Origin: an uncultured Bacilli bacterium
GTDB taxonomy: Bacteria > Bacillota_I > Bacilli_A > RF39 > UBA660
Direction of reading: 5' to 3'
Assembly (NCBI GenBank): GCA_947598485.1
Contig: CANQFJ010000014.1
Location: 1-41,967 of the forward strand
Length of the DNA stretch: 41,967 nt
Below are positions 1 through 41,967 of the stretch, piece by piece. How positions within the stretch are numbered: position 1 is the stretch's first letter; each line of letters begins with the position of its first letter. The position numbers and the translations under genes are program-made. The notes under the pieces were generated by a model. The model saw only the letters and a list, made by a program, of their open reading frames with translations. It was not told the origin of the DNA and searched no databases.

Positions 1-2
1 GA

Positions 3-968
3 AAAATAAATATAGATGTAATTTTAAGAGATGAAACAATTTGGCTTACTCAAAAAAGTATGGCTGAATTATTTGATTGTTCTAAAGACAATATAGGATT
101 ACATTTAAAAAATATATTTTTAGATAAAGAATTAGATAAAAATGTAACTACCGAGATTTTCTCGGTAGTTCAAAAAGAAGGTAATCGTGATATTAAAAGG
201 AATATAGAATTCTATAATTTGGACGCTATAATTGCAGTAGGTTATCGAATAAATTCTAAAAAAGCAACACAATTTAGAATATGGGCTACTAATGTTTTAA
301 AAGATTACATCATTAAAGGTTTTAAAATAGATATAGAAAGAATGAAAAATGGCCCTAAATTTGGTAAAGACTATTATGAAGAATTACTTGAGACTATTAA
401 AGAAATTAGATTAAGCGAACGAAGACTTTATCAAAAAATTACCGACTTATTTGAAAGTACAAGTATTGATTATAATAAAGATTCTGAAGAAGCATATACA
501 TTTTTTAAAATTGTTCAAAATAAACTCCATTATGCGATATCTGGTCATACAGCAGCAGAGCTTATATATGAAAGAGTAGATGCTAATAAAGAACATCTTG
601 GACTTACTAATTGGAAAAATTCTCCAAATGGCAAAATTATGAAGTATGATATAAGTATTGCTAAAAATTATTTAAACGAACAAGAAATAAAAAAATTAGA
701 AAGTTTGACAACTCTATTTTTAGACTATGCCGAAGACATGGCAAACGAACATAATCTAATGACAATGCAAAAATGGATTGATGCAACAGATGATTTATTG
801 AAATTTCGAAAAAAGAAAATTTTATCAGATTCCGGTAATATTTCTCATAAACAGGCTTTAGATAAAGCTAATGAAGAATATGAAAAATTTAGAATAAAAC
901 AAGATAAGAATTATGTATCATCAATGGATGAATTATATGAAAAATATTTAGAAGAAAGTAAAAAATAG
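3..968 (+). CDS. RhuM family protein, 5' end outside the window
   Basis: The first Met (base 60) is internal. The frame is open back to base 3 and encodes DVILRDETIWLTQKSMAELF, the usual N-terminal segment of RhuM-family proteins, so the true start lies left of the window. The visible part has the N-terminal wHTH-like region, then the family block with NLDAIIAVGYRINSKKATQF and WATNVLKDYIIKG, then a mostly helical, charged C-terminal half. RhuM proteins are found in pathogenicity islands, prophages and defence islands; their biochemical role is not established. The gene ends just before a truncated cupin gene, which fits an inserted accessory gene. Family assignment is firm; function is not known. 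Confidence 0.85.
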   Translation, partial: KINIDVILRDETIWLTQKSMAELFDCSKDNIGLHLKNIFLDKELDKNVTTEIFSVVQKEGNRDIKRNIEFYNLDAIIAVGYRINSKKATQFRIWATNVLKDYIIKGFKIDIERMKNGPKFGKDYYEELLETIKEIRLSERRLYQKITDLFESTSIDYNKDSEEAYTFFKIVQNKLHYAISGHTAAELIYERVDANKEHLGLTNWKNSPNGKIMKYDISIAKNYLNEQEIKKLESLTTLFLDYAEDMANEHNLMTMQKWIDATDDLLKFRKKKILSDSGNISHKQALDKANEEYEKFRIKQDKNYVSSMDELYEKYLEESKK

Positions 969-984
969 ATTTGACAAAATACTA

Positions 985-1185
985 GCTTCCCATGGGGAAG
1001 AAGGTAAAGAAGCCCAAAAATTATCGCCAGGTGATATCATCGTAATACCTGCAAACGTAAAGCATTGGCATGGAGCAAGAAAAGATTCTTGGTTTAGTCA
1101 TATAGCGGTTGAAATCCCAGGAGAAGAAACTTCAAATGAGTGGTTAGAACCTGTATCTGATGAAGAATATAATAAGATAGGATAA
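985..1185 (+). pseudogene. Cupin-domain protein, C-terminal remnant
   Basis: The frame ending at the TAA at 1183-1185 encodes the second half of a small cupin: a segment with KLSPGDIIVIPANVKHWHGA followed by DSWFSHIAVEIPGEETSNEW, close to the cupins often fused to or found beside carboxymuconolactone decarboxylases. The metal-binding His of the second cupin motif is visible (KHWHG). The first half, with its HxH motif, and a start codon are missing, and the upstream neighbour is the RhuM-like gene. I read it as a gene broken by insertion or deletion, with the junction near 985-993. The frame stays open leftward to 952 but without cupin-like sequence. Confidence 0.75.
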
Positions 1186-1215
1186 TTAGAAAATAATATA
1201 AATTAACAATTTATA

Positions 1216-1245
1216 AAAGAAAGCTATTCAAAGTTTTCTTTTTTT
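1216..1245 (+). terminator. Rho-independent terminator after the cupin remnant
   Basis: AAAGAAAGCT (1216-1225) pairs with AGTTTTCTTT (1232-1241) with one G-U pair and a 6-nt loop, followed by a run of T. It separates the decayed upstream genes from the XRE gene. Confidence 0.65.
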
Positions 1246-1271
1246 CATGCAAGAAATTCTTGCTAGTAATG

Positions 1272-1291
1272 TCAAACAGGTTTGATATAAT
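1272..1291 (+). promoter_or_regulatory. Extended -10 promoter overlapped by a palindromic operator
   Basis: TCAAAC-AG-GTTTGA (1272-1285) is a perfect inverted repeat and runs into the extended -10 TGATATAAT (1283-1291). No good -35 lies 17 bases upstream. A dyad on the -10 of an HTH_XRE gene is the usual layout for autorepression; that role is inferred. Confidence 0.6.
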
Positions 1292-1337
1292 AATTTTAAT
1301 TTATCTTTTATTATTTTCTTATGAAAGGAGGCAGTTT

Positions 1338-2048
1338 ATGAATCTAGGTGAAAAAATTTTAAAAATAAGAAAGGATAACAAAATGTCACAAGAACAGCTT
1401 GCGGAGGTTTTAAATGTAACACGGCAAACTGTTTCAAATTGGGAAAATGGGAATAATTATCCGGATATAGAAACGCTGATAATGATTAGTGATAAATTTA
1501 AGGTTTCCTTAGATATTTTATTAAAAGGCGATAAAGAAATGATCAAAGATATTAACAAAAAATTAACAAATAATAAGATATTAAAAAGAGTTATTATTTT
1601 TCTTTGCTTAGTAATAGTTATTTTAAGTGCAGGATATATTGTGTATAGAGAATATTTATATCGTACTAAAATTATTTATAGAGTAAATAAAGATGATGGT
1701 GCTATAACTAATAAATGTAATTTAGATGGTAAAAGATTAAAACTTATGGCCTTAGTTCATAAAGTATGTGATGAAAATGATACTAAAGAGTTTAGTAAAA
1801 CCCCATATTGTATACTTACTGATGAATCATCATGTAGTTTTTTAGAAGTTCCAAATTCACACTGTGTTTCAGATTTTATTAATAAACCTTCAGGATACAA
1901 TATTATCGATAATAACACTAAAGAACAACAAAAAGAATTAATGGATAAAATGAACATCAATTTAGATGATTATGATAATACTTATGATTTGCTTGAGGAT
2001 ATGACAGATTATATCATAAGTATTGGCGGTACTTGTGATAATAGTTAA
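1338..2048 (+). CDS. XRE-family transcriptional regulator with a transmembrane anchor
   Basis: The start is ATG 1338, six bases after a strong AAAGGAGG; the frame is open further upstream but that part lies over the promoter. The protein has 236 residues. Residues 1-60 are a classic HTH_XRE domain (KMSQEQLAEVLNVTRQTVSN, WENGNNYPDIETL). One transmembrane helix follows at about residues 80-102 (RVIIFLCLVIVILSAGYIVY), then an external domain of about 130 residues with several Cys and no family I recognise. Such membrane-tethered XRE proteins occur widely in Bacillota, and the layout suggests that an external or membrane signal reaches DNA. It probably controls its own promoter through the palindrome at 1272-1285. 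Confidence 0.85.
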   Translation: MNLGEKILKIRKDNKMSQEQLAEVLNVTRQTVSNWENGNNYPDIETLIMISDKFKVSLDILLKGDKEMIKDINKKLTNNKILKRVIIFLCLVIVILSAGYIVYREYLYRTKIIYRVNKDDGAITNKCNLDGKRLKLMALVHKVCDENDTKEFSKTPYCILTDESSCSFLEVPNSHCVSDFINKPSGYNIIDNNTKEQQKELMDKMNINLDDYDNTYDLLEDMTDYIISIGGTCDNS

Positions 2049-2782
2049 TATTTTATTAGTGTAGTGGATGTTGTGGGCGTTATAACAGAAAGTAAAATAG
2101 ACAGGCATATTGGGGAAAACTTAAAGAGCGTCTTAAAAACGAAGGAAATGAAACGGTCACAAAGTGTGACCAGTTGAAACTTAAAGCTCAAGATGGTAAA
2201 TATCGTATGACTGATGTTGTAGATATCGAAGGGATGTTTAGAATCATTGAATCAATTCCTAGTAAGAATGCTGAACCAATAAAGAGGTGATTTGCTAAAC
2301 TAGGAAATGAAAGAATTGATGAGTTTTTTGATCCTTCCATAGCAGTTCAAAGGTCTATAGATTTATATAGAGCTAAAGGATATGATGACAAATGGATTAC
2401 AAAAAGATTTCAAAGCATTCAAAATAGAAAAACTCTTACGGATATATGCAAAGAAAGTGGGGTCCATGAAGGCAAAGAATTTGCTATATTAACTAACGAA
2501 ATATATAAAAGCTGGTCAGGAATGACAGCTGGTGAGTATAAAGAATACAAAGGCTTAAAAAAAGAATCTTTGAGAGATAATATGTCGGATGTAGAAGTAG
2601 CCCTTGCTGACTTAGGTGAAATAGCTACTCGTGAAATTGCTAAAGAACATAAACCTTATGGCCTAGAACAAAATAAAAGTATTGCTAAAATGGGTGGCCA
2701 TGCTGCAAAGGTTGCTAGAGAAGATATAGAAAAGAATTTAGGTAAATCATTAATTAGCACACAAAACAACATTATTTATTAA
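2049..2782 (+). pseudogene. DinD/BRO-like phage antirepressor, decayed
   Basis: Pieces of one DinD-like protein are readable in order. YFISVVDVVGVITESKIDR starts at 2049. After a frameshift near 2096-2103 comes YWGKLKERLKNEGN and the block with DVVDIEGMFRIIESIPSKNA. A TGA at 2288-2290 stands where relatives have Trp (PIKR-stop-FAKLGNERIDEFF). The frame then runs to 2782 with GMTAGEYKEYKGLKKESLRD and the conserved tail around MGGHAAKVAREDIEKNLGKS. The N-terminus is missing. The family is known as DNA-damage-inducible protein D and phage antirepressors. An ATG at 2522 could in principle give an 86-residue C-terminal peptide, but no good ribosome binding site supports it. Confidence 0.85.
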
Positions 2783-2914
2783 TATTTAGACAATCAAGAA
2801 AAACTGGCAAATAAAAAATAATAAAAAAGTAAAAATACAATTTAATCTGAAAAAGTTTTGGCTTTTTGGACAATACTTTATGGTATATCATGGTATATGA
2901 TATCCTATTACACG

Positions 2915-2923
2915 TGTTATAAT
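2915..2923 (+). promoter_or_regulatory. Extended -10 promoter (TGTTATAAT)
   Basis: TGTTATAAT sits 26 bases before the methyltransferase start, with no clear -35. The short direct repeat TGGTATAT occurs just upstream (2881-2888 and 2891-2898). The same TGTTATAAT element recurs before many genes in this window. Confidence 0.55.
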
Positions 2924-2948
2924 TATATTGAACATTTGGAGGATTAAA

Positions 2949-3770
2949 ATGACAGATTTTTCTAAAATTAAAGATTATTATGCCCAATTTAATGAAAAAA
3001 ATAGACTATTTAGTGATAATAGTGGGAAACTAGAATTCGAAATGACTAAGAAAATCTTAGAAAAATATTTGCCTAAAAAGGGTAAAATTCTTGACTTAGG
3101 AGGCGGTGCCGGTGTATATAGCTTTCTTTTAGCAGATTTAGGCTATGAAGTATACTTGGCTGATTTATCAGAAGAACTAATTAGGCAAGCTAAAGATCAA
3201 AATATGTCCCAAGAGAAAAAATTGGTATCTTGCGATGTCGTTAATGCTTTGGATTTATCTATGTATGAGAATGAACAATTTGATGTTGTGCTGTTATTTG
3301 GACCGCTTTATCATCTTTTAGAAAATAATGAAATAGTGCAATGTTTAAATGAGGTAAATAGAGTTCTAAAAAGTGGTGGAATAGTTCTTGCTAGCTTTAT
3401 TCCGTATTTATCGGGAAGTATTGCAATTATAGATAGATATTTTAGACATCCAGAACAAGTAAATGCTGATAATCTTGATATGGTGTTTAAAACAGGAATA
3501 TTTAATAATTTATCTGATAAAGGATTTCAAGAGGGTTATTATCCATCAGCAAACGAAATAGAGACTTTATTTGAAAAATGTGGATTTAGCAAAATAGGAC
3601 TTAGGTCTATAAGAGGAATTGGATATGAAAAAGAAGATAATATTTACAACATACAAGATAATATGATTTTTAATAAAATTATAGATTTGATAGAACAAAC
3701 TTCTACAAAACCACAAGTTATTGAAATGTGTGGGCACGCAATGTATTTAGGAACAAAATCTAAAAATTAA
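2949..3770 (+). CDS. Class I SAM-dependent methyltransferase
   Basis: The start is ATG 2949, preceded by GGAGG (2938-2942) at 6 bases; the open frame upstream of it lacks such a site. The 273-residue protein has a Rossmann methyltransferase fold: motif I LDLGGGAGVYS at residues 48-58, an acidic strand end YLADLS (motif II), then FDVVLLFGPLYHLLE and the helix NEVNRVLKSGGIVLASF typical of Methyltransf_11/25 proteins. It should transfer a methyl group from SAM; the substrate cannot be read from sequence. The FGPLYHL segment resembles small-molecule methyltransferases often found beside antibiotic or stress genes. It is followed closely by the ASCH gene. Confidence 0.85.
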   Translation: MTDFSKIKDYYAQFNEKNRLFSDNSGKLEFEMTKKILEKYLPKKGKILDLGGGAGVYSFLLADLGYEVYLADLSEELIRQAKDQNMSQEKKLVSCDVVNALDLSMYENEQFDVVLLFGPLYHLLENNEIVQCLNEVNRVLKSGGIVLASFIPYLSGSIAIIDRYFRHPEQVNADNLDMVFKTGIFNNLSDKGFQEGYYPSANEIETLFEKCGFSKIGLRSIRGIGYEKEDNIYNIQDNMIFNKIIDLIEQTSTKPQVIEMCGHAMYLGTKSKN

Positions 3771-3787
3771 ATAGAAAGAGAAACAAT

Positions 3788-4186
3788 ATGAAAGTTTTAA
3801 GTTTAAGAGAACCATTTGCCACGCTTATAAAAAACGGAATAAAAACAATTGAAACTAGAAGTTGGAGAACAAACTACAGAGGAACATTGTATATCCATGC
3901 AAGTACTTCAAAAATAACTAAAGAAGATATGAAAAGAACTGATTTAATGTCTTTAGTTAATTTAAATGATTTGAACTATGGTAATATTATTTGCTCTTGT
4001 GAACTTGTAGATTGTATTGAAATGACAGATAAATTTATTGAAGAGGTTAAAAAGAATAAACCAAATGATTATGTATCAGGTCTTTATGAGACTGGTAGGT
4101 ATGCTTGGATTTTAAAAGATGTTAAACCTTTGGCTAAACCTATTGCCGCTAAGGGCCAATTAAGTATTTGGAACTATATCGAATAA
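3788..4186 (+). CDS. ASCH-domain protein
   Basis: This 132-residue protein covers a complete ASCH domain: MKVLSLREPFATLIKNGIK at the N-terminus, the conserved TIETRSWRTNYRGTLYIHAS, the central strand GNIICSCELVDCIEM, and the closing YAWILKDVKPL and KGQLSIWNY. ASCH is a PUA-like beta-barrel fold, and members bind RNA or act as N4-acetylcytidine amidohydrolases; which applies here is open. The gene lies 17 bases after the methyltransferase and probably shares its transcript. Its ribosome binding site is weak (AGAAAGAGAAA). Confidence 0.8.
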   Translation: MKVLSLREPFATLIKNGIKTIETRSWRTNYRGTLYIHASTSKITKEDMKRTDLMSLVNLNDLNYGNIICSCELVDCIEMTDKFIEEVKKNKPNDYVSGLYETGRYAWILKDVKPLAKPIAAKGQLSIWNYIE

Positions 4187-4312
4187 GAAAAACTAACTAT
4201 AATATTGGAAATTTAAATTTAGCAAAAGAATCACTTACGAAAAATTTGAATTTGTGATAAAATTAGGGTGTTTGAAAAAATATCAAGTCAATTTTATCAA
4301 TGTGTAGCTATT

Positions 4313-4350
4313 ATGCGTAAGTCCGATTGAAATGGACTTACGCATTTTTA
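4313..4350 (+). terminator. Terminator-like hairpin directly before the CarD-like gene
   Basis: ATGCGTAAGTCC (4313-4324) and GGACTTACGCAT (4334-4345) form a perfect 12-bp stem with a 9-nt loop, followed by TTTTT. It may end the methyltransferase-ASCH transcript. It stands only 18 bases before the CarD-like start, and a possible extended -10 (TGATAAAAT, about 4255-4263) lies upstream of it, so it could also act as an attenuator. Confidence 0.75.
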
Positions 4351-4367
4351 TGTTAAGAGGGTAAATT

Positions 4368-4862
4368 ATGTATAAAGTAAATGATTATGTAGTATATAAA
4401 AAAGATGTTTGTAAAGTTAAAGAAATTAGGGAAAATAAGCTAAATGGAAGCAGTTACTATGTATTAGTGCCTGTTTTTGATGAATCTTTAATTATTGATG
4501 TGCCTGTAGACAATAAAATGGGTTATCTAAGAGATTTATTAAGCAAAAAACAAGCCGATAATTTAATTGATAATATCGTAAATATAGAACCTTTAGAAAA
4601 CATAGATAGTAAATATATCGAAAATACTTATAAAGAGCTATTCCATAATGGCACGCATGAAGATTTGATTAAGATTATTAAGACAACATATTTACGCAAT
4701 GAAGATCGATTAAAAAATAAGAAAAAAATAAGCGAAAAAGATAGTGATTATTTTAACCAAGCTGAGAAATATCTATATAATGAATTATCTATAGTCTATA
4801 ATATGAGCTTTGAAGAGATAAAAGAATACATTATTCATAAAGTAGAAGAAAAGGATAGCTAG
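4368..4862 (+). CDS. CarD-like (CdnL/TRCF-interaction domain) transcription factor
   Basis: The N-terminal 60 residues form a small Tudor-like barrel as in CarD/CdnL and the RNA-polymerase interaction domain of Mfd (MYKVNDYVVYKKDVCKVKEI, then YYVLVPVFDESLIIDVPVDN). Residues about 75-164 are helical (LRDLLSKKQADNLID, DSDYFNQAEKYLYNELSIVY), as in the C-terminal DNA-binding part of CarD. At 164 residues the length is normal for the family. CarD proteins bind the RNA polymerase beta subunit and stabilise open promoter complexes. The start has a good AAGAGGG site. The hairpin at 4313-4345 separates it from the upstream genes. Confidence 0.8.
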   Translation: MYKVNDYVVYKKDVCKVKEIRENKLNGSSYYVLVPVFDESLIIDVPVDNKMGYLRDLLSKKQADNLIDNIVNIEPLENIDSKYIENTYKELFHNGTHEDLIKIIKTTYLRNEDRLKNKKKISEKDSDYFNQAEKYLYNELSIVYNMSFEEIKEYIIHKVEEKDS

Positions 4863-4874
4863 TATTAGGCAAAT

Positions 4875-4903
4875 TTGACAAAATACTATTTTAATAGTAC
4901 AAT
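4875..4903 (+). promoter_or_regulatory. Consensus-type promoter of the lipoprotein gene
   Basis: TTGACA (4875-4880), a 17-base spacer and TACAAT (4898-4903) form one of the few near-consensus -35/-10 promoters in the window. The start codon lies 29 bases downstream. Confidence 0.7.
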
Positions 4904-4931
4904 ATGTCACAATTTCTAAGGGGATTATGTG

Positions 4932-6737
4932 ATGAAAAATTCAAAAATTAAAAGAAATTTAGCGGGATTACTCGCTGTATTACAATTAGGATTAGTATCT
5001 GGATGTTCTTTAAATGAGATTTCTGATGAAGAATATGACGAAGCTCTAGAACAAATTGAGCAACTAGAAGATGACAATAGGGTTTTAACAGATGAAAATA
5101 AAAGGTTGGAAGATCAAAATAAGGCTTTAGCAGAAGAAAACCAAACTTTAAAAGATGAGATAAATGCCAAAAATGAAAATAAGCCAAGTGCACCAACTGA
5201 TGAACCTGATGTTACAGAAGTTAAACTTGCAGAAAAGGACAATATAATAAATGCAGCATTATTGCAAGAAATAGGTTTAGATTTTGATTATTCAAATATT
5301 CCTGAAATGCAAGATGTTATTAATTACTTTAATAGTTTTTTAAGTAACTATGAAGCTGTTACTTATAGCGTTTCTTCAAACCATATCAGATTGATGGCAG
5401 ATGGAATTTGTGTTGCTACAATTTATAGTCAAGAAGATCCTAAAACAGTTCATTTTCTTACTACCTACGGTGATAGTCTAAATCATTACTATTGTACACT
5501 TTATTTTAATGATGATAATAGCCTGTCTTCTATTTTTGTTTCAGATTATTTGACATGGGATACGGATGAATATATTTACTCAAAAGAGCATGCAATTAGT
5601 CCAAATCTTCACGTTGATGAGTCTGTAGGAGTTGCCAAAAAAGCTGTGGGAAATGAAGAAGGTGCTGTTGAATATGATATTCAAATTGCCGCAGTTTGCT
5701 ATACAACATATAATGACTATTGCTTAGAATTTACAAACAAGTTAAATCATGATGAAAGGACTCGGGTGTTAATTCAAAAAGAAGATTATGATCTTTTAAA
5801 AGAGTTAATTAGTTCTTATGATGCAACATGTGGTGACTTCTTACCTTATATTAAAGACACCTTAATCGTAGTTATTCAAAAAAATGGTAAAGAAGATGAA
5901 CTTCAATTTTATGTTGATATAATAAATGCTATAGGCGATGAGCAAAATCCTGTAACTGATGAAGTCGATAATCCAAAAGTAGACACTTCAGATGTAGAAG
6001 TTAAACCTAATCCAGTTACGGGTCATGTAGAAGCTGTAAATGCAGCATTATTGCAAGAAATAGGTATAGATTTTGATTATTCAAATATTCCTGCGATTAC
6101 AAGTTGTATAGAATTCTTAAATAACTTTATTGCTACTTATTCAAAAGCAGAATATGAAATTCAAAAAAACAATGGAATGAATCGAATCGAATTTAGAAGT
6201 GATGGTGCTATTATTGCATCTGCTATGTATGATTCAGTAAACAAAGTTTTATCTATTAATTTACAATATTATAGTAGCCATTGTTATTATTGTGCGGTTT
6301 TTGACGATAATAATGAATTAGCATATTTTGATGGTCGATCAGGATGGAATGTTGATAATATGTATTGCACTCAAGGATATAGTGAATATCCAAAGGCTGA
6401 TGGTAATAGTTCATGTTACAATTATATCGATGTTAGTAACTATGAAGATTTCACACTTAATCTACATATAGAGGCTTACAAAGTAAATTCGAGGTATTAT
6501 TTATCTTTAAATGATGAAGCTGATATTGGATTAAAGTCTATTAACCTTAATGAAGAAGATTATCAAGCTTTAGTTAACTTATTTAATTCGTATGATACTA
6601 ATAGCGGAAATATACTTGCATATGTTAAAGATACTTTAATTGAAGTGATTAGTAAGTATGATAAAGAAGGCGAACTTCAATCTTACATTAATATCATAAA
6701 TGGTACTGGCGCTAGAACATTAACAAATATTGATTAA
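4932..6737 (+). CDS. Lipoprotein with coiled coil and two copies of an unknown domain
   Basis: The preferred start is ATG 4932, eight bases after AAGGGG; GTG 4929 directly before it is also possible. A signal peptide with lipobox LVSGC predicts lipid anchoring outside the membrane. Residues about 32-80 are a heptad-rich coiled coil, then a Pro/Thr/Asp linker, then two diverged copies of a domain of about 220 residues. Each begins NAALLQEIG(L/I)DFDYSNIP and ends near (Y/V)KDTLI-V-I--K-GKE-ELQ. The copies are offset by 789 bases (263 codons). I do not recognise the domain. The gene stands alone between its own promoter and terminator, so it is probably a single surface protein. Confidence 0.85.
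   Translation: MKNSKIKRNLAGLLAVLQLGLVSGCSLNEISDEEYDEALEQIEQLEDDNRVLTDENKRLEDQNKALAEENQTLKDEINAKNENKPSAPTDEPDVTEVKLAEKDNIINAALLQEIGLDFDYSNIPEMQDVINYFNSFLSNYEAVTYSVSSNHIRLMADGICVATIYSQEDPKTVHFLTTYGDSLNHYYCTLYFNDDNSLSSIFVSDYLTWDTDEYIYSKEHAISPNLHVDESVGVAKKAVGNEEGAVEYDIQIAAVCYTTYNDYCLEFTNKLNHDERTRVLIQKEDYDLLKELISSYDATCGDFLPYIKDTLIVVIQKNGKEDELQFYVDIINAIGDEQNPVTDEVDNPKVDTSDVEVKPNPVTGHVEAVNAALLQEIGIDFDYSNIPAITSCIEFLNNFIATYSKAEYEIQKNNGMNRIEFRSDGAIIASAMYDSVNKVLSINLQYYSSHCYYCAVFDDNNELAYFDGRSGWNVDNMYCTQGYSEYPKADGNSSCYNYIDVSNYEDFTLNLHIEAYKVNSRYYLSLNDEADIGLKSINLNEEDYQALVNLFNSYDTNSGNILAYVKDTLIEVISKYDKEGELQSYINIINGTGARTLTNID
5249..6093 (+). repeat. Internal duplication with a nearly identical 55-base DNA patch
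   Basis: The segments starting at 5249 and 6038 match over about 55 bases with a single difference (T/A at the Leu/Ile codon), while the rest of the two domain copies has diverged strongly. The period is 789 bases. Confidence 0.75.
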
Positions 6738-6751
6738 AATTGTATTTTATT

Positions 6752-6780
6752 AGCATACTTAATAGTTAGTATGCTTTTTA
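6752..6780 (+). terminator. Terminator of the lipoprotein gene
   Basis: AGCATACT (6752-6759) and AGTATGCT (6768-6775) form a perfect 8-bp stem with an 8-nt loop, followed by TTTTTA. Confidence 0.8.
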
Positions 6781-6821
6781 TGTTTATAAGATTGCTAATA
6801 TTAATTAACAAAATAGTTATC

Positions 6822-6894
6822 AATAAAAAAATCATAGATTTTTACGAGATGATTAAGTTTATTAACTTAATATTACCTGTGATTTCTATGATTT
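6822..6894 (-). terminator. Terminator region of the adhesin-sortase transcript
   Basis: On the minus strand AAATCATAGA pairs with TCTATGATTT (plus 6885-6894 with 6829-6838) and is followed by a T run. A second hairpin is nested inside: TTAAGTT-TATT-AACTTAA (6853-6870). The two dyads together make an unusually large structure just after the sortase stop codon. Confidence 0.6.
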
Positions 6895-6914
6895 ATTAAA
6901 TTTAAAACGAAAAA

Positions 6915-7523
6915 CTAATACTGGTAATCCAATTCAGCGACAACAATAAGTCGCTTTTTTATGTTGTTTTCACAAGTTACTAAAGTTAAAATTTTTTTGT
7001 TACTTACTTGTTTAAAGAAAGACATATCACTTTCATCAATAGTTTGTTTATCTTTAACTGCATAAGTATAAGTATCTTTTAAGGTTACAATTTTTATTTT
7101 GTCACCAATTTTAGCTTTATGTAAATTTTGAAAAACATTATTCGTGTTATGGCCTGCGAGGATTATATTGCCTAATTCAGAGTCAAGATTAACAGAGCTT
7201 TTTAAAATTCCGACTAGATTTTTATCTAATATTTCTTTTTCAGTGCCTTTGACAATCAACCTTTTAATGTTCAAACTCGGTATTTCAATATATCCAAGAT
7301 AATAATTATTTAATTTATTAGTTTCTAGCTCTAATTTATTTTCCTTTTCATTTATTATCATATAAGAGTTTGTGTTCAAAAATTGATTTTCTATTATCCT
7401 ACTTGTTTCTTGCTTATCTTTATACTTTGCTTTTCCAAATTTATATAAGTAAATCATCGAGACTAATAACAAGATTATCCCAATGTATTTTGAAATTTTC
7501 TTTTTAATGTCTTTTTTTGCCAT
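6915..7523 (-). CDS. Sortase, class D-like, of the adhesin locus
   Basis: The 202-residue protein has one N-terminal membrane helix (about residues 13-28) and a compact sortase barrel. The catalytic triad is visible: His125 in GNIILAGHNT, Cys184 in LTLVTC, and Arg191 in KKRLIVVAEL. The motif YLGYIEIPSLNIKRLIVKG and the lack of a C-terminal membrane helix fit class D better than pilin-type class C. Sortases cleave a cell-wall sorting signal and attach the protein to peptidoglycan. Its start overlaps the adhesin's last 20 bases and has no clear ribosome binding site, so translation is probably coupled. The expected substrate is the adjacent adhesin. Confidence 0.88.
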   Translation of the reverse strand: MAKKDIKKKISKYIGIILLLVSMIYLYKFGKAKYKDKQETSRIIENQFLNTNSYMIINEKENKLELETNKLNNYYLGYIEIPSLNIKRLIVKGTEKEILDKNLVGILKSSVNLDSELGNIILAGHNTNNVFQNLHKAKIGDKIKIVTLKDTYTYAVKDKQTIDESDMSFFKQVSNKKILTLVTCENNIKKRLIVVAELDYQY

Positions 7524-10500
7524 ATGCTACAAAAATTAAGCCTAATATAGCACTGCCATTAATTGTTAGTAAAGTTGCTAAATCTGTGTTATATGTATCT
7601 GGCATTTCTTCTTTTTCGTTAGTCATTTTAGCTTGAATAACTTCTCCGTCTTCCTTAATTTCAAAATACATTTTTTCATTATTTAAAACGTATCCTTCCG
7701 GAGCTTCCTTTTCAATAATATAATATTTACCATATTCTAAATTTTCTATTATTATTTTACCTTCTTCATCAGTTCTCCCTGAGAATATTAATTCATCGTT
7801 TTCGTTATAAATTTCAATTAAGGTATTAGGAAGTGGCTCTACTGTAGACAAATCTTTCTTAGTAAATTCCAAAGTACCGGTAATTTTTTCGTTAGTCATT
7901 TCTGCTTTAAGGACTTTACCATCTTCCAAAATTTCAAAATACACTTTTTCATTATTTAAAACATAACCTTCCGGAGCTTCTTTTTCTAAGATATAATATT
8001 TGCCGTATTCAAGATTTTTAACAATAATCTTTCCATTTTTATTTGTTTTGCCCGAAAAGATAAGTTCATCATTATCATTATATATTTCAATTAGTGCATT
8101 AGGTAAAGGATTACCTGTAGTTAGATCCTTTTTGGTAAATTCAAGATCACCTTTAATCTTTTCATTGGTCATTGTAGCTTTTACAATTTGTCCGTCTTCT
8201 TTAATCTCAAAGTATACTTTTTCATTAGTAAGCTTATATCCAGTAGATGGTTCTTTCTCTATAATATAGTATTTTCCATATTCTAGCTCCTTTATTATGA
8301 TTTTACCTTCTTCATTAGTTCTTCCCGAAAATATTAATTCATTGTTTTCGTTATAAATTTCTATTAAAGTATTTGGTAGAGCTTTACCTGTAGATAAATC
8401 CTCCTTAGTAAACTCCAAGGTTCCCGTAATTTTTTCGTTAGTCATTTCTGCTTTAACGACTTTACCATTTTCTTTAATTTCAAAATACATTTTTTCTTCA
8501 TTTAAAACATAACCTTCCGGAGCTTCTTTCTCTAAAATATAGTATTTACCATATTCAAGATTTTTAACAATAATCTTTCCATTTTTATTTGTTTTGCCCG
8601 AAAAGATAAGTTCATCATTATCATTATATATTTCAATTAAGGCATTGGGTAAAGAACTCCCTGTAGTTAAGTCTATCTTTGTAAATTCAAGATCACCTTT
8701 AATTTTTTCATTGGTCATTGTGGCTTTAACAACCTGTCCGTTTTCTTTAATCTCAAAGTACACTTTTTCATTATTTAAAACATAACCTTCAGGAGCTTCT
8801 TTTTCTAAGATATAATATTTGCCGTATTCAAGATTTTTAACAATAATCTTTCCATTTTCATCTGTTTGGCCTGAAAAGATAAGTTCATCATTAATATTAA
8901 ATATTTCAATTAATGCATTAGATAAATGATTACCTGTGGTTAGATCTTCTTTGGTAAATTCAAGATCACCTTTAATTTTTTCATTAGTCATTGTAGCTTT
9001 AACAACTTGTCCGTCTTCTTTAATCTCAAAGTACACTTTTTCATTATTTAATTTATATCCTGTTGCAGGTTCTGTTTCAATAATATAAAATTTTCCTGCA
9101 AATAAATGCTCAATTGTTATATTTCCTTTTTCATCAGTAATACCACTATAAATAAGTTCATTGTCTTCTGTAAAGACTTCTATTTTTACGTTAGGAATTT
9201 CTTTCCCTGATGTTAAATCACTTTTTGAAAATTCTAATTTTCCTTTTTTTAGATAATTTTTTAAGGAAAAGCTTTCAGTTACAATAGGCGTATATTGGTC
9301 TATATATTTTAAATCAATTTCATGCATTATATTATCTAATACAAAGCCATCAGCAGTCTTTAGTTCTTTTATAAAATACTTACCTAATTTTAAATTGTTG
9401 ATTATAACCTGACCATCATTGTTTGTCGTGTATGAATTGATAAAATTTCCTAGTTCATCATATAGCCCAAAGACAATGTTAGGAAGAGTAACTTCCTCAT
9501 AAATGAATTTACCATCTTCAATTACAACGGATTCTCCTAACTTTTGAATTTCAATTTTTCCTTTAACTTCAACGTTAGTAAATTTTAGTTCTATAATTGA
9601 ATCAAATTCTTCGGTTTTTTTAAAATCAGACTTTTCATTAATTGAAAATTTTAAAGATTCTGAATTCCATAAGTATCCCTCGATTGCTTGATCTACTTCT
9701 TCAAGCTCGTAATTTCCTGAATTTAAAGGGTAGGGTGTAATTAAAATGCCATTTTCATCAGTTGAAAATTCACAATACGTTTGATGATTAGGGTAGTATA
9801 TAGTTTGACAAACATAATCGTTATTTGAAAGGTCTTTTATTTTAAACTTTATTCCTGACTTAGCAATGCTTTTTCCATTTTCATCTACTTTTAAAACTTT
9901 TACTCGAGCAGTTATTTCCGCGTTGGAAAACACTTTATTAATAGTAGGGCCAGATTCCGTTATTTCAAATTCAAAATCCTCAAGCTTTTCATAGCCAACC
10001 GGAGTTGTTAATTGCCTTAATATATAATGGCCATAAGGTAAAGTAAAAGTTATTTTTCCTTGGTTGTCGGTAGTATACCTAGAAATAAGTTGATTATTTT
10101 TATTATAAATGCCAAATTCAATATTAGCTTCAGGAGTCAGTACTTGAGTTTTATTGCTTGCTACTACTTTAGTTATACTATATTCTCTTTTTATAACCTT
10201 TTCTTTAACTTTTATATTAGGATATAGGTTATTCGTTTGCAGATCAAAATAATATTTTTCTAAATCTAGTTCATATCCTTTACTTGGTGTTATTTCTTGT
10301 AAATAGTATCTACCTGTACTAGGAAGATAATTACTTTCAGCATAACCATTTTCGTCTGTTATAAGCTTTTCTATTAAAGAGCCATCTTCTTTATAAAGCC
10401 CATATACGGCTCCTTGTAGTGTTGCATCTCCTTGAGCAGAGGCAAGACCAGTATCATAATCTAACTTATTTAAAGTGATTTTTCCGCCAATAATATTTAG

Positions 10501-11316
10501 ATTAAAATTAGTTTCAATAGGATCGTAACTTCCTACTTGAACCATGTCTTGTCCTCCAACTTTTGGATATATAATTGTAGGATGTGAATAATTACTATCT
10601 TTTTTTGTTAAGGTAATGGTGGCATTACCAACATTTTTAGCAACAATATTTAATTGATTAGTATCTTTAGTAGCTAATACATTATCGCTACTTGATACAT
10701 CATATTTTGTTAAAACATTATTTTTGTCGGTAAGACTTAATTTATTTCCTATGGTAATGTCGTGGCCAATATCACCAAAGTCAGGAGTAATATCGTGATT
10801 AGCTAGCAAAGTTTCCATTTCTTGAATTTCTGCGTTATATGGTGTAATATATGAACCATTTAAAGTATCGGTAAAATATATTTTCCAACCATGAGGAACT
10901 GTGCACCATATCATATATTGAGTAATAGCGTACCATTTTAAATCTGTATGATCGATTTCACCATCATGATAACCATAGCCGTAATACGCTAATAACTGAA
11001 TTCTTTTCCATTCGTTAGCCGTAACATTTGAAACCTCTAATTGATTATAATCTTGACCAATGTAATCTTGATCAGTGTACAATAACTCATTTATTTCCAT
11101 ACAATAGACGAATTGATTATCACTTTTTCTTGTAACTACTGCTAATTGTAGATAATGAGTACTTGTATCTGGCTCGACTTTGGTAATGAAAATATTTGGA
11201 ATTGGCAAATAAGAATCATTAAACTGCTCATTGTATGTTGCTCCATAAACTTTTTTTAAACATGGACTTATAAACATTATTATTACAACTAATAAATACT
11301 TAAATAGTTTTTTCAA
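7504..11316 (-). CDS. Thioester-domain adhesin with ten CnaB-type modules and a sorting signal
   Basis: This 1270-residue surface protein starts at TTG 11316, seven bases after AAGGGGGAA; no ATG fits. Residues 1-25 are a signal peptide. Residues about 40-190 look like a thioester domain: Cys72 in FVYCMEIN, AYYGYGYHDG, and Gln133 in YAITQYMIW, the pair that forms an internal Cys-Gln thioester in Gram-positive adhesins. After an Ig-like stretch come four diverged and six near-identical SpaA/CnaB modules, each with Lys in LEFTK, Glu in the ILEKEAPEGY strand and Asn in MTNEK, the layout of self-forming isopeptide bonds. The C-terminus has MPDTYN, a hydrophobic helix and KKRH, a sortase signal with Tyr at the usual Gly position. 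This is a covalently binding, rod-like adhesin by homology. Confidence 0.92.
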   Translation of the reverse strand: MKKLFKYLLVVIIMFISPCLKKVYGATYNEQFNDSYLPIPNIFITKVEPDTSTHYLQLAVVTRKSDNQFVYCMEINELLYTDQDYIGQDYNQLEVSNVTANEWKRIQLLAYYGYGYHDGEIDHTDLKWYAITQYMIWCTVPHGWKIYFTDTLNGSYITPYNAEIQEMETLLANHDITPDFGDIGHDITIGNKLSLTDKNNVLTKYDVSSSDNVLATKDTNQLNIVAKNVGNATITLTKKDSNYSHPTIIYPKVGGQDMVQVGSYDPIETNFNLNIIGGKITLNKLDYDTGLASAQGDATLQGAVYGLYKEDGSLIEKLITDENGYAESNYLPSTGRYYLQEITPSKGYELDLEKYYFDLQTNNLYPNIKVKEKVIKREYSITKVVASNKTQVLTPEANIEFGIYNKNNQLISRYTTDNQGKITFTLPYGHYILRQLTTPVGYEKLEDFEFEITESGPTINKVFSNAEITARVKVLKVDENGKSIAKSGIKFKIKDLSNNDYVCQTIYYPNHQTYCEFSTDENGILITPYPLNSGNYELEEVDQAIEGYLWNSESLKFSINEKSDFKKTEEFDSIIELKFTNVEVKGKIEIQKLGESVVIEDGKFIYEEVTLPNIVFGLYDELGNFINSYTTNNDGQVIINNLKLGKYFIKELKTADGFVLDNIMHEIDLKYIDQYTPIVTESFSLKNYLKKGKLEFSKSDLTSGKEIPNVKIEVFTEDNELIYSGITDEKGNITIEHLFAGKFYIIETEPATGYKLNNEKVYFEIKEDGQVVKATMTNEKIKGDLEFTKEDLTTGNHLSNALIEIFNINDELIFSGQTDENGKIIVKNLEYGKYYILEKEAPEGYVLNNEKVYFEIKENGQVVKATMTNEKIKGDLEFTKIDLTTGSSLPNALIEIYNDNDELIFSGKTNKNGKIIVKNLEYGKYYILEKEAPEGYVLNEEKMYFEIKENGKVVKAEMTNEKITGTLEFTKEDLSTGKALPNTLIEIYNENNELIFSGRTNEEGKIIIKELEYGKYYIIEKEPSTGYKLTNEKVYFEIKEDGQIVKATMTNEKIKGDLEFTKKDLTTGNPLPNALIEIYNDNDELIFSGKTNKNGKIIVKNLEYGKYYILEKEAPEGYVLNNEKVYFEILEDGKVLKAEMTNEKITGTLEFTKKDLSTVEPLPNTLIEIYNENDELIFSGRTDEEGKIIIENLEYGKYYIIEKEAPEGYVLNNEKMYFEIKEDGEVIQAKMTNEKEEMPDTYNTDLATLLTINGSAILGLIFVAYGKKRH
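7588..7605 (-). other. Sorting signal MPDTYN of the adhesin
   Basis: The codons give Met-Pro-Asp-Thr-Tyr-Asn, followed by a helix of about 20 hydrophobic residues and KKRH. It keeps the xPxT core of LPxTG signals but has Tyr where Gly is expected. Confidence 0.75.
7618..9255 (-). repeat. Six tandem 273-bp CnaB module repeats
   Basis: The Asn codon of the closing TNEK motif recurs at 7618, 7891, 8164, 8437, 8710 and 8983, exactly 273 bases (91 codons) apart, and the aligned Asn of the preceding diverged module is at 9256. The last four units alternate in type: two begin KGDLEFTK with SGKTNKNG and two begin TGTLEFTK with SGRT, so a 546-bp double unit was duplicated. Confidence 0.93.
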
Positions 11317-11345
11317 TTAAATTCCCCCTTAAATGTTATAAAATA

Positions 11346-11567
11346 CTATTTATTTGATATATGATAATCAAATTCAATATAATTAGTATCTGGTGTATTA
11401 TTTATAAAATCATCATCAAAATTTCTATTGTCTATTAAGTTATTTTTTGAATCTGAAGAATCAATGCTACTATCTCTAAATTTTTGCTTATTATTTTTGT
11501 TTATAAAATATCCTATAATAATTGTTATTAAAATTATCAAAAAAATTAATAAACATTTTTTCAACAT
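11346..11567 (-). CDS. Small membrane-anchored protein of the adhesin locus
   Basis: This 73-residue protein has an N-terminal membrane helix (LLIFLIILITIIIGYFI) followed by a Ser/Asp/Asn-rich tail. The start follows AAAGGAG; an upstream ATG is followed at once by TAA, so ATG 11567 is used although the spacing is long (11 bases). I recognise no family. It is the first gene after an internal promoter (11610-11618) and lies 29 bases before the adhesin, so it probably belongs to adhesin export, anchoring or regulation. The tail contains TPDTNY, but no hydrophobic segment follows, so it is not a sorting signal. Confidence 0.65.
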   Translation of the reverse strand: MLKKCLLIFLIILITIIIGYFINKNNKQKFRDSSIDSSDSKNNLIDNRNFDDDFINNTPDTNYIEFDYHISNK

Positions 11568-11609
11568 TACATAATTTTCTCCTTTCTATTTATTTTTAAA
11601 ATATTGTAG

Positions 11610-11618
11610 ATTATAACA
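11610..11618 (-). promoter_or_regulatory. Internal promoter before the small protein-adhesin-sortase genes
   Basis: TGTTATAAT on the minus strand gives a predicted transcript start near 11603, 36 bases before the small gene. The -35 position (AAAGGT) is far from consensus, which leaves room for an activator. Confidence 0.55.
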
Positions 11619-11639
11619 TCCTATATCATCGTACCTTTC

Positions 11640-12098
11640 TTAGGACTTAAAGCAAAAATCATCAAGCCCAAGGGCAGTTACAAACTTTATACAAGCACTT
11701 TTTTTTATTTCTCGAATTTTATCTTTACCATAATGAACTGTATTAATAATGTCATTTTCACTAAAACATCTATAAAAAGTAAGATCAAAAACTTGTAATT
11801 CAAGATTATTTAGTTTTCTCATAGCTAATGTTATCTTAGAAAGTAATTGATATTTCTCATTATCTTTTTTGACTTTTAGTAGTAAGCTTTTTAAATCAAA
11901 TTCCCTTATTTGTGAATTATCTACCTTAATAAAATTATCGTAACAAACTTGATAATCATCCGTGATTTTAGGAAGCAAAATCTCATCATTGCTTAATTTT
12001 AAATGTTTAAAAAGCATAAAAATGTTTAAGATTATATTTTTTAATTTAACATAATCATATAAAGATAATTCGTTTTTCCCAAGTAATGTATTGTTCAT
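11640..12098 (-). CDS. Small HTH regulator, ArpU/RinA or sigma region 4-like
   Basis: The 152-residue protein begins at ATG 12098 behind AAGGGGGAA, the same unusual Shine-Dalgarno context as the adhesin gene. The N-terminal half has no motif I recognise. The C-terminal half (MRKLNNLELQVFDLTFYR, then ENDIINTVHYGKDKIREIKK and a closing helix) looks like a sigma-70 region 4-type helix-turn-helix as in phage ArpU/RinA late-gene activators. It is the first gene of the adhesin locus and follows a leader of about 250 nt. A role as activator of the weak -35 promoter at 11610 is inferred. Family assignment is tentative. Confidence 0.6.
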   Translation of the reverse strand: MNNTLLGKNELSLYDYVKLKNIILNIFMLFKHLKLSNDEILLPKITDDYQVCYDNFIKVDNSQIREFDLKSLLLKVKKDNEKYQLLSKITLAMRKLNNLELQVFDLTFYRCFSENDIINTVHYGKDKIREIKKSACIKFVTALGLDDFCFKS

Positions 12099-12361
12099 AA
12101 TTCCCCCTTAACCAAGTATCCAATGCTATGTAAATAATTTTTTAATATATTTAAATTAAAAAATAAAAAAAGGAAGAGCTGCATTTCAGGATACATACTA
12201 CTTCCTTTAAAAAATAACTTTGGAAAACTGCGCACTATATTAATATGAAAAAATAAAAAAATCAAGCTATTTCAAACCATATATAGTTAATTTTATGTGA
12301 ATACGAAATATTTTAAAAAGAAGCATTGGATACATTTTTCGTATTCGTTTACATTATAACA
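12099..12361 (-). promoter_or_regulatory. Structured leader of the adhesin locus
   Basis: TGTTATAAT (12353-12361, minus) predicts a transcript starting near 12346. The RNA would begin with a 10-bp hairpin (GAATACGAAA/TTTCGTATTC, 12299-12346) whose loop holds GTATCCAATGCT (12322-12333). A terminator-type hairpin at 12169-12208 carries a variant, GTATCCtgaAATGC, in its loop. Six bases before the Shine-Dalgarno sequence stands AGCATTGGATAC (12116-12127), fully complementary to the first loop and, with a bulge, to the second. This could be a long-range RNA switch, a leader-derived small RNA with a target in cis, or a set of protein sites on DNA. Confidence 0.6.
12155..12208 (-). terminator. Terminator-type hairpin inside the leader
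   Basis: On the minus strand AAAGGAAG (12201-12208) pairs with CTTCCTTT (12169-12176) around a 24-nt loop and is followed by a long T-rich tract. It lies about 140 nt after the predicted transcript start and 57 bases before the regulator's Shine-Dalgarno sequence, so it would stop much transcription before the gene. Confidence 0.6.
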
Positions 12362-12487
12362 ATCTAGTAGCATCGAGTAAATTGGGAATAAATGTCTTAT
12401 AAAAAGCGAATAAAATGTCTTGATAATAATAAATCAACTTGACTTTAAACTGTTATATTTTAACTTTTTTTATTTAATCAATCATAT

Positions 12488-12515
12488 TTGCAAATTTTAA
12501 AAAATATATTATAAT
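12488..12515 (+). promoter_or_regulatory. Promoter of the small exported protein gene
   Basis: TTGCAA (12488-12493), a 16-base spacer and TATAAT (12510-12515). The predicted start is about 20 bases before ATG 12542. It diverges from the leader promoter at 12353. Confidence 0.55.
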
Positions 12516-12541
12516 AATGCCTCGTGAAGGAAGAATTATAA

Positions 12542-13006
12542 ATGATATCAAATATAAGTAATAAGAAATTGCAACTTAAGGCAATGCTTCTTGCTTTAAC
12601 AATTATTCTTGCGGGTAATAGTTGCTCTCTAGAAACTGAAGCTGAAGAAACAGAGCAAAAACCCATTTTTTATGGTGATGAAAATTATTTTTTAACTGAA
12701 TCAGAAAATGTTCCTGTTTATCCTACTGTGGAAGAGTTTATAAATAAAGAATATTATACAGAAGATGATATAACTGTTGGTATTGCCATGGGAATTATTG
12801 TTACTATACAAAAAAAAGGTAGTCCTTGGTATACTTATTGCATTAAAGATTTTGATGAAAACAGTTCTTACACTCCTCCGGCAGGATTTAGTGCTTATGA
12901 AGAGCTCGTAGGAATAGGATTAGATGAAAATAGCAAAGTAACTTATATAAGAGGAGGAATTTATCATGATGTTCCTACTCATGTTGAACAATATTTAAAA
13001 AAATAA
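12542..13006 (+). CDS. Small exported protein of unknown function, possible lipoprotein
   Basis: The 154-residue protein starts at ATG 12542, eight bases after AAGGAAG. The N-terminus is a signal peptide (basic start, then AMLLALTIILAG) ending in GNSC. That Cys may be lipidated, but the -3 residue is not the usual Leu. The mature part is acidic, with PVYPTVEEFINKEYYTEDD, a hydrophobic patch GIAMGIIVTIQKK, and Trp/Tyr-rich strands. I recognise no family. It is followed by another exported protein gene 61 bases on; the two may form a small envelope operon. Confidence 0.7.
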   Translation: MISNISNKKLQLKAMLLALTIILAGNSCSLETEAEETEQKPIFYGDENYFLTESENVPVYPTVEEFINKEYYTEDDITVGIAMGIIVTIQKKGSPWYTYCIKDFDENSSYTPPAGFSAYEELVGIGLDENSKVTYIRGGIYHDVPTHVEQYLKK

Positions 13007-13067
13007 TTTACTATTAATTGAATCTAGATATTAAATGTCATATAATTATTAAAAGGAGTACATTATA

Positions 13068-13640
13068 ATGAAAAAAGGTACCAAAATAATTATAATTTCT
13101 ATTGTATCAGTAGTAGTGATATTATTACTCGGAATTTTAGGATATTTTATTTACGTAAAAAGTGCATATATTTCAAAAGATGTTGTAAAAGAAATTGTAT
13201 TAAATGATACAAAACTTAAGGAAAGCGATGTTATATTTAAAGATATAGATCTTGACTTAGATGATGGCCTTCATAAATATGATGTTGAATTTTATTACAA
13301 CAGGGTAGAGTATTCTTATGAAATAGATGCCAAAACAGGTAAGATAATAACTGGTAATTTTATAAATTCTAGTGATAATAATTCAGAAAATAGTAATACT
13401 ACTTTAAATAATAATACCAATGATAATAAGAATTATATTACTAAAGAAGAAGCTAGAGATGTAGCAATAAATGATGCTAAACTTTCTTTAGATAATGTTA
13501 CTTTAATTAAAGTAGATTTTGACTACGATAATGGGATAGCAGTTTACGAAGTAGAATTTATAAATAATAATTTAGAATATGATTATGAAATAAATGCTAT
13601 TACCAAAGAAATTGTTAGTAAAAAACAAGAAAGAAGATAA
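13068..13640 (+). CDS. Membrane-anchored protein with two PepSY-like domains
   Basis: The start follows AAAGGAG. The 190-residue protein has one N-terminal membrane helix (about residues 7-30) and then two repeats of a PepSY-like domain split by an Asn/Ser-rich linker (residues about 103-123). Each has ISKD/ITKEEA, a helix ending in an Asp/Leu-rich turn, the strand pair YDVEFYYNRVEYSYEIDA or YEVEFINNNLEYDYEINA, and TGKI/TKEI. PepSY domains are linked to inhibition of extracellular peptidases and to envelope sensing; no partner is visible here. Confidence 0.8.
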   Translation: MKKGTKIIIISIVSVVVILLLGILGYFIYVKSAYISKDVVKEIVLNDTKLKESDVIFKDIDLDLDDGLHKYDVEFYYNRVEYSYEIDAKTGKIITGNFINSSDNNSENSNTTLNNNTNDNKNYITKEEARDVAINDAKLSLDNVTLIKVDFDYDNGIAVYEVEFINNNLEYDYEINAITKEIVSKKQERR

Positions 13641-13642
13641 GT

Positions 13643-13668
13643 AGAGCTTTTGAAGCTTTATTTTTTTT
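13643..13668 (+). terminator. Terminator after the PepSY gene
   Basis: AGAGCTT (13643-13649) and AAGCTTT (13653-13659), with one G-U pair and a 3-nt loop, are followed by eight T after one A. Confidence 0.7.
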
Positions 13669-13673
13669 ACATA

Positions 13674-13682
13674 TGTTATAAT
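13674..13682 (+). promoter_or_regulatory. Extended -10 promoter of the copper ATPase gene
   Basis: TGTTATAAT, with a predicted transcript start near 13689 and therefore a leader of only about 11 bases before ATG 13700. No clear -35. Confidence 0.5.
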
Positions 13683-13699
13683 ACTTTAAGGTGATATTA

Positions 13700-15904
13700 A
13701 TGAAAAAGATTATCTTAAGTATCGAAGGAATGACTTGTAGTGCATGTTCAAACGGATTAGAAAAATACTTAAATAAACAAAAAGGTATAAATAAGGCTTC
13801 CGTTAATTTAGTTATGTCTACTGCATCAATTGAATATGATGATAGTTTATCACTTACTGATTTAGAGAAATATATAGCAAATGCCGGTTTTAAGAGTCTC
13901 GGCAAAGCGGATCTTACTAAGGAAGATAAAAAGGTAAGTAAAACGCCTTTTATTATATTTGGCATTTTAGCTTTATTACTAATGTATATATCTATGGCTC
14001 ATATGCTAAAATTGCCTGTTCTAAAAATTCTTGATCATCATATGCATCCTATAAATTACAGTATAACTTTGTTATTATTAACAATTCCTTTTATAATCTT
14101 TGGTTTCGATATTATTAAAAATGGTTATAAAAATTTTATACATAAAATGCCTAATATGGATACTTTGGTTGCTCTTGGTATAGCATCTAGTTTAGGATAT
14201 AGTATTTTTAGCGTCATAATGGTTATTAATGGTAAAGTAAATTATGCTCAAAGTTTATATTTTGAATCTATAGCCTTTGTAATTTATTTTGTTAAATTAG
14301 GAAGATTTATTGATCAAAGAGCCCATGTTAAAACTAAAGATGCTATTAAGGATTTAGTAAGAGTTACTCCCGAATACGCTAAAATAAAGGTTAATAATGA
14401 AGTTAAGGAAATAACTATAGATGAAGTTAAAAAAGGCGATATATTAATTTGTTATGCTGGCGACAAAATAGCTGTAGATGGTAAGATTATAAGTGGTAAA
14501 ACTCACACTGATGAGTCGTTTATAACTGGTGAGTCAAAACCAGTGAAAAAAACTAAGGGTGATAATGTAATCGCTGGCTCTATAAATTATGAGGGTGTTA
14601 TTGAATATAAAGCTGAAAAGATTGGTAAAGAATCTACTATTTCGGAAATAGTCAACTTGGTAGTGGAGGCTACTAATACTAAGGCTCCGATTGCTAAAGA
14701 AGCTGACAAAATATGTACTTATTTTGTACCTATCATAATGTTTATAGCCGTATTAACATTTATTATTCAATTAATTATTACTCATTCGATAACTGATGCT
14801 CTTAACTTTTTTGTATCAGTTTTAGTGGTGGCATGTCCTTGTGCTCTTGGTCTTGCAACTCCTCTTGCGATAGTGGTAGCTCAAGGAATATGTGCCAAAA
14901 ATGGTATCCTTATTAAATCTAGCGAAATATTAGAACTTGCTAGCAAAGCAAATGTTATAGTTTTTGATAAAACAGGTACTTTAACAAATGGTAATATTAC
15001 AATATCTAAAGTATTTAATTATAGTGGCTATAAAGAAGATAAGCTTTTAGCTATTTTGGGTTCTATAGAATCTCATGTGTCTCATCCAATTGCTAAAGGA
15101 GTTTTAAATTATCTTAATAACCAAAAAATATCATATGAAGAATGCTTAAATGTTGAAACAATTGAAGGAATGGGTATTAAAGCTGAACTAAATAACAAAG
15201 AATATTATGCAGTTAACAATAAAGGGGTTAAAAAAATTAATATCGAAAATAATCATATAAATGATGAAAAAGAGCTATTAAATGATGGATGTACAATAAT
15301 TTATATAATTGAAAACAAAAATATTATAGGCTTAGTAGGACTTAAAGATACTGAAAGAAAAGAAGCTAAAGAAGTTATCGATAAGCTAAATGAGTTAATA
15401 ATATTAACAATAATGCTTACGGGAGATAATGAAAATGTTGCGAAGAAAGTTGGCGATAGTTTAGGCATAAAAAGTGTTATTGCCAGTGCTCTTCCCAAAG
15501 ATAAAACAAAGGTTATTAACACTTTAAAAGAAAATGGCAATATTGTTGCTATGGTAGGAGATGGGGTAAATGATGCTCCAAGTTTAGTAAGTAGCAATAT
15601 TGGAATATCTATAACCGGAGCTACAGATATAGCTACATCTTCTGCCGATGTCATACTTATGAATGATAACTTAAAATCTATCTTAAATTTAATATACATT
15701 AGTAAGAAAACATTAACAAATATTAAACAAAATTTATTCTGGGCATTTATTTATAATGTCTGTATGGTTCCAATAGCATGTGGTATATTTATTAAGTGGA
15801 ATGTTACTATTAACCCAATGATTGCAAGTTTTGCTATGATTATATCTAGTGCTTTCGTAGCTTTTAACTCTCTTAGACTAAAGAAAATCAAATTAAAAGG
15901 ATAA
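13700..15904 (+). CDS. copA: Cu+-exporting P1B-type ATPase
   Basis: The start is ATG 13700, with AAGGTGAT just upstream; GTG 13691 is less likely because it overlaps that site. The 734-residue pump has one N-terminal metal-binding HMA domain (GMTCSAC, Cys13 and Cys16), TGES in the actuator domain (residues 276-279), the transmembrane CPC motif (379-381), the phosphorylation site DKTGT (Asp423), the HP motif in SHVSHPIAKG and GDGVNDAP (620-627). TM7/TM8 carry YNVCMVP and MIISSAF, the P1B-1 (Cu+/Ag+) signature. It exports cuprous ions at the cost of ATP. The hemolysin III family gene follows 7 bases later and probably shares the transcript. No CopY/CsoR regulator or CopZ is visible beside it. 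Confidence 0.93.
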   Translation: MKKIILSIEGMTCSACSNGLEKYLNKQKGINKASVNLVMSTASIEYDDSLSLTDLEKYIANAGFKSLGKADLTKEDKKVSKTPFIIFGILALLLMYISMAHMLKLPVLKILDHHMHPINYSITLLLLTIPFIIFGFDIIKNGYKNFIHKMPNMDTLVALGIASSLGYSIFSVIMVINGKVNYAQSLYFESIAFVIYFVKLGRFIDQRAHVKTKDAIKDLVRVTPEYAKIKVNNEVKEITIDEVKKGDILICYAGDKIAVDGKIISGKTHTDESFITGESKPVKKTKGDNVIAGSINYEGVIEYKAEKIGKESTISEIVNLVVEATNTKAPIAKEADKICTYFVPIIMFIAVLTFIIQLIITHSITDALNFFVSVLVVACPCALGLATPLAIVVAQGICAKNGILIKSSEILELASKANVIVFDKTGTLTNGNITISKVFNYSGYKEDKLLAILGSIESHVSHPIAKGVLNYLNNQKISYEECLNVETIEGMGIKAELNNKEYYAVNNKGVKKINIENNHINDEKELLNDGCTIIYIIENKNIIGLVGLKDTERKEAKEVIDKLNELIILTIMLTGDNENVAKKVGDSLGIKSVIASALPKDKTKVINTLKENGNIVAMVGDGVNDAPSLVSSNIGISITGATDIATSSADVILMNDNLKSILNLIYISKKTLTNIKQNLFWAFIYNVCMVPIACGIFIKWNVTINPMIASFAMIISSAFVAFNSLRLKKIKLKG

Positions 15905-15911
15905 TAATTGT

Positions 15912-16568
15912 ATGAGTTTAAAAACAAAGATACAAATTCCTAAATATACGCTTGGTGAAGAAATTACCAGTGCAATAATTCACGGTATAGGAGCTCTGCT
16001 TTCTATTGCTGCCTTAGTATTATGCGTTGTATTTAGTGCAATTCATCATAATGCCTATGCAGTAGTATCAAGTGTTATTTATGGTACAACTTCCATTATT
16101 TTATATACAATGTCGACTTTATATCATTCTTTAAAAGTTAATAATGCTAAAAGAGTATTTAGAATTATTGATCATTGTAGTATTTATCTATTAATCGCAG
16201 GTACTTATACTCCATATGCTTTAGTAGCTTTGCCAAAGGCATTAGGTTGGACGATATTTGGTATTAACTGGGGCTGTGCCATTATAGGAATAGTATTAAC
16301 TAGTATTGATATGAGAAAGTTTAAAGTTATAGAGATTATTCTTTACCTAGTCATGGGTTGGCTTATAATATTTGCTATGAAACCTTTATATCAAAATGTT
16401 GATATTGCTTGCATTTATATTAGTTTAGCCGCGGGTATTATATATACTATTGGAGCCATTTTTTATGGCATAGGGAAAAAATTCAAGTACATGCACTCCG
16501 TATTTCATGCTTTTGTCCTTTCCGCGAGTATATTATTTTTCTTTGCAATTTTATTATATGTAATATGA
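15912..16568 (+). CDS. Hemolysin III family (PAQR-type) membrane protein
   Basis: The 218-residue protein has about seven membrane helices and the conserved family residues: EEITSAIIHGIGALLS at the N-terminus, MSTLYHSL, RIIDHCSIYLLIAGTYTPY, and YMHSVFHAFVL near the C-terminus. The Ser/Asp/His residues of these motifs form the metal site of the PAQR superfamily. Bacterial members (TrhA/YqfA) are linked to membrane-lipid homeostasis; the hemolysin name is historical. It starts 7 bases after the copper ATPase gene, so the two are probably cotranscribed. It ends in TGA, which shows that TGA is a stop codon in this genome. Confidence 0.9.
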   Translation: MSLKTKIQIPKYTLGEEITSAIIHGIGALLSIAALVLCVVFSAIHHNAYAVVSSVIYGTTSIILYTMSTLYHSLKVNNAKRVFRIIDHCSIYLLIAGTYTPYALVALPKALGWTIFGINWGCAIIGIVLTSIDMRKFKVIEIILYLVMGWLIIFAMKPLYQNVDIACIYISLAAGIIYTIGAIFYGIGKKFKYMHSVFHAFVLSASILFFFAILLYVI

Positions 16569-16573
16569 CATAA

Positions 16574-16602
16574 AAAGACCACGTCTTTAAAACGTAGTCT
16601 TT
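16574..16602. terminator. Bidirectional terminator between convergent genes
   Basis: AAAGACCACGT and ACGTAGTCTTT pair over 11 bases with one mismatch around a 7-nt loop, with A/T tracts on both sides. It overlaps the stop codon of the minus-strand gene. Confidence 0.7.
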
Positions 16603-17881
16603 ATTTTAATTTAGTATAAGTTCCTGCGGTATATTCATCTGATGTTACGATTAACTTATCACCATCTTTTTTAATTACTGTATCATCTTTAGTAAATGAT
16701 TTAGCCGCAATTGTAATAGCATTATTTTTTACCTCATAAGATATTATACTACTACTATTTTCTTTAGAACTTATATATAATCTTCCACTATTTTTAGATA
16801 ATTCACTAATAATAATTTGATTGCCATCTACCTCATAGAATCCAGCCCAATCGGAATCATCATTTTCTACTTTATCATAATCGCCAGAAAGATTTAATGC
16901 ACTATCTTCATCAGACGATTCAGAGTTTATTGTAATGCCATCCTCAGTTTTGGTTAAATCCATTGCTATGGTTTCTCCTAAAGAATCATCTTCATAAGTA
17001 AGTTTACTTGTCGAAGTTACATCTATTGATATAGTGGCGGTTTGTACTCCTGCATCACCTTTTTTTTGAACTTCTAATTCAATTACCTTTGGTGCAGAAT
17101 AATATATATCAATTATAACATCATCTGCTGTATATTCTCCCATCCAACTCATATCATAATCAGCAATTTCTTCTGGAACTTCAGGCTCATCTGAGGTATT
17201 ATTTTCTGTATTATTTTCAGTAGCAGTATTGTTATTATTTACATTTTCAGTTGTATTATTGTCAGTAGGTGCTGGTTTCTTTTTGTTTGGATTTAAAAAC
17301 ATAAAGTATAGAACACATACAACTATAGATAAGATTGCTGCTATTACCAAAATAATCGTTTTTGCATCTATTTTCTTTTTGCCATCATCTTCTGAATTAT
17401 TGTCTGGTGCCGGTTGTCCATTATTTGGCATAACAGGGTTTGGCATTGGTGCATTTTGAACAGGTGTACTTGGTGTTGGTCGCGCTGGTGCCATGCCTTG
17501 TAGCATATTAGGATTTTGTTGAGTTGGAATAGCTCCTGGAACGGCTATATTAGGTGCTTGGCCAGGCATTTGTTGTTGTGCACCTACTTGAGGATTTGCT
17601 TGAGGTTGAGGAGTAGGTTGCAAAGCGGCTCCCAAAGTGTTATTATTTGGCATTTGTCCTAAAGCTGCAGGTGCTGGTTGACCAGAATTTACTGCGGCCG
17701 TAGTATTAGGCATTTGAACAGGTGGTGTAGTACTTTGTTGAGGTGCTGGAGCTGTAACATTAGGGTTAGGAACTCCGTTTGCTTGAGGCATTACTGACGG
17801 ATTAGGCATTTGTGGTGCTCCTATAGTATTAGGAGTTGGACCATTTACATTTCCGTTATTTAGATTTAGATTATTGTTCAT
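16601..17881 (-). CDS. Membrane protein with a long Pro/Asn/Gln-rich cytoplasmic tail
   Basis: The start is ATG 17881 after GAGAGGG; the open frame upstream holds the promoter. The protein has 426 residues. Residues 1-165 are low-complexity and rich in Pro, Asn, Gln, Ala and Met (many MPNP, QMP and PAP motifs) and should be disordered. One membrane helix follows at about 173-196 (TIILVIAAILSIVVCVLYFM), then a Thr/Asn-rich linker and an external domain of about 190 residues with two similar halves (SWMGEYTADDVIIDIYYS; DWAGFYEVDGNQIIISELS). Function is unknown. The Pro/Ala codons make the first 500 bases locally GC-richer than the surroundings. Confidence 0.8.
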   Translation of the reverse strand: MNNNLNLNNGNVNGPTPNTIGAPQMPNPSVMPQANGVPNPNVTAPAPQQSTTPPVQMPNTTAAVNSGQPAPAALGQMPNNNTLGAALQPTPQPQANPQVGAQQQMPGQAPNIAVPGAIPTQQNPNMLQGMAPARPTPSTPVQNAPMPNPVMPNNGQPAPDNNSEDDGKKKIDAKTIILVIAAILSIVVCVLYFMFLNPNKKKPAPTDNNTTENVNNNNTATENNTENNTSDEPEVPEEIADYDMSWMGEYTADDVIIDIYYSAPKVIELEVQKKGDAGVQTATISIDVTSTSKLTYEDDSLGETIAMDLTKTEDGITINSESSDEDSALNLSGDYDKVENDDSDWAGFYEVDGNQIIISELSKNSGRLYISSKENSSSIISYEVKNNAITIAAKSFTKDDTVIKKDGDKLIVTSDEYTAGTYTKLK

Positions 17882-17919
17882 ATTATTACCCTCTCTATAT
17901 TCTTTTCTATTATGTTTCA

Positions 17920-17928
17920 ATTATACCA
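17920..17928 (-). promoter_or_regulatory. Extended -10 promoter of the Pro/Asn-rich protein gene
   Basis: TGGTATAAT on the minus strand, 38 bases before ATG 17881. The region between it and the divergent promoter at 18046 is plain AT-rich DNA. Confidence 0.5.
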
Positions 17929-18045
17929 CATAAAATAATAAAATAAAATTAATATTTACGTTAACTTATATTTTTATTTACAAAATAGTAAAAAATGGAC
18001 ATAAATTATAATTTATCTTCAAACTTGCAGATATTATATTGGTCA

Positions 18046-18054
18046 TGTTATAAT
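18046..18054 (+). promoter_or_regulatory. Extended -10 promoter of the 485-residue unknown gene
   Basis: TGTTATAAT, with a predicted transcript start near 18061, 26 bases before the chosen GTG start. Confidence 0.55.
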
Positions 18055-18086
18055 TTCAATAGAATAATATGATGGAAGGTGCCAAT

Positions 18087-19544
18087 GTGGGTTTATTGGA
18101 TAAAGTATTTAGAAAAAAAGAACCTGAGGTAGTAAAAATGGTAATACCTCCTATTAATAATAATGAAGAGAAAACTAATTATAATTTTCCGGAAGACGAA
18201 TTAGTGTCATTACCTCCTAGTGTAATTGATACTTCATCAGAAGAATGTATTGCTATTTTTAAACATAATCTTGAAGTTTTAAAAGCTAGAACTAAAAGAG
18301 AAGGACAAGTTGAAAGATTTATGCTTATTAGGGAAGACGATAATTTTCCTACTGATTTTAAGTGGCGTGTTCGTTCATGCAATACACTTTTTGAAAAAAA
18401 GGTTTTAGCTTTGTCTTTTGCTTTAAGAAGTAAATGTGCACTTGAAAAAGCTGGAATAGATAATTTATTTAATGGTATTGAAATTCCGGTAGATCCTAGA
18501 AAAATGAATCAAGCTTTAAGTGAAGTTGATCCTAAAGTAGGAGCCGTATATATGCCTGCTCATTTTCGCTCTACCAAGCATTTTACAATCAACACTCCCT
18601 TAGGAGTTACTGGATCATACAATAGCGTAGAAACTGAACGTGATTTTATAATACTTGATTCTATAGATAATTTTTTGAATTCAGGTTATGGATATTCCTT
18701 ATCATATTGGGATGCATATTTAGATGTTAGTCATGAAGCTTTAGATATCTCTTCTTCGGCCATTATTCTAATGGAAAAAACAAAATACGATGATTTAACG
18801 AAGGATGTAAGCTTTGCAAATACACTAAAGCAAAGAAGAGTAGTTTTATATGAGGGCGATGAAACTTTAGCTATTAATATGCTTTTAACCGCCGAGGGTG
18901 TTCTACCTTCTCAAGTGGGATTGTCATATTCAGAGTATGATGAGCAATTAAAGGAAATTATAGATAGCAGTTTAGCTTCTTTGGCATTTTCTCATAATCT
19001 TTTATTAAATCAAAGCCATGCTGCTTATATAGAACCAGAAAAAGGGCATTTTTCTAATCATTTTGATGACTACAATAGAGATCATATAGCCTACCTTCAA
19101 GATTTTGTTGATTTTATGCAAGCTAAATTCCCAAATTATGCTATATTATTTAATATAGATTCTATTAATAATACTGAACAGTCCGCCAAAATAGTAAATG
19201 TTATTGGTACAAAGGCCTTGCTTGATGCTATAAATGATTATAATAAAGATGCTTTAGAACACTTTAATGAAAGACATACATCTTATATTAAAGATCATGA
19301 TAACATTACTTCCGAAGAGCGAAATGCTATTTTACAAACAATTCATTTAATATCTCAAACATATAGTATTAACTTAACCTTTGATGATGAGGATAGCAAA
19401 GAATTACTTGAAGAGTCTATTCGTAAGTTCTTTCAACTTCCTACCATTCATGAGCAACTTGAGGCTGCCAAAGTAATATGGAGTATTTTAGAACCTAAAC
19501 TTGATCAAACTCAAAATATTAGTCAAGATACAAGTAGAAAATAA
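18087..19544 (+). CDS. Large cytoplasmic protein of unknown function
   Basis: I choose GTG 18087, which gives MGLLDKVFRKKEPE, because GGAAGGTG (18074-18081) sits 5 bases before it. The in-frame ATGs at 18069 and 18072 have no such site and lie about 10 bases from the predicted transcript start. The 485-residue protein has no signal or membrane helix and no motif I recognise. It has a basic N-terminus, a mixed middle (DPKVGAVYMPAHFRSTKHF, then ETERDFIILDSIDNFLNSGY), and a helical, acidic C-terminal third. It is transcribed alone and converges on a sortase gene. It may be conserved only in close relatives. Confidence 0.75.
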   Translation: MGLLDKVFRKKEPEVVKMVIPPINNNEEKTNYNFPEDELVSLPPSVIDTSSEECIAIFKHNLEVLKARTKREGQVERFMLIREDDNFPTDFKWRVRSCNTLFEKKVLALSFALRSKCALEKAGIDNLFNGIEIPVDPRKMNQALSEVDPKVGAVYMPAHFRSTKHFTINTPLGVTGSYNSVETERDFIILDSIDNFLNSGYGYSLSYWDAYLDVSHEALDISSSAIILMEKTKYDDLTKDVSFANTLKQRRVVLYEGDETLAINMLLTAEGVLPSQVGLSYSEYDEQLKEIIDSSLASLAFSHNLLLNQSHAAYIEPEKGHFSNHFDDYNRDHIAYLQDFVDFMQAKFPNYAILFNIDSINNTEQSAKIVNVIGTKALLDAINDYNKDALEHFNERHTSYIKDHDNITSEERNAILQTIHLISQTYSINLTFDDEDSKELLEESIRKFFQLPTIHEQLEAAKVIWSILEPKLDQTQNISQDTSRK

Positions 19545-19564
19545 TTAATTAGATAATTATTATT

Positions 19565-19589
19565 GCAATAAAAAAGACCCTAGGGTCTT
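19565..19589. terminator. Terminator between the unknown gene and the class B-like sortase gene
   Basis: AAGACCCTAGGGTCTT (19574-19589) is a perfect palindrome with a T-rich tract on the minus strand, so it mainly serves the sortase gene. It overlaps that gene's stop codon. Confidence 0.7.
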
Positions 19590-20799
19590 AATTTTCAGTT
19601 TCTTCAGTTGTTTTAATTTCTCTTTTAATTAGTTTGGCGTGTATTACCATTTTTTCTGTATTGCTATAGCATGTTGATAAGGTTAAAATTTTATCATCAG
19701 CATCAACAGTTGTTTTAAAATCAAACATACTTCTCTTAATTAATTTGTTAGTAAAATTAGTAAAATCTTCATTGCTGCTAAAACTTATTTGGGAATAATC
19801 TGGACGTGGAGAATTAGCTATATGATACGCACTAAATATTTGCCAAACAGAATTTTCATCTTCCGTAGATATTTTAATTACAAAGTTTTCTGTGTCATCA
19901 GTCCAGCCACTGGTTAGGATATCATTTAAAGAACCAAACATAGTCTTATTCAATCTACCATGACCATAGATGATGGTATTTTTTTCTTGCCATAATGTAT
20001 TACGATAATCTAAAAATATCCATCCTGCTTCATTAGAGCTTTTATCAATACTATGATATAAATAATAACTATTATTGTTTGTTTGGACAAATGGATAATT
20101 AACTTTTGTACCTTCGACTTCAACCCAGCCAACTACATCTTCATTATCTTCCTTCAAATCGGTGAAATCAATATCAATAAAATCCATTGCTAAGTATTGA
20201 AGTACATCTTCGGTAAATTCTTTAACTACTATTTCAACATTTTTACCAGCGTTTTCCTTGATATCAACAGAATCTTTTAAACTATCAATTATATCTTGGG
20301 TCTTTTGGTTATCAATACGCCATGAAATAATTTTATAACCTGAATAACCGAATACTCCAATTAAGATAATAATTACAACATACAATAAATATTTTATTAT
20401 ATGCTTCTTTTTTTTAGTTTCTTTCTTTAAAGAAATTTCTTCTTTTGGATTTTTAACAATCTCTTTTACCTTAACTTTTTCACTTAAAGAGGGTTCAACT
20501 TTTGGTACTATTTTTTCTTGTTTTGGTTTTTTTACTACCTCTTTTACCTTAACATTTTCATTTAAAGTTGATTCATCTTTTAGTACTATTTTTTCTTCTT
20601 TTGAATTCTTAACAATCTCTTTTACTTTGACTTTTTCAGTTAAAGAGGGTTCATCTTTTAATTTAGGGTTATTATCTTTTTGTTTATTTGCTTTTTCTAC
20701 ATTTTCTTTAGTTTCTACTTTTTTCTTCACACTAGCTTTTGCATCTGTACTTTTGTTTTTAGTACTTTTATTATCATCTTTCTTTTTTATCTCTGCCAT
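19588..20799 (-). CDS. Class B-like sortase with a Lys-rich repeat tail
   Basis: The 403-residue protein starts at ATG 20799 after AGGTGA. Residues 1-132 are cytoplasmic, highly charged and include three 26-residue repeats (KVKVKE(I/V)VK core). A membrane helix lies at about 135-155. The external domain is class B-like: DVVGWVEVEGTKVNYPFVQT, YYLYHSIDKSSNEAGWIFLD, His280 in IIYGHGR and Cys377 in LTLSTCYSNTEK. Where class B enzymes have the catalytic Arg before the final strand (R-x-VV), this protein has Lys383 (EKMVIHAK), which may lower or change activity. Class B sortases anchor heme-uptake proteins or pilins; no substrate lies next to it. The class call is good; the substrate is unknown. 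Confidence 0.85.
   Translation of the reverse strand: MAEIKKKDDNKSTKNKSTDAKASVKKKVETKENVEKANKQKDNNPKLKDEPSLTEKVKVKEIVKNSKEEKIVLKDESTLNENVKVKEVVKKPKQEKIVPKVEPSLSEKVKVKEIVKNPKEEISLKKETKKKKHIIKYLLYVVIIILIGVFGYSGYKIISWRIDNQKTQDIIDSLKDSVDIKENAGKNVEIVVKEFTEDVLQYLAMDFIDIDFTDLKEDNEDVVGWVEVEGTKVNYPFVQTNNNSYYLYHSIDKSSNEAGWIFLDYRNTLWQEKNTIIYGHGRLNKTMFGSLNDILTSGWTDDTENFVIKISTEDENSVWQIFSAYHIANSPRPDYSQISFSSNEDFTNFTNKLIKRSMFDFKTTVDADDKILTLSTCYSNTEKMVIHAKLIKREIKTTEETEN
20422..20655 (-). repeat. Three 78-bp repeats in the cytoplasmic tail of the sortase gene
   Basis: Residues 49-74, 75-100 and 101-126 are three 26-residue units sharing (E)xSLxExVKVKE(I/V)VKxxKxE. They are basic and predicted cytoplasmic. Confidence 0.85.
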
Positions 20800-20819
20800 C
20801 CCATTTCACCTCGCGTTAT

Positions 20820-20828
20820 ATTATAACA
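20820..20828 (-). promoter_or_regulatory. Extended -10 promoter of the class B-like sortase gene
   Basis: TGTTATAAT on the minus strand, 20 bases before ATG 20799. A divergent TATAAT (20854-20859) serves the fabG-like gene. Confidence 0.55.
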
Positions 20829-20892
20829 CATATCCTTTTTTTTTCAATTGTTGTATAATTATATTTATATTATATAAATAAAGGAGAAAATT

Positions 20893-21627
20893 ATGTTAAA
20901 AGGTAAAGTTGCTATTATTACGGGAGGTACTCGGGGGATAGGTCTAGAAACGGTAAAAGTATTCAAACTTAATGGTGCTGAAGTAGTATTATTTGGCTCT
21001 AAAAAAGAAAGCGTTGATAAAGCAATTGAAAGTCTAAAGAAAGAAAAAATAGAAGTTGAGGGATACTATCCTAATTTAAATAATCCTGAAGAAGTAAAAA
21101 AAGTACTTAAAGACATATACGATAAATATGGTCATATAGATATTTTAGTTAACAATGCAGGAATATCTGCCAAAGAAAGCATCGATAATACTACATACGA
21201 AGATTTCACAAAAATAATGGACATTAATATTAATGCGATGTTTAACATGACAAAAGAAACTGTTCCTTATATGAAAGAAAATGGTGGGGTAATACTAAAC
21301 ACTAGTTCAATGGTTAGCATTTATGGCCAACCATCAGGCGTTGGATATCCGACCTCAAAATTTGCTGTTAATGGCTTTACTAAATCTTTGGCAAGAGAGC
21401 TAGCTCCTTTTAATATAAGGGTTAACGCCGTTGCTCCAGGAATTATTAAAACTGATATGGTGGCAACTTTACCTGAAGAAATGATTAATCCCCTTATCAA
21501 AACAATACCATTAGGAAGAATCGGGGAGCCTTCCGATATTGCAAATGCCTTTTTGTTTTTAGCTAGTGACTTAGCTAGTTATATAACTGGTGTTATTCTT
21601 TCGGTAGATGGAGCGGCAAGAAGCTAA
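20893..21627 (+). CDS. fabG: SDR-family reductase, probably 3-oxoacyl-ACP reductase
   Basis: The start follows AAAGGAG. The 244-residue protein is a classical short-chain dehydrogenase: cofactor motif TGGTRGIG (residues 10-17), NNAG in HIDILVNNAGIS, the catalytic Ser in LNTSSMVS, and Tyr152-x3-Lys156 (YPTSK). The segment LAPFNIRVNAVAPGIIKTDM and the C-terminal YITGVILSVDGA are typical of FabG. FabG reduces 3-oxoacyl-ACP with NADPH in fatty-acid synthesis. No other fab gene is adjacent, so another SDR substrate is possible. It is transcribed from its own short promoter, divergent from the sortase gene. Confidence 0.85.
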   Translation: MLKGKVAIITGGTRGIGLETVKVFKLNGAEVVLFGSKKESVDKAIESLKKEKIEVEGYYPNLNNPEEVKKVLKDIYDKYGHIDILVNNAGISAKESIDNTTYEDFTKIMDININAMFNMTKETVPYMKENGGVILNTSSMVSIYGQPSGVGYPTSKFAVNGFTKSLARELAPFNIRVNAVAPGIIKTDMVATLPEEMINPLIKTIPLGRIGEPSDIANAFLFLASDLASYITGVILSVDGAARS

Positions 21628-21681
21628 ACTTTTCTTGCAATTTAACTAATTTTAATAGATAATTATCTAAGAGGTACATTG

Positions 21682-22371
21682 ATGAAAAAGAAATTAATTT
21701 TAATATTATTACTTATTTTATCATTAGGTTTATATGGCTGTGGTAATAAATCTGATGGCAAAAAGTTTAAAGAAGAATATGAAAAGGTAAATGGTCAAAA
21801 ATCAGGAACTAATGTTATAAGAACCCTTGAAATACCAGATGACAATCCTTTTGTTTATAAGACCGCAAAAGATATTGTAGATGCCATAAATAATAATGAA
21901 ACTTTTGTTGTATATTTTGGCTTTGCTACATGTCCTTGGTGTCGTAGCGTTTTGCCTTATTTAATAGAAACTGCTGAAGAAAATAATATTTCAGAAATAT
22001 ATTATGTAGATGTTAAAAACATAAGAGATACTGTAGATTATGATGAAGAAACTAAAACTTTTAGTACAACTAAAGGGGGAGATAAAGCATACTTAGAATT
22101 AGTGGATTTACTAAGTAATGTTTTAAGTGATTATTCATTAACTACGGAAAATGGTGAAAGTGTAAAAACTGGATCAAAGAGAATTTATGCTCCAAATGTA
22201 GTAGTTGTTGAAAATGGGGTAGCTCTTGGTATGACATCTGGTATTTCTGACCTTCAAGAAGATGGGTATATGGAGCTTACTAAAGAGATCATTTCTGATA
22301 CAGAAAGCAAATTTAATGAACTTTTTGAGCTTTTAAATAATGGCGTTTGTACAAAAGAAAATGGATGTTAA
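21682..22371 (+). CDS. Lipoprotein with a thioredoxin-like CPWC motif
   Basis: The start is ATG 21682, six bases after AAGAGGT; a TTG directly before it is less likely. The signal peptide ends in the lipobox LGLYGC (Cys20). The mature protein has a thioredoxin-like fold: FVVYFGFATCPWCRSVLPYL with the redox pair Cys84-Pro-Trp-Cys87, a strand IYYVDV, and IYAPNVVVVENGVALGMTSG, where Pro sits in the usual cis-Pro region. It should act in thiol exchange outside the membrane. Two further Cys stand at the C-terminus (VCTKENGC). A similar CPWC protein type is often annotated as bacteriocin transport accessory protein; no such operon is present here. Confidence 0.82.
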   Translation: MKKKLILILLLILSLGLYGCGNKSDGKKFKEEYEKVNGQKSGTNVIRTLEIPDDNPFVYKTAKDIVDAINNNETFVVYFGFATCPWCRSVLPYLIETAEENNISEIYYVDVKNIRDTVDYDEETKTFSTTKGGDKAYLELVDLLSNVLSDYSLTTENGESVKTGSKRIYAPNVVVVENGVALGMTSGISDLQEDGYMELTKEIISDTESKFNELFELLNNGVCTKENGC

Positions 22372-22409
22372 AAAACTTTTTATATTTTCTTTTCTAAAGA
22401 ATAAAATTA

Positions 22410-22418
22410 TGTTATATT
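22410..22418 (+). promoter_or_regulatory. Extended -10-like promoter of the small membrane protein gene
   Basis: TGTTATATT, 23 bases before ATG 22442 and followed by GAAAGGAG. Confidence 0.4.
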
Positions 22419-22441
22419 AAAATTGAGAAAGGAGTTATATT

Positions 22442-22855
22442 ATGTTAACGGGTGGATATGGTTTTGAAGATGCCTTAACTGGTGGAATTTTGATGCTAGT
22501 GTGGACTATTTTAATTTTTATTTTAGCAATAGCAGGTGGAATATGTTTATATATATTCGTAATTTTACCAAAAAAAGAGATTAAAAATAAATTTTTGAAC
22601 TGGATGAAACAATTTTTAAATTTTGATCAAATGTTATTGGAAGTAATATTAAAAGTAATGTATATAATTTCGGCTTTATTTATAACAGTATGGCCTATTG
22701 CCTTAATTTTTACAAGTGCGGTAGGAATTTTTGCTGCTATGTTAACAATTGTAGTTGGTAATGTAATTTTAAGAGTTTCATATGAGTTCATGTTAATATT
22801 AATAATGACATGGAAGAATACTTCTGAAATTAACAAAAAGTTAAAGGAAAAATAA
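22442..22855 (+). CDS. Small polytopic membrane protein, DUF4282-like
   Basis: The 137-residue protein has three likely membrane segments (about residues 15-45, 68-90 and 92-122) and a charged C-terminus. The segment NVILRVSYEFMLILIMTWKN with the closing TSEINKKLKEK resembles the R-x2-x-E-x4 helix and tail of DUF4282 proteins. That match is by eye and weak. The ribosome binding site GAAAGGAG is strong. Function is unknown. The gene ends in a terminator that overlaps its stop codon, so it is transcribed apart from RNase Y. Confidence 0.65.
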   Translation: MLTGGYGFEDALTGGILMLVWTILIFILAIAGGICLYIFVILPKKEIKNKFLNWMKQFLNFDQMLLEVILKVMYIISALFITVWPIALIFTSAVGIFAAMLTIVVGNVILRVSYEFMLILIMTWKNTSEINKKLKEK

Positions 22856-22874
22856 GAGCTCCGGCTCTTTTTTT
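22854..22874 (+). terminator. Terminator between the small membrane protein gene and RNase Y
   Basis: AAGAGC-TCCG-GCTCTT followed by TTTTTT, overlapping the stop codon. Confidence 0.75.
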
Positions 22875-22891
22875 ATGCTACTTTTTTTGAC

Positions 22892-22920
22892 TTGCTAAAA
22901 AGCATAAAAAACTATATAAT
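22892..22920 (+). promoter_or_regulatory. Promoter of the RNase Y gene
   Basis: TTGCTA (22892-22897), a 17-base spacer and TATAAT (22915-22920). The predicted leader is about 50 bases. Confidence 0.55.
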
Positions 22921-22977
22921 GAAATTATAGGAATTTGTTCTATACAAGTTGCTAGATAACAAGAAAGTGAGGAAAAA

Positions 22978-24531
22978 ATGGACATTTTAAGAAATTCCAT
23001 TTTTACTCTATTTGTTGGATTATTAGTAGGAGCTTTATTAGTATTTGTAATTAATTTGATTATAAATAAAAAACGTATTAATGACGTAAATAAACTAATT
23101 GAAGATGCTAAAAAAGAAGCAGATAAGCAAAAAAGAGACTCTCTATTAGAATTGAAAGAAGAATCTTTTAAGTTAAAGCAACAAACTGATGCTGAAATAA
23201 AAGAAAAAAAAGCTGAACTAAAACAAAGTGAAGATCGTTTATTAGTTCGAGAAAACAACCTTGATAAAAGAGAAGAAATGCTTCAAAAAAGAGACGCATC
23301 ACTTGATGATAAAGAAAAAAGCTTATTAGCAAAATCAGAAAATATCCAAGAAAAAGAGGAAAAGATGGATGCTCTATTGAAAGAAGAAATGGAGCAATTA
23401 GAAAAAATCTCTGGATATAGTAAGGAAAAAGCTCGAGACCTTATTATGAGCCGAGTTGAAAATGATATGAGCAAAGAAATTTCTGAATACATGCGAGAAG
23501 AAATTGCTAAAGCTCAAGTTGAAGCTGGTGAAAAGGCTAAACAGTTAATTGTTAATTCAATGGAGCGCTATGCTGATGAAGTTGTAGGGCTTCAAACAGT
23601 AAGTACTATTGATTTACCTAATGATGATATGAAGGGCCGTTTAATTGGAAGAGAAGGTCGTAATATTAGGACTATTGAATCAATTACAGGAGTGGATTTA
23701 ATAATTGATGATACACCAGAGGCTATTGTTATATCTTCTTTTGATCCTCTTCGAAGAGAGATTGCTAAAATTACTCTTGAAACTTTAATTAAAGATGGCA
23801 GAATTCATCCTGCCAGAATTGAAGAGGTATATGATAAGACTTTAAAGGATATTAATAATAAGATAACTGAACTTGGTAATAAAACTGTTCAAGACTTGGG
23901 TCTTACAAAAGTAGATCCTGAACTTCTTAACTTAATTGGTAAATTAAATTATCGTACAAGTTATGGTCAAAATGCTTTAAAGCATTCTATTGAAGTTGCA
24001 AATTTAGCAGGTCTTATGGCCTCAGAGCTAGGTGAAAATGTAACTCTTGCTAAAAGAGCAGGACTACTTCATGATATAGGTAAAGCTATTGATTTTGAAG
24101 TCGAGGGAAGTCACGTTGAACTTGGTTATGATATTTGTAAAAAATATCATGAAAATCCAATTGTATTAGATGCTATTGAATCTCACCATGGAGCTGTAGA
24201 GCCTAAATCTATCATTGCGGTATTGGTCGCTGTTGCAGATACACTAAGTGCTGCACGCCCGGGCGCTCGTAATGATTCACTTGAAAACTATATTAAGAGA
24301 TTGGAACAACTTGAAGTTATAGGTAATAGTTTCGAAGGCGTTGAAAAAACATATGCTATGCAAGCCGGTAGAGAAGTTAGAGTTATGGTTAAACCTGATG
24401 AAGTTGATGATGCAACAAGTTATAAGATTGCTAGAGATATGAAAGAAAAGATAGAGAAGGAAATGCAATATCCTGGTACAATAAAAATAACGGTTATTAG
24501 AGAAACAAGAGCTCAAGAAGAGGCAAGATAA
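22978..24531 (+). CDS. rny: Ribonuclease Y
   Basis: The 517-residue protein has the full RNase Y layout: an N-terminal membrane helix (LFVGLLVGALLVFVINLII), a long charged coiled coil (about residues 30-190), a KH domain with GRLIGREGRNIRTIE (from residue 220), and an HD domain with His365-Asp366 in LLHDIGKAIDFEVEGSHVEL. RNase Y is a membrane-bound endonuclease that starts mRNA decay in many Bacillota and works with RNase J, whose gene is the convergent neighbour. The start is ATG 22978 after GTGAGGA. Length and motifs are normal. Confidence 0.97.
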   Translation: MDILRNSIFTLFVGLLVGALLVFVINLIINKKRINDVNKLIEDAKKEADKQKRDSLLELKEESFKLKQQTDAEIKEKKAELKQSEDRLLVRENNLDKREEMLQKRDASLDDKEKSLLAKSENIQEKEEKMDALLKEEMEQLEKISGYSKEKARDLIMSRVENDMSKEISEYMREEIAKAQVEAGEKAKQLIVNSMERYADEVVGLQTVSTIDLPNDDMKGRLIGREGRNIRTIESITGVDLIIDDTPEAIVISSFDPLRREIAKITLETLIKDGRIHPARIEEVYDKTLKDINNKITELGNKTVQDLGLTKVDPELLNLIGKLNYRTSYGQNALKHSIEVANLAGLMASELGENVTLAKRAGLLHDIGKAIDFEVEGSHVELGYDICKKYHENPIVLDAIESHHGAVEPKSIIAVLVAVADTLSAARPGARNDSLENYIKRLEQLEVIGNSFEGVEKTYAMQAGREVRVMVKPDEVDDATSYKIARDMKEKIEKEMQYPGTIKITVIRETRAQEEAR

Positions 24532-24545
24532 TTGCTTCTTTTTTT
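24518..24545 (+). terminator. Terminator overlapping the end of the RNase Y gene
   Basis: AAGAGGCAA (24518-24526) pairs with TTGCTTCTT (24532-24540) with one G-U pair; the stop codon lies in the loop and TTTTT follows. Confidence 0.8.
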
Positions 24546-24550
24546 GGGAA

Positions 24551-24575
24551 AAATAAAAAGGCTTTAAAAGCCTTT
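24551..24575 (-). terminator. Terminator of the RNase J gene
   Basis: On the minus strand AAAGGC and GCCTTT (24557-24575) form a hairpin followed by a T-rich tract; it overlaps the RNase J stop codon. Confidence 0.7.
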
Positions 24576-26250
24576 AACTTGGAGTATTAACTTCCATTAT
24601 AACGGGTAAAATAATAGGTCTTCTACCTGTTATCTCGTTAATATATGGAAGAAGTTCAAAGATAATTTGATTTTTTAAATCAGTATAACTATATATAGAT
24701 TTTGTTAAATAGTCATTAACAATACTTGTTATTTTGTTTTCAATACGATTCATGAGTTCTTGATTTTCATTTACCATGACAAAGCCACGTGCAGTTACAT
24801 TGGGCCTTGTTAATAATTTTCTGGTTAGAGTATTAATATTTAAGATGGTAATTAAAATACCATCATGACTCATAAGCTTACGATCTTTAATAACAACTGA
24901 ACCTACATCGCCAATACGTGAGCCATCAACATATATGTCTCCTGCTTGTACAGTACCATCTTTATATACTTTACCATCCTTTAACTTGATGACATCACCA
25001 TTTTCGGCAATGATAATGTTATTCTCATCTACGCCACAGCTAACGGCAATCTCTCCATGTTTTTTAAGCATTCGATATTCACCATGCATTGGCATAAAAT
25101 ATTCAGGTTTTATAATTCTAAGCATCCATTTTAACTCTTCTTCTTTAGCATGACCTGATGTATGAATATCACTAAACTCTGTATTAGTAAATACTCTAAC
25201 TCCTTTTAAATAAAGCTTATTAATAATCTTATTAATACTATCAGCATTGCCGGGAATAGCACTTGAAGAGAAAATGACTAAATCATCATTTAATAAAGAT
25301 ATTTGCTTATGAACTCCATTAGCGATACGGGATAGAGCTGCTAAAGGTTCTCCTTGAGTACCTGTACATAAAATACATACTTCATTTCTTTTTAAATTTT
25401 TAGCTTGATAAGCATCAATAAATTGGCTTTTATCACTAAGTAAATTATTATTTAAAGCAAGTTCTATAGCATTTTCCATACTTCTACCAAAAACTACTAT
25501 TTTACGATTGTATTGCTTACATGTTTCTACTATATGTTTGATTCTAAAGATGTTGGAAGCAAATGTTGCAATAATAACTCTACCATGATGCCTTGAAATT
25601 ATATCGTTTAAAGTGCCATCAACAGAGCTTTCACTTTTGGAGAAGCCTTCGGACATAGCATTTGTAGAATCACTTAGTAAAAGTTTAATTCCTTCACTTC
25701 CAAGTTTAGCCATCTTATGAATATCTGCCATTGGACCAATCGGAGTTAAATCAAACTTAAAATCACCAGTTTCAAATATAACCCCATTTGGAGTATGAAT
25801 AGCGATTGCAAAACTATCGGGTATAGAGTGGGTAGTATTAACAAATTCAATTTCAAAATATTTAAATTTTATAACTAAATCTTTATTAATAATTTCTATT
25901 TTATCGTAAGCAATATTTCTTTCCGCGAGCTTTTTATTAATTAAATCTGCGGCGATTTTTGGCGCATATATAACGGGTATATTAACTGATTGAAGCAAGA
26001 AAGGAATGCCTCCGATATGATCTTCATGACCATGAGTTATTATTAAAGCTTTAATCTTACTTTCGTTATTTTTTAAATAAGAAACATCTTGAATAACGTA
26101 ATCTATTCCTAAAAGATCATCTTCGGGGAATAAAACACCTGCATCAATTATAATAATTTCGTCATTATGAGTGACGACATACATATTTTTTCCTACTTCG
26201 CCAAGGCCACCTAAAGCAATGACCGACGTTTCGCCTAAATCATTTTTCAT
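24574..26250 (-). CDS. rnj: Ribonuclease J
   Basis: The 558-residue protein is a beta-lactamase-fold RNase: HGHEDH at residues 73-78 binds the zinc ions, followed by FETGDFKFDLTPIG, the beta-CASP region with TGTQGEPLAALSRIA, and SGHAKEEELKWML with the next zinc ligand PMHGEYRML. The C-terminal domain (from about residue 450) is present, so the length is normal. RNase J degrades RNA 5' to 3' and also cuts internally. J1 and J2 cannot be told apart here. The start is ATG 26250 after GAAGGAAA, with its own promoter at 26290. It converges on RNase Y. Confidence 0.96.
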   Translation of the reverse strand: MKNDLGETSVIALGGLGEVGKNMYVVTHNDEIIIIDAGVLFPEDDLLGIDYVIQDVSYLKNNESKIKALIITHGHEDHIGGIPFLLQSVNIPVIYAPKIAADLINKKLAERNIAYDKIEIINKDLVIKFKYFEIEFVNTTHSIPDSFAIAIHTPNGVIFETGDFKFDLTPIGPMADIHKMAKLGSEGIKLLLSDSTNAMSEGFSKSESSVDGTLNDIISRHHGRVIIATFASNIFRIKHIVETCKQYNRKIVVFGRSMENAIELALNNNLLSDKSQFIDAYQAKNLKRNEVCILCTGTQGEPLAALSRIANGVHKQISLLNDDLVIFSSSAIPGNADSINKIINKLYLKGVRVFTNTEFSDIHTSGHAKEEELKWMLRIIKPEYFMPMHGEYRMLKKHGEIAVSCGVDENNIIIAENGDVIKLKDGKVYKDGTVQAGDIYVDGSRIGDVGSVVIKDRKLMSHDGILITILNINTLTRKLLTRPNVTARGFVMVNENQELMNRIENKITSIVNDYLTKSIYSYTDLKNQIIFELLPYINEITGRRPIILPVIMEVNTPS

Positions 26251-26289
26251 AATTTCCTTCTTTCATAAAAAGATTTCAAATATGAATAA

Positions 26290-26298
26290 ATTATAACA
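26290..26298 (-). promoter_or_regulatory. Extended -10 promoter of the RNase J gene
   Basis: TGTTATAAT on the minus strand, about 40 bases before ATG 26250 and directly after the cyclo-ligase gene's stop codon. Confidence 0.6.
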
Positions 26299-26301
26299 TA
26301 T

Positions 26302-26883
26302 TCAATTATGTTTGTCTACTGATGTATTTGGGGTATACATAGCTTTTTCTGTAAGTATTAAATCCATTTTTTGATCATATGCACTAGTTTTGATACTCTT
26401 TTTTATTTGCATATCATAGGAAAGGCCAATTTTATATTTAGGATGATATTTAGCTATAAAACGATCATAATAGCCTTTTCCATAACCTAGACGATTGCCA
26501 TTTTCATCAAAAACTGTACCGGGAATAATCATTAAAGCTTTTTTAATTATGGTATTATCTAGTAAATTTTTCGAAGGCTCTAGTATCCCTTGGTAGCCAG
26601 GTTGTAATTCATTAATATTTTTAATTATATAAAAATTCATTTGAGTATCATCCATTACTTTGGGAAGAGCTACTATTTTTTTCTTTAAAAGAGCATCTTT
26701 AATAATCCTCAAGGTTTCAACTTCGCTTTTTATATTGGCATAGCATAAAATAATATCACTATCTTGATATATTTTTAGATTTCTTAGCTTATTAAAGATA
26801 ATTAAACTATATTTATGTCTTATATCATTTGTTAGTTTATCTCTTTGCTTTAATACCATTTTTCTAAGTTCACTATTGTTCAT
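26302..26883 (-). CDS. 5-formyltetrahydrofolate cyclo-ligase
   Basis: The 193-residue protein has the family hallmarks: the N-terminal RKMVLKQRDKL, the ALPKVMDD and MNFYIIKNINELQPGYQGILEP strands, PGTVFDENGNRLGYGKGYYD (the ATP/folate loop), and a conserved C-terminus with KIGLSYDMQI. It converts 5-formyl-THF to 5,10-methenyl-THF using ATP. Length is normal. It has its own extended -10 promoter (26903-26911) and may also read into RNase J, which starts 51 bases downstream of its stop. Confidence 0.93.
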   Translation of the reverse strand: MNNSELRKMVLKQRDKLTNDIRHKYSLIIFNKLRNLKIYQDSDIILCYANIKSEVETLRIIKDALLKKKIVALPKVMDDTQMNFYIIKNINELQPGYQGILEPSKNLLDNTIIKKALMIIPGTVFDENGNRLGYGKGYYDRFIAKYHPKYKIGLSYDMQIKKSIKTSAYDQKMDLILTEKAMYTPNTSVDKHN

Positions 26884-26902
26884 AATATCCCATCTTTTTG
26901 TA

Positions 26903-26911
26903 ATTATATCA
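26903..26911 (-). promoter_or_regulatory. Extended -10 promoter of the cyclo-ligase gene
   Basis: TGATATAAT on the minus strand, 20 bases before ATG 26883, divergent from the 26974 gene. Confidence 0.5.
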
Positions 26912-26973
26912 TTTTTGATTGTACATAATTAATTTTTAATATAAAATATTATTTTAAGAAAAAGGAGAAAGCT

Positions 26974-27993
26974 ATGTTATATTATAAATTCTTGGCAAAC
27001 AAACTATATTCCTTATCCTCTAGGATTCTTGAGTGCTATAAAAAAATTAGTGAGCTTGAGAAAACTGGAGCTTTTGATAAAATCCCTGAGACTATTAAAG
27101 TGACGGAAGCAATTATTGGTGAAGAAAACCAAATTTATGATGAACTTAGAGAAAATATGCGCCTTCTTGCAAGTTTAGATGCGTTTATTCATCAAAGTAA
27201 AGAAATTTATTTCCCAGATGAATTAGAATTTATCAAAAGACAAGATGAAAGTGATTTAATTATGATCAGAATAGCAAGAAGAATTAATGATATTCTTTTA
27301 ACCAATCCCTTTACAGAAGAAGAGTTTCAAGGTATTAGAGAGCTTGCTTCATCTGATGATTCTGAGAATGAAGAATTTCAAAATTTAGAAAATGTTGATG
27401 GCCAAATAATACAAGAACGCTTTTCGAAAGAAGCTGATCTTGCTATGGCTGTAGAGAAAGATATTGTTACAACCATTTTAGTTATGCTTGGCAAATACAT
27501 TGAAGATGAAAACTATGCTGATATTAGCAATATTTTAATAAAATTAAAAGCTTACTTAGCTTTGATATATCCTAGTGTAGAGAAAACTTTATTGGAGGAT
27601 AATTTTAAAATCCCAAGTTCTTTATTTTGGACTTCTTATCTTACGGGTAATCATCAAGCAACGGGTGTCAGTACTGTTAAAAATTTAATCATAGATAATG
27701 TAATAAGTGTAATTGTTAATCAAATAGAGGCTTATTATAGTGCTATAGATGAAACAGATGCTGAAATTAAGCGAGTTGAAATTGCTTTTACGGAAATTGT
27801 TCTACGTTCCTGTATGATATTTTTTACTGATTCAGAAATTACGGAAATTAAAAAATCTTTAAGTGAAAGTTTAGATGAACTTGCCATTGAACCAGATATC
27901 AATGATTCGTTAAATAGAGTATTTAAAAATCGCAATGTTGATTCAACTCTTCCATTTATCTTAAGCTTAGATCCTAAGTTTTTTGAAAATTAA
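26974..27993 (+). CDS. Helical cytoplasmic protein of unknown function
   Basis: The start follows AAAAAGGAG. The 339-residue protein is almost entirely helical, acidic, and lacks a signal or membrane helix. Recognisable stretches are LANKLYSLSSRILECYKKIS at the N-terminus, a Ser/Asp/Glu-rich break near residues 127-145, and LPFILSLDPKFFEN at the end. No catalytic motif stands out and I do not recognise the family. It is transcribed alone and ends before the shared terminator at 28045. Confidence 0.75.
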   Translation: MLYYKFLANKLYSLSSRILECYKKISELEKTGAFDKIPETIKVTEAIIGEENQIYDELRENMRLLASLDAFIHQSKEIYFPDELEFIKRQDESDLIMIRIARRINDILLTNPFTEEEFQGIRELASSDDSENEEFQNLENVDGQIIQERFSKEADLAMAVEKDIVTTILVMLGKYIEDENYADISNILIKLKAYLALIYPSVEKTLLEDNFKIPSSLFWTSYLTGNHQATGVSTVKNLIIDNVISVIVNQIEAYYSAIDETDAEIKRVEIAFTEIVLRSCMIFFTDSEITEIKKSLSESLDELAIEPDINDSLNRVFKNRNVDSTLPFILSLDPKFFEN

Positions 27994-28044
27994 TTTTTGC
28001 CTTATGGACTTTTCTAACATAATCATCAAAGTTTCCAATATATT

Positions 28045-28082
28045 AAAACTCGAACTAATCTGGAGAAAAGTTCGAGTTTTTT
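28045..28082. terminator. Bidirectional terminator between the unknown gene and tRNA-Met
   Basis: AAAACTCGAACT (28045-28056) and AGTTCGAGTTTT (28069-28080) form a perfect 12-bp stem with a 12-nt loop. Both strands have a T run at the end. It serves the plus-strand gene and the minus-strand tRNA. Confidence 0.8.
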
Positions 28083-28089
28083 AACTATT

Positions 28090-28166
28090 TGGTAGCGACG
28101 GGGAGATTCGAACTCTCGACCTGCCGGGTATGAACCGGATGCTCTAGCCAGCTGAGCTACATCGCC
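28090..28166 (-). tRNA. tRNA-Met (CAT), elongator type
   Basis: The minus strand reads GGCGATGTAGCTCAGCTGG, anticodon loop TTCATAC, T-arm loop TTCGAAT and ends CGTCGCTACCA with CCA encoded. All four stems fold; the acceptor begins with a G-U pair. The sequence is close to the Bacillus elongator tRNA-Met. The length is 77. Confidence 0.95.
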
Positions 28167-28297
28167 ATCACAAGTACAATAATATCAAAAAAAAGGCTTT
28201 TATGCAAGTATTATCAAGCTTTATAGTCATTTGCGCTTTTTTTATGATTAAGTTTATAGTATAATAATTATTGGTAGAAGATAAATAGGTGTTGACT

Positions 28298-29209
28298 ATG
28301 GGAAAAAGAAAAAAGAATCAAAGTATAACATGGAATCCGTTGCAAACTATCACTATTGGTAAGGTAAAAGATAATAAGTATGGTTGGATTGGAACTATAG
28401 CTCTATTTGCCCTTTTTATTGCCGTGATTTTTTATTTACCCAATTTGATGGACACTTATAGTAATTTTATGGAAAATAGAACGCCAAATTCTGTTAATAA
28501 TACTACTAACAATAGTGAAATACCTAAGGAAAGAGTAGTCGAAAAGTATACTTTTCAAGAAAAAAATTCTTTTGAATTTCCATCTTTTACAGTTACAAGC
28601 ATTAAAATATTTAGCGATGAACTTAGCTATAAGGTTAACAATATTTCAGATTCAGATGTAAATTTGTCAGATTTAAATTATTTCTTTGAATTATATGATG
28701 AATCTGGTGAGGTTATTCAAACTATTTATGTAACGGGAATAATTTCCAAAGATGCAAGTGAAACTTACAAACAAAAAGTAAATAATCCTTCCGCAGTTTC
28801 TAAATATTCACTTTCAATTATTGATGAGGCATACTTTACTGAATACCATTTTGAGTCAGATGTACTCACAAATCAAATTAATTTATCATGTACTAATGAT
28901 ATTCAAGAATTAGATTATACGTTTGAAGATGAAAAGTTAAAACAAATAGTAGATGTTGTAAAATACAGCCAAGAAAAAGAAGACTATGCTGAGAAATTGA
29001 CTTATTATGAAGGATTACGTGATAAATATGCAGACAAAAGTGGCTTACAAGTTTCTTGCGACATTATAGATAATGGATTAAATTACTCTGCTATCATAGA
29101 TTATAAAAACATGAGCAGAAAATTGGAAGAAACCATATATTTTGAGGCAAATACTAGCCCTAAAGCAGTTAGATTTAAAATGGAAGCTATGGGATATTCT
29201 TGCTCATGA
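28298..29209 (+). CDS. Membrane-anchored protein of unknown function upstream of scpAB
   Basis: The start is ATG 28298, six bases after AGGTG; the GTG and TTG just before it overlap that site. The 303-residue protein has a basic cytoplasmic N-terminus with ITWNPLQTITIGKVKDNKYG, one membrane helix (about residues 31-52), an Asn/Thr-rich linker, and an external domain of about 220 residues. The domain starts with beta strands (FEFPSFTVTSIKIFSDELSY) that resemble small Ig-like or FxLYD folds, then helices, and has three Cys. I do not recognise the family. It ends in TGA, directly followed by the scpA ribosome binding site. Confidence 0.75.
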   Translation: MGKRKKNQSITWNPLQTITIGKVKDNKYGWIGTIALFALFIAVIFYLPNLMDTYSNFMENRTPNSVNNTTNNSEIPKERVVEKYTFQEKNSFEFPSFTVTSIKIFSDELSYKVNNISDSDVNLSDLNYFFELYDESGEVIQTIYVTGIISKDASETYKQKVNNPSAVSKYSLSIIDEAYFTEYHFESDVLTNQINLSCTNDIQELDYTFEDEKLKQIVDVVKYSQEKEDYAEKLTYYEGLRDKYADKSGLQVSCDIIDNGLNYSAIIDYKNMSRKLEETIYFEANTSPKAVRFKMEAMGYSCS

Positions 29210-29216
29210 GGAGAAA

Positions 29217-29936
29217 ATGAACTTAAACATTAATGATTTCAGTGGACCATTTGATTTACTATTACATATGGTAAAAAAACATCAAATGGATATATACGAA
29301 ATAGATATTAAAATAATTATTGATGAATATATTGAATTTATAAATTCGCTTGATCGTCAGGATTTAGATAGTAAAAGCGAATATTTAACTATGGCATCAG
29401 AACTTGTTCATTTAAAAAGCAAAATGCTTTTAGGCTTTGATGACGAAGAAGATGACGCAAGTGGATATGAAATAAATTCTGAAGAAGATTTGCGTAACCG
29501 GATTATTGAATTTGAAAAATATCAAAATATTAGTAATGATTTTCGCTTATTAGAGTCAAATAGGCAAGAGTATTACACGAAAATTCCTGAAAGTCTTCGT
29601 GAATATTGTGATGAAAACCAAAAGCTAAGTGGTAGTATTGATATTGAAGACTTAATCGAAGCTTTTAAAAATCTTCAAGAAAGATTAGAATATAAAACCC
29701 CTAAAAATACGAAGATAACTAAAAGAGAATTAAGCATTAAAGATAAAACAAATTATATTAAAAATATATTAAAAGAAAAAAGTAAGGTTGAATTTACAGA
29801 ACTTTTTGAAAGTGCTACAAAAGATGAATTAGTAATAACTTTATTATCCATATTAGAAATGTGCAAAAAAAGTGAAGTTTTCTTGTCGCAAAGCAAAAAT
29901 TTTAGTACAATATTTGTCGAGGTAAGAAATGAATAA
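29217..29936 (+). CDS. scpA: Segregation and condensation protein A
   Basis: The start is ATG 29217 after GAGGAG (MNLNINDFSGPFDLLLHM); the longer frame overlaps the previous gene. The 239-residue kleisin has the conserved N-terminus FSGPFDLLLHMVKKHQMDIY, the helix EYIEFINSLDRQDLDSKSEY with LTMASELVHLKSKMLL, and a winged-helix C-terminus. ScpA bridges the SMC heads in the SMC-ScpAB complex that organises chromosome origins. It overlaps scpB by 8 bases, so the two are translated together. Confidence 0.96.
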   Translation: MNLNINDFSGPFDLLLHMVKKHQMDIYEIDIKIIIDEYIEFINSLDRQDLDSKSEYLTMASELVHLKSKMLLGFDDEEDDASGYEINSEEDLRNRIIEFEKYQNISNDFRLLESNRQEYYTKIPESLREYCDENQKLSGSIDIEDLIEAFKNLQERLEYKTPKNTKITKRELSIKDKTNYIKNILKEKSKVEFTELFESATKDELVITLLSILEMCKKSEVFLSQSKNFSTIFVEVRNE

Positions 29937-30480
29937 GCAAGCTATCTTAGAGGGCATATTATTTATAAAAGGTGATGAAGGTATTACTTTAAAAGGTATT
30001 ACTGATCTTTTAGATGTAACCGAAAAAGAAGCTCAAGATTTATTAAATAAGCTACAAAAAGAGTATGAAAAAGAAGAAAGGGGACTACGCATTAGCTTTT
30101 TAGCGGATACTTTTAAACTTACTACTAAGAAGGAGCACAATGAATATTATAAAAAATTGGTTAGTTCAGAAACTAATAATACTTTATCCGAAGCTGCACT
30201 AGAAACCCTAGCAATTATTGCTTATAATGAACCTATTACAAGAGTTAAAATAGATGAAATAAGAGGTATATCATCATCCTTTATGTTAAAAAAGTTAGTT
30301 GCTAAAGATCTAGTTAAACCATGTGGCAAAAGCGATTTACCAGGCCATCCAACTTTATATAAAACTACTGATGAATTTTTGGACTATTTTGGCTTAGCAA
30401 CAATAGATGATTTACCGAAAATGGAAGAAAAGAAAAATGATGAAGAAATAGACCTATATAAAAGTAAGTATCACGAATAA
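29929..30480 (+). CDS. scpB: Segregation and condensation protein B
   Basis: The 183-residue protein has two winged-helix domains: AILEGILFIKGDEGITLKGI at the start and LSEAALETLAIIAYNEPITR with VKIDEIRGISSSFMLKKLVA in the second, the most conserved part of ScpB. It ends with LYKTTDEFLDYFGLATIDDL and a short charged tail. ScpB dimers bind the ScpA linker in the SMC complex. The start has GAGGTAAG inside the end of scpA. No terminator is seen before tRNA-Leu. Confidence 0.96.
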   Translation: MNKQAILEGILFIKGDEGITLKGITDLLDVTEKEAQDLLNKLQKEYEKEERGLRISFLADTFKLTTKKEHNEYYKKLVSSETNNTLSEAALETLAIIAYNEPITRVKIDEIRGISSSFMLKKLVAKDLVKPCGKSDLPGHPTLYKTTDEFLDYFGLATIDDLPKMEEKKNDEEIDLYKSKYHE

Positions 30481-30514
30481 TTGTAAAAAAGATTAAACAC
30501 ATTATTATAATACA

Positions 30515-30523
30515 TGTTATAAT
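30515..30523 (+). promoter_or_regulatory. Extended -10 promoter of tRNA-Leu
   Basis: TGTTATAAT, eight bases before the mature tRNA 5' end, so the precursor leader would be only a few bases. Confidence 0.55.
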
Positions 30524-30531
30524 AATGATAT

Positions 30532-30618
30532 GCCTGTATGGCGGAATTGGTAGACGCGCTGGACTCAAAATCCAGTGGTAGCAATATCGTGTCAGTTCGA
30601 GTCTGACTACAGGCACCA
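30532..30618 (+). tRNA. tRNA-Leu (CAA)
   Basis: A class II tRNA of 87 bases: acceptor GCCTGTA/TACAGGC, D-arm with GGAATTGGTAGAC, anticodon loop CTCAAAA (anticodon CAA), long variable arm, T-arm CAGTTCGAGTCTG, and encoded CCA. It sits at the left edge of an accessory patch. Confidence 0.96.
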
Positions 30619-30628
30619 TCGTAATATC

Positions 30629-30656
30629 AAACTCGGGCTTTCATAGTTCGAGTTTT
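30629..30656 (+). terminator. Hairpin after tRNA-Leu, likely terminator
   Basis: AAACTCGGGCT (30629-30639) pairs with AGTTCGAGTTT (30645-30655) around a 5-nt loop, followed by one more T and then A. The stem resembles the terminator beside tRNA-Met (28045-28080). The T run is short. Confidence 0.55.
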
Positions 30657-30669
30657 AAAATATTTAAAT

Positions 30670-30881
30670 TTAACATTAAAATTTGCGGAAAAAGAAAATA
30701 CCAATAAAGAAAAATCTTCTTTAATTGCGTTATTACACGATGTAGATGATTATAAATTATTTGGCATTGAAAATGCAGAAAACCTTACAGACATCAAATA
30801 ATTGTAGATTTTTTATATCATTTATTTGATGAAGAAAATGCTCCAGAATGGAAAAAATACTTAGACAATTATTTAAAATAA
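30670..30881 (+). pseudogene. HD-domain hydrolase remnant
   Basis: One frame encodes SSLIALLHDVDDYKLFGIEN followed by AENLTDIK and a stop at 30799-30801. This is the HD motif of a COG1418-type hydrolase. The next frame continues with IVDFLYHLFDEENAPEWKKY and ends at 30881, which looks like the C-terminus of the same family. The start is missing and the middle appears deleted or frameshifted. The gene was probably broken when the neighbouring accessory genes arrived beside tRNA-Leu. Confidence 0.65.
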
Positions 30882-30961
30882 CAGAATTGTTGTGCTTCTT
30901 TTATTAGGGATTCAAAAATTTTTCATAAGATGTTATTTTTTTCATATAATAATATAAACGC

Positions 30962-30990
30962 TTGACGTACGCAAAAGAGTACGTTATAAT
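30962..30990 (+). promoter_or_regulatory. Toxin-antitoxin promoter with operator in the spacer
   Basis: TTGACG (30962-30967), a 17-base spacer and TATAAT (30985-30990). ACGTAC (30965-30970) and GTACGT (30979-30984) form an inverted repeat that fills the spacer. YefM-type antitoxins repress their own promoters at palindromes with GTAC cores, so this is the likely autoregulatory site. Confidence 0.72.
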
Positions 30991-31008
30991 TAAATTGAGG
31001 TGAGAACT

Positions 31009-31266
31009 ATGAGTACAATCAATATCACTAAGGCAAGAGCAAATTTATATCAGTTAGTATCAGATGTAAATGTTGGATTTAATCCAATTACAATTGTTAA
31101 TAATAAAGGGAAAAATGCTGTCTTAATATCAGAAGATGAATGGAAAAATATTGAAGAAACTTTGTTTTTGTCAAGTATACCAGGTTATGTTGAGAATATA
31201 AATAATATTAAAAATAGCGAAGATTGGGATAATGCTAAAGAATATAAAAAAGATGAAGAATGGTAA
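31009..31266 (+). CDS. Phd/YefM-family antitoxin
   Basis: The start is ATG 31009, just after GAGGTGAG; the upstream GTG overlaps that site. The 85-residue protein has the Phd/YefM fold: INITKARANLYQLVSDVN, then ITIVNNKGKNAVLISEDEW in the DNA-binding half, and an acidic toxin-binding tail (EDWDNAKEYKKDEEW). It should neutralise the adjacent YoeB-like toxin and repress the pair's promoter. The toxin start overlaps its end by 14 bases. Confidence 0.9.
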   Translation: MSTINITKARANLYQLVSDVNVGFNPITIVNNKGKNAVLISEDEWKNIEETLFLSSIPGYVENINNIKNSEDWDNAKEYKKDEEW

Positions 31267-31534
31267 TGCTTATATAATTAAATTTTCTAAACAAGCGGAA
31301 AAAGATAAAATAAAACTTAAAAATGCTAATTTAGATAAAAATTGTAAAAATATATTAAATTTGATGATTGAAGATCCATTTTGTTATCCACCTACTTATG
31401 AAAAATTAACAGGTGAATTAACAGGTTTATATTCTAGAAGAATAAATAGACAACATAGAATTGTATATGAAGTAGATAAAAATAAAAAAGAAATTCACAT
31501 TTTAAGAATGTGGACTCATTATGAAAAAATGTAA
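31253..31534 (+). CDS. YoeB/Txe-family mRNA-cleaving toxin
   Basis: I choose ATG 31253 (MKNGNAYIIKF), which overlaps the antitoxin's end and gives the normal YoeB start; the frame is open further upstream. The 93-residue protein matches YoeB throughout: FSKQAEKDKIKLKNANL, DPFCYPPTYEKLTGEL, YSRRINRQHRIVYEV and the C-terminal RMWTHYEKM. The active-site Glu (YEKL), Arg (SRRIN), His and Tyr (THYE) are present, so the toxin looks functional. YoeB binds the ribosome and cleaves mRNA in the A site. Type II pairs of this kind are common near mobile or variable regions. Confidence 0.93.
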   Translation: MKNGNAYIIKFSKQAEKDKIKLKNANLDKNCKNILNLMIEDPFCYPPTYEKLTGELTGLYSRRINRQHRIVYEVDKNKKEIHILRMWTHYEKM

Positions 31535-31590
31535 TATTAAAAGCTGAAAATGACTATGATACTTCATTCGAATATTAATATATAGGATAA

Positions 31591-31612
31591 CCTCTAGAGA
31601 AATGGCTAGAGG
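31591..31612 (+). terminator. Hairpin after the toxin gene, weak terminator
   Basis: CCTCTAG (31591-31597) and CTAGAGG (31606-31612) with an 8-nt loop, followed by ATTGATTTTA rather than a clean T run. Confidence 0.45.
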
Positions 31613-31638
31613 ATTGATTTTATTGAGGTGATATACAA

Positions 31639-32088
31639 ATGACAATTCGAAAAGCAAATTATGATGATGTAAAAACATTAAACAAATTTTTAACACTTTT
31701 AATAAGAGATGAAAGTCAGTATGATTTGGGAATCGATAAAAACTTTATTGTTACAAATATGTATGAAAATTATATTGAAGATTCTAATAAACTGCTTATT
31801 GTTGCGGAAGAAAATGACAATGTTGTAGGATATTTGTACGGAATGATTAAACCAAATGATGGTACATATAAGTATGTAATAGCTAAGTTAGATGCATTAT
31901 ATATAGATATTAACTATCGTAATAAAAAAATTGCTACATCTTTAATTGAATACTTTAAAAATTGGGCGATAGCAAAGAAAACTCATAAAATAGAAGTAAA
32001 TGTGTGGAGTAATAACATCAAAGCTAAACACCTATATGAAAAAAATGGATTCAAAACAGTCAGTGAAACATTATCTATTGATTTATAG
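31639..32088 (+). CDS. GNAT-family N-acetyltransferase
   Basis: The start has GAGGTGAT. The 149-residue protein has the GNAT order: an N-terminal MTIRKANYDDVKTLNKFLTL, the strand LLIVAEENDNVVGYLYGMI, the acetyl-CoA region YIDINYRNKKIATSLIEYF, and the C-terminal VWSNNIKAKHLYEKNGFKTV. The Q/RxxGxG/A motif is altered to RNKKIA, so cofactor binding should be checked. The substrate is unknown. It follows the toxin-antitoxin pair in the accessory patch. Confidence 0.85.
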   Translation: MTIRKANYDDVKTLNKFLTLLIRDESQYDLGIDKNFIVTNMYENYIEDSNKLLIVAEENDNVVGYLYGMIKPNDGTYKYVIAKLDALYIDINYRNKKIATSLIEYFKNWAIAKKTHKIEVNVWSNNIKAKHLYEKNGFKTVSETLSIDL

Positions 32089-32125
32089 TGTTAACATCAA
32101 CGATTTAGAAATATAGGGCGATAAA

Positions 32126-32758
32126 ATGGAAATAATAAGAGAAAAAGATTCTTTAGGTTTTGATGTTATTAAAATGACAAAAGAAAATACCACTTTAACA
32201 ATTTATTTTGGTGGCAATGGCGATATATATTGGGATTTAAATAATCTAGATAATTTTGAAAGCCAAGATGAAAGTTTTACAATAAGCACAAATGATGGTC
32301 CAATATTTGAATCATTTCAAAGATTATTTTTTAGCATAGCTACTCATCAAATATTTGGGGTAAATGAAGTAGAAAAATCTTTTGGTGAAACTCCTGAAAA
32401 ATTACGAATGTTACGTGAGCAAAACGAAAAAGATAATGAACGACTATTAAGGCATCCTTATTTTAAAGACCTTTGCAACGGAGATTATGTAAAGTGGCAC
32501 AGCGATAATGAGCCCTTTGAGACTGGTAATATACTAACTATATCATTGGATCATGCAACTTGTGCAGTAGTAATAAATATAAAAAGGGTTAGCAACGAGT
32601 TTGGCTTTTTGAATGTTTGCTTTACACATTCAGGGAGTAGATATAGGCCTTTTGATTTAGCATTTTATGAAAATTATAGAGAATTATGTGAAATGAATTT
32701 AGATGTACCTAACCCTGGAGAAATTACAAACTCTGATAAAACACGGAAACGAGTATAA
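32126..32758 (+). CDS. Hypothetical protein
   Basis: The 210-residue protein starts after AGGGCGAT. It has no signal or membrane helix. The first half is mixed strand and helix (DSLGFDVIKMTKENTTLTIY, then GNGDIYWDL), and the middle has PEKLRMLREQNEKDNERLLR. The C-terminal part has several aromatic and Cys residues (FLNVCFTHSGSRYRPFDL). I recognise no family. It lies in the accessory patch between the acetyltransferase and the DHH gene. Confidence 0.65.
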   Translation: MEIIREKDSLGFDVIKMTKENTTLTIYFGGNGDIYWDLNNLDNFESQDESFTISTNDGPIFESFQRLFFSIATHQIFGVNEVEKSFGETPEKLRMLREQNEKDNERLLRHPYFKDLCNGDYVKWHSDNEPFETGNILTISLDHATCAVVINIKRVSNEFGFLNVCFTHSGSRYRPFDLAFYENYRELCEMNLDVPNPGEITNSDKTRKRV

Positions 32759-32832
32759 GAAATTAGGGTTTAATTAAGAATATAAATTTCTAAAGATGTA
32801 ATTATCATCTTAAATAAAAGGAGATACTATAA

Positions 32833-33783
32833 ATGAAAATATTACTATTTACTCATAAAAGTGATATTGATGGCATGGGAAATGTCATTCTTACTAAACT
32901 AGCTTTTGATGAAGTTGATTATGTGTTATGTGAAACCTTTAACCTTCAAGAAGAGATAAAAAAATATTATGATAATGGAAAAATATATAGCTATGATATT
33001 ATTTTAGTAACTGACTTATGGCTTCAGGAACCAACTTTAACAAAAGTAGCTAAAGATTCAAAGTTAAAAGACAAATTCTTTGTTTTTGATCATCATGAAT
33101 CGGCATTACAAGAAAAATGTGATAAATATCCTTTTTCTACCATTAAAGTTTCTGATGAAAATGGCTTATGCTGTGGGACAAGTTTATTTTATGAATGGCT
33201 TGTAAATAAAAGCTATATTGATGCAAATAACCAACAAATTAAAGATTTTGTTGAACTCACAAGAAGATATGATACTTGGGAGTGGAAAACGAAATATAAT
33301 GATGAAACTCCTCATGAATTAACTATTTTATTTACTTGTGTCGGCTGTGAAGGCTATATTAAACTTATGTATGATAAATTAAAGGAAACAGATAATTATA
33401 AGTTTGTATTTAGCGAACTAGAGAATATGTTTATTAACAATAAAAAACAGCAAATTAAAGAAATTGTTACAAGCTATGCAAATAACGTCTATTATAAAGA
33501 AATATTAGGCTTAAAAGCAGGCGTTGTATTTATCGATTATGAATATAGAAATGATTTAACAGAGTTTTTTCGCCAAAACAATTTTGATATGGATTTTGCT
33601 ATGCTTATAGCTTTAGATTATGGTGTAATTTCCTATCGAAACATAAAGGAAGATGTAAATGTTAGATTAATTGCCGAAGCTATGGGTGGTAAAGGGCACG
33701 ATAAAGCCGCGGGAAGTCCAATTTCCAAGGAAATGAAAATAAAATTGATAAAACTTTTAATAGAAGATAAAAATATTGACTAG
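32833..33783 (+). CDS. DHH-family phosphoesterase
   Basis: The start follows AAAGGAGAT. The 316-residue protein has the DHH motifs in order: THKSDIDGMG (metal ligands Asp11 and Asp13), VTDLW, FDHHESA (Asp86, His87, His88), and the DHHA1-type GGKGHDKAAG near the C-terminus. Metal-binding residues are complete, so it should hydrolyse a phosphodiester, probably nanoRNA, cyclic di-nucleotide or a similar small substrate; which is not decided. The segment LTRRYDTWEWKTKYNDETPH fits the family linker. It stands alone with its own ribosome binding site. Confidence 0.9.
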   Translation: MKILLFTHKSDIDGMGNVILTKLAFDEVDYVLCETFNLQEEIKKYYDNGKIYSYDIILVTDLWLQEPTLTKVAKDSKLKDKFFVFDHHESALQEKCDKYPFSTIKVSDENGLCCGTSLFYEWLVNKSYIDANNQQIKDFVELTRRYDTWEWKTKYNDETPHELTILFTCVGCEGYIKLMYDKLKETDNYKFVFSELENMFINNKKQQIKEIVTSYANNVYYKEILGLKAGVVFIDYEYRNDLTEFFRQNNFDMDFAMLIALDYGVISYRNIKEDVNVRLIAEAMGGKGHDKAAGSPISKEMKIKLIKLLIEDKNID

Positions 33784-33815
33784 TATTATATATGGTTTTA
33801 TATTTCTTTAAACTT

Positions 33816-33824
33816 TGATACAAT
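33816..33824 (+). promoter_or_regulatory. Extended -10 promoter of the MBL gene, predicted leaderless
   Basis: TGATACAAT ends 6 bases before ATG 33831, so transcription would begin at or beside the start codon. No Shine-Dalgarno sequence is present. Confidence 0.45.
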
Positions 33825-33830
33825 ACATAT

Positions 33831-34634
33831 ATGGAATTAAAAGTTTTAGTGGATAATAACACATTTATAGATATGTATTATTTTGGTGAACCCGCGGTCA
33901 GTTATTATATTGAAGATGGTCCTGATAAAATTTTGTTTGATACGGGTTACTCCGGTATTTTTATGAAAAATGCTGAATTATTAAATATTAATTTAGATAA
34001 TGTTAATAAATTAGTTATATCTCATGGGCATAATGATCATACTGGGGGTTTAGAAAAGTTTTTTGCAAAAGAAAGAAATATAGAACTAATAGCTCATCCT
34101 GATTGTTTTGAATATAAGGAAGATGAACTAGGCTTATTTATAGGAAGTCCGTTATCTAAAGATGAACTTGCTAGAAAATGCCAACTAAACTTGTCAAAAA
34201 GTCCTATTAAAATAAGTGAACATATAACTTATCTAGGAGAAATTCCTTCTTTAAATGACTTTGAAAAAAGAGAAGTTATTGGCAAAAAATTACTTGATAC
34301 TAAAATAGTTGAAGATAAGGTTAATGATGATTCGGCAATAGTCTATAAGTTTGAAAAAGGTTTATTTATTATTACGGGATGCTCTCATAGTGGGATTTGC
34401 AACATTATTGAATACGCTAAAAAAGTTTGTGGTGATAATAGAATTTATGGCGTTATCGGAGGATTGCATTTATTTGATATAGACGAAAGACTAGAAAAAA
34501 CGATAAACTATTTATTAGAAAATAATATTAAGCATTTGTATCCATGTCATTGTATTTCTCTAAAAGCTAAAATAGAAATGGCTAAAAAATTAGAGATAAA
34601 AGAGGTAGGAGTAGGTCTTAATATAAAAATTTAG
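33831..34634 (+). CDS. MBL-fold metallo-hydrolase (COG1237 type)
   Basis: The 267-residue protein has the zinc-binding motif HGHNDHTGG (His65, His67, Asp69, His70), a strand ILFDTGYSG before it, a C-terminal GCSHSGICNII and the last His region HLYPCHCISLKAKIEMA. This pattern fits COG1237, often annotated as 7,8-dihydropterin-6-methyl-4-aminobenzene-phosphate synthase-related. The actual substrate in bacteria is not settled. It has no ribosome binding site and its -10 lies at the start codon, so it may be translated from a leaderless mRNA. It starts 48 bases after the DHH gene and ends in a strong terminator. Confidence 0.9.
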   Translation: MELKVLVDNNTFIDMYYFGEPAVSYYIEDGPDKILFDTGYSGIFMKNAELLNINLDNVNKLVISHGHNDHTGGLEKFFAKERNIELIAHPDCFEYKEDELGLFIGSPLSKDELARKCQLNLSKSPIKISEHITYLGEIPSLNDFEKREVIGKKLLDTKIVEDKVNDDSAIVYKFEKGLFIITGCSHSGICNIIEYAKKVCGDNRIYGVIGGLHLFDIDERLEKTINYLLENNIKHLYPCHCISLKAKIEMAKKLEIKEVGVGLNIKI

Positions 34635-34672
34635 AAAAGTATCAGTTATAAAGAAAATTGGTACTTTTTTTA
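34635..34672 (+). terminator. Terminator of the MBL gene
   Basis: AAAAGTATCA (34635-34644) pairs with TGGTACTTTT (34659-34668) with one G-U pair, followed by a T run. Confidence 0.75.
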
Positions 34673-34712
34673 TTGAAATAATAACTTTTTATATTACTAA
34701 CTTTATAAAGTA

Positions 34713-34721
34713 TGTTAAAAT
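34713..34721 (+). promoter_or_regulatory. Extended -10 promoter of the 707-residue gene
   Basis: TGTTAAAAT, 67 bases before ATG 34788. No clear -35. Confidence 0.4.
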
Positions 34722-34787
34722 AAAAGTTAAATTGGGAATACTAAGATATCAGTATCCCTTTATAGAGAAGTTGCAAGAGGTGCTAAA

Positions 34788-36911
34788 ATGTTACTTACTA
34801 ATCCTTATTACTCTATATTATATGAGTATGTTACAAAAAAAGGTTTTAGTCAAAGTGGTAAGTGCGAATATAAAAATTATGATAAAGCTAAAGATATTTT
34901 CGTATATTTTAACTGCTTTGATATAAAAGGGGTTGATGAGGTTAGTAAACTAGCAAAAGAAAATTACGAAGGAAGTTTGGAGTTTTCTTATAATCAAGCT
35001 ACTAATGAAGTTTATGTTTCTAAAGTTCCCTATGTGGTATATCAAAATATAAAGGTACCGGTTTTAACTGGCGATATTGTGCAAATAATACTTGATAAGT
35101 TACAAAAGTATACTTCAAGTGATATGTTAAAAATTGTATTCGCGGATTCTGTTTTACCTTTAGCTATAGACGAAAGAGCTACAGAGTTATTACCTGCTTT
35201 AAAAGAGACAAGTAATTATCGCTTTTTATTGGCTATAATAAACAAAATAACAGAAGAGAAAAAACATATAATGGCTCAAACTAAACGCTTTCAAGAAAGT
35301 CAAGCTAGAAATGAGCGGAGCCGGGAAAGAGCTATTGCTAAAAAGCGAAAAATCCTGGGTCTTGACCCTAAAGATTTTCCGACTACTGAGGAATTCCAAA
35401 GTAAGCTAAGAGAAAAGATAACTGCTACATGTCAGTATAAATTAGATAATATAACAAGACATTTAGAGGCCAATATTAAAAAATATAAGAAATATTTTGA
35501 TCGTAAAAATCAGTATGCTTTTGAGTATATATTAAGAGTTGCACTTTTAGATAAGATAAAACAGACGAATATTGGCGATGGATTTTTACTTCGAAATATT
35601 GATAGGCTTTACGATCCTTTTCAAGATACTTATTATTTAGAAAGCTTTGTATCTGATGCTATTATACCTACAGAGTTGCAAAGATTAGTTAAGATGTGGA
35701 AATACTTTCTTGATACGGATAATAAAAACTTAAATCCTATTTTTATTAATGAAGCGATTAATGCAATAATTGATGTTGATTTGCATTCGCCAAATGGCAT
35801 AGTAAGTGCTTATCAAGATAGAGAGGAAGAAAATGATTTAAAATATTTTGCTCATGAAGATGGGATTTCGTATGCTGAGTATTGCCCTTATATTATTCAT
35901 GCTCAAGTTATGCGACATAATAGCGGTGCTGAGATGCATCCAGTATATAGCTATTATTATAAGCGAATAATGAATCTTCCCTATAGAAGTTATTTTGATA
36001 TTGCAAGAGCAATGGATGGAGCCAATTTAGAGATTACTCCTTTGGAAATAATAGTCCAAATAGCTAAATTAGAAGAAAAGCAAAAATATTATGAAAGAAT
36101 TCTAGCTAATCCTGATGAAGTAGTATTAAAGTTTTATAAAACTAGTAAGATATGGGGCTCTATAATGCAGCTTCCGTATTGGGATAGAGTTTATTTTGAC
36201 CCTGTTTTTGATGCGGATTTGCACGATCATGAATCTTTTAGCTTATTTATGGTACGACCTGGGGTAAGTGAAATTGATTATGAAAGCATAATTGATTTTG
36301 TGGATAATCCTAAATATAAAAGTGCCATATCAAGAAATGATTTAGCTAGGACAAATAGAAAATTACGTGATCGATTGATGGTCATGATTCCTAAATCACT
36401 TAGCAGTACAGAAATAACGAAGTTAATTGATTATGCACATGAATATGGGGCTAAACTTAACTTTGTTTGTGAAAATAGTGATACTTCAATAATAGTAAAA
36501 AAGGTTTTATTACAAAAAACTTTAGAATCTTATATAAATGGTGATAAATATTTTAAAGAATGGTGTTTTATTAATGTAGATCCTAATTATTATGAATCAT
36601 TTTTGAAAGATACTCCCAATAATAAAACCTTATGGCACCGTTATGATTATAGTTCCGATTATATTTATAAAAGAAAAGAACTGCTTAGCTTTGATAGACA
36701 AGTTGAACTTGCTATTGAGTACGCCCAAAATGGGCCTAATAGTATTGATTATCAGTTACTTGACACCATATTATTTGGAAGTTATGATAGTAGTACAATT
36801 TTCTTAGAAGATTTCAATTATTTTCAAAGTATGCTAGGAGAAGAAACTGCATATTGGGAAGAAGAGTTAGCATATAGTAGAGCAAGACGATTAAAGGAAG
36901 AGATAGAGTAG
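34788..36911 (+). CDS. Large protein of unknown function, partner of a RelA-like domain protein
   Basis: The start follows AAGAGGTG. The 707-residue protein has no signal peptide or membrane helix and no family I recognise. Visible parts are an N-terminal domain with EYVTKKGFSQSGKCEYKNYD, a basic coiled coil with Arg/Lys clusters near residues 160-190 (SQARNERSRERAIAKKRK), a long helical middle, and a C-terminal part with YEEELAYSRARRLKEEIE-like ends (EEELAYSRARRLKEEIE). It is rich in Tyr and Asp. The RelA/SpoT-type gene begins 19 bases after it, so the two probably act together. It may belong to an uncharacterised stress or defence module. Confidence 0.75.
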   Translation: MLLTNPYYSILYEYVTKKGFSQSGKCEYKNYDKAKDIFVYFNCFDIKGVDEVSKLAKENYEGSLEFSYNQATNEVYVSKVPYVVYQNIKVPVLTGDIVQIILDKLQKYTSSDMLKIVFADSVLPLAIDERATELLPALKETSNYRFLLAIINKITEEKKHIMAQTKRFQESQARNERSRERAIAKKRKILGLDPKDFPTTEEFQSKLREKITATCQYKLDNITRHLEANIKKYKKYFDRKNQYAFEYILRVALLDKIKQTNIGDGFLLRNIDRLYDPFQDTYYLESFVSDAIIPTELQRLVKMWKYFLDTDNKNLNPIFINEAINAIIDVDLHSPNGIVSAYQDREEENDLKYFAHEDGISYAEYCPYIIHAQVMRHNSGAEMHPVYSYYYKRIMNLPYRSYFDIARAMDGANLEITPLEIIVQIAKLEEKQKYYERILANPDEVVLKFYKTSKIWGSIMQLPYWDRVYFDPVFDADLHDHESFSLFMVRPGVSEIDYESIIDFVDNPKYKSAISRNDLARTNRKLRDRLMVMIPKSLSSTEITKLIDYAHEYGAKLNFVCENSDTSIIVKKVLLQKTLESYINGDKYFKEWCFINVDPNYYESFLKDTPNNKTLWHRYDYSSDYIYKRKELLSFDRQVELAIEYAQNGPNSIDYQLLDTILFGSYDSSTIFLEDFNYFQSMLGEETAYWEEELAYSRARRLKEEIE

Positions 36912-36930
36912 ATTGAGTGGTGACTAATGC

Positions 36931-37437
36931 ATGACTAGTTTTGTAGATGAAAGAGAAACGGAAATAAATCTTGTTTTAAGTGATGCTATAGAAGAAGCAG
37001 AAAGATTTAAAGAAGATATAACTTATACTTTAAATGAAGTTTTTCATAGGCCTTTTTTGGTTGAAAGCCGTGTTAAAGAGGCCGATAAAATAAGATTAAA
37101 ATGTGCTTATAACGAAGAAAAATATAATGAGCCATTTTCGGCATACGATATAAAAGATATTGTCGGTATAAGAATTATTGTAGATACTGAAGATGATATA
37201 CGAGAAGTTAGGAATATTTTAAGTAAAACATCTCTGCCTGTTGATGATGAGATAGACACTATTACTAGTCCTAGGGAATCAGGCTTTAGAGCTATAGCAC
37301 TTTATTATTATCCTAAAGCAGGAGATTACTGCCCTGTGCATGCTGAAGTGCAAATTATGACAAGAGAAATGGCTAAATGGGTTAATGAAACTCATGAAGA
37401 ATATGACCAAAGAAAATATGGTCACATTAAACGTTAA
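36931..37437 (+). CDS. RelA/SpoT-type synthetase domain protein with altered motifs
   Basis: The 168-residue protein is a single nucleotide-pyrophosphokinase-like domain without an HD hydrolase domain. It keeps DIKDIVGIRIIVDTEDDIRE (Asp76, a metal ligand), and EVQIMTREMAKWVNETHEEY, which matches the catalytic E-x-Q-I-x-T block (Glu139). The central GYxSxH motif is instead GFRAIAL (residues 118-124): Phe replaces the GTP-stacking Tyr and the His is missing. The Arg/Lys pair near RLKCAY is present. It could be a weak alarmone synthetase, a binding-only version, or a synthetase that uses another nucleotide. The site GAGTGGTG is a weak ribosome binding site, so coupling to the gene upstream is likely. 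Confidence 0.75.
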   Translation: MTSFVDERETEINLVLSDAIEEAERFKEDITYTLNEVFHRPFLVESRVKEADKIRLKCAYNEEKYNEPFSAYDIKDIVGIRIIVDTEDDIREVRNILSKTSLPVDDEIDTITSPRESGFRAIALYYYPKAGDYCPVHAEVQIMTREMAKWVNETHEEYDQRKYGHIKR

Positions 37438-37456
37438 AGTGTAATGAGGTTTAATT

Positions 37457-38128
37457 ATGAAAGTATTAAACAAATTATTAACAAATAAAACTATCGACTA
37501 TCAAAAATTGCAAGGATATGGCTTTAACTTAATCAAGGATAGTTATGTTTATGAAAAAATACTTAGTAATAATCATTTTAAAGTTATTATTGAAATAAAC
37601 AAAGATAAGCAAATAAGTAAGGTTATAGATTTAGATGTTGATGACGAGTATGTCTTAGTCGATGTACCCGGAGCATCTGGTAATTATGTAGGAAAAATTA
37701 GAGAAGAGTATAATGCCATTATAAATGATTTTATAAATAAGTGTACAAAGTATAACATTTTTAAAGAAAATCAGACTAAAGAAATAATAGAATATATTAA
37801 GAATAAATATCATGATGATTTAGAGTATCTTTGGGAAAAAACACCAGATGCTGCGATATGGCGAAATAAGGATAATAGCAAGTGGTATGGTTTATTAATG
37901 AAGATACCTGAAAATAGATTAGACACTGAAAGTGATAATCTTGTTGAAATAATTGACTTAAGGTATCCTAAAGATAATATAACGGACATATTAAAAAAGA
38001 AGGGAATATATCCAGGATATCATATGAATAAGAAAAGTTGGATAACAATTATTTTAGATAATAGTGTTGATACAAAAGAAATCTATAAATTAATTGATCA
38101 AAGTTATGAGATATCTTCTCTAAAATAA
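37457..38128 (+). CDS. MmcQ/YjbR family protein with an N-terminal extension
   Basis: The start follows GAGG. Residues about 110-223 match MmcQ/YjbR proteins: DLEYLWEKTPDAAIWRNKDN with SKWYGLLMKIPENRL, then VEIIDLRYP and GIYPGYHMNKKSWITIILD. This fold (CyaY-like) is found in small proteins with suspected DNA-binding or regulatory roles. The first 100 residues form a second, less conserved domain with DVPGASGNYVGKIREEYNAI. Its gene follows the RelA-like gene by 19 bases and may share its transcript. Confidence 0.8.
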   Translation: MKVLNKLLTNKTIDYQKLQGYGFNLIKDSYVYEKILSNNHFKVIIEINKDKQISKVIDLDVDDEYVLVDVPGASGNYVGKIREEYNAIINDFINKCTKYNIFKENQTKEIIEYIKNKYHDDLEYLWEKTPDAAIWRNKDNSKWYGLLMKIPENRLDTESDNLVEIIDLRYPKDNITDILKKKGIYPGYHMNKKSWITIILDNSVDTKEIYKLIDQSYEISSLK

Positions 38129-38138
38129 TTTAAGAACT

Positions 38139-38163
38139 AGAACTTGTAAAAAGTTCTTTTCTT
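38139..38163 (+). terminator. Terminator after the MmcQ/YjbR gene
   Basis: AGAACTT-GTAAA-AAGTTCT (38139-38157) followed by TTTCTT. Confidence 0.6.
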
Positions 38164-38194
38164 ATGCTATTATAAAGCCAAATTGAGGTATTAT

Positions 38195-38674
38195 ATGTCT
38201 AAAGTAAGTAATGTACTGTCTATGCTTGAATATTTAAGTACTGGTAAAAAATATAGTATAAATGAACTTGCTAATTTATTAGAGGTTACGCCGCGAATGA
38301 TTAGAAACTATAAAGATGAACTTGAAGAAGCAGGGATTTATATTGATACAATCAAAGGACCTTATGGTGGATATGTACTAAATCAAAATATTAATGTACC
38401 TAAGAGATTTGTAACAAGATATGAGATAAAAATTGATAATAAAAGAATATTTAATACTTTAAATAGAGCCATTAAAGAAAAAAGGAAATGCTTTATCGAG
38501 TATTATTCGAAAGATAGAAAAGAAATATCCAAAAGAATTATTAGACCTTATGAATTAATAGTTTTAGCTTCTGAATGGGGTGTAGCAGCATATTGTGAAA
38601 GTAAGGAAGAAATAAGACACTTTTATGTTAACCGTATTAAAAATATTAAATTATTAGATATTTATTATAACTGA
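38195..38674 (+). CDS. HTH-WYL transcriptional regulator
   Basis: I choose ATG 38195, six bases after GAGG; an upstream in-frame TTG overlaps that site. The 159-residue protein has an N-terminal DeoR/HTH_11-type winged helix (YSINELANLLEVTPRMIRNY, then GGYVLNQ) and a short WYL domain (CFIEYYSKDRKEISKRIIRP, then WGVAAYCESKEEIRHFYVNR). WYL regulators respond to nucleic-acid or nucleotide ligands and often control phage-defence or DNA-damage genes. It is shorter than the usual 300 residues because the C-terminal extension is missing. It ends in TGA. Confidence 0.85.
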   Translation: MSKVSNVLSMLEYLSTGKKYSINELANLLEVTPRMIRNYKDELEEAGIYIDTIKGPYGGYVLNQNINVPKRFVTRYEIKIDNKRIFNTLNRAIKEKRKCFIEYYSKDRKEISKRIIRPYELIVLASEWGVAAYCESKEEIRHFYVNRIKNIKLLDIYYN

Positions 38675-38728
38675 CAGATATATTTCCTCTTTTTTTGTTA
38701 AACTTTAATTAACAGAAACGAGGAATAA

Positions 38729-39808
38729 ATGATTAAACATACACATACGGAAGGGACAGAAGTTAATTTTGCTAAACTTGAAGAGAGACTTTTACAAATA
38801 AATGATCCTGATGCTCTTACTAATTTCACTTTTACTAATCATGGTCTTTTATTTAGAGATGTTCCCTCATTAATTGTAGCAACGGGAGGATCCAAAGCAG
38901 CCGCTTATTATTTAAAAATGTTTTTTGAATCCCGGGGAACTATAGCGGAAGTAATTGAACCAAGAGATTATTTTTATAAACAAAATACTAGAATTTTTAA
39001 AAATTTAATTGTTATTTCTAATAGTGGTAAAACAAATGGCATATTAGATATCTTAAGAAGTAAATATAAACCTTTTTATGGAGCTAAATTTTTAATCACG
39101 GGTGATTATATAGAGCAGCCCGAGGACTATTATTTATGTGGGAGTAGCGAACTACCTGTGTTTTTCACTCTTTACTGGGGAAATTGTAAGTATGAAGAAA
39201 GGGAGAAAAGTTTTGTTTCTATTATTCCTACGCTTGCTCCGATGCTCATGGTTTTAGAACTAGCATTATTAATTGAACAAAGGCAGTATGAAATATCAAA
39301 AAATGATTTAATAAAAATAAATAATAAACTAAAAGATTTATTTACCAGAAGCAAAGAAAGAATTGCTAAACTGGATTTTAACTTTACAGATACCAATTTG
39401 ATTCAAGTAATGTCAGGATATGATACCCAGTGCTCTTCCTGCATTTTCGAATCAAATATGGTTGAAACGGGTACTAGCAGCATCGTTATTCATGATAAAG
39501 GATCATACTGTCATGGAAGAAGTAACTTATTATTTCAAAATCCTAATAGCCCAATGATATATTTAGCTCACCAAATGAAAGGCTTAGATAATGAGTTATT
39601 AAAAAACCTTACTGAGAGGTATCCTAATATTTTTACTTTTGATACTTTAGATGAAGATTCTAATATCTTTTGGAAAGAGTATTATTTGGCTCTTCAAATG
39701 TACTTTTTATCAAAGAAAATCGCGGAAGATAAAAATATAGATTTAACCTCTCCGGAGTATGACCCACATTTAGTTAGAAAACTTTATAATTATAAAGGAG
39801 AAATGTAA
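38729..39808 (+). CDS. SIS-domain sugar-phosphate isomerase-like protein
   Basis: The start follows GAGGA. The 359-residue protein has a double-SIS layout: SLIVATGGSKAAAYYLKMFF near residues 47-66, IVISNSGKTNGILDIL (SNSGKT at 97-102), and a second half with ETGTSSIVIHDKGSYCHGRS. SIS domains bind phosphosugars in isomerases and aminotransferases such as GlmS and the fructosamine deglycases. The catalytic residues for a named enzyme cannot be fixed by eye. It is directly followed by the Ham1-like gene, one base after its stop codon, so the two are cotranscribed. Confidence 0.82.
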   Translation: MIKHTHTEGTEVNFAKLEERLLQINDPDALTNFTFTNHGLLFRDVPSLIVATGGSKAAAYYLKMFFESRGTIAEVIEPRDYFYKQNTRIFKNLIVISNSGKTNGILDILRSKYKPFYGAKFLITGDYIEQPEDYYLCGSSELPVFFTLYWGNCKYEEREKSFVSIIPTLAPMLMVLELALLIEQRQYEISKNDLIKINNKLKDLFTRSKERIAKLDFNFTDTNLIQVMSGYDTQCSSCIFESNMVETGTSSIVIHDKGSYCHGRSNLLFQNPNSPMIYLAHQMKGLDNELLKNLTERYPNIFTFDTLDEDSNIFWKEYYLALQMYFLSKKIAEDKNIDLTSPEYDPHLVRKLYNYKGEM

Positions 39809-39809
39809 T

Positions 39810-40424
39810 ATGGAAAAATTAGTATTTGCCACAGGTAATATTCATAAAGGTTATGAAATCGAGGATTATTTTGCGAGACTTGGTATTCCGGTTGAAGTTG
39901 TCGAGTTTGATTTTCATGAACCAGAAGTTAACGATATAAGTGTTGTTTCCCAAAGTAAAGCTGTTGAGGCTTATAATGCTTTACAAATGCCATGCTTTGT
40001 GATTGATTCTGGCTTTAATATATGGGGCTATCCAAATAACCCGGGCTATCCTGGAGCTTTTGTGCGAAGAAGTGGTATATCAGAAAATGTAGATGAACTT
40101 TTAGAAACTATGAAAGATGTTGAAAATCGTGATTGTGAATTTATGGACTGTTTAACATATTATGATGGAAGTGATATGAATACTTTTTATGGCCTTGATA
40201 AAGGAACTCTTACCCATGAAAAATTAGGAACGGAAGATATTAAAATGCGCTCTAAATTATGGTTTGTATTTAAACCTTTAGGATCAGATAAGACTTTGGC
40301 TCAAATGACTGATGAAGAAAGAGCTCAAAGAAAAGGTAATCACGTATCTGCGAAAAAGTCCTTTGCTAACTGGTATAAACTTACGATTATGAATGATGTA
40401 TCAAGAGATAGACATCCTTCATAA
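39810..40424 (+). CDS. RdgB/Ham1-like nucleotide pyrophosphatase, divergent
   Basis: The 204-residue protein has the Ham1 order: LVFATGNIHKGYEIEDYFAR at the start, FVIDSGFNIWGYPNNPGYPG with AFVRRSGI, and the C-terminal TDEERAQRKGNHVSAKKSFA. Ham1/RdgB enzymes hydrolyse ITP, dITP and XTP. This protein differs in key places: SHR becomes NHVS and the DDSGL block becomes IDSGF, so the substrate may be different. The pairing with a SIS gene suggests a role with a sugar-linked or modified nucleotide. The ribosome binding site AAAGGAGA lies in the end of the SIS gene. Confidence 0.8.
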   Translation: MEKLVFATGNIHKGYEIEDYFARLGIPVEVVEFDFHEPEVNDISVVSQSKAVEAYNALQMPCFVIDSGFNIWGYPNNPGYPGAFVRRSGISENVDELLETMKDVENRDCEFMDCLTYYDGSDMNTFYGLDKGTLTHEKLGTEDIKMRSKLWFVFKPLGSDKTLAQMTDEERAQRKGNHVSAKKSFANWYKLTIMNDVSRDRHPS

Positions 40425-40438
40425 TTATAAGTTATAAT
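40409..40438 (+). promoter_or_regulatory. Promoter of the radical SAM gene, predicted leaderless
   Basis: TAGACA (40409-40414), an 18-base spacer and TATAAT (40433-40438). Transcription would start at about 40445, the first base of the start codon. The -35 lies inside the Ham1-like gene. Confidence 0.5.
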
Positions 40439-40444
40439 AACCTT

Positions 40445-41296
40445 ATGTTTAAAAAAATATATATTGAAATAACTAATATTTGTAATCTTAATTGTAAGTT
40501 TTGCCCTGATACAAAAAGAATCAAGAAAAATATGTCTTTACAGGAATTTACCAAGATAATTAATAAGATAAAAGGATATACCAACTTAGTGTATCTTCAT
40601 GTTAAGGGTGAGCCTTTACTTAATGATAATTTACCTTTATTTTTAGATGTACTAGAAAATAATAATCTCTTATGTAATATCACGACAAATGGCATTTTAT
40701 TAAAAGAAAAAGTTGATATCCTTAATAAAAGTCAAGCCGTAAGACAAATAAATATATCACTTCATAGCGCTATCCAAAATGATTTAGATGTAGATAAGTA
40801 CATGGATAATATATTAAATGCTGTAGATAAACTAAATAATAAGATTATTTCTTTAAGATTATGGAATTTAAAAGATATTAAAGATAATGATTTAAATGAT
40901 AAAATTATTAACAAATTATCAACGCATTATAAAACGGATAACTTAAAAGAAAAATTGAAAGAAAATAATTCTATCAAAGTAAAAAACAATATTTATATTA
41001 ATGAGGATACGGAGTTTGTTTGGCCTGATATCAATAATAAGGAAATTAATAAAGAGGGAAGGTGTCTAGCTTTAAAAGATCAAATAGCTATTTTAGTAGA
41101 TGGTACAGTAGTTCCTTGTTGTTTAGATAATAATGGCGACATTCCCTTAGGAAATATCTTTACTGAATCTTTAGAGGATATTTTAAACAAAGACATAACT
41201 AAAAAAATAAAAAATAGTTTTGAAAATAAAAAGATAGTTTGTAAGTTATGTAAGACATGTGGCTTTTTAAAAAGACTTGAAGATAAAAGAAAATAG
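40445..41296 (+). CDS. Radical SAM protein with a SPASM-like tail
   Basis: The 283-residue protein begins at ATG 40445. The N-terminal motif CNLNCKFC (Cys13, Cys17, Cys20) binds the SAM iron-sulfur cluster, followed by HVKGEPLLN and NITTNGILLK, the usual SAM-binding strands. The C-terminal part has ILVDGTVVPCCLDNNGDIPL, a second Cys cluster GRCLALKDQ, and CKLCKTCGFL, which is a SPASM/twitch-type auxiliary cluster region. Such enzymes modify peptides or carbohydrates; no precursor peptide gene is visible beside it. There is no ribosome binding site and the -10 is placed for a leaderless mRNA. Confidence 0.85.
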   Translation: MFKKIYIEITNICNLNCKFCPDTKRIKKNMSLQEFTKIINKIKGYTNLVYLHVKGEPLLNDNLPLFLDVLENNNLLCNITTNGILLKEKVDILNKSQAVRQINISLHSAIQNDLDVDKYMDNILNAVDKLNNKIISLRLWNLKDIKDNDLNDKIINKLSTHYKTDNLKEKLKENNSIKVKNNIYINEDTEFVWPDINNKEINKEGRCLALKDQIAILVDGTVVPCCLDNNGDIPLGNIFTESLEDILNKDITKKIKNSFENKKIVCKLCKTCGFLKRLEDKRK

Positions 41297-41326
41297 CATA
41301 TAATTAAAGGTGAAAGGATGATAAAA

Positions 41327-41878
41327 ATGCGAAAAAATATTAGTACTACTGAAGCTATATTTCCAATGCCAGTTTTAATGATAGCTACCTATAACGAGGA
41401 TGGTTCAGTTAATGTTATGAATGCTGCCTGGGGTATGATGAAAGATCGTGATGAAATAGTTCTTAACTTAACCGAAAGCCATAAAACCGTTAAAAATATT
41501 AAAGAAAGGAAAGCTTTTACTGTATCAATTGCGAATTCAGACCACGTAAAAGAAGCTGATTATTTTGGTGTAGTATCAGGAAATAATGAGGCAAATAAAT
41601 TTGCTAAAAGCGGATTAAGCGCTACGAAGTCAGAACGTGTTGATGCTCCGATTATAAATGAATTTCCTATTTGTATGGAATGTGAGTTTATAACATATGA
41701 TGATTATGGCGTAGTAGGTAAAGTAGTTAATACTTCACTAGATGAAAATGTTATGACGGGTGATAAAGTTGATATTGATAAAGTTAAAGCTATAGCCTTT
41801 GATCCATACACCCATGGATATTATGAAGTAGGTCATAGAGTAGGTAATGCTTTTAAGGATGGCTTAGATCTTAAATAA
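41327..41878 (+). CDS. Flavin reductase-like FMN-binding protein
   Basis: I prefer ATG 41327, about eight bases after GAAAGGA; ATG 41318 behind AAAGGTGA is also possible. The 183-residue protein is a flavin-reductase split barrel: FPMPVLMIATYNEDGSVNVM, NAAWGMMKDRDEIVLNLTES, AFTVSIANSDHVKEADYFGV and the C-terminal FDPYTHGYYEVGHRVGNAFK. These proteins bind FMN and reduce it with NAD(P)H or act as flavin-linked electron carriers. It ends before a palindrome and a terminator. Confidence 0.85.
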   Translation: MRKNISTTEAIFPMPVLMIATYNEDGSVNVMNAAWGMMKDRDEIVLNLTESHKTVKNIKERKAFTVSIANSDHVKEADYFGVVSGNNEANKFAKSGLSATKSERVDAPIINEFPICMECEFITYDDYGVVGKVVNTSLDENVMTGDKVDIDKVKAIAFDPYTHGYYEVGHRVGNAFKDGLDLK

Positions 41879-41928
41879 AGTACTTAGGTACCAGTACTAA
41901 GGAGTGAAAAATAAAGATCACTCCTTTT
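41879..41928 (+). terminator. Palindrome and terminator at the right edge
   Basis: AGTACT-TAGGTACC-AGTACT (41879-41898) is a perfect palindrome; AAGGAGTGA (41899-41907) then pairs with TCACTCCTT (41918-41926) and is followed by TT. The second hairpin is the likely terminator; the first may be part of the same structure. Confidence 0.6.
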
Positions 41929-41967
41929 AAAGTGGAAGAAATAAAAAAAGAGAAAAGAATAAAAAAT

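Follow-up and report, generated by a model that had tools for sequence, protein, structure and literature searches.

The locus analysed here raises the question of whether a thioester adhesin that is accompanied by its own regulator and sortase is a self-contained system, as an earlier note on this DNA had proposed, or part of a larger unit. It lies in a 41,967-nucleotide contig (the window) from the 1.26-Mb draft genome (38 contigs, 96.6% complete) of an uncultured Bacilli bacterium, and the closest of the compared relatives that carry the locus are uncultured Bacilli whose genomes were binned from "Lapin" (rabbit) samples. A 152-aa regulator, a 73-aa membrane protein, a 1270-aa adhesin, and a 202-aa sortase follow one another on the minus strand, and the four open reading frames (ORFs) agree with those of the earlier note (Table 1). 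Pfam recognized a thioester domain (TED; E 3e-7), ten SpaA/CnaB stretches, and a sortase domain (E 2e-26).

Table 1. Features of the adhesin locus, in window coordinates
Feature	Position	Strand	Basis
Distal copy of the direct repeat AAGACATTT, spaced 23 nt from the proximal one, putative activator site	12413..12421	-	alignment
Proximal direct repeat AAGACATTT, 8 nt ahead of the -35 hexamer	12390..12398	-	alignment
Promoter P1: TTTACT, 17 nt, TATAAT with preceding TG (extended -10)	12353..12381	-	consensus scan
5' leader hairpin directly after the P1 start, stem GAATACGAAA/TTTCGTATTC	12299..12346	-	folding, alignment
P2, second conserved promoter-like site: TTGATT, 17 nt, TAATAT	12237..12265	-	alignment
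Terminator-like hairpin, conserved GGAAGTAGTAYKTATCC, then T run, before the regulator start	12161..12210	-	folding
Regulator, 152 aa, ArpU-like, C-terminal half sigma region 4-like	11640..12098	-	TIGR01637 matches, AlphaFold model
73-aa companion remnant: transmembrane helix, part of linker, C-terminal EFDYH tail	11346..11567	-	comparison with relatives
TIE-type adhesin, 1270 aa: signal peptide, class II TED, ten CnaB, sorting signal	7504..11316	-	
Class II thioester domain, aa 27-275	10492..11238	-	hmmsearch to 6fx6, VIA, alignment
Cys72 codon	11103-11101	-	
Gln133 codon (accessory)	10920-10918	-	
Gln256 codon	10551-10549	-	
Ten SpaA/CnaB stalk domains, aa 278-1237	7606..10485	-	Pfam SpaA, 10 stretches
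Sorting motif MPDTYN, aa 1238-1243, then hydrophobic stretch and basic tail	7588..7605	-	
Cognate sortase, 202 aa	6915..7523	-	Pfam Sortase 2e-26

We searched the PDB for relatives of the N-terminal domain of the adhesin, whose gene starts at a TTG codon. The only match of a five-member N-terminal profile was SaTIE-TED (6fx6; hmmsearch E 2e-14), and nothing was found with the single TED protein sequence. The AlphaFold model of the domain also resembled 6fx6 (Foldseek E 9e-11; VIA Z 12.5, 3.6 Å over 206 residues). The mean pLDDT of this model was 64, with values up to about 90 in the beta-sandwich, and residues 14 to 95 (the head) were mostly below 50; the model adds little in the head part because of this low confidence, and it is the sequence alignment that carries the assignment. 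The class II bond of SaTIE-TED is formed by Cys296 and Gln467 (PMC6194298), and in the alignment the SaTIE cysteine pairs with Cys72 and Gln467 with Gln256. Furthermore, residues 71 and 72 form a YC motif, as in the [YFL]C of class II TIE proteins, Gln256 lies after the beta-sandwich insert, where the bond-forming glutamine of class II is found, and TQYMIW at residues 132 to 137 corresponds to the accessory motif TQXXPhiW. The glutamine of this motif is a separate conserved residue that is not essential to bond formation (PMC6194298). Cys72, Gln133, Trp137, and Gln256 were invariant in all 29 family adhesins, and the threonine of TQXXPhiW was present in 28 of the 29. By this alignment the domain is of class II, with a predicted Cys72-Gln256 bond and Gln133 as an accessory residue. 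The earlier note had proposed a Cys72/Gln133 thioester; its cysteine was correct, its glutamine was not, and both residues are indeed conserved, as it expected, though Gln133 is the wrong partner. The residue to mutate is Gln256 in place of Gln133. The ten CnaB modules that it had counted agree with the Pfam stretches, and ten E-containing motifs ending in GY or GF are in line with ten CnaB domains.

The adhesin carries the expected MPDTYN sorting signal, and its gene overlaps that of the sortase by 20 nt, as had been noted. Such an overlap, of 4 to 68 nt, occurred in the 30 adhesin-sortase ORF pairs examined, with lengths that are approximate because longest-ORF starts were used. The sortase scored 92.6 bits with PF04203, over the cut-off, and contains the motifs AGHN and VTCENN..KRL; its best PDB match was 4d70 (E 3e-16). 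None of the class-specific NCBIfam models matched at its cut-off (NF033746, 66 bits versus 165; SrtD, 80 versus 140), so that "class D-like", the label given earlier, stands as the nearest one, with no class D model behind it at cut-off. In the sortase tree, the window protein grouped with those of three congeners, the element copies of G242 and G114, and a long-branch sequence (L063) with 100/100 support. Among the 30 pairs, MP[DNK]T[YF]N was found only with this sortase clade, and the others had VPxT or similar signals. Three more sortase-domain proteins are encoded elsewhere in the window genome.

The regulator matched the NCBIfam model phage_arpU (TIGR01637) at E 4e-6 with 27 bits, below the cut-off of 43.1 bits, and the same model was matched by all six regulator relatives tested (best E 2.3e-8). 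Its sequence makes it a distant relative of the ArpU family, not a member by NCBI's rule. The AlphaFold model resembled sigma region 4 domains with a probability of up to 0.99 and E values of about 0.3 to 1, a putative fold match that is weak by E-value. The small helix-turn-helix regulator is thus real, being ArpU-like with a sigma region 4-like half. Phage late regulators such as ArpU, RinA, and Ltr are similar in size (about 130 to 170 aa), and like the window regulator they are encoded beside the promoter that they are thought to control, with direct repeats upstream; staphylococcal phages have small late regulators whose genes lie next to a promoter with repeats (PMC13123087). Unlike them, the window regulator is encoded at the start of a conjugation or adhesin operon and not with phage late genes, and it falls below the ArpU cut-off. 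No relative was found in 50,697 phage records, 72,556 plasmid records, or IMG/VR. We accordingly dropped a phage origin, and of the term "phage-like" in the earlier note only the family resemblance remains.

The region ahead of the regulator gene was conserved between chromosomal and element loci, which share the paired repeats, the promoter, the hairpin leader, and the terminator. Two AGACATTT-type repeats, 23 nt apart, were common to nine chromosomal and element loci and could be aligned in all nine with small changes. Direct repeats upstream of a promoter beside the regulator gene are the arrangement of the ArpU family, a likeness of layout only; the repeats may be the binding site of the activator. 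P1 was conserved in all loci with a spacer of 16 to 17 nt. P2, whose 17-nt spacer was kept by eye in the loci read, is weak because it was absent from the consensus scan. The first leader hairpin folded in all eight leaders, and both of its sides had changed in 4 of 10 pairs, counted on arms joined without loops; shuffle and slide controls were passed. The terminator-like hairpin with its conserved 5' arm was present in all loci compared, and in the four loci for which scores were obtained it reached z -4.0 in the window (-14.1 kcal/mol) and z -4.7 to -5.3 in the relatives. The structured leader that had been described earlier is therefore real and conserved. An Rfam search of the leader returned nothing at the gathering cut-off and one chance match at E 4.2.

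Two further ideas on this region were discarded. The arms gtatccaatgct/agcattggatac, about 200 nt apart, resemble inversion sites, and an invertible promoter was rejected as the leading idea because the arms vary between species yet stay complementary and no recombinase was seen nearby. The AGGAAGTAGTAYKTATCC pattern, an exact match in all sampled copies of the module, matched 16 of 291 genomes; its matches outside the module were about as numerous as those of a reversed-pattern control and fell in coding sequence, e.g., that for GSSMYP of signal peptidase I. A family-wide regulatory RNA was dropped for this reason.

Comparison of ten genomes of the genus showed a regulator with 66 to 71% identity in three of them (G006, G007, and G009), always followed by a TED adhesin and flanked on one side by the same genes for PepSY and a P-type ATPase. 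The short chromosomal form is thus present at a single site in four genomes of one genus, and the remaining members have neither the PepSY gene nor this regulator; G001 has only a distant regulator relative (27%), on an element. Regulator, adhesin, and sortase occur together in the same order in the four congeners and thus form one inherited unit, in partial support of the earlier proposal. The dN/dS values for the regulator, TED domain, and sortase were 0.08 to 0.36 where dS was finite, with dS near saturation in most pairs, and on these ratios the chromosomal form is judged to be under purifying selection. The earlier note had expected both the regulator and the small gene to recur beside the adhesin in relatives. 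The regulator does recur; the small gene is full length in two relatives, shortened here, and almost completely lost in a third.

What we call the companion gene lies between those of the regulator and the adhesin. Its product has 175 aa in G006 and 179 in G009, as opposed to 73 aa in the window, and in G007 about six codons are left. The long form has a transmembrane helix and an acidic linker rich in Asn, and its C-terminal domain carries two conserved cysteines; this Cys-containing domain is lost from the 73-aa form. The tail of the latter ends in EFDYHISNK, which fits KEFDYHTIQIPNE of the rabbit element L164. The 73-aa protein is most readily interpreted as what is left of a shortened companion membrane protein; the Asp/Ser-rich membrane protein of the earlier note is a genuine ORF but does not make up a separate module. 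Of the 291 genomes of the family, 41 contain the companion domain. Its frame is broken into two pieces in L165, and no companion was seen in L171.

Relatives of the regulator outside the genus were found on conjugative elements. At a permissive limit, ArpU-like genes occur in 58 of 291 family genomes, the weaker ones including ordinary sigma-like proteins, and on many mobile elements such a gene comes first in a TED-adhesin operon. ArpU-like and companion genes are on the same strand and separated by no more than about 3 kb in at least 13 genomes (G001, G082, G095, G114, G125, G174, G184, G190, G193, G208, G232, G242, and G294) and about 30 kb apart on one contig in five more (G027, G145, G185, G189, and G235); the layouts of these pairs that were read are transfer operons. 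Regulators 63 to 66% identical to that of the window are found in G242, G114, and G232 and on contigs L164, L165, L167, and L171. The G242 element encodes a TraG/VirB4 ATPase (1.5e-24), a MobL relaxase (3e-25), TrbL (8e-18), SSB, an M23 peptidase, a large serine recombinase, and a weakly matching PrgI. The more distant G001 element has a VirB4-type ATPase, an M23 peptidase, a relaxase, and SSB, with no integrase seen. In L138, L164, and L167 the operon runs regulator, 173 aa, 79 aa, 88 aa, SSB, companion, TED adhesin, sortase, TrbL, PrgI. The set described as self-contained thus corresponds to one part of a conjugative transfer operon, its head and the adhesin genes. With the L164 element, the window shares 59% identity in the TED and 58% in the sortase, compared with 48 to 54% for the chromosomal copies of the congeners. 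This closeness may point to exchange with elements following the initial capture, although synonymous sites are near saturation.

Beside the window locus, we recognized no relaxase, T4SS ATPase, or integrase, the genes that would mark an integrative conjugative element there. The window's own draft genome (96.6% complete) contained no conjugative element of this type, no other TED gene, no companion-domain match, and no VirB4 of the 780- to 815-aa element type; its sole TraG-like ATPase has 599 aa, with a counterpart of 597 to 601 aa in all genomes compared.

We consider it probable that the locus descends from the head of the transfer operon of an integrative conjugative element and has become fixed in the chromosome. 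It looks like a retained mating adhesin because similar sets head the transfer operons of related gut bacteria, and the best reading is a domesticated, still self-regulated one. The ArpU-like protein, which resembles the sigma-factor domain that contacts the -35 hexamer, would bind the paired repeats just before P1 and activate its own gene together with the genes behind it, a positive-feedback switch, and the leader terminator hairpin may hold basal read-through low by attenuation. The output would be the stalked class II adhesin, whose Cys72-Gln256 bond is predicted to couple covalently to a target amine, and the sortase of the overlapping gene would read MPxT[YF]N and fix the adhesin to the cell wall. 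On elements, the adhesin module would promote donor-recipient contact. In the window, the transfer genes are gone and the companion is eroding, which argues that the adhesin now serves the host, and it probably attaches to a host surface or neighbouring cells. Gene content, homology with the element operons, the conserved promoter and leader, the thioester residues, and purifying selection can be read from the sequences themselves. The direction from element to chromosome rests on the distribution and on the erosion of the companion, because neither an att site nor any other trace of an element was found beside the chromosomal locus.

The gene order kept in four congeners and the intact 73-aa frame with its good transmembrane helix would also suit a free-standing four-gene host-adhesion system, with a working 73-aa protein and a regulator from a phage. 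However, the small gene varies from 175 to 179 aa down to about six codons among the relatives, the Cys-containing domain of its product is lost here, and the regulator relatives sit on conjugative elements and in none of the phage, plasmid, or IMG/VR collections. Such a system is very improbable, and these data favour a chromosomally kept part of a transfer operon over an independent four-gene system. It is unlikely that the direction was the reverse, with conjugative elements acquiring a chromosomal adhesin operon that had its own switch. Chromosomal TED-sortase pairs without the companion are common in the family, but they lack this regulator, leader, and sortase type; moreover, the regulator subfamily is chromosomal in only one subclade and on elements in several genera, and the element operons hold the full companion.

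The close relatives of the adhesin in transfer operons are also consistent with a continuing role in conjugation, in which it would aid elements passing through the same cell. We regard this as quite unlikely, since the window genome lacks a companion-domain match, another TED gene, and an element-type VirB4. A different alternative concerns the control point: the regulator or the leader RNA may act through antitermination at the hairpin, similar to the control of conjugation operons by conAn or in Tn916. The conjugation operons of pLS20 and Tn916 are controlled by terminators and antitermination, so that processive antitermination at the start of such an operon has precedent (PMC8955417, PMC11658703), and conserved hairpins and a terminator do lie between the promoter and the first gene. 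The regulator, however, resembles a DNA-binding sigma region 4 domain, the leader has no Rfam match, and no ConAn1-like gene was recognized on inspection alone. Antitermination as the main control is possible but rather doubtful, and it can be compatible with an element origin.

Several known systems share features with this locus. Efficient conjugation of pLS20 depends on a class II TED adhesin, and its Cys mutant fails (PMC8092201); TED adhesins in conjugation are thus already known, and pLS20 was the earliest element for which the use of a class II thioester adhesin was demonstrated. TIE-pLS20 (p34) of Bacillus subtilis pLS20 likewise has a class II TED and Cna-type domains and is encoded in the conjugation operon, and the thioester Cys/Gln spacing is about 185 to 190 residues in both proteins (68/256 in TIE-pLS20, 72/256 in the window). 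Unlike the window, pLS20 encodes no sortase, and its adhesin lacks a sorting signal; no ArpU-like regulator or companion is reported for it in the text consulted (PMC8092201). The window copy, unlike pLS20, is chromosomal and without transfer genes. SaTIE, BaTIE, and EfmTIE86 share the TED fold with the beta-sandwich insert and aligned bond residues, and the window adhesin differs from them in its ten CnaB domains, MPDTYN signal, paired sortase gene, and regulator (PMC6194298). CD0386 on CTn1 of C. difficile is an LPXTG protein with CnaB repeats on an integrative conjugative element, and sigma-like proteins are likewise known from conjugative transposons of this species; CD0386 has no recognized ligand-binding domain, and an operon linking regulator, adhesin, and sortase has not been described there (PMC3158075). 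We found no description of an activator, companion, adhesin, and private sortase in combination in open-licence papers.

More broadly, we lean, somewhat more cautiously, towards a family of integrative conjugative elements of uncultured gut Bacilli that combine a sigma-4-type transfer-operon switch resembling phage late activators, a hairpin/terminator leader, a covalent mating adhesin, a private sortase, and a Cys-containing companion, and of which one host lineage kept the switch-adhesin-sortase core in its chromosome and lost the transfer genes. Elements of gut Bacilli that pair the adhesin with its own sortase behind a recognizable activator offer a testable anchored version of the pLS20 adhesin, and the chromosomal copy would illustrate how a mating adhesin can be taken over by the host. 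Its retention under selection in very small genomes implies a benefit.

On the element carried by L165, a contig from a relative, the gene of the companion, a membrane protein with a Cys-containing domain, was split into frames of 95 and 70 amino acids, while the rest of the element looked intact. Companion loss has therefore also occurred outside the chromosomal form of the locus. In a second type of element (L040, L042, L044, L045, L064 and L065), ParA- and/or ParB-like genes lay immediately upstream of the companion, TED adhesin and sortase genes, and no ArpU-like gene adjoined this set on any of these contigs. In some relatives, an ArpU-like gene lay ~30 kb away on the same contig.

The integrative conjugative element of genome G242 had a serine recombinase at one end and was flanked by two pieces of collagen-like sequence (MNPSGY...GPTGP), as if its insertion had interrupted a gene of collagen-like type in the vicinity of an rpoB-like one. 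Most of the leader of the window locus was bracketed by complementary 12-mers. In relatives, the arms differed in sequence and kept their complementarity; such arms may form a long-range helix or something else.

Coordinates of the features
Feature	Sequence	Position	Strand
Split companion gene	L165	3024-3679	
Collagen-like pieces	L138	2018-2209	
	L173	14166-14648	
12-mers gtatccaatgct/agcattggatac	window	12118-12129 and 12322-12333	
Lipoprotein-like protein, 602 aa	window	4929-6737	+
Its two-gene counterpart (G006)	L037	13926-16061	
Lys-rich protein, 403 aa	window	19588-20799	-
Its Sortase-domain match	window	19630-20121	
Two small overlapping ORFs	window	31000-31534	+

The two halves of the lipoprotein-like protein resemble each other, and its counterpart in the congener G006 is encoded by two separate adjacent genes, which suggests a fusion or a split. 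The genome of the window encodes four sortase-domain proteins; the Lys-rich protein has such a domain match. By eye, the two small ORFs resemble a toxin-antitoxin pair, with an antitoxin of the Phd/YefM kind and a toxin of the YoeB type.

Follow-up and report, generated by a model that had tools for sequence, protein, structure and literature searches.

The leader of an adhesin operon from an uncultured Bacilli bacterium carries, in the loop of its 5′ hairpin, a sequence (element A) that is complementary at 12/12 positions to a sequence just upstream of the Shine-Dalgarno (SD) site of the first gene (element C). Comparison with related leaders shows that this long-range RNA pairing, as read from complementarity and covariation, is conserved among them while its letters change. 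We consider it probable, with some reservation, that a structured leader RNA controls the ArpU-like first gene and that A:C pairing would set the output of ArpU and hence of the adhesin.

The window is the whole stretch of DNA analysed (41,967 nt; contig CANQFJ010000014.1 of assembly GCA_947598485.1). Features of the leader and operon are given in the direction of transcription:

12390-12398 and 12413-12421, minus strand: two direct repeats AAGACATTT, 23 bp apart, read from the sequence, with similar repeats in relatives
12353-12381, minus strand: predicted promoter P1, TTTACT-17-TATAAT with an extended -10, from a promoter scan and aligned in relatives
12299-12346, minus strand: 5′ hairpin H1, stem GAATACG/CGTATTC, from sequence and stem covariation
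12322-12333, minus strand: element A, GTATCCAATGCT (= GUAUCCAAUGCU), in the H1 loop, from sequence, pairing and covariation
12237-12265, minus strand: putative promoter P2, TTGATT-17-TAATAT, from sequence and aligned in relatives
12169-12208, minus strand: terminator-type hairpin T2 followed by a T run, from sequence, with the same hairpin in relatives
12189-12205, minus strand: motif B, GGAAGTAGTATGTATCC (GGAAGTAGTAYGTATCCT at 12187-12205), inside T2, conserved in relatives
12116-12127, minus strand: element C, AGCATTGGATAC (= AGCAUUGGAUAC), the complement of A, from sequence, pairing and covariation
12103-12109, minus strand: SD AAGGGGG of the arpU-like gene, from sequence
11640-12098, minus strand: first gene, ArpU-like regulator of 152 aa (TIGR01637 below cut-off; phrog_248)
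11346-11567, minus strand: small membrane-anchored ORF of 73 aa, with longer equivalents in this position at loci L059 and L061
7504-11316, minus strand: thioester-domain (TED)/SpaA-repeat adhesin of 1270 aa
6915-7523, minus strand: sortase of 202 aa

An earlier note on this DNA had reported the loop sequence, a copy of it in T2 and its complement; all three were recovered on the minus strand, the T2 copy (GTATCCTGAAATGC) being a partial one. T2 itself consists of a stem AAAGGAAG/CTTCCTTT with a 24-nt loop, followed by seven T, and GTATCC occurs three times in the leader. The predicted P1 start puts the 5′ end just upstream of H1, and a transcript beginning at that hairpin, as the note had proposed, fits the extended -10 promoter; in the scan as a whole, promoter-like sites were no more numerous than in shuffled sequence. 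P2 is weak in the window, below the scan threshold, and clearer in relatives from integrative conjugative elements (ICEs). The GGGGG of the SD (12103-12107 in the window) is present in 7/7 close leaders and is separated from C by 8 nt, or by 6 nt if the SD is taken as AAGGGGG.

Pairing and covariation among related leaders

Relatives were collected at the DNA level within the genus and with protein profiles across the family and order. They comprise three leaders whose chromosomal surroundings match those of the window (L059, L060 and L061), leaders in other settings (L062, the same as L081; L080; and L082, nearly the same as L083) and, at a greater distance, ~16 other ArpU leaders; drawing again from the family gave no additional leaders. 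Comparing the 80 nt that follow the predicted P1 start with the last 45 nt before arpU, we found a contiguous helix of 11-18 bp in 7/7 distinct leaders, and two helices lengthen to 17 and 19 bp when the last 48 nt are used. These helices, each with shuffle p ≤0.006, are GUAUCCAAUGCU:AGCAUUGGAUAC in the window, GUAUCCAAUGGA:UCUAUUGGAUAC in L080, GUAUCCAGAGAG:UUCUUUGGAUAC in L062 (likewise in L082, plus one pair), AAAUGAGCACUUUUUGAU:AUUAAAGAGUGCUCAUUU in L060, AGAAAGAUACUUUU:AAAAGUAUCUUUCU in L061 and AGAAAGAUGCU:AGUAUCUUUCU in L059. Three versions of the arms, unrelated in sequence, were seen: GUAUCC in the window, L080, L062 and L082; AAAUGAGCACUUUUUGAU in L060; and AGAAAGAURCU in L059 and L061. 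The GUAUCC version has its 5′ arm within the H1 loop and its 3′ arm at about -30 to -18. By contrast, L059, L060 and L061 carry the 5′ arm after H1, outside the loop, with the 3′ arm between about -49 and -28.

When the arms of all seven leaders were exchanged (a 7 × 7 matrix), the leader's own partner was best in every row, with ties only among partners sharing an arm. Elsewhere in that leader, and in the gene's first 300 nt, no segment pairs equally well. Among 152 natural 250-nt upstream segments, none reached the scores of 6/7 leaders and two reached that of L059. For the window leader, ~0.1% of dinucleotide shuffles gave as good a helix between the two ends (first 80 nt, last 45 nt) and 0/152 natural segments reached its score, so that the complement, to which the earlier note had assigned a chance of 1 in 100, is rarer than claimed. 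Shuffling scored by duplex energy over 90/60-nt windows gave no significant result in the ICE forms (p 0.10-0.30). The terminators of these leaders probably swamp the energy signal, and we therefore relied on the contiguous-helix test. For the distant ArpU leaders, helix permutation gave p 0.025 and duplex energy p 0.31, and the best cases, L058 (15 bp) and L090 (14 bp), pair with the 3′ arm and U run of terminator T3 (see below); the case for A:C pairing in that group is only suggestive.

Across the four GUAUCC leaders, the A:C helix is 100% paired, with three pairs changed on both sides and two changed on one side only, becoming G·U; in the H1 stem of the seven leaders, 4/7 pairs have changed on both sides. 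None of 500 shuffles attained the A:C or the H1 covariation score. The A:C count covers the GUAUCC leaders, leaving aside L060 versus L059/L061, whose arms were shifted by automatic alignment, and it rests on three distinct states since the arms of L062 and L082 are identical; the arms were chosen and stitched by hand, so both counts lean towards structure. Taken together, the pairing of each leader with its own partner in three sequence versions and the covariation within GUAUCC and in H1 speak for RNA pairing and against operators or an invertible element, and conservation in relatives, on which the earlier note had made its proposal turn, was found in seven leaders together with compensatory changes.

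An origin by chance or mutation, in which long complements come easily to AT-rich leaders or template switching between inverted copies maintains them without function, strikes us as improbable. The sequence is indeed low in G+C, the independent leaders are few and inverted arms can be copied by template switching, but shuffles, natural segments and swapped partners all score lower, three separate sequence versions join the same two places, and G·U pairs persist where template switching would restore identity.

With RNAfold, L060, L061, L059 and L080 are predicted to form the long helix in their ensembles (P 0.78-0.98); A:C is absent from the predictions for the window, L062 and L082 because there it would form a pseudoknot with H1, which the program cannot show. 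The helix stops 6-21 nt before the SD. In predictions with the arms made unavailable, the SD of the GUAUCC leaders was not closed and its openness rose in several, and the L059-L061 group gave mixed results; a blocked ribosome-binding site (RBS) is therefore one possibility and not a result. The earlier note had the loop fold onto the RBS region and block translation: the pairing with that region stands, being conserved, and the block is no more than a possibility, as the helix falls short of the SD and folding does not predict a hidden SD.

Leader architecture in integrative conjugative elements

L062/L081 and L080 are located in ICEs. Around arpU, genome G219 encodes a coupling protein, a serine recombinase, TrbL, a weak match to PrgI, a VirB4-like ATPase, a MobL relaxase, an M23 peptidase, SSB, a TED/SpaA adhesin and a sortase, and the ICE setting is taken from this genome; G305 (L080 and L133) has the same gene order by inspection. 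The ICE-type leader runs in the order P1, H1 enclosing A and T1, P2, T2 with motif B, a leader ORF with its own SD, T3, C, SD and arpU. Here P1 is followed by the terminator T1 directly after element A, an arrangement that fits a small leader RNA of ~70 nt, and a trans-acting small RNA in the ICE forms is plausible on these sequence features.

The stop of the leader ORF overlaps the arpU start (ATGA) in L080 and L082. Among the distant ArpU leaders, most have an ORF of 23-67 codons that either terminates within or beside T3 or reads through T3 into the arpU start. Within the last 250 nt before arpU, an own-SD leader ORF at a terminator was found in most of a set that includes L125, L063, L064, L066, L090, L093, L095, L098, L100 and others. 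Judged by position only, the leader ORF and terminator likely form a translation-dependent attenuator. Conservation of C as coding sequence (LDTR in the ICE leader ORFs) was considered and rejected: the window reads C in another frame, and the L062 ORF stops before it.

The arpU-adhesin-sortase operon of the window (6915-12098) matches the ICE module in other genera (L062, L132 and L133). This match of a chromosomal operon suggests a domesticated ICE fragment that has kept the regulator and part of the leader. The window leader is without the T1, T3 and leader ORF of the ICE type, and its only ORF has a start codon that is not conserved; on sequence, it looks like a reduced chromosomal version of the ICE form. 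The adhesin operon is probably derived from a mobile element.

Motif B is kept nearly letter by letter in T2 of L059, L060, L061, L062, L080 and L082, and also in L125, beyond what the stem requires; in other genomes of the family, its matches outside arpU leaders fall in coding sequence. The T2 copy had been read as a second, equivalent pairing site. Relatives without GGATAC near the RBS retain the T2 motif, and we rejected the copy as a second partner of C because motif B is kept where the sequence of C is gone; its conservation must have some other reason.

Searches of general collections gave no counterpart of the leader. The window leader had no Rfam match even at E ≤1, and nine related loci had none at the gathering score. 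Viral contigs held no relatives by protein profile or motif B, the motif matches being unrelated sequences, and a protein search of plasmid and phage records gave no match. The open-access literature contained no description of such a leader device, an absence that is not proof.

Proposed mechanism and competing readings

In the mechanism we favour, RNA started at P1 would fold H1 and expose element A in its loop, and A would pair across ~200 nt with C, just 5′ of the arpU SD, in a pseudoknot enclosing the P2 region and T2; in sister species, another sequence, immediately 3′ of H1, would provide this link. The pairing, we infer, would set the amount of ArpU, and then that of the adhesin, at translation initiation. 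The short P1-T1 RNA (~70 nt) of the ICE forms could act in trans on P2-started RNA, and the window form, without T1, would act mainly in cis on P1 read-through RNA. No Hfq was found, so a trans-acting RNA would need to work without it.

If functional, the pairing may restrain independent initiation at arpU, the outcome towards which we lean and which we place a little short of an even chance; that it would instead help initiation, by analogy with the repZ pseudoknot of ColIb-P9, seems less likely but deserves to be taken seriously, and an effect on RNA stability or of some other kind is unlikely. We suggest, tentatively, that uncultured Bacilli could harbour a hitherto undescribed class of leader RNA in their ICEs. 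In it, the upstream promoter would give a short RNA whose A pairs ahead of the SD in cis or trans, an ORF running into a terminator would couple transcription of arpU to translation, and the letters would drift between lineages, with part of the arrangement kept chromosomally. If true, a conserved RNA device would stand over a regulator linked to adhesion and conjugation, and, since the arms change in step, every lineage would own a private arm pair, by which co-resident elements could be regulated without cross-talk.

The earlier note had offered operators for a DNA-binding protein as its alternative. On this reading, the protein, for example ArpU itself, would bind the GTATCC sites of the leader. 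Three GTATCC sites in the window leader, the conserved sequence of motif B in T2 and the conserved direct repeats upstream of P1 agree with it, but L059, L060 and L061 have GTATCC in neither arm and keep complementarity with other letters, and in the GUAUCC leaders the flanking letters of the two arms change together. With three unrelated arm sequences and complementarity retained, we regard this explanation of the arms as highly doubtful. DNA-binding regulation of P1 is likely anyway, given the conserved repeats, and AAGACATTT, lying 5′ of the P1 -35, is probably a regulator site.

Matching sites elsewhere in the genome, also foreseen in the earlier note, did not materialize among exact matches. 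The 12-mer of element A has three copies in the 1.26-Mb genome, two of them in the leader and the third, a chance match, inside a PrsA-like coding sequence; allowing ≤2 mismatches, the count rises to 102, and a reversed-pattern control gives 48. A genome-wide set of target sites was rejected, as the exact matches are the leader pair and that one coding match. We accordingly give little credence to the terminated leader being a trans-acting small RNA for other genome targets instead of its own gene: P1-T1 in the ICE forms and P1-T2 in the window do resemble short RNA units with A exposed, but the sole exact target outside the leader is mid-coding sequence, the best partner within each leader is its own pre-SD region and Hfq was not found.

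Invertons typically have inverted repeats ~200 bp apart beside a surface-protein operon (PMC11892184), and the window repeats have that spacing and setting in a genome that encodes large serine recombinases elsewhere, but the idea that the 12-bp repeats are recombinase sites, and that flipping 12128-12321 inverts T2 and P2 and so switches the operon, is very improbable: the relatives have three unrelated repeat sequences, not tolerable for one recombinase, P1 lies outside the repeats, 7/7 leaders show a single orientation, 6/8 arm mismatches (L062/L082 counted once; most arms were picked allowing G·U) still pair as G·U on the arpU strand, and the three recombinases, encoded on other contigs, are large proteins of 532-581 aa.

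Known systems and genomic surroundings

Translation of repZ in ColIb-P9 depends on a pseudoknot upstream of the RBS (PMC8383071), and in I-complex plasmids a leader peptide precedes the regulated gene (PMC10286972). The leaders described here resemble these IncI/IncB rep leaders (ColIb-P9 repY-repZ) in their long-range pairing just upstream of the next gene's SD and, in the ICE relatives, in their leader ORF. They differ in serving an ArpU-like regulator of an adhesin/ICE operon and no replication initiator, and in having both arms on the same strand of one leader; the sequences are unrelated. The IncI type also involves an antisense RNA, made from the opposite strand, that blocks the pseudoknot, and no such RNA is known for the leaders described here. 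Unlike Rli51 of the Listeria mpl 5′UTR, the RNA would have its own downstream gene as the proposed target, and the link is kept as complementarity with drifting letters. As in the trp and mef/mel leader-ORF attenuators, most ICE relatives have a short, separately SD-led ORF that ends in or beside the terminator before arpU, whereas the window leader is without such an ORF and terminator; the leader peptides of different relatives are dissimilar and so give no evidence of an amino-acid or drug sensor.

The first gene recalls ArpU/RinA-type phage regulators through its weak TIGR01637 (phage_arpU) and phrog_248 matches. Its product scores 27.0 bits against TIGR01637, below the cut-off of 43.1, and is thus at most a distant relative of the ArpU family; the modelled C-terminal part weakly resembles sigma-factor region 4. 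Unlike those regulators, the gene precedes a TED adhesin and a sortase, is chromosomal in the window and has a paired leader. The conjugative plasmid pLS20 carries a thioester-domain adhesin in its conjugation operon, where it is needed for efficient conjugation (PMC8092201), and the ICE relatives likewise carry a TED adhesin among conjugation genes. In contrast to pLS20, which has no sortase gene, a sortase accompanies the adhesin here, and the window module lies among ordinary chromosomal genes.

The three large serine recombinases (G000 C15:39124-39558, C8:53335-53790 and C3:47903-48385) probably come from mobile elements. A divergent small lipoprotein-like gene (12542-13006, plus strand) lies beside the window leader and is also found nearby in L059 and L061.
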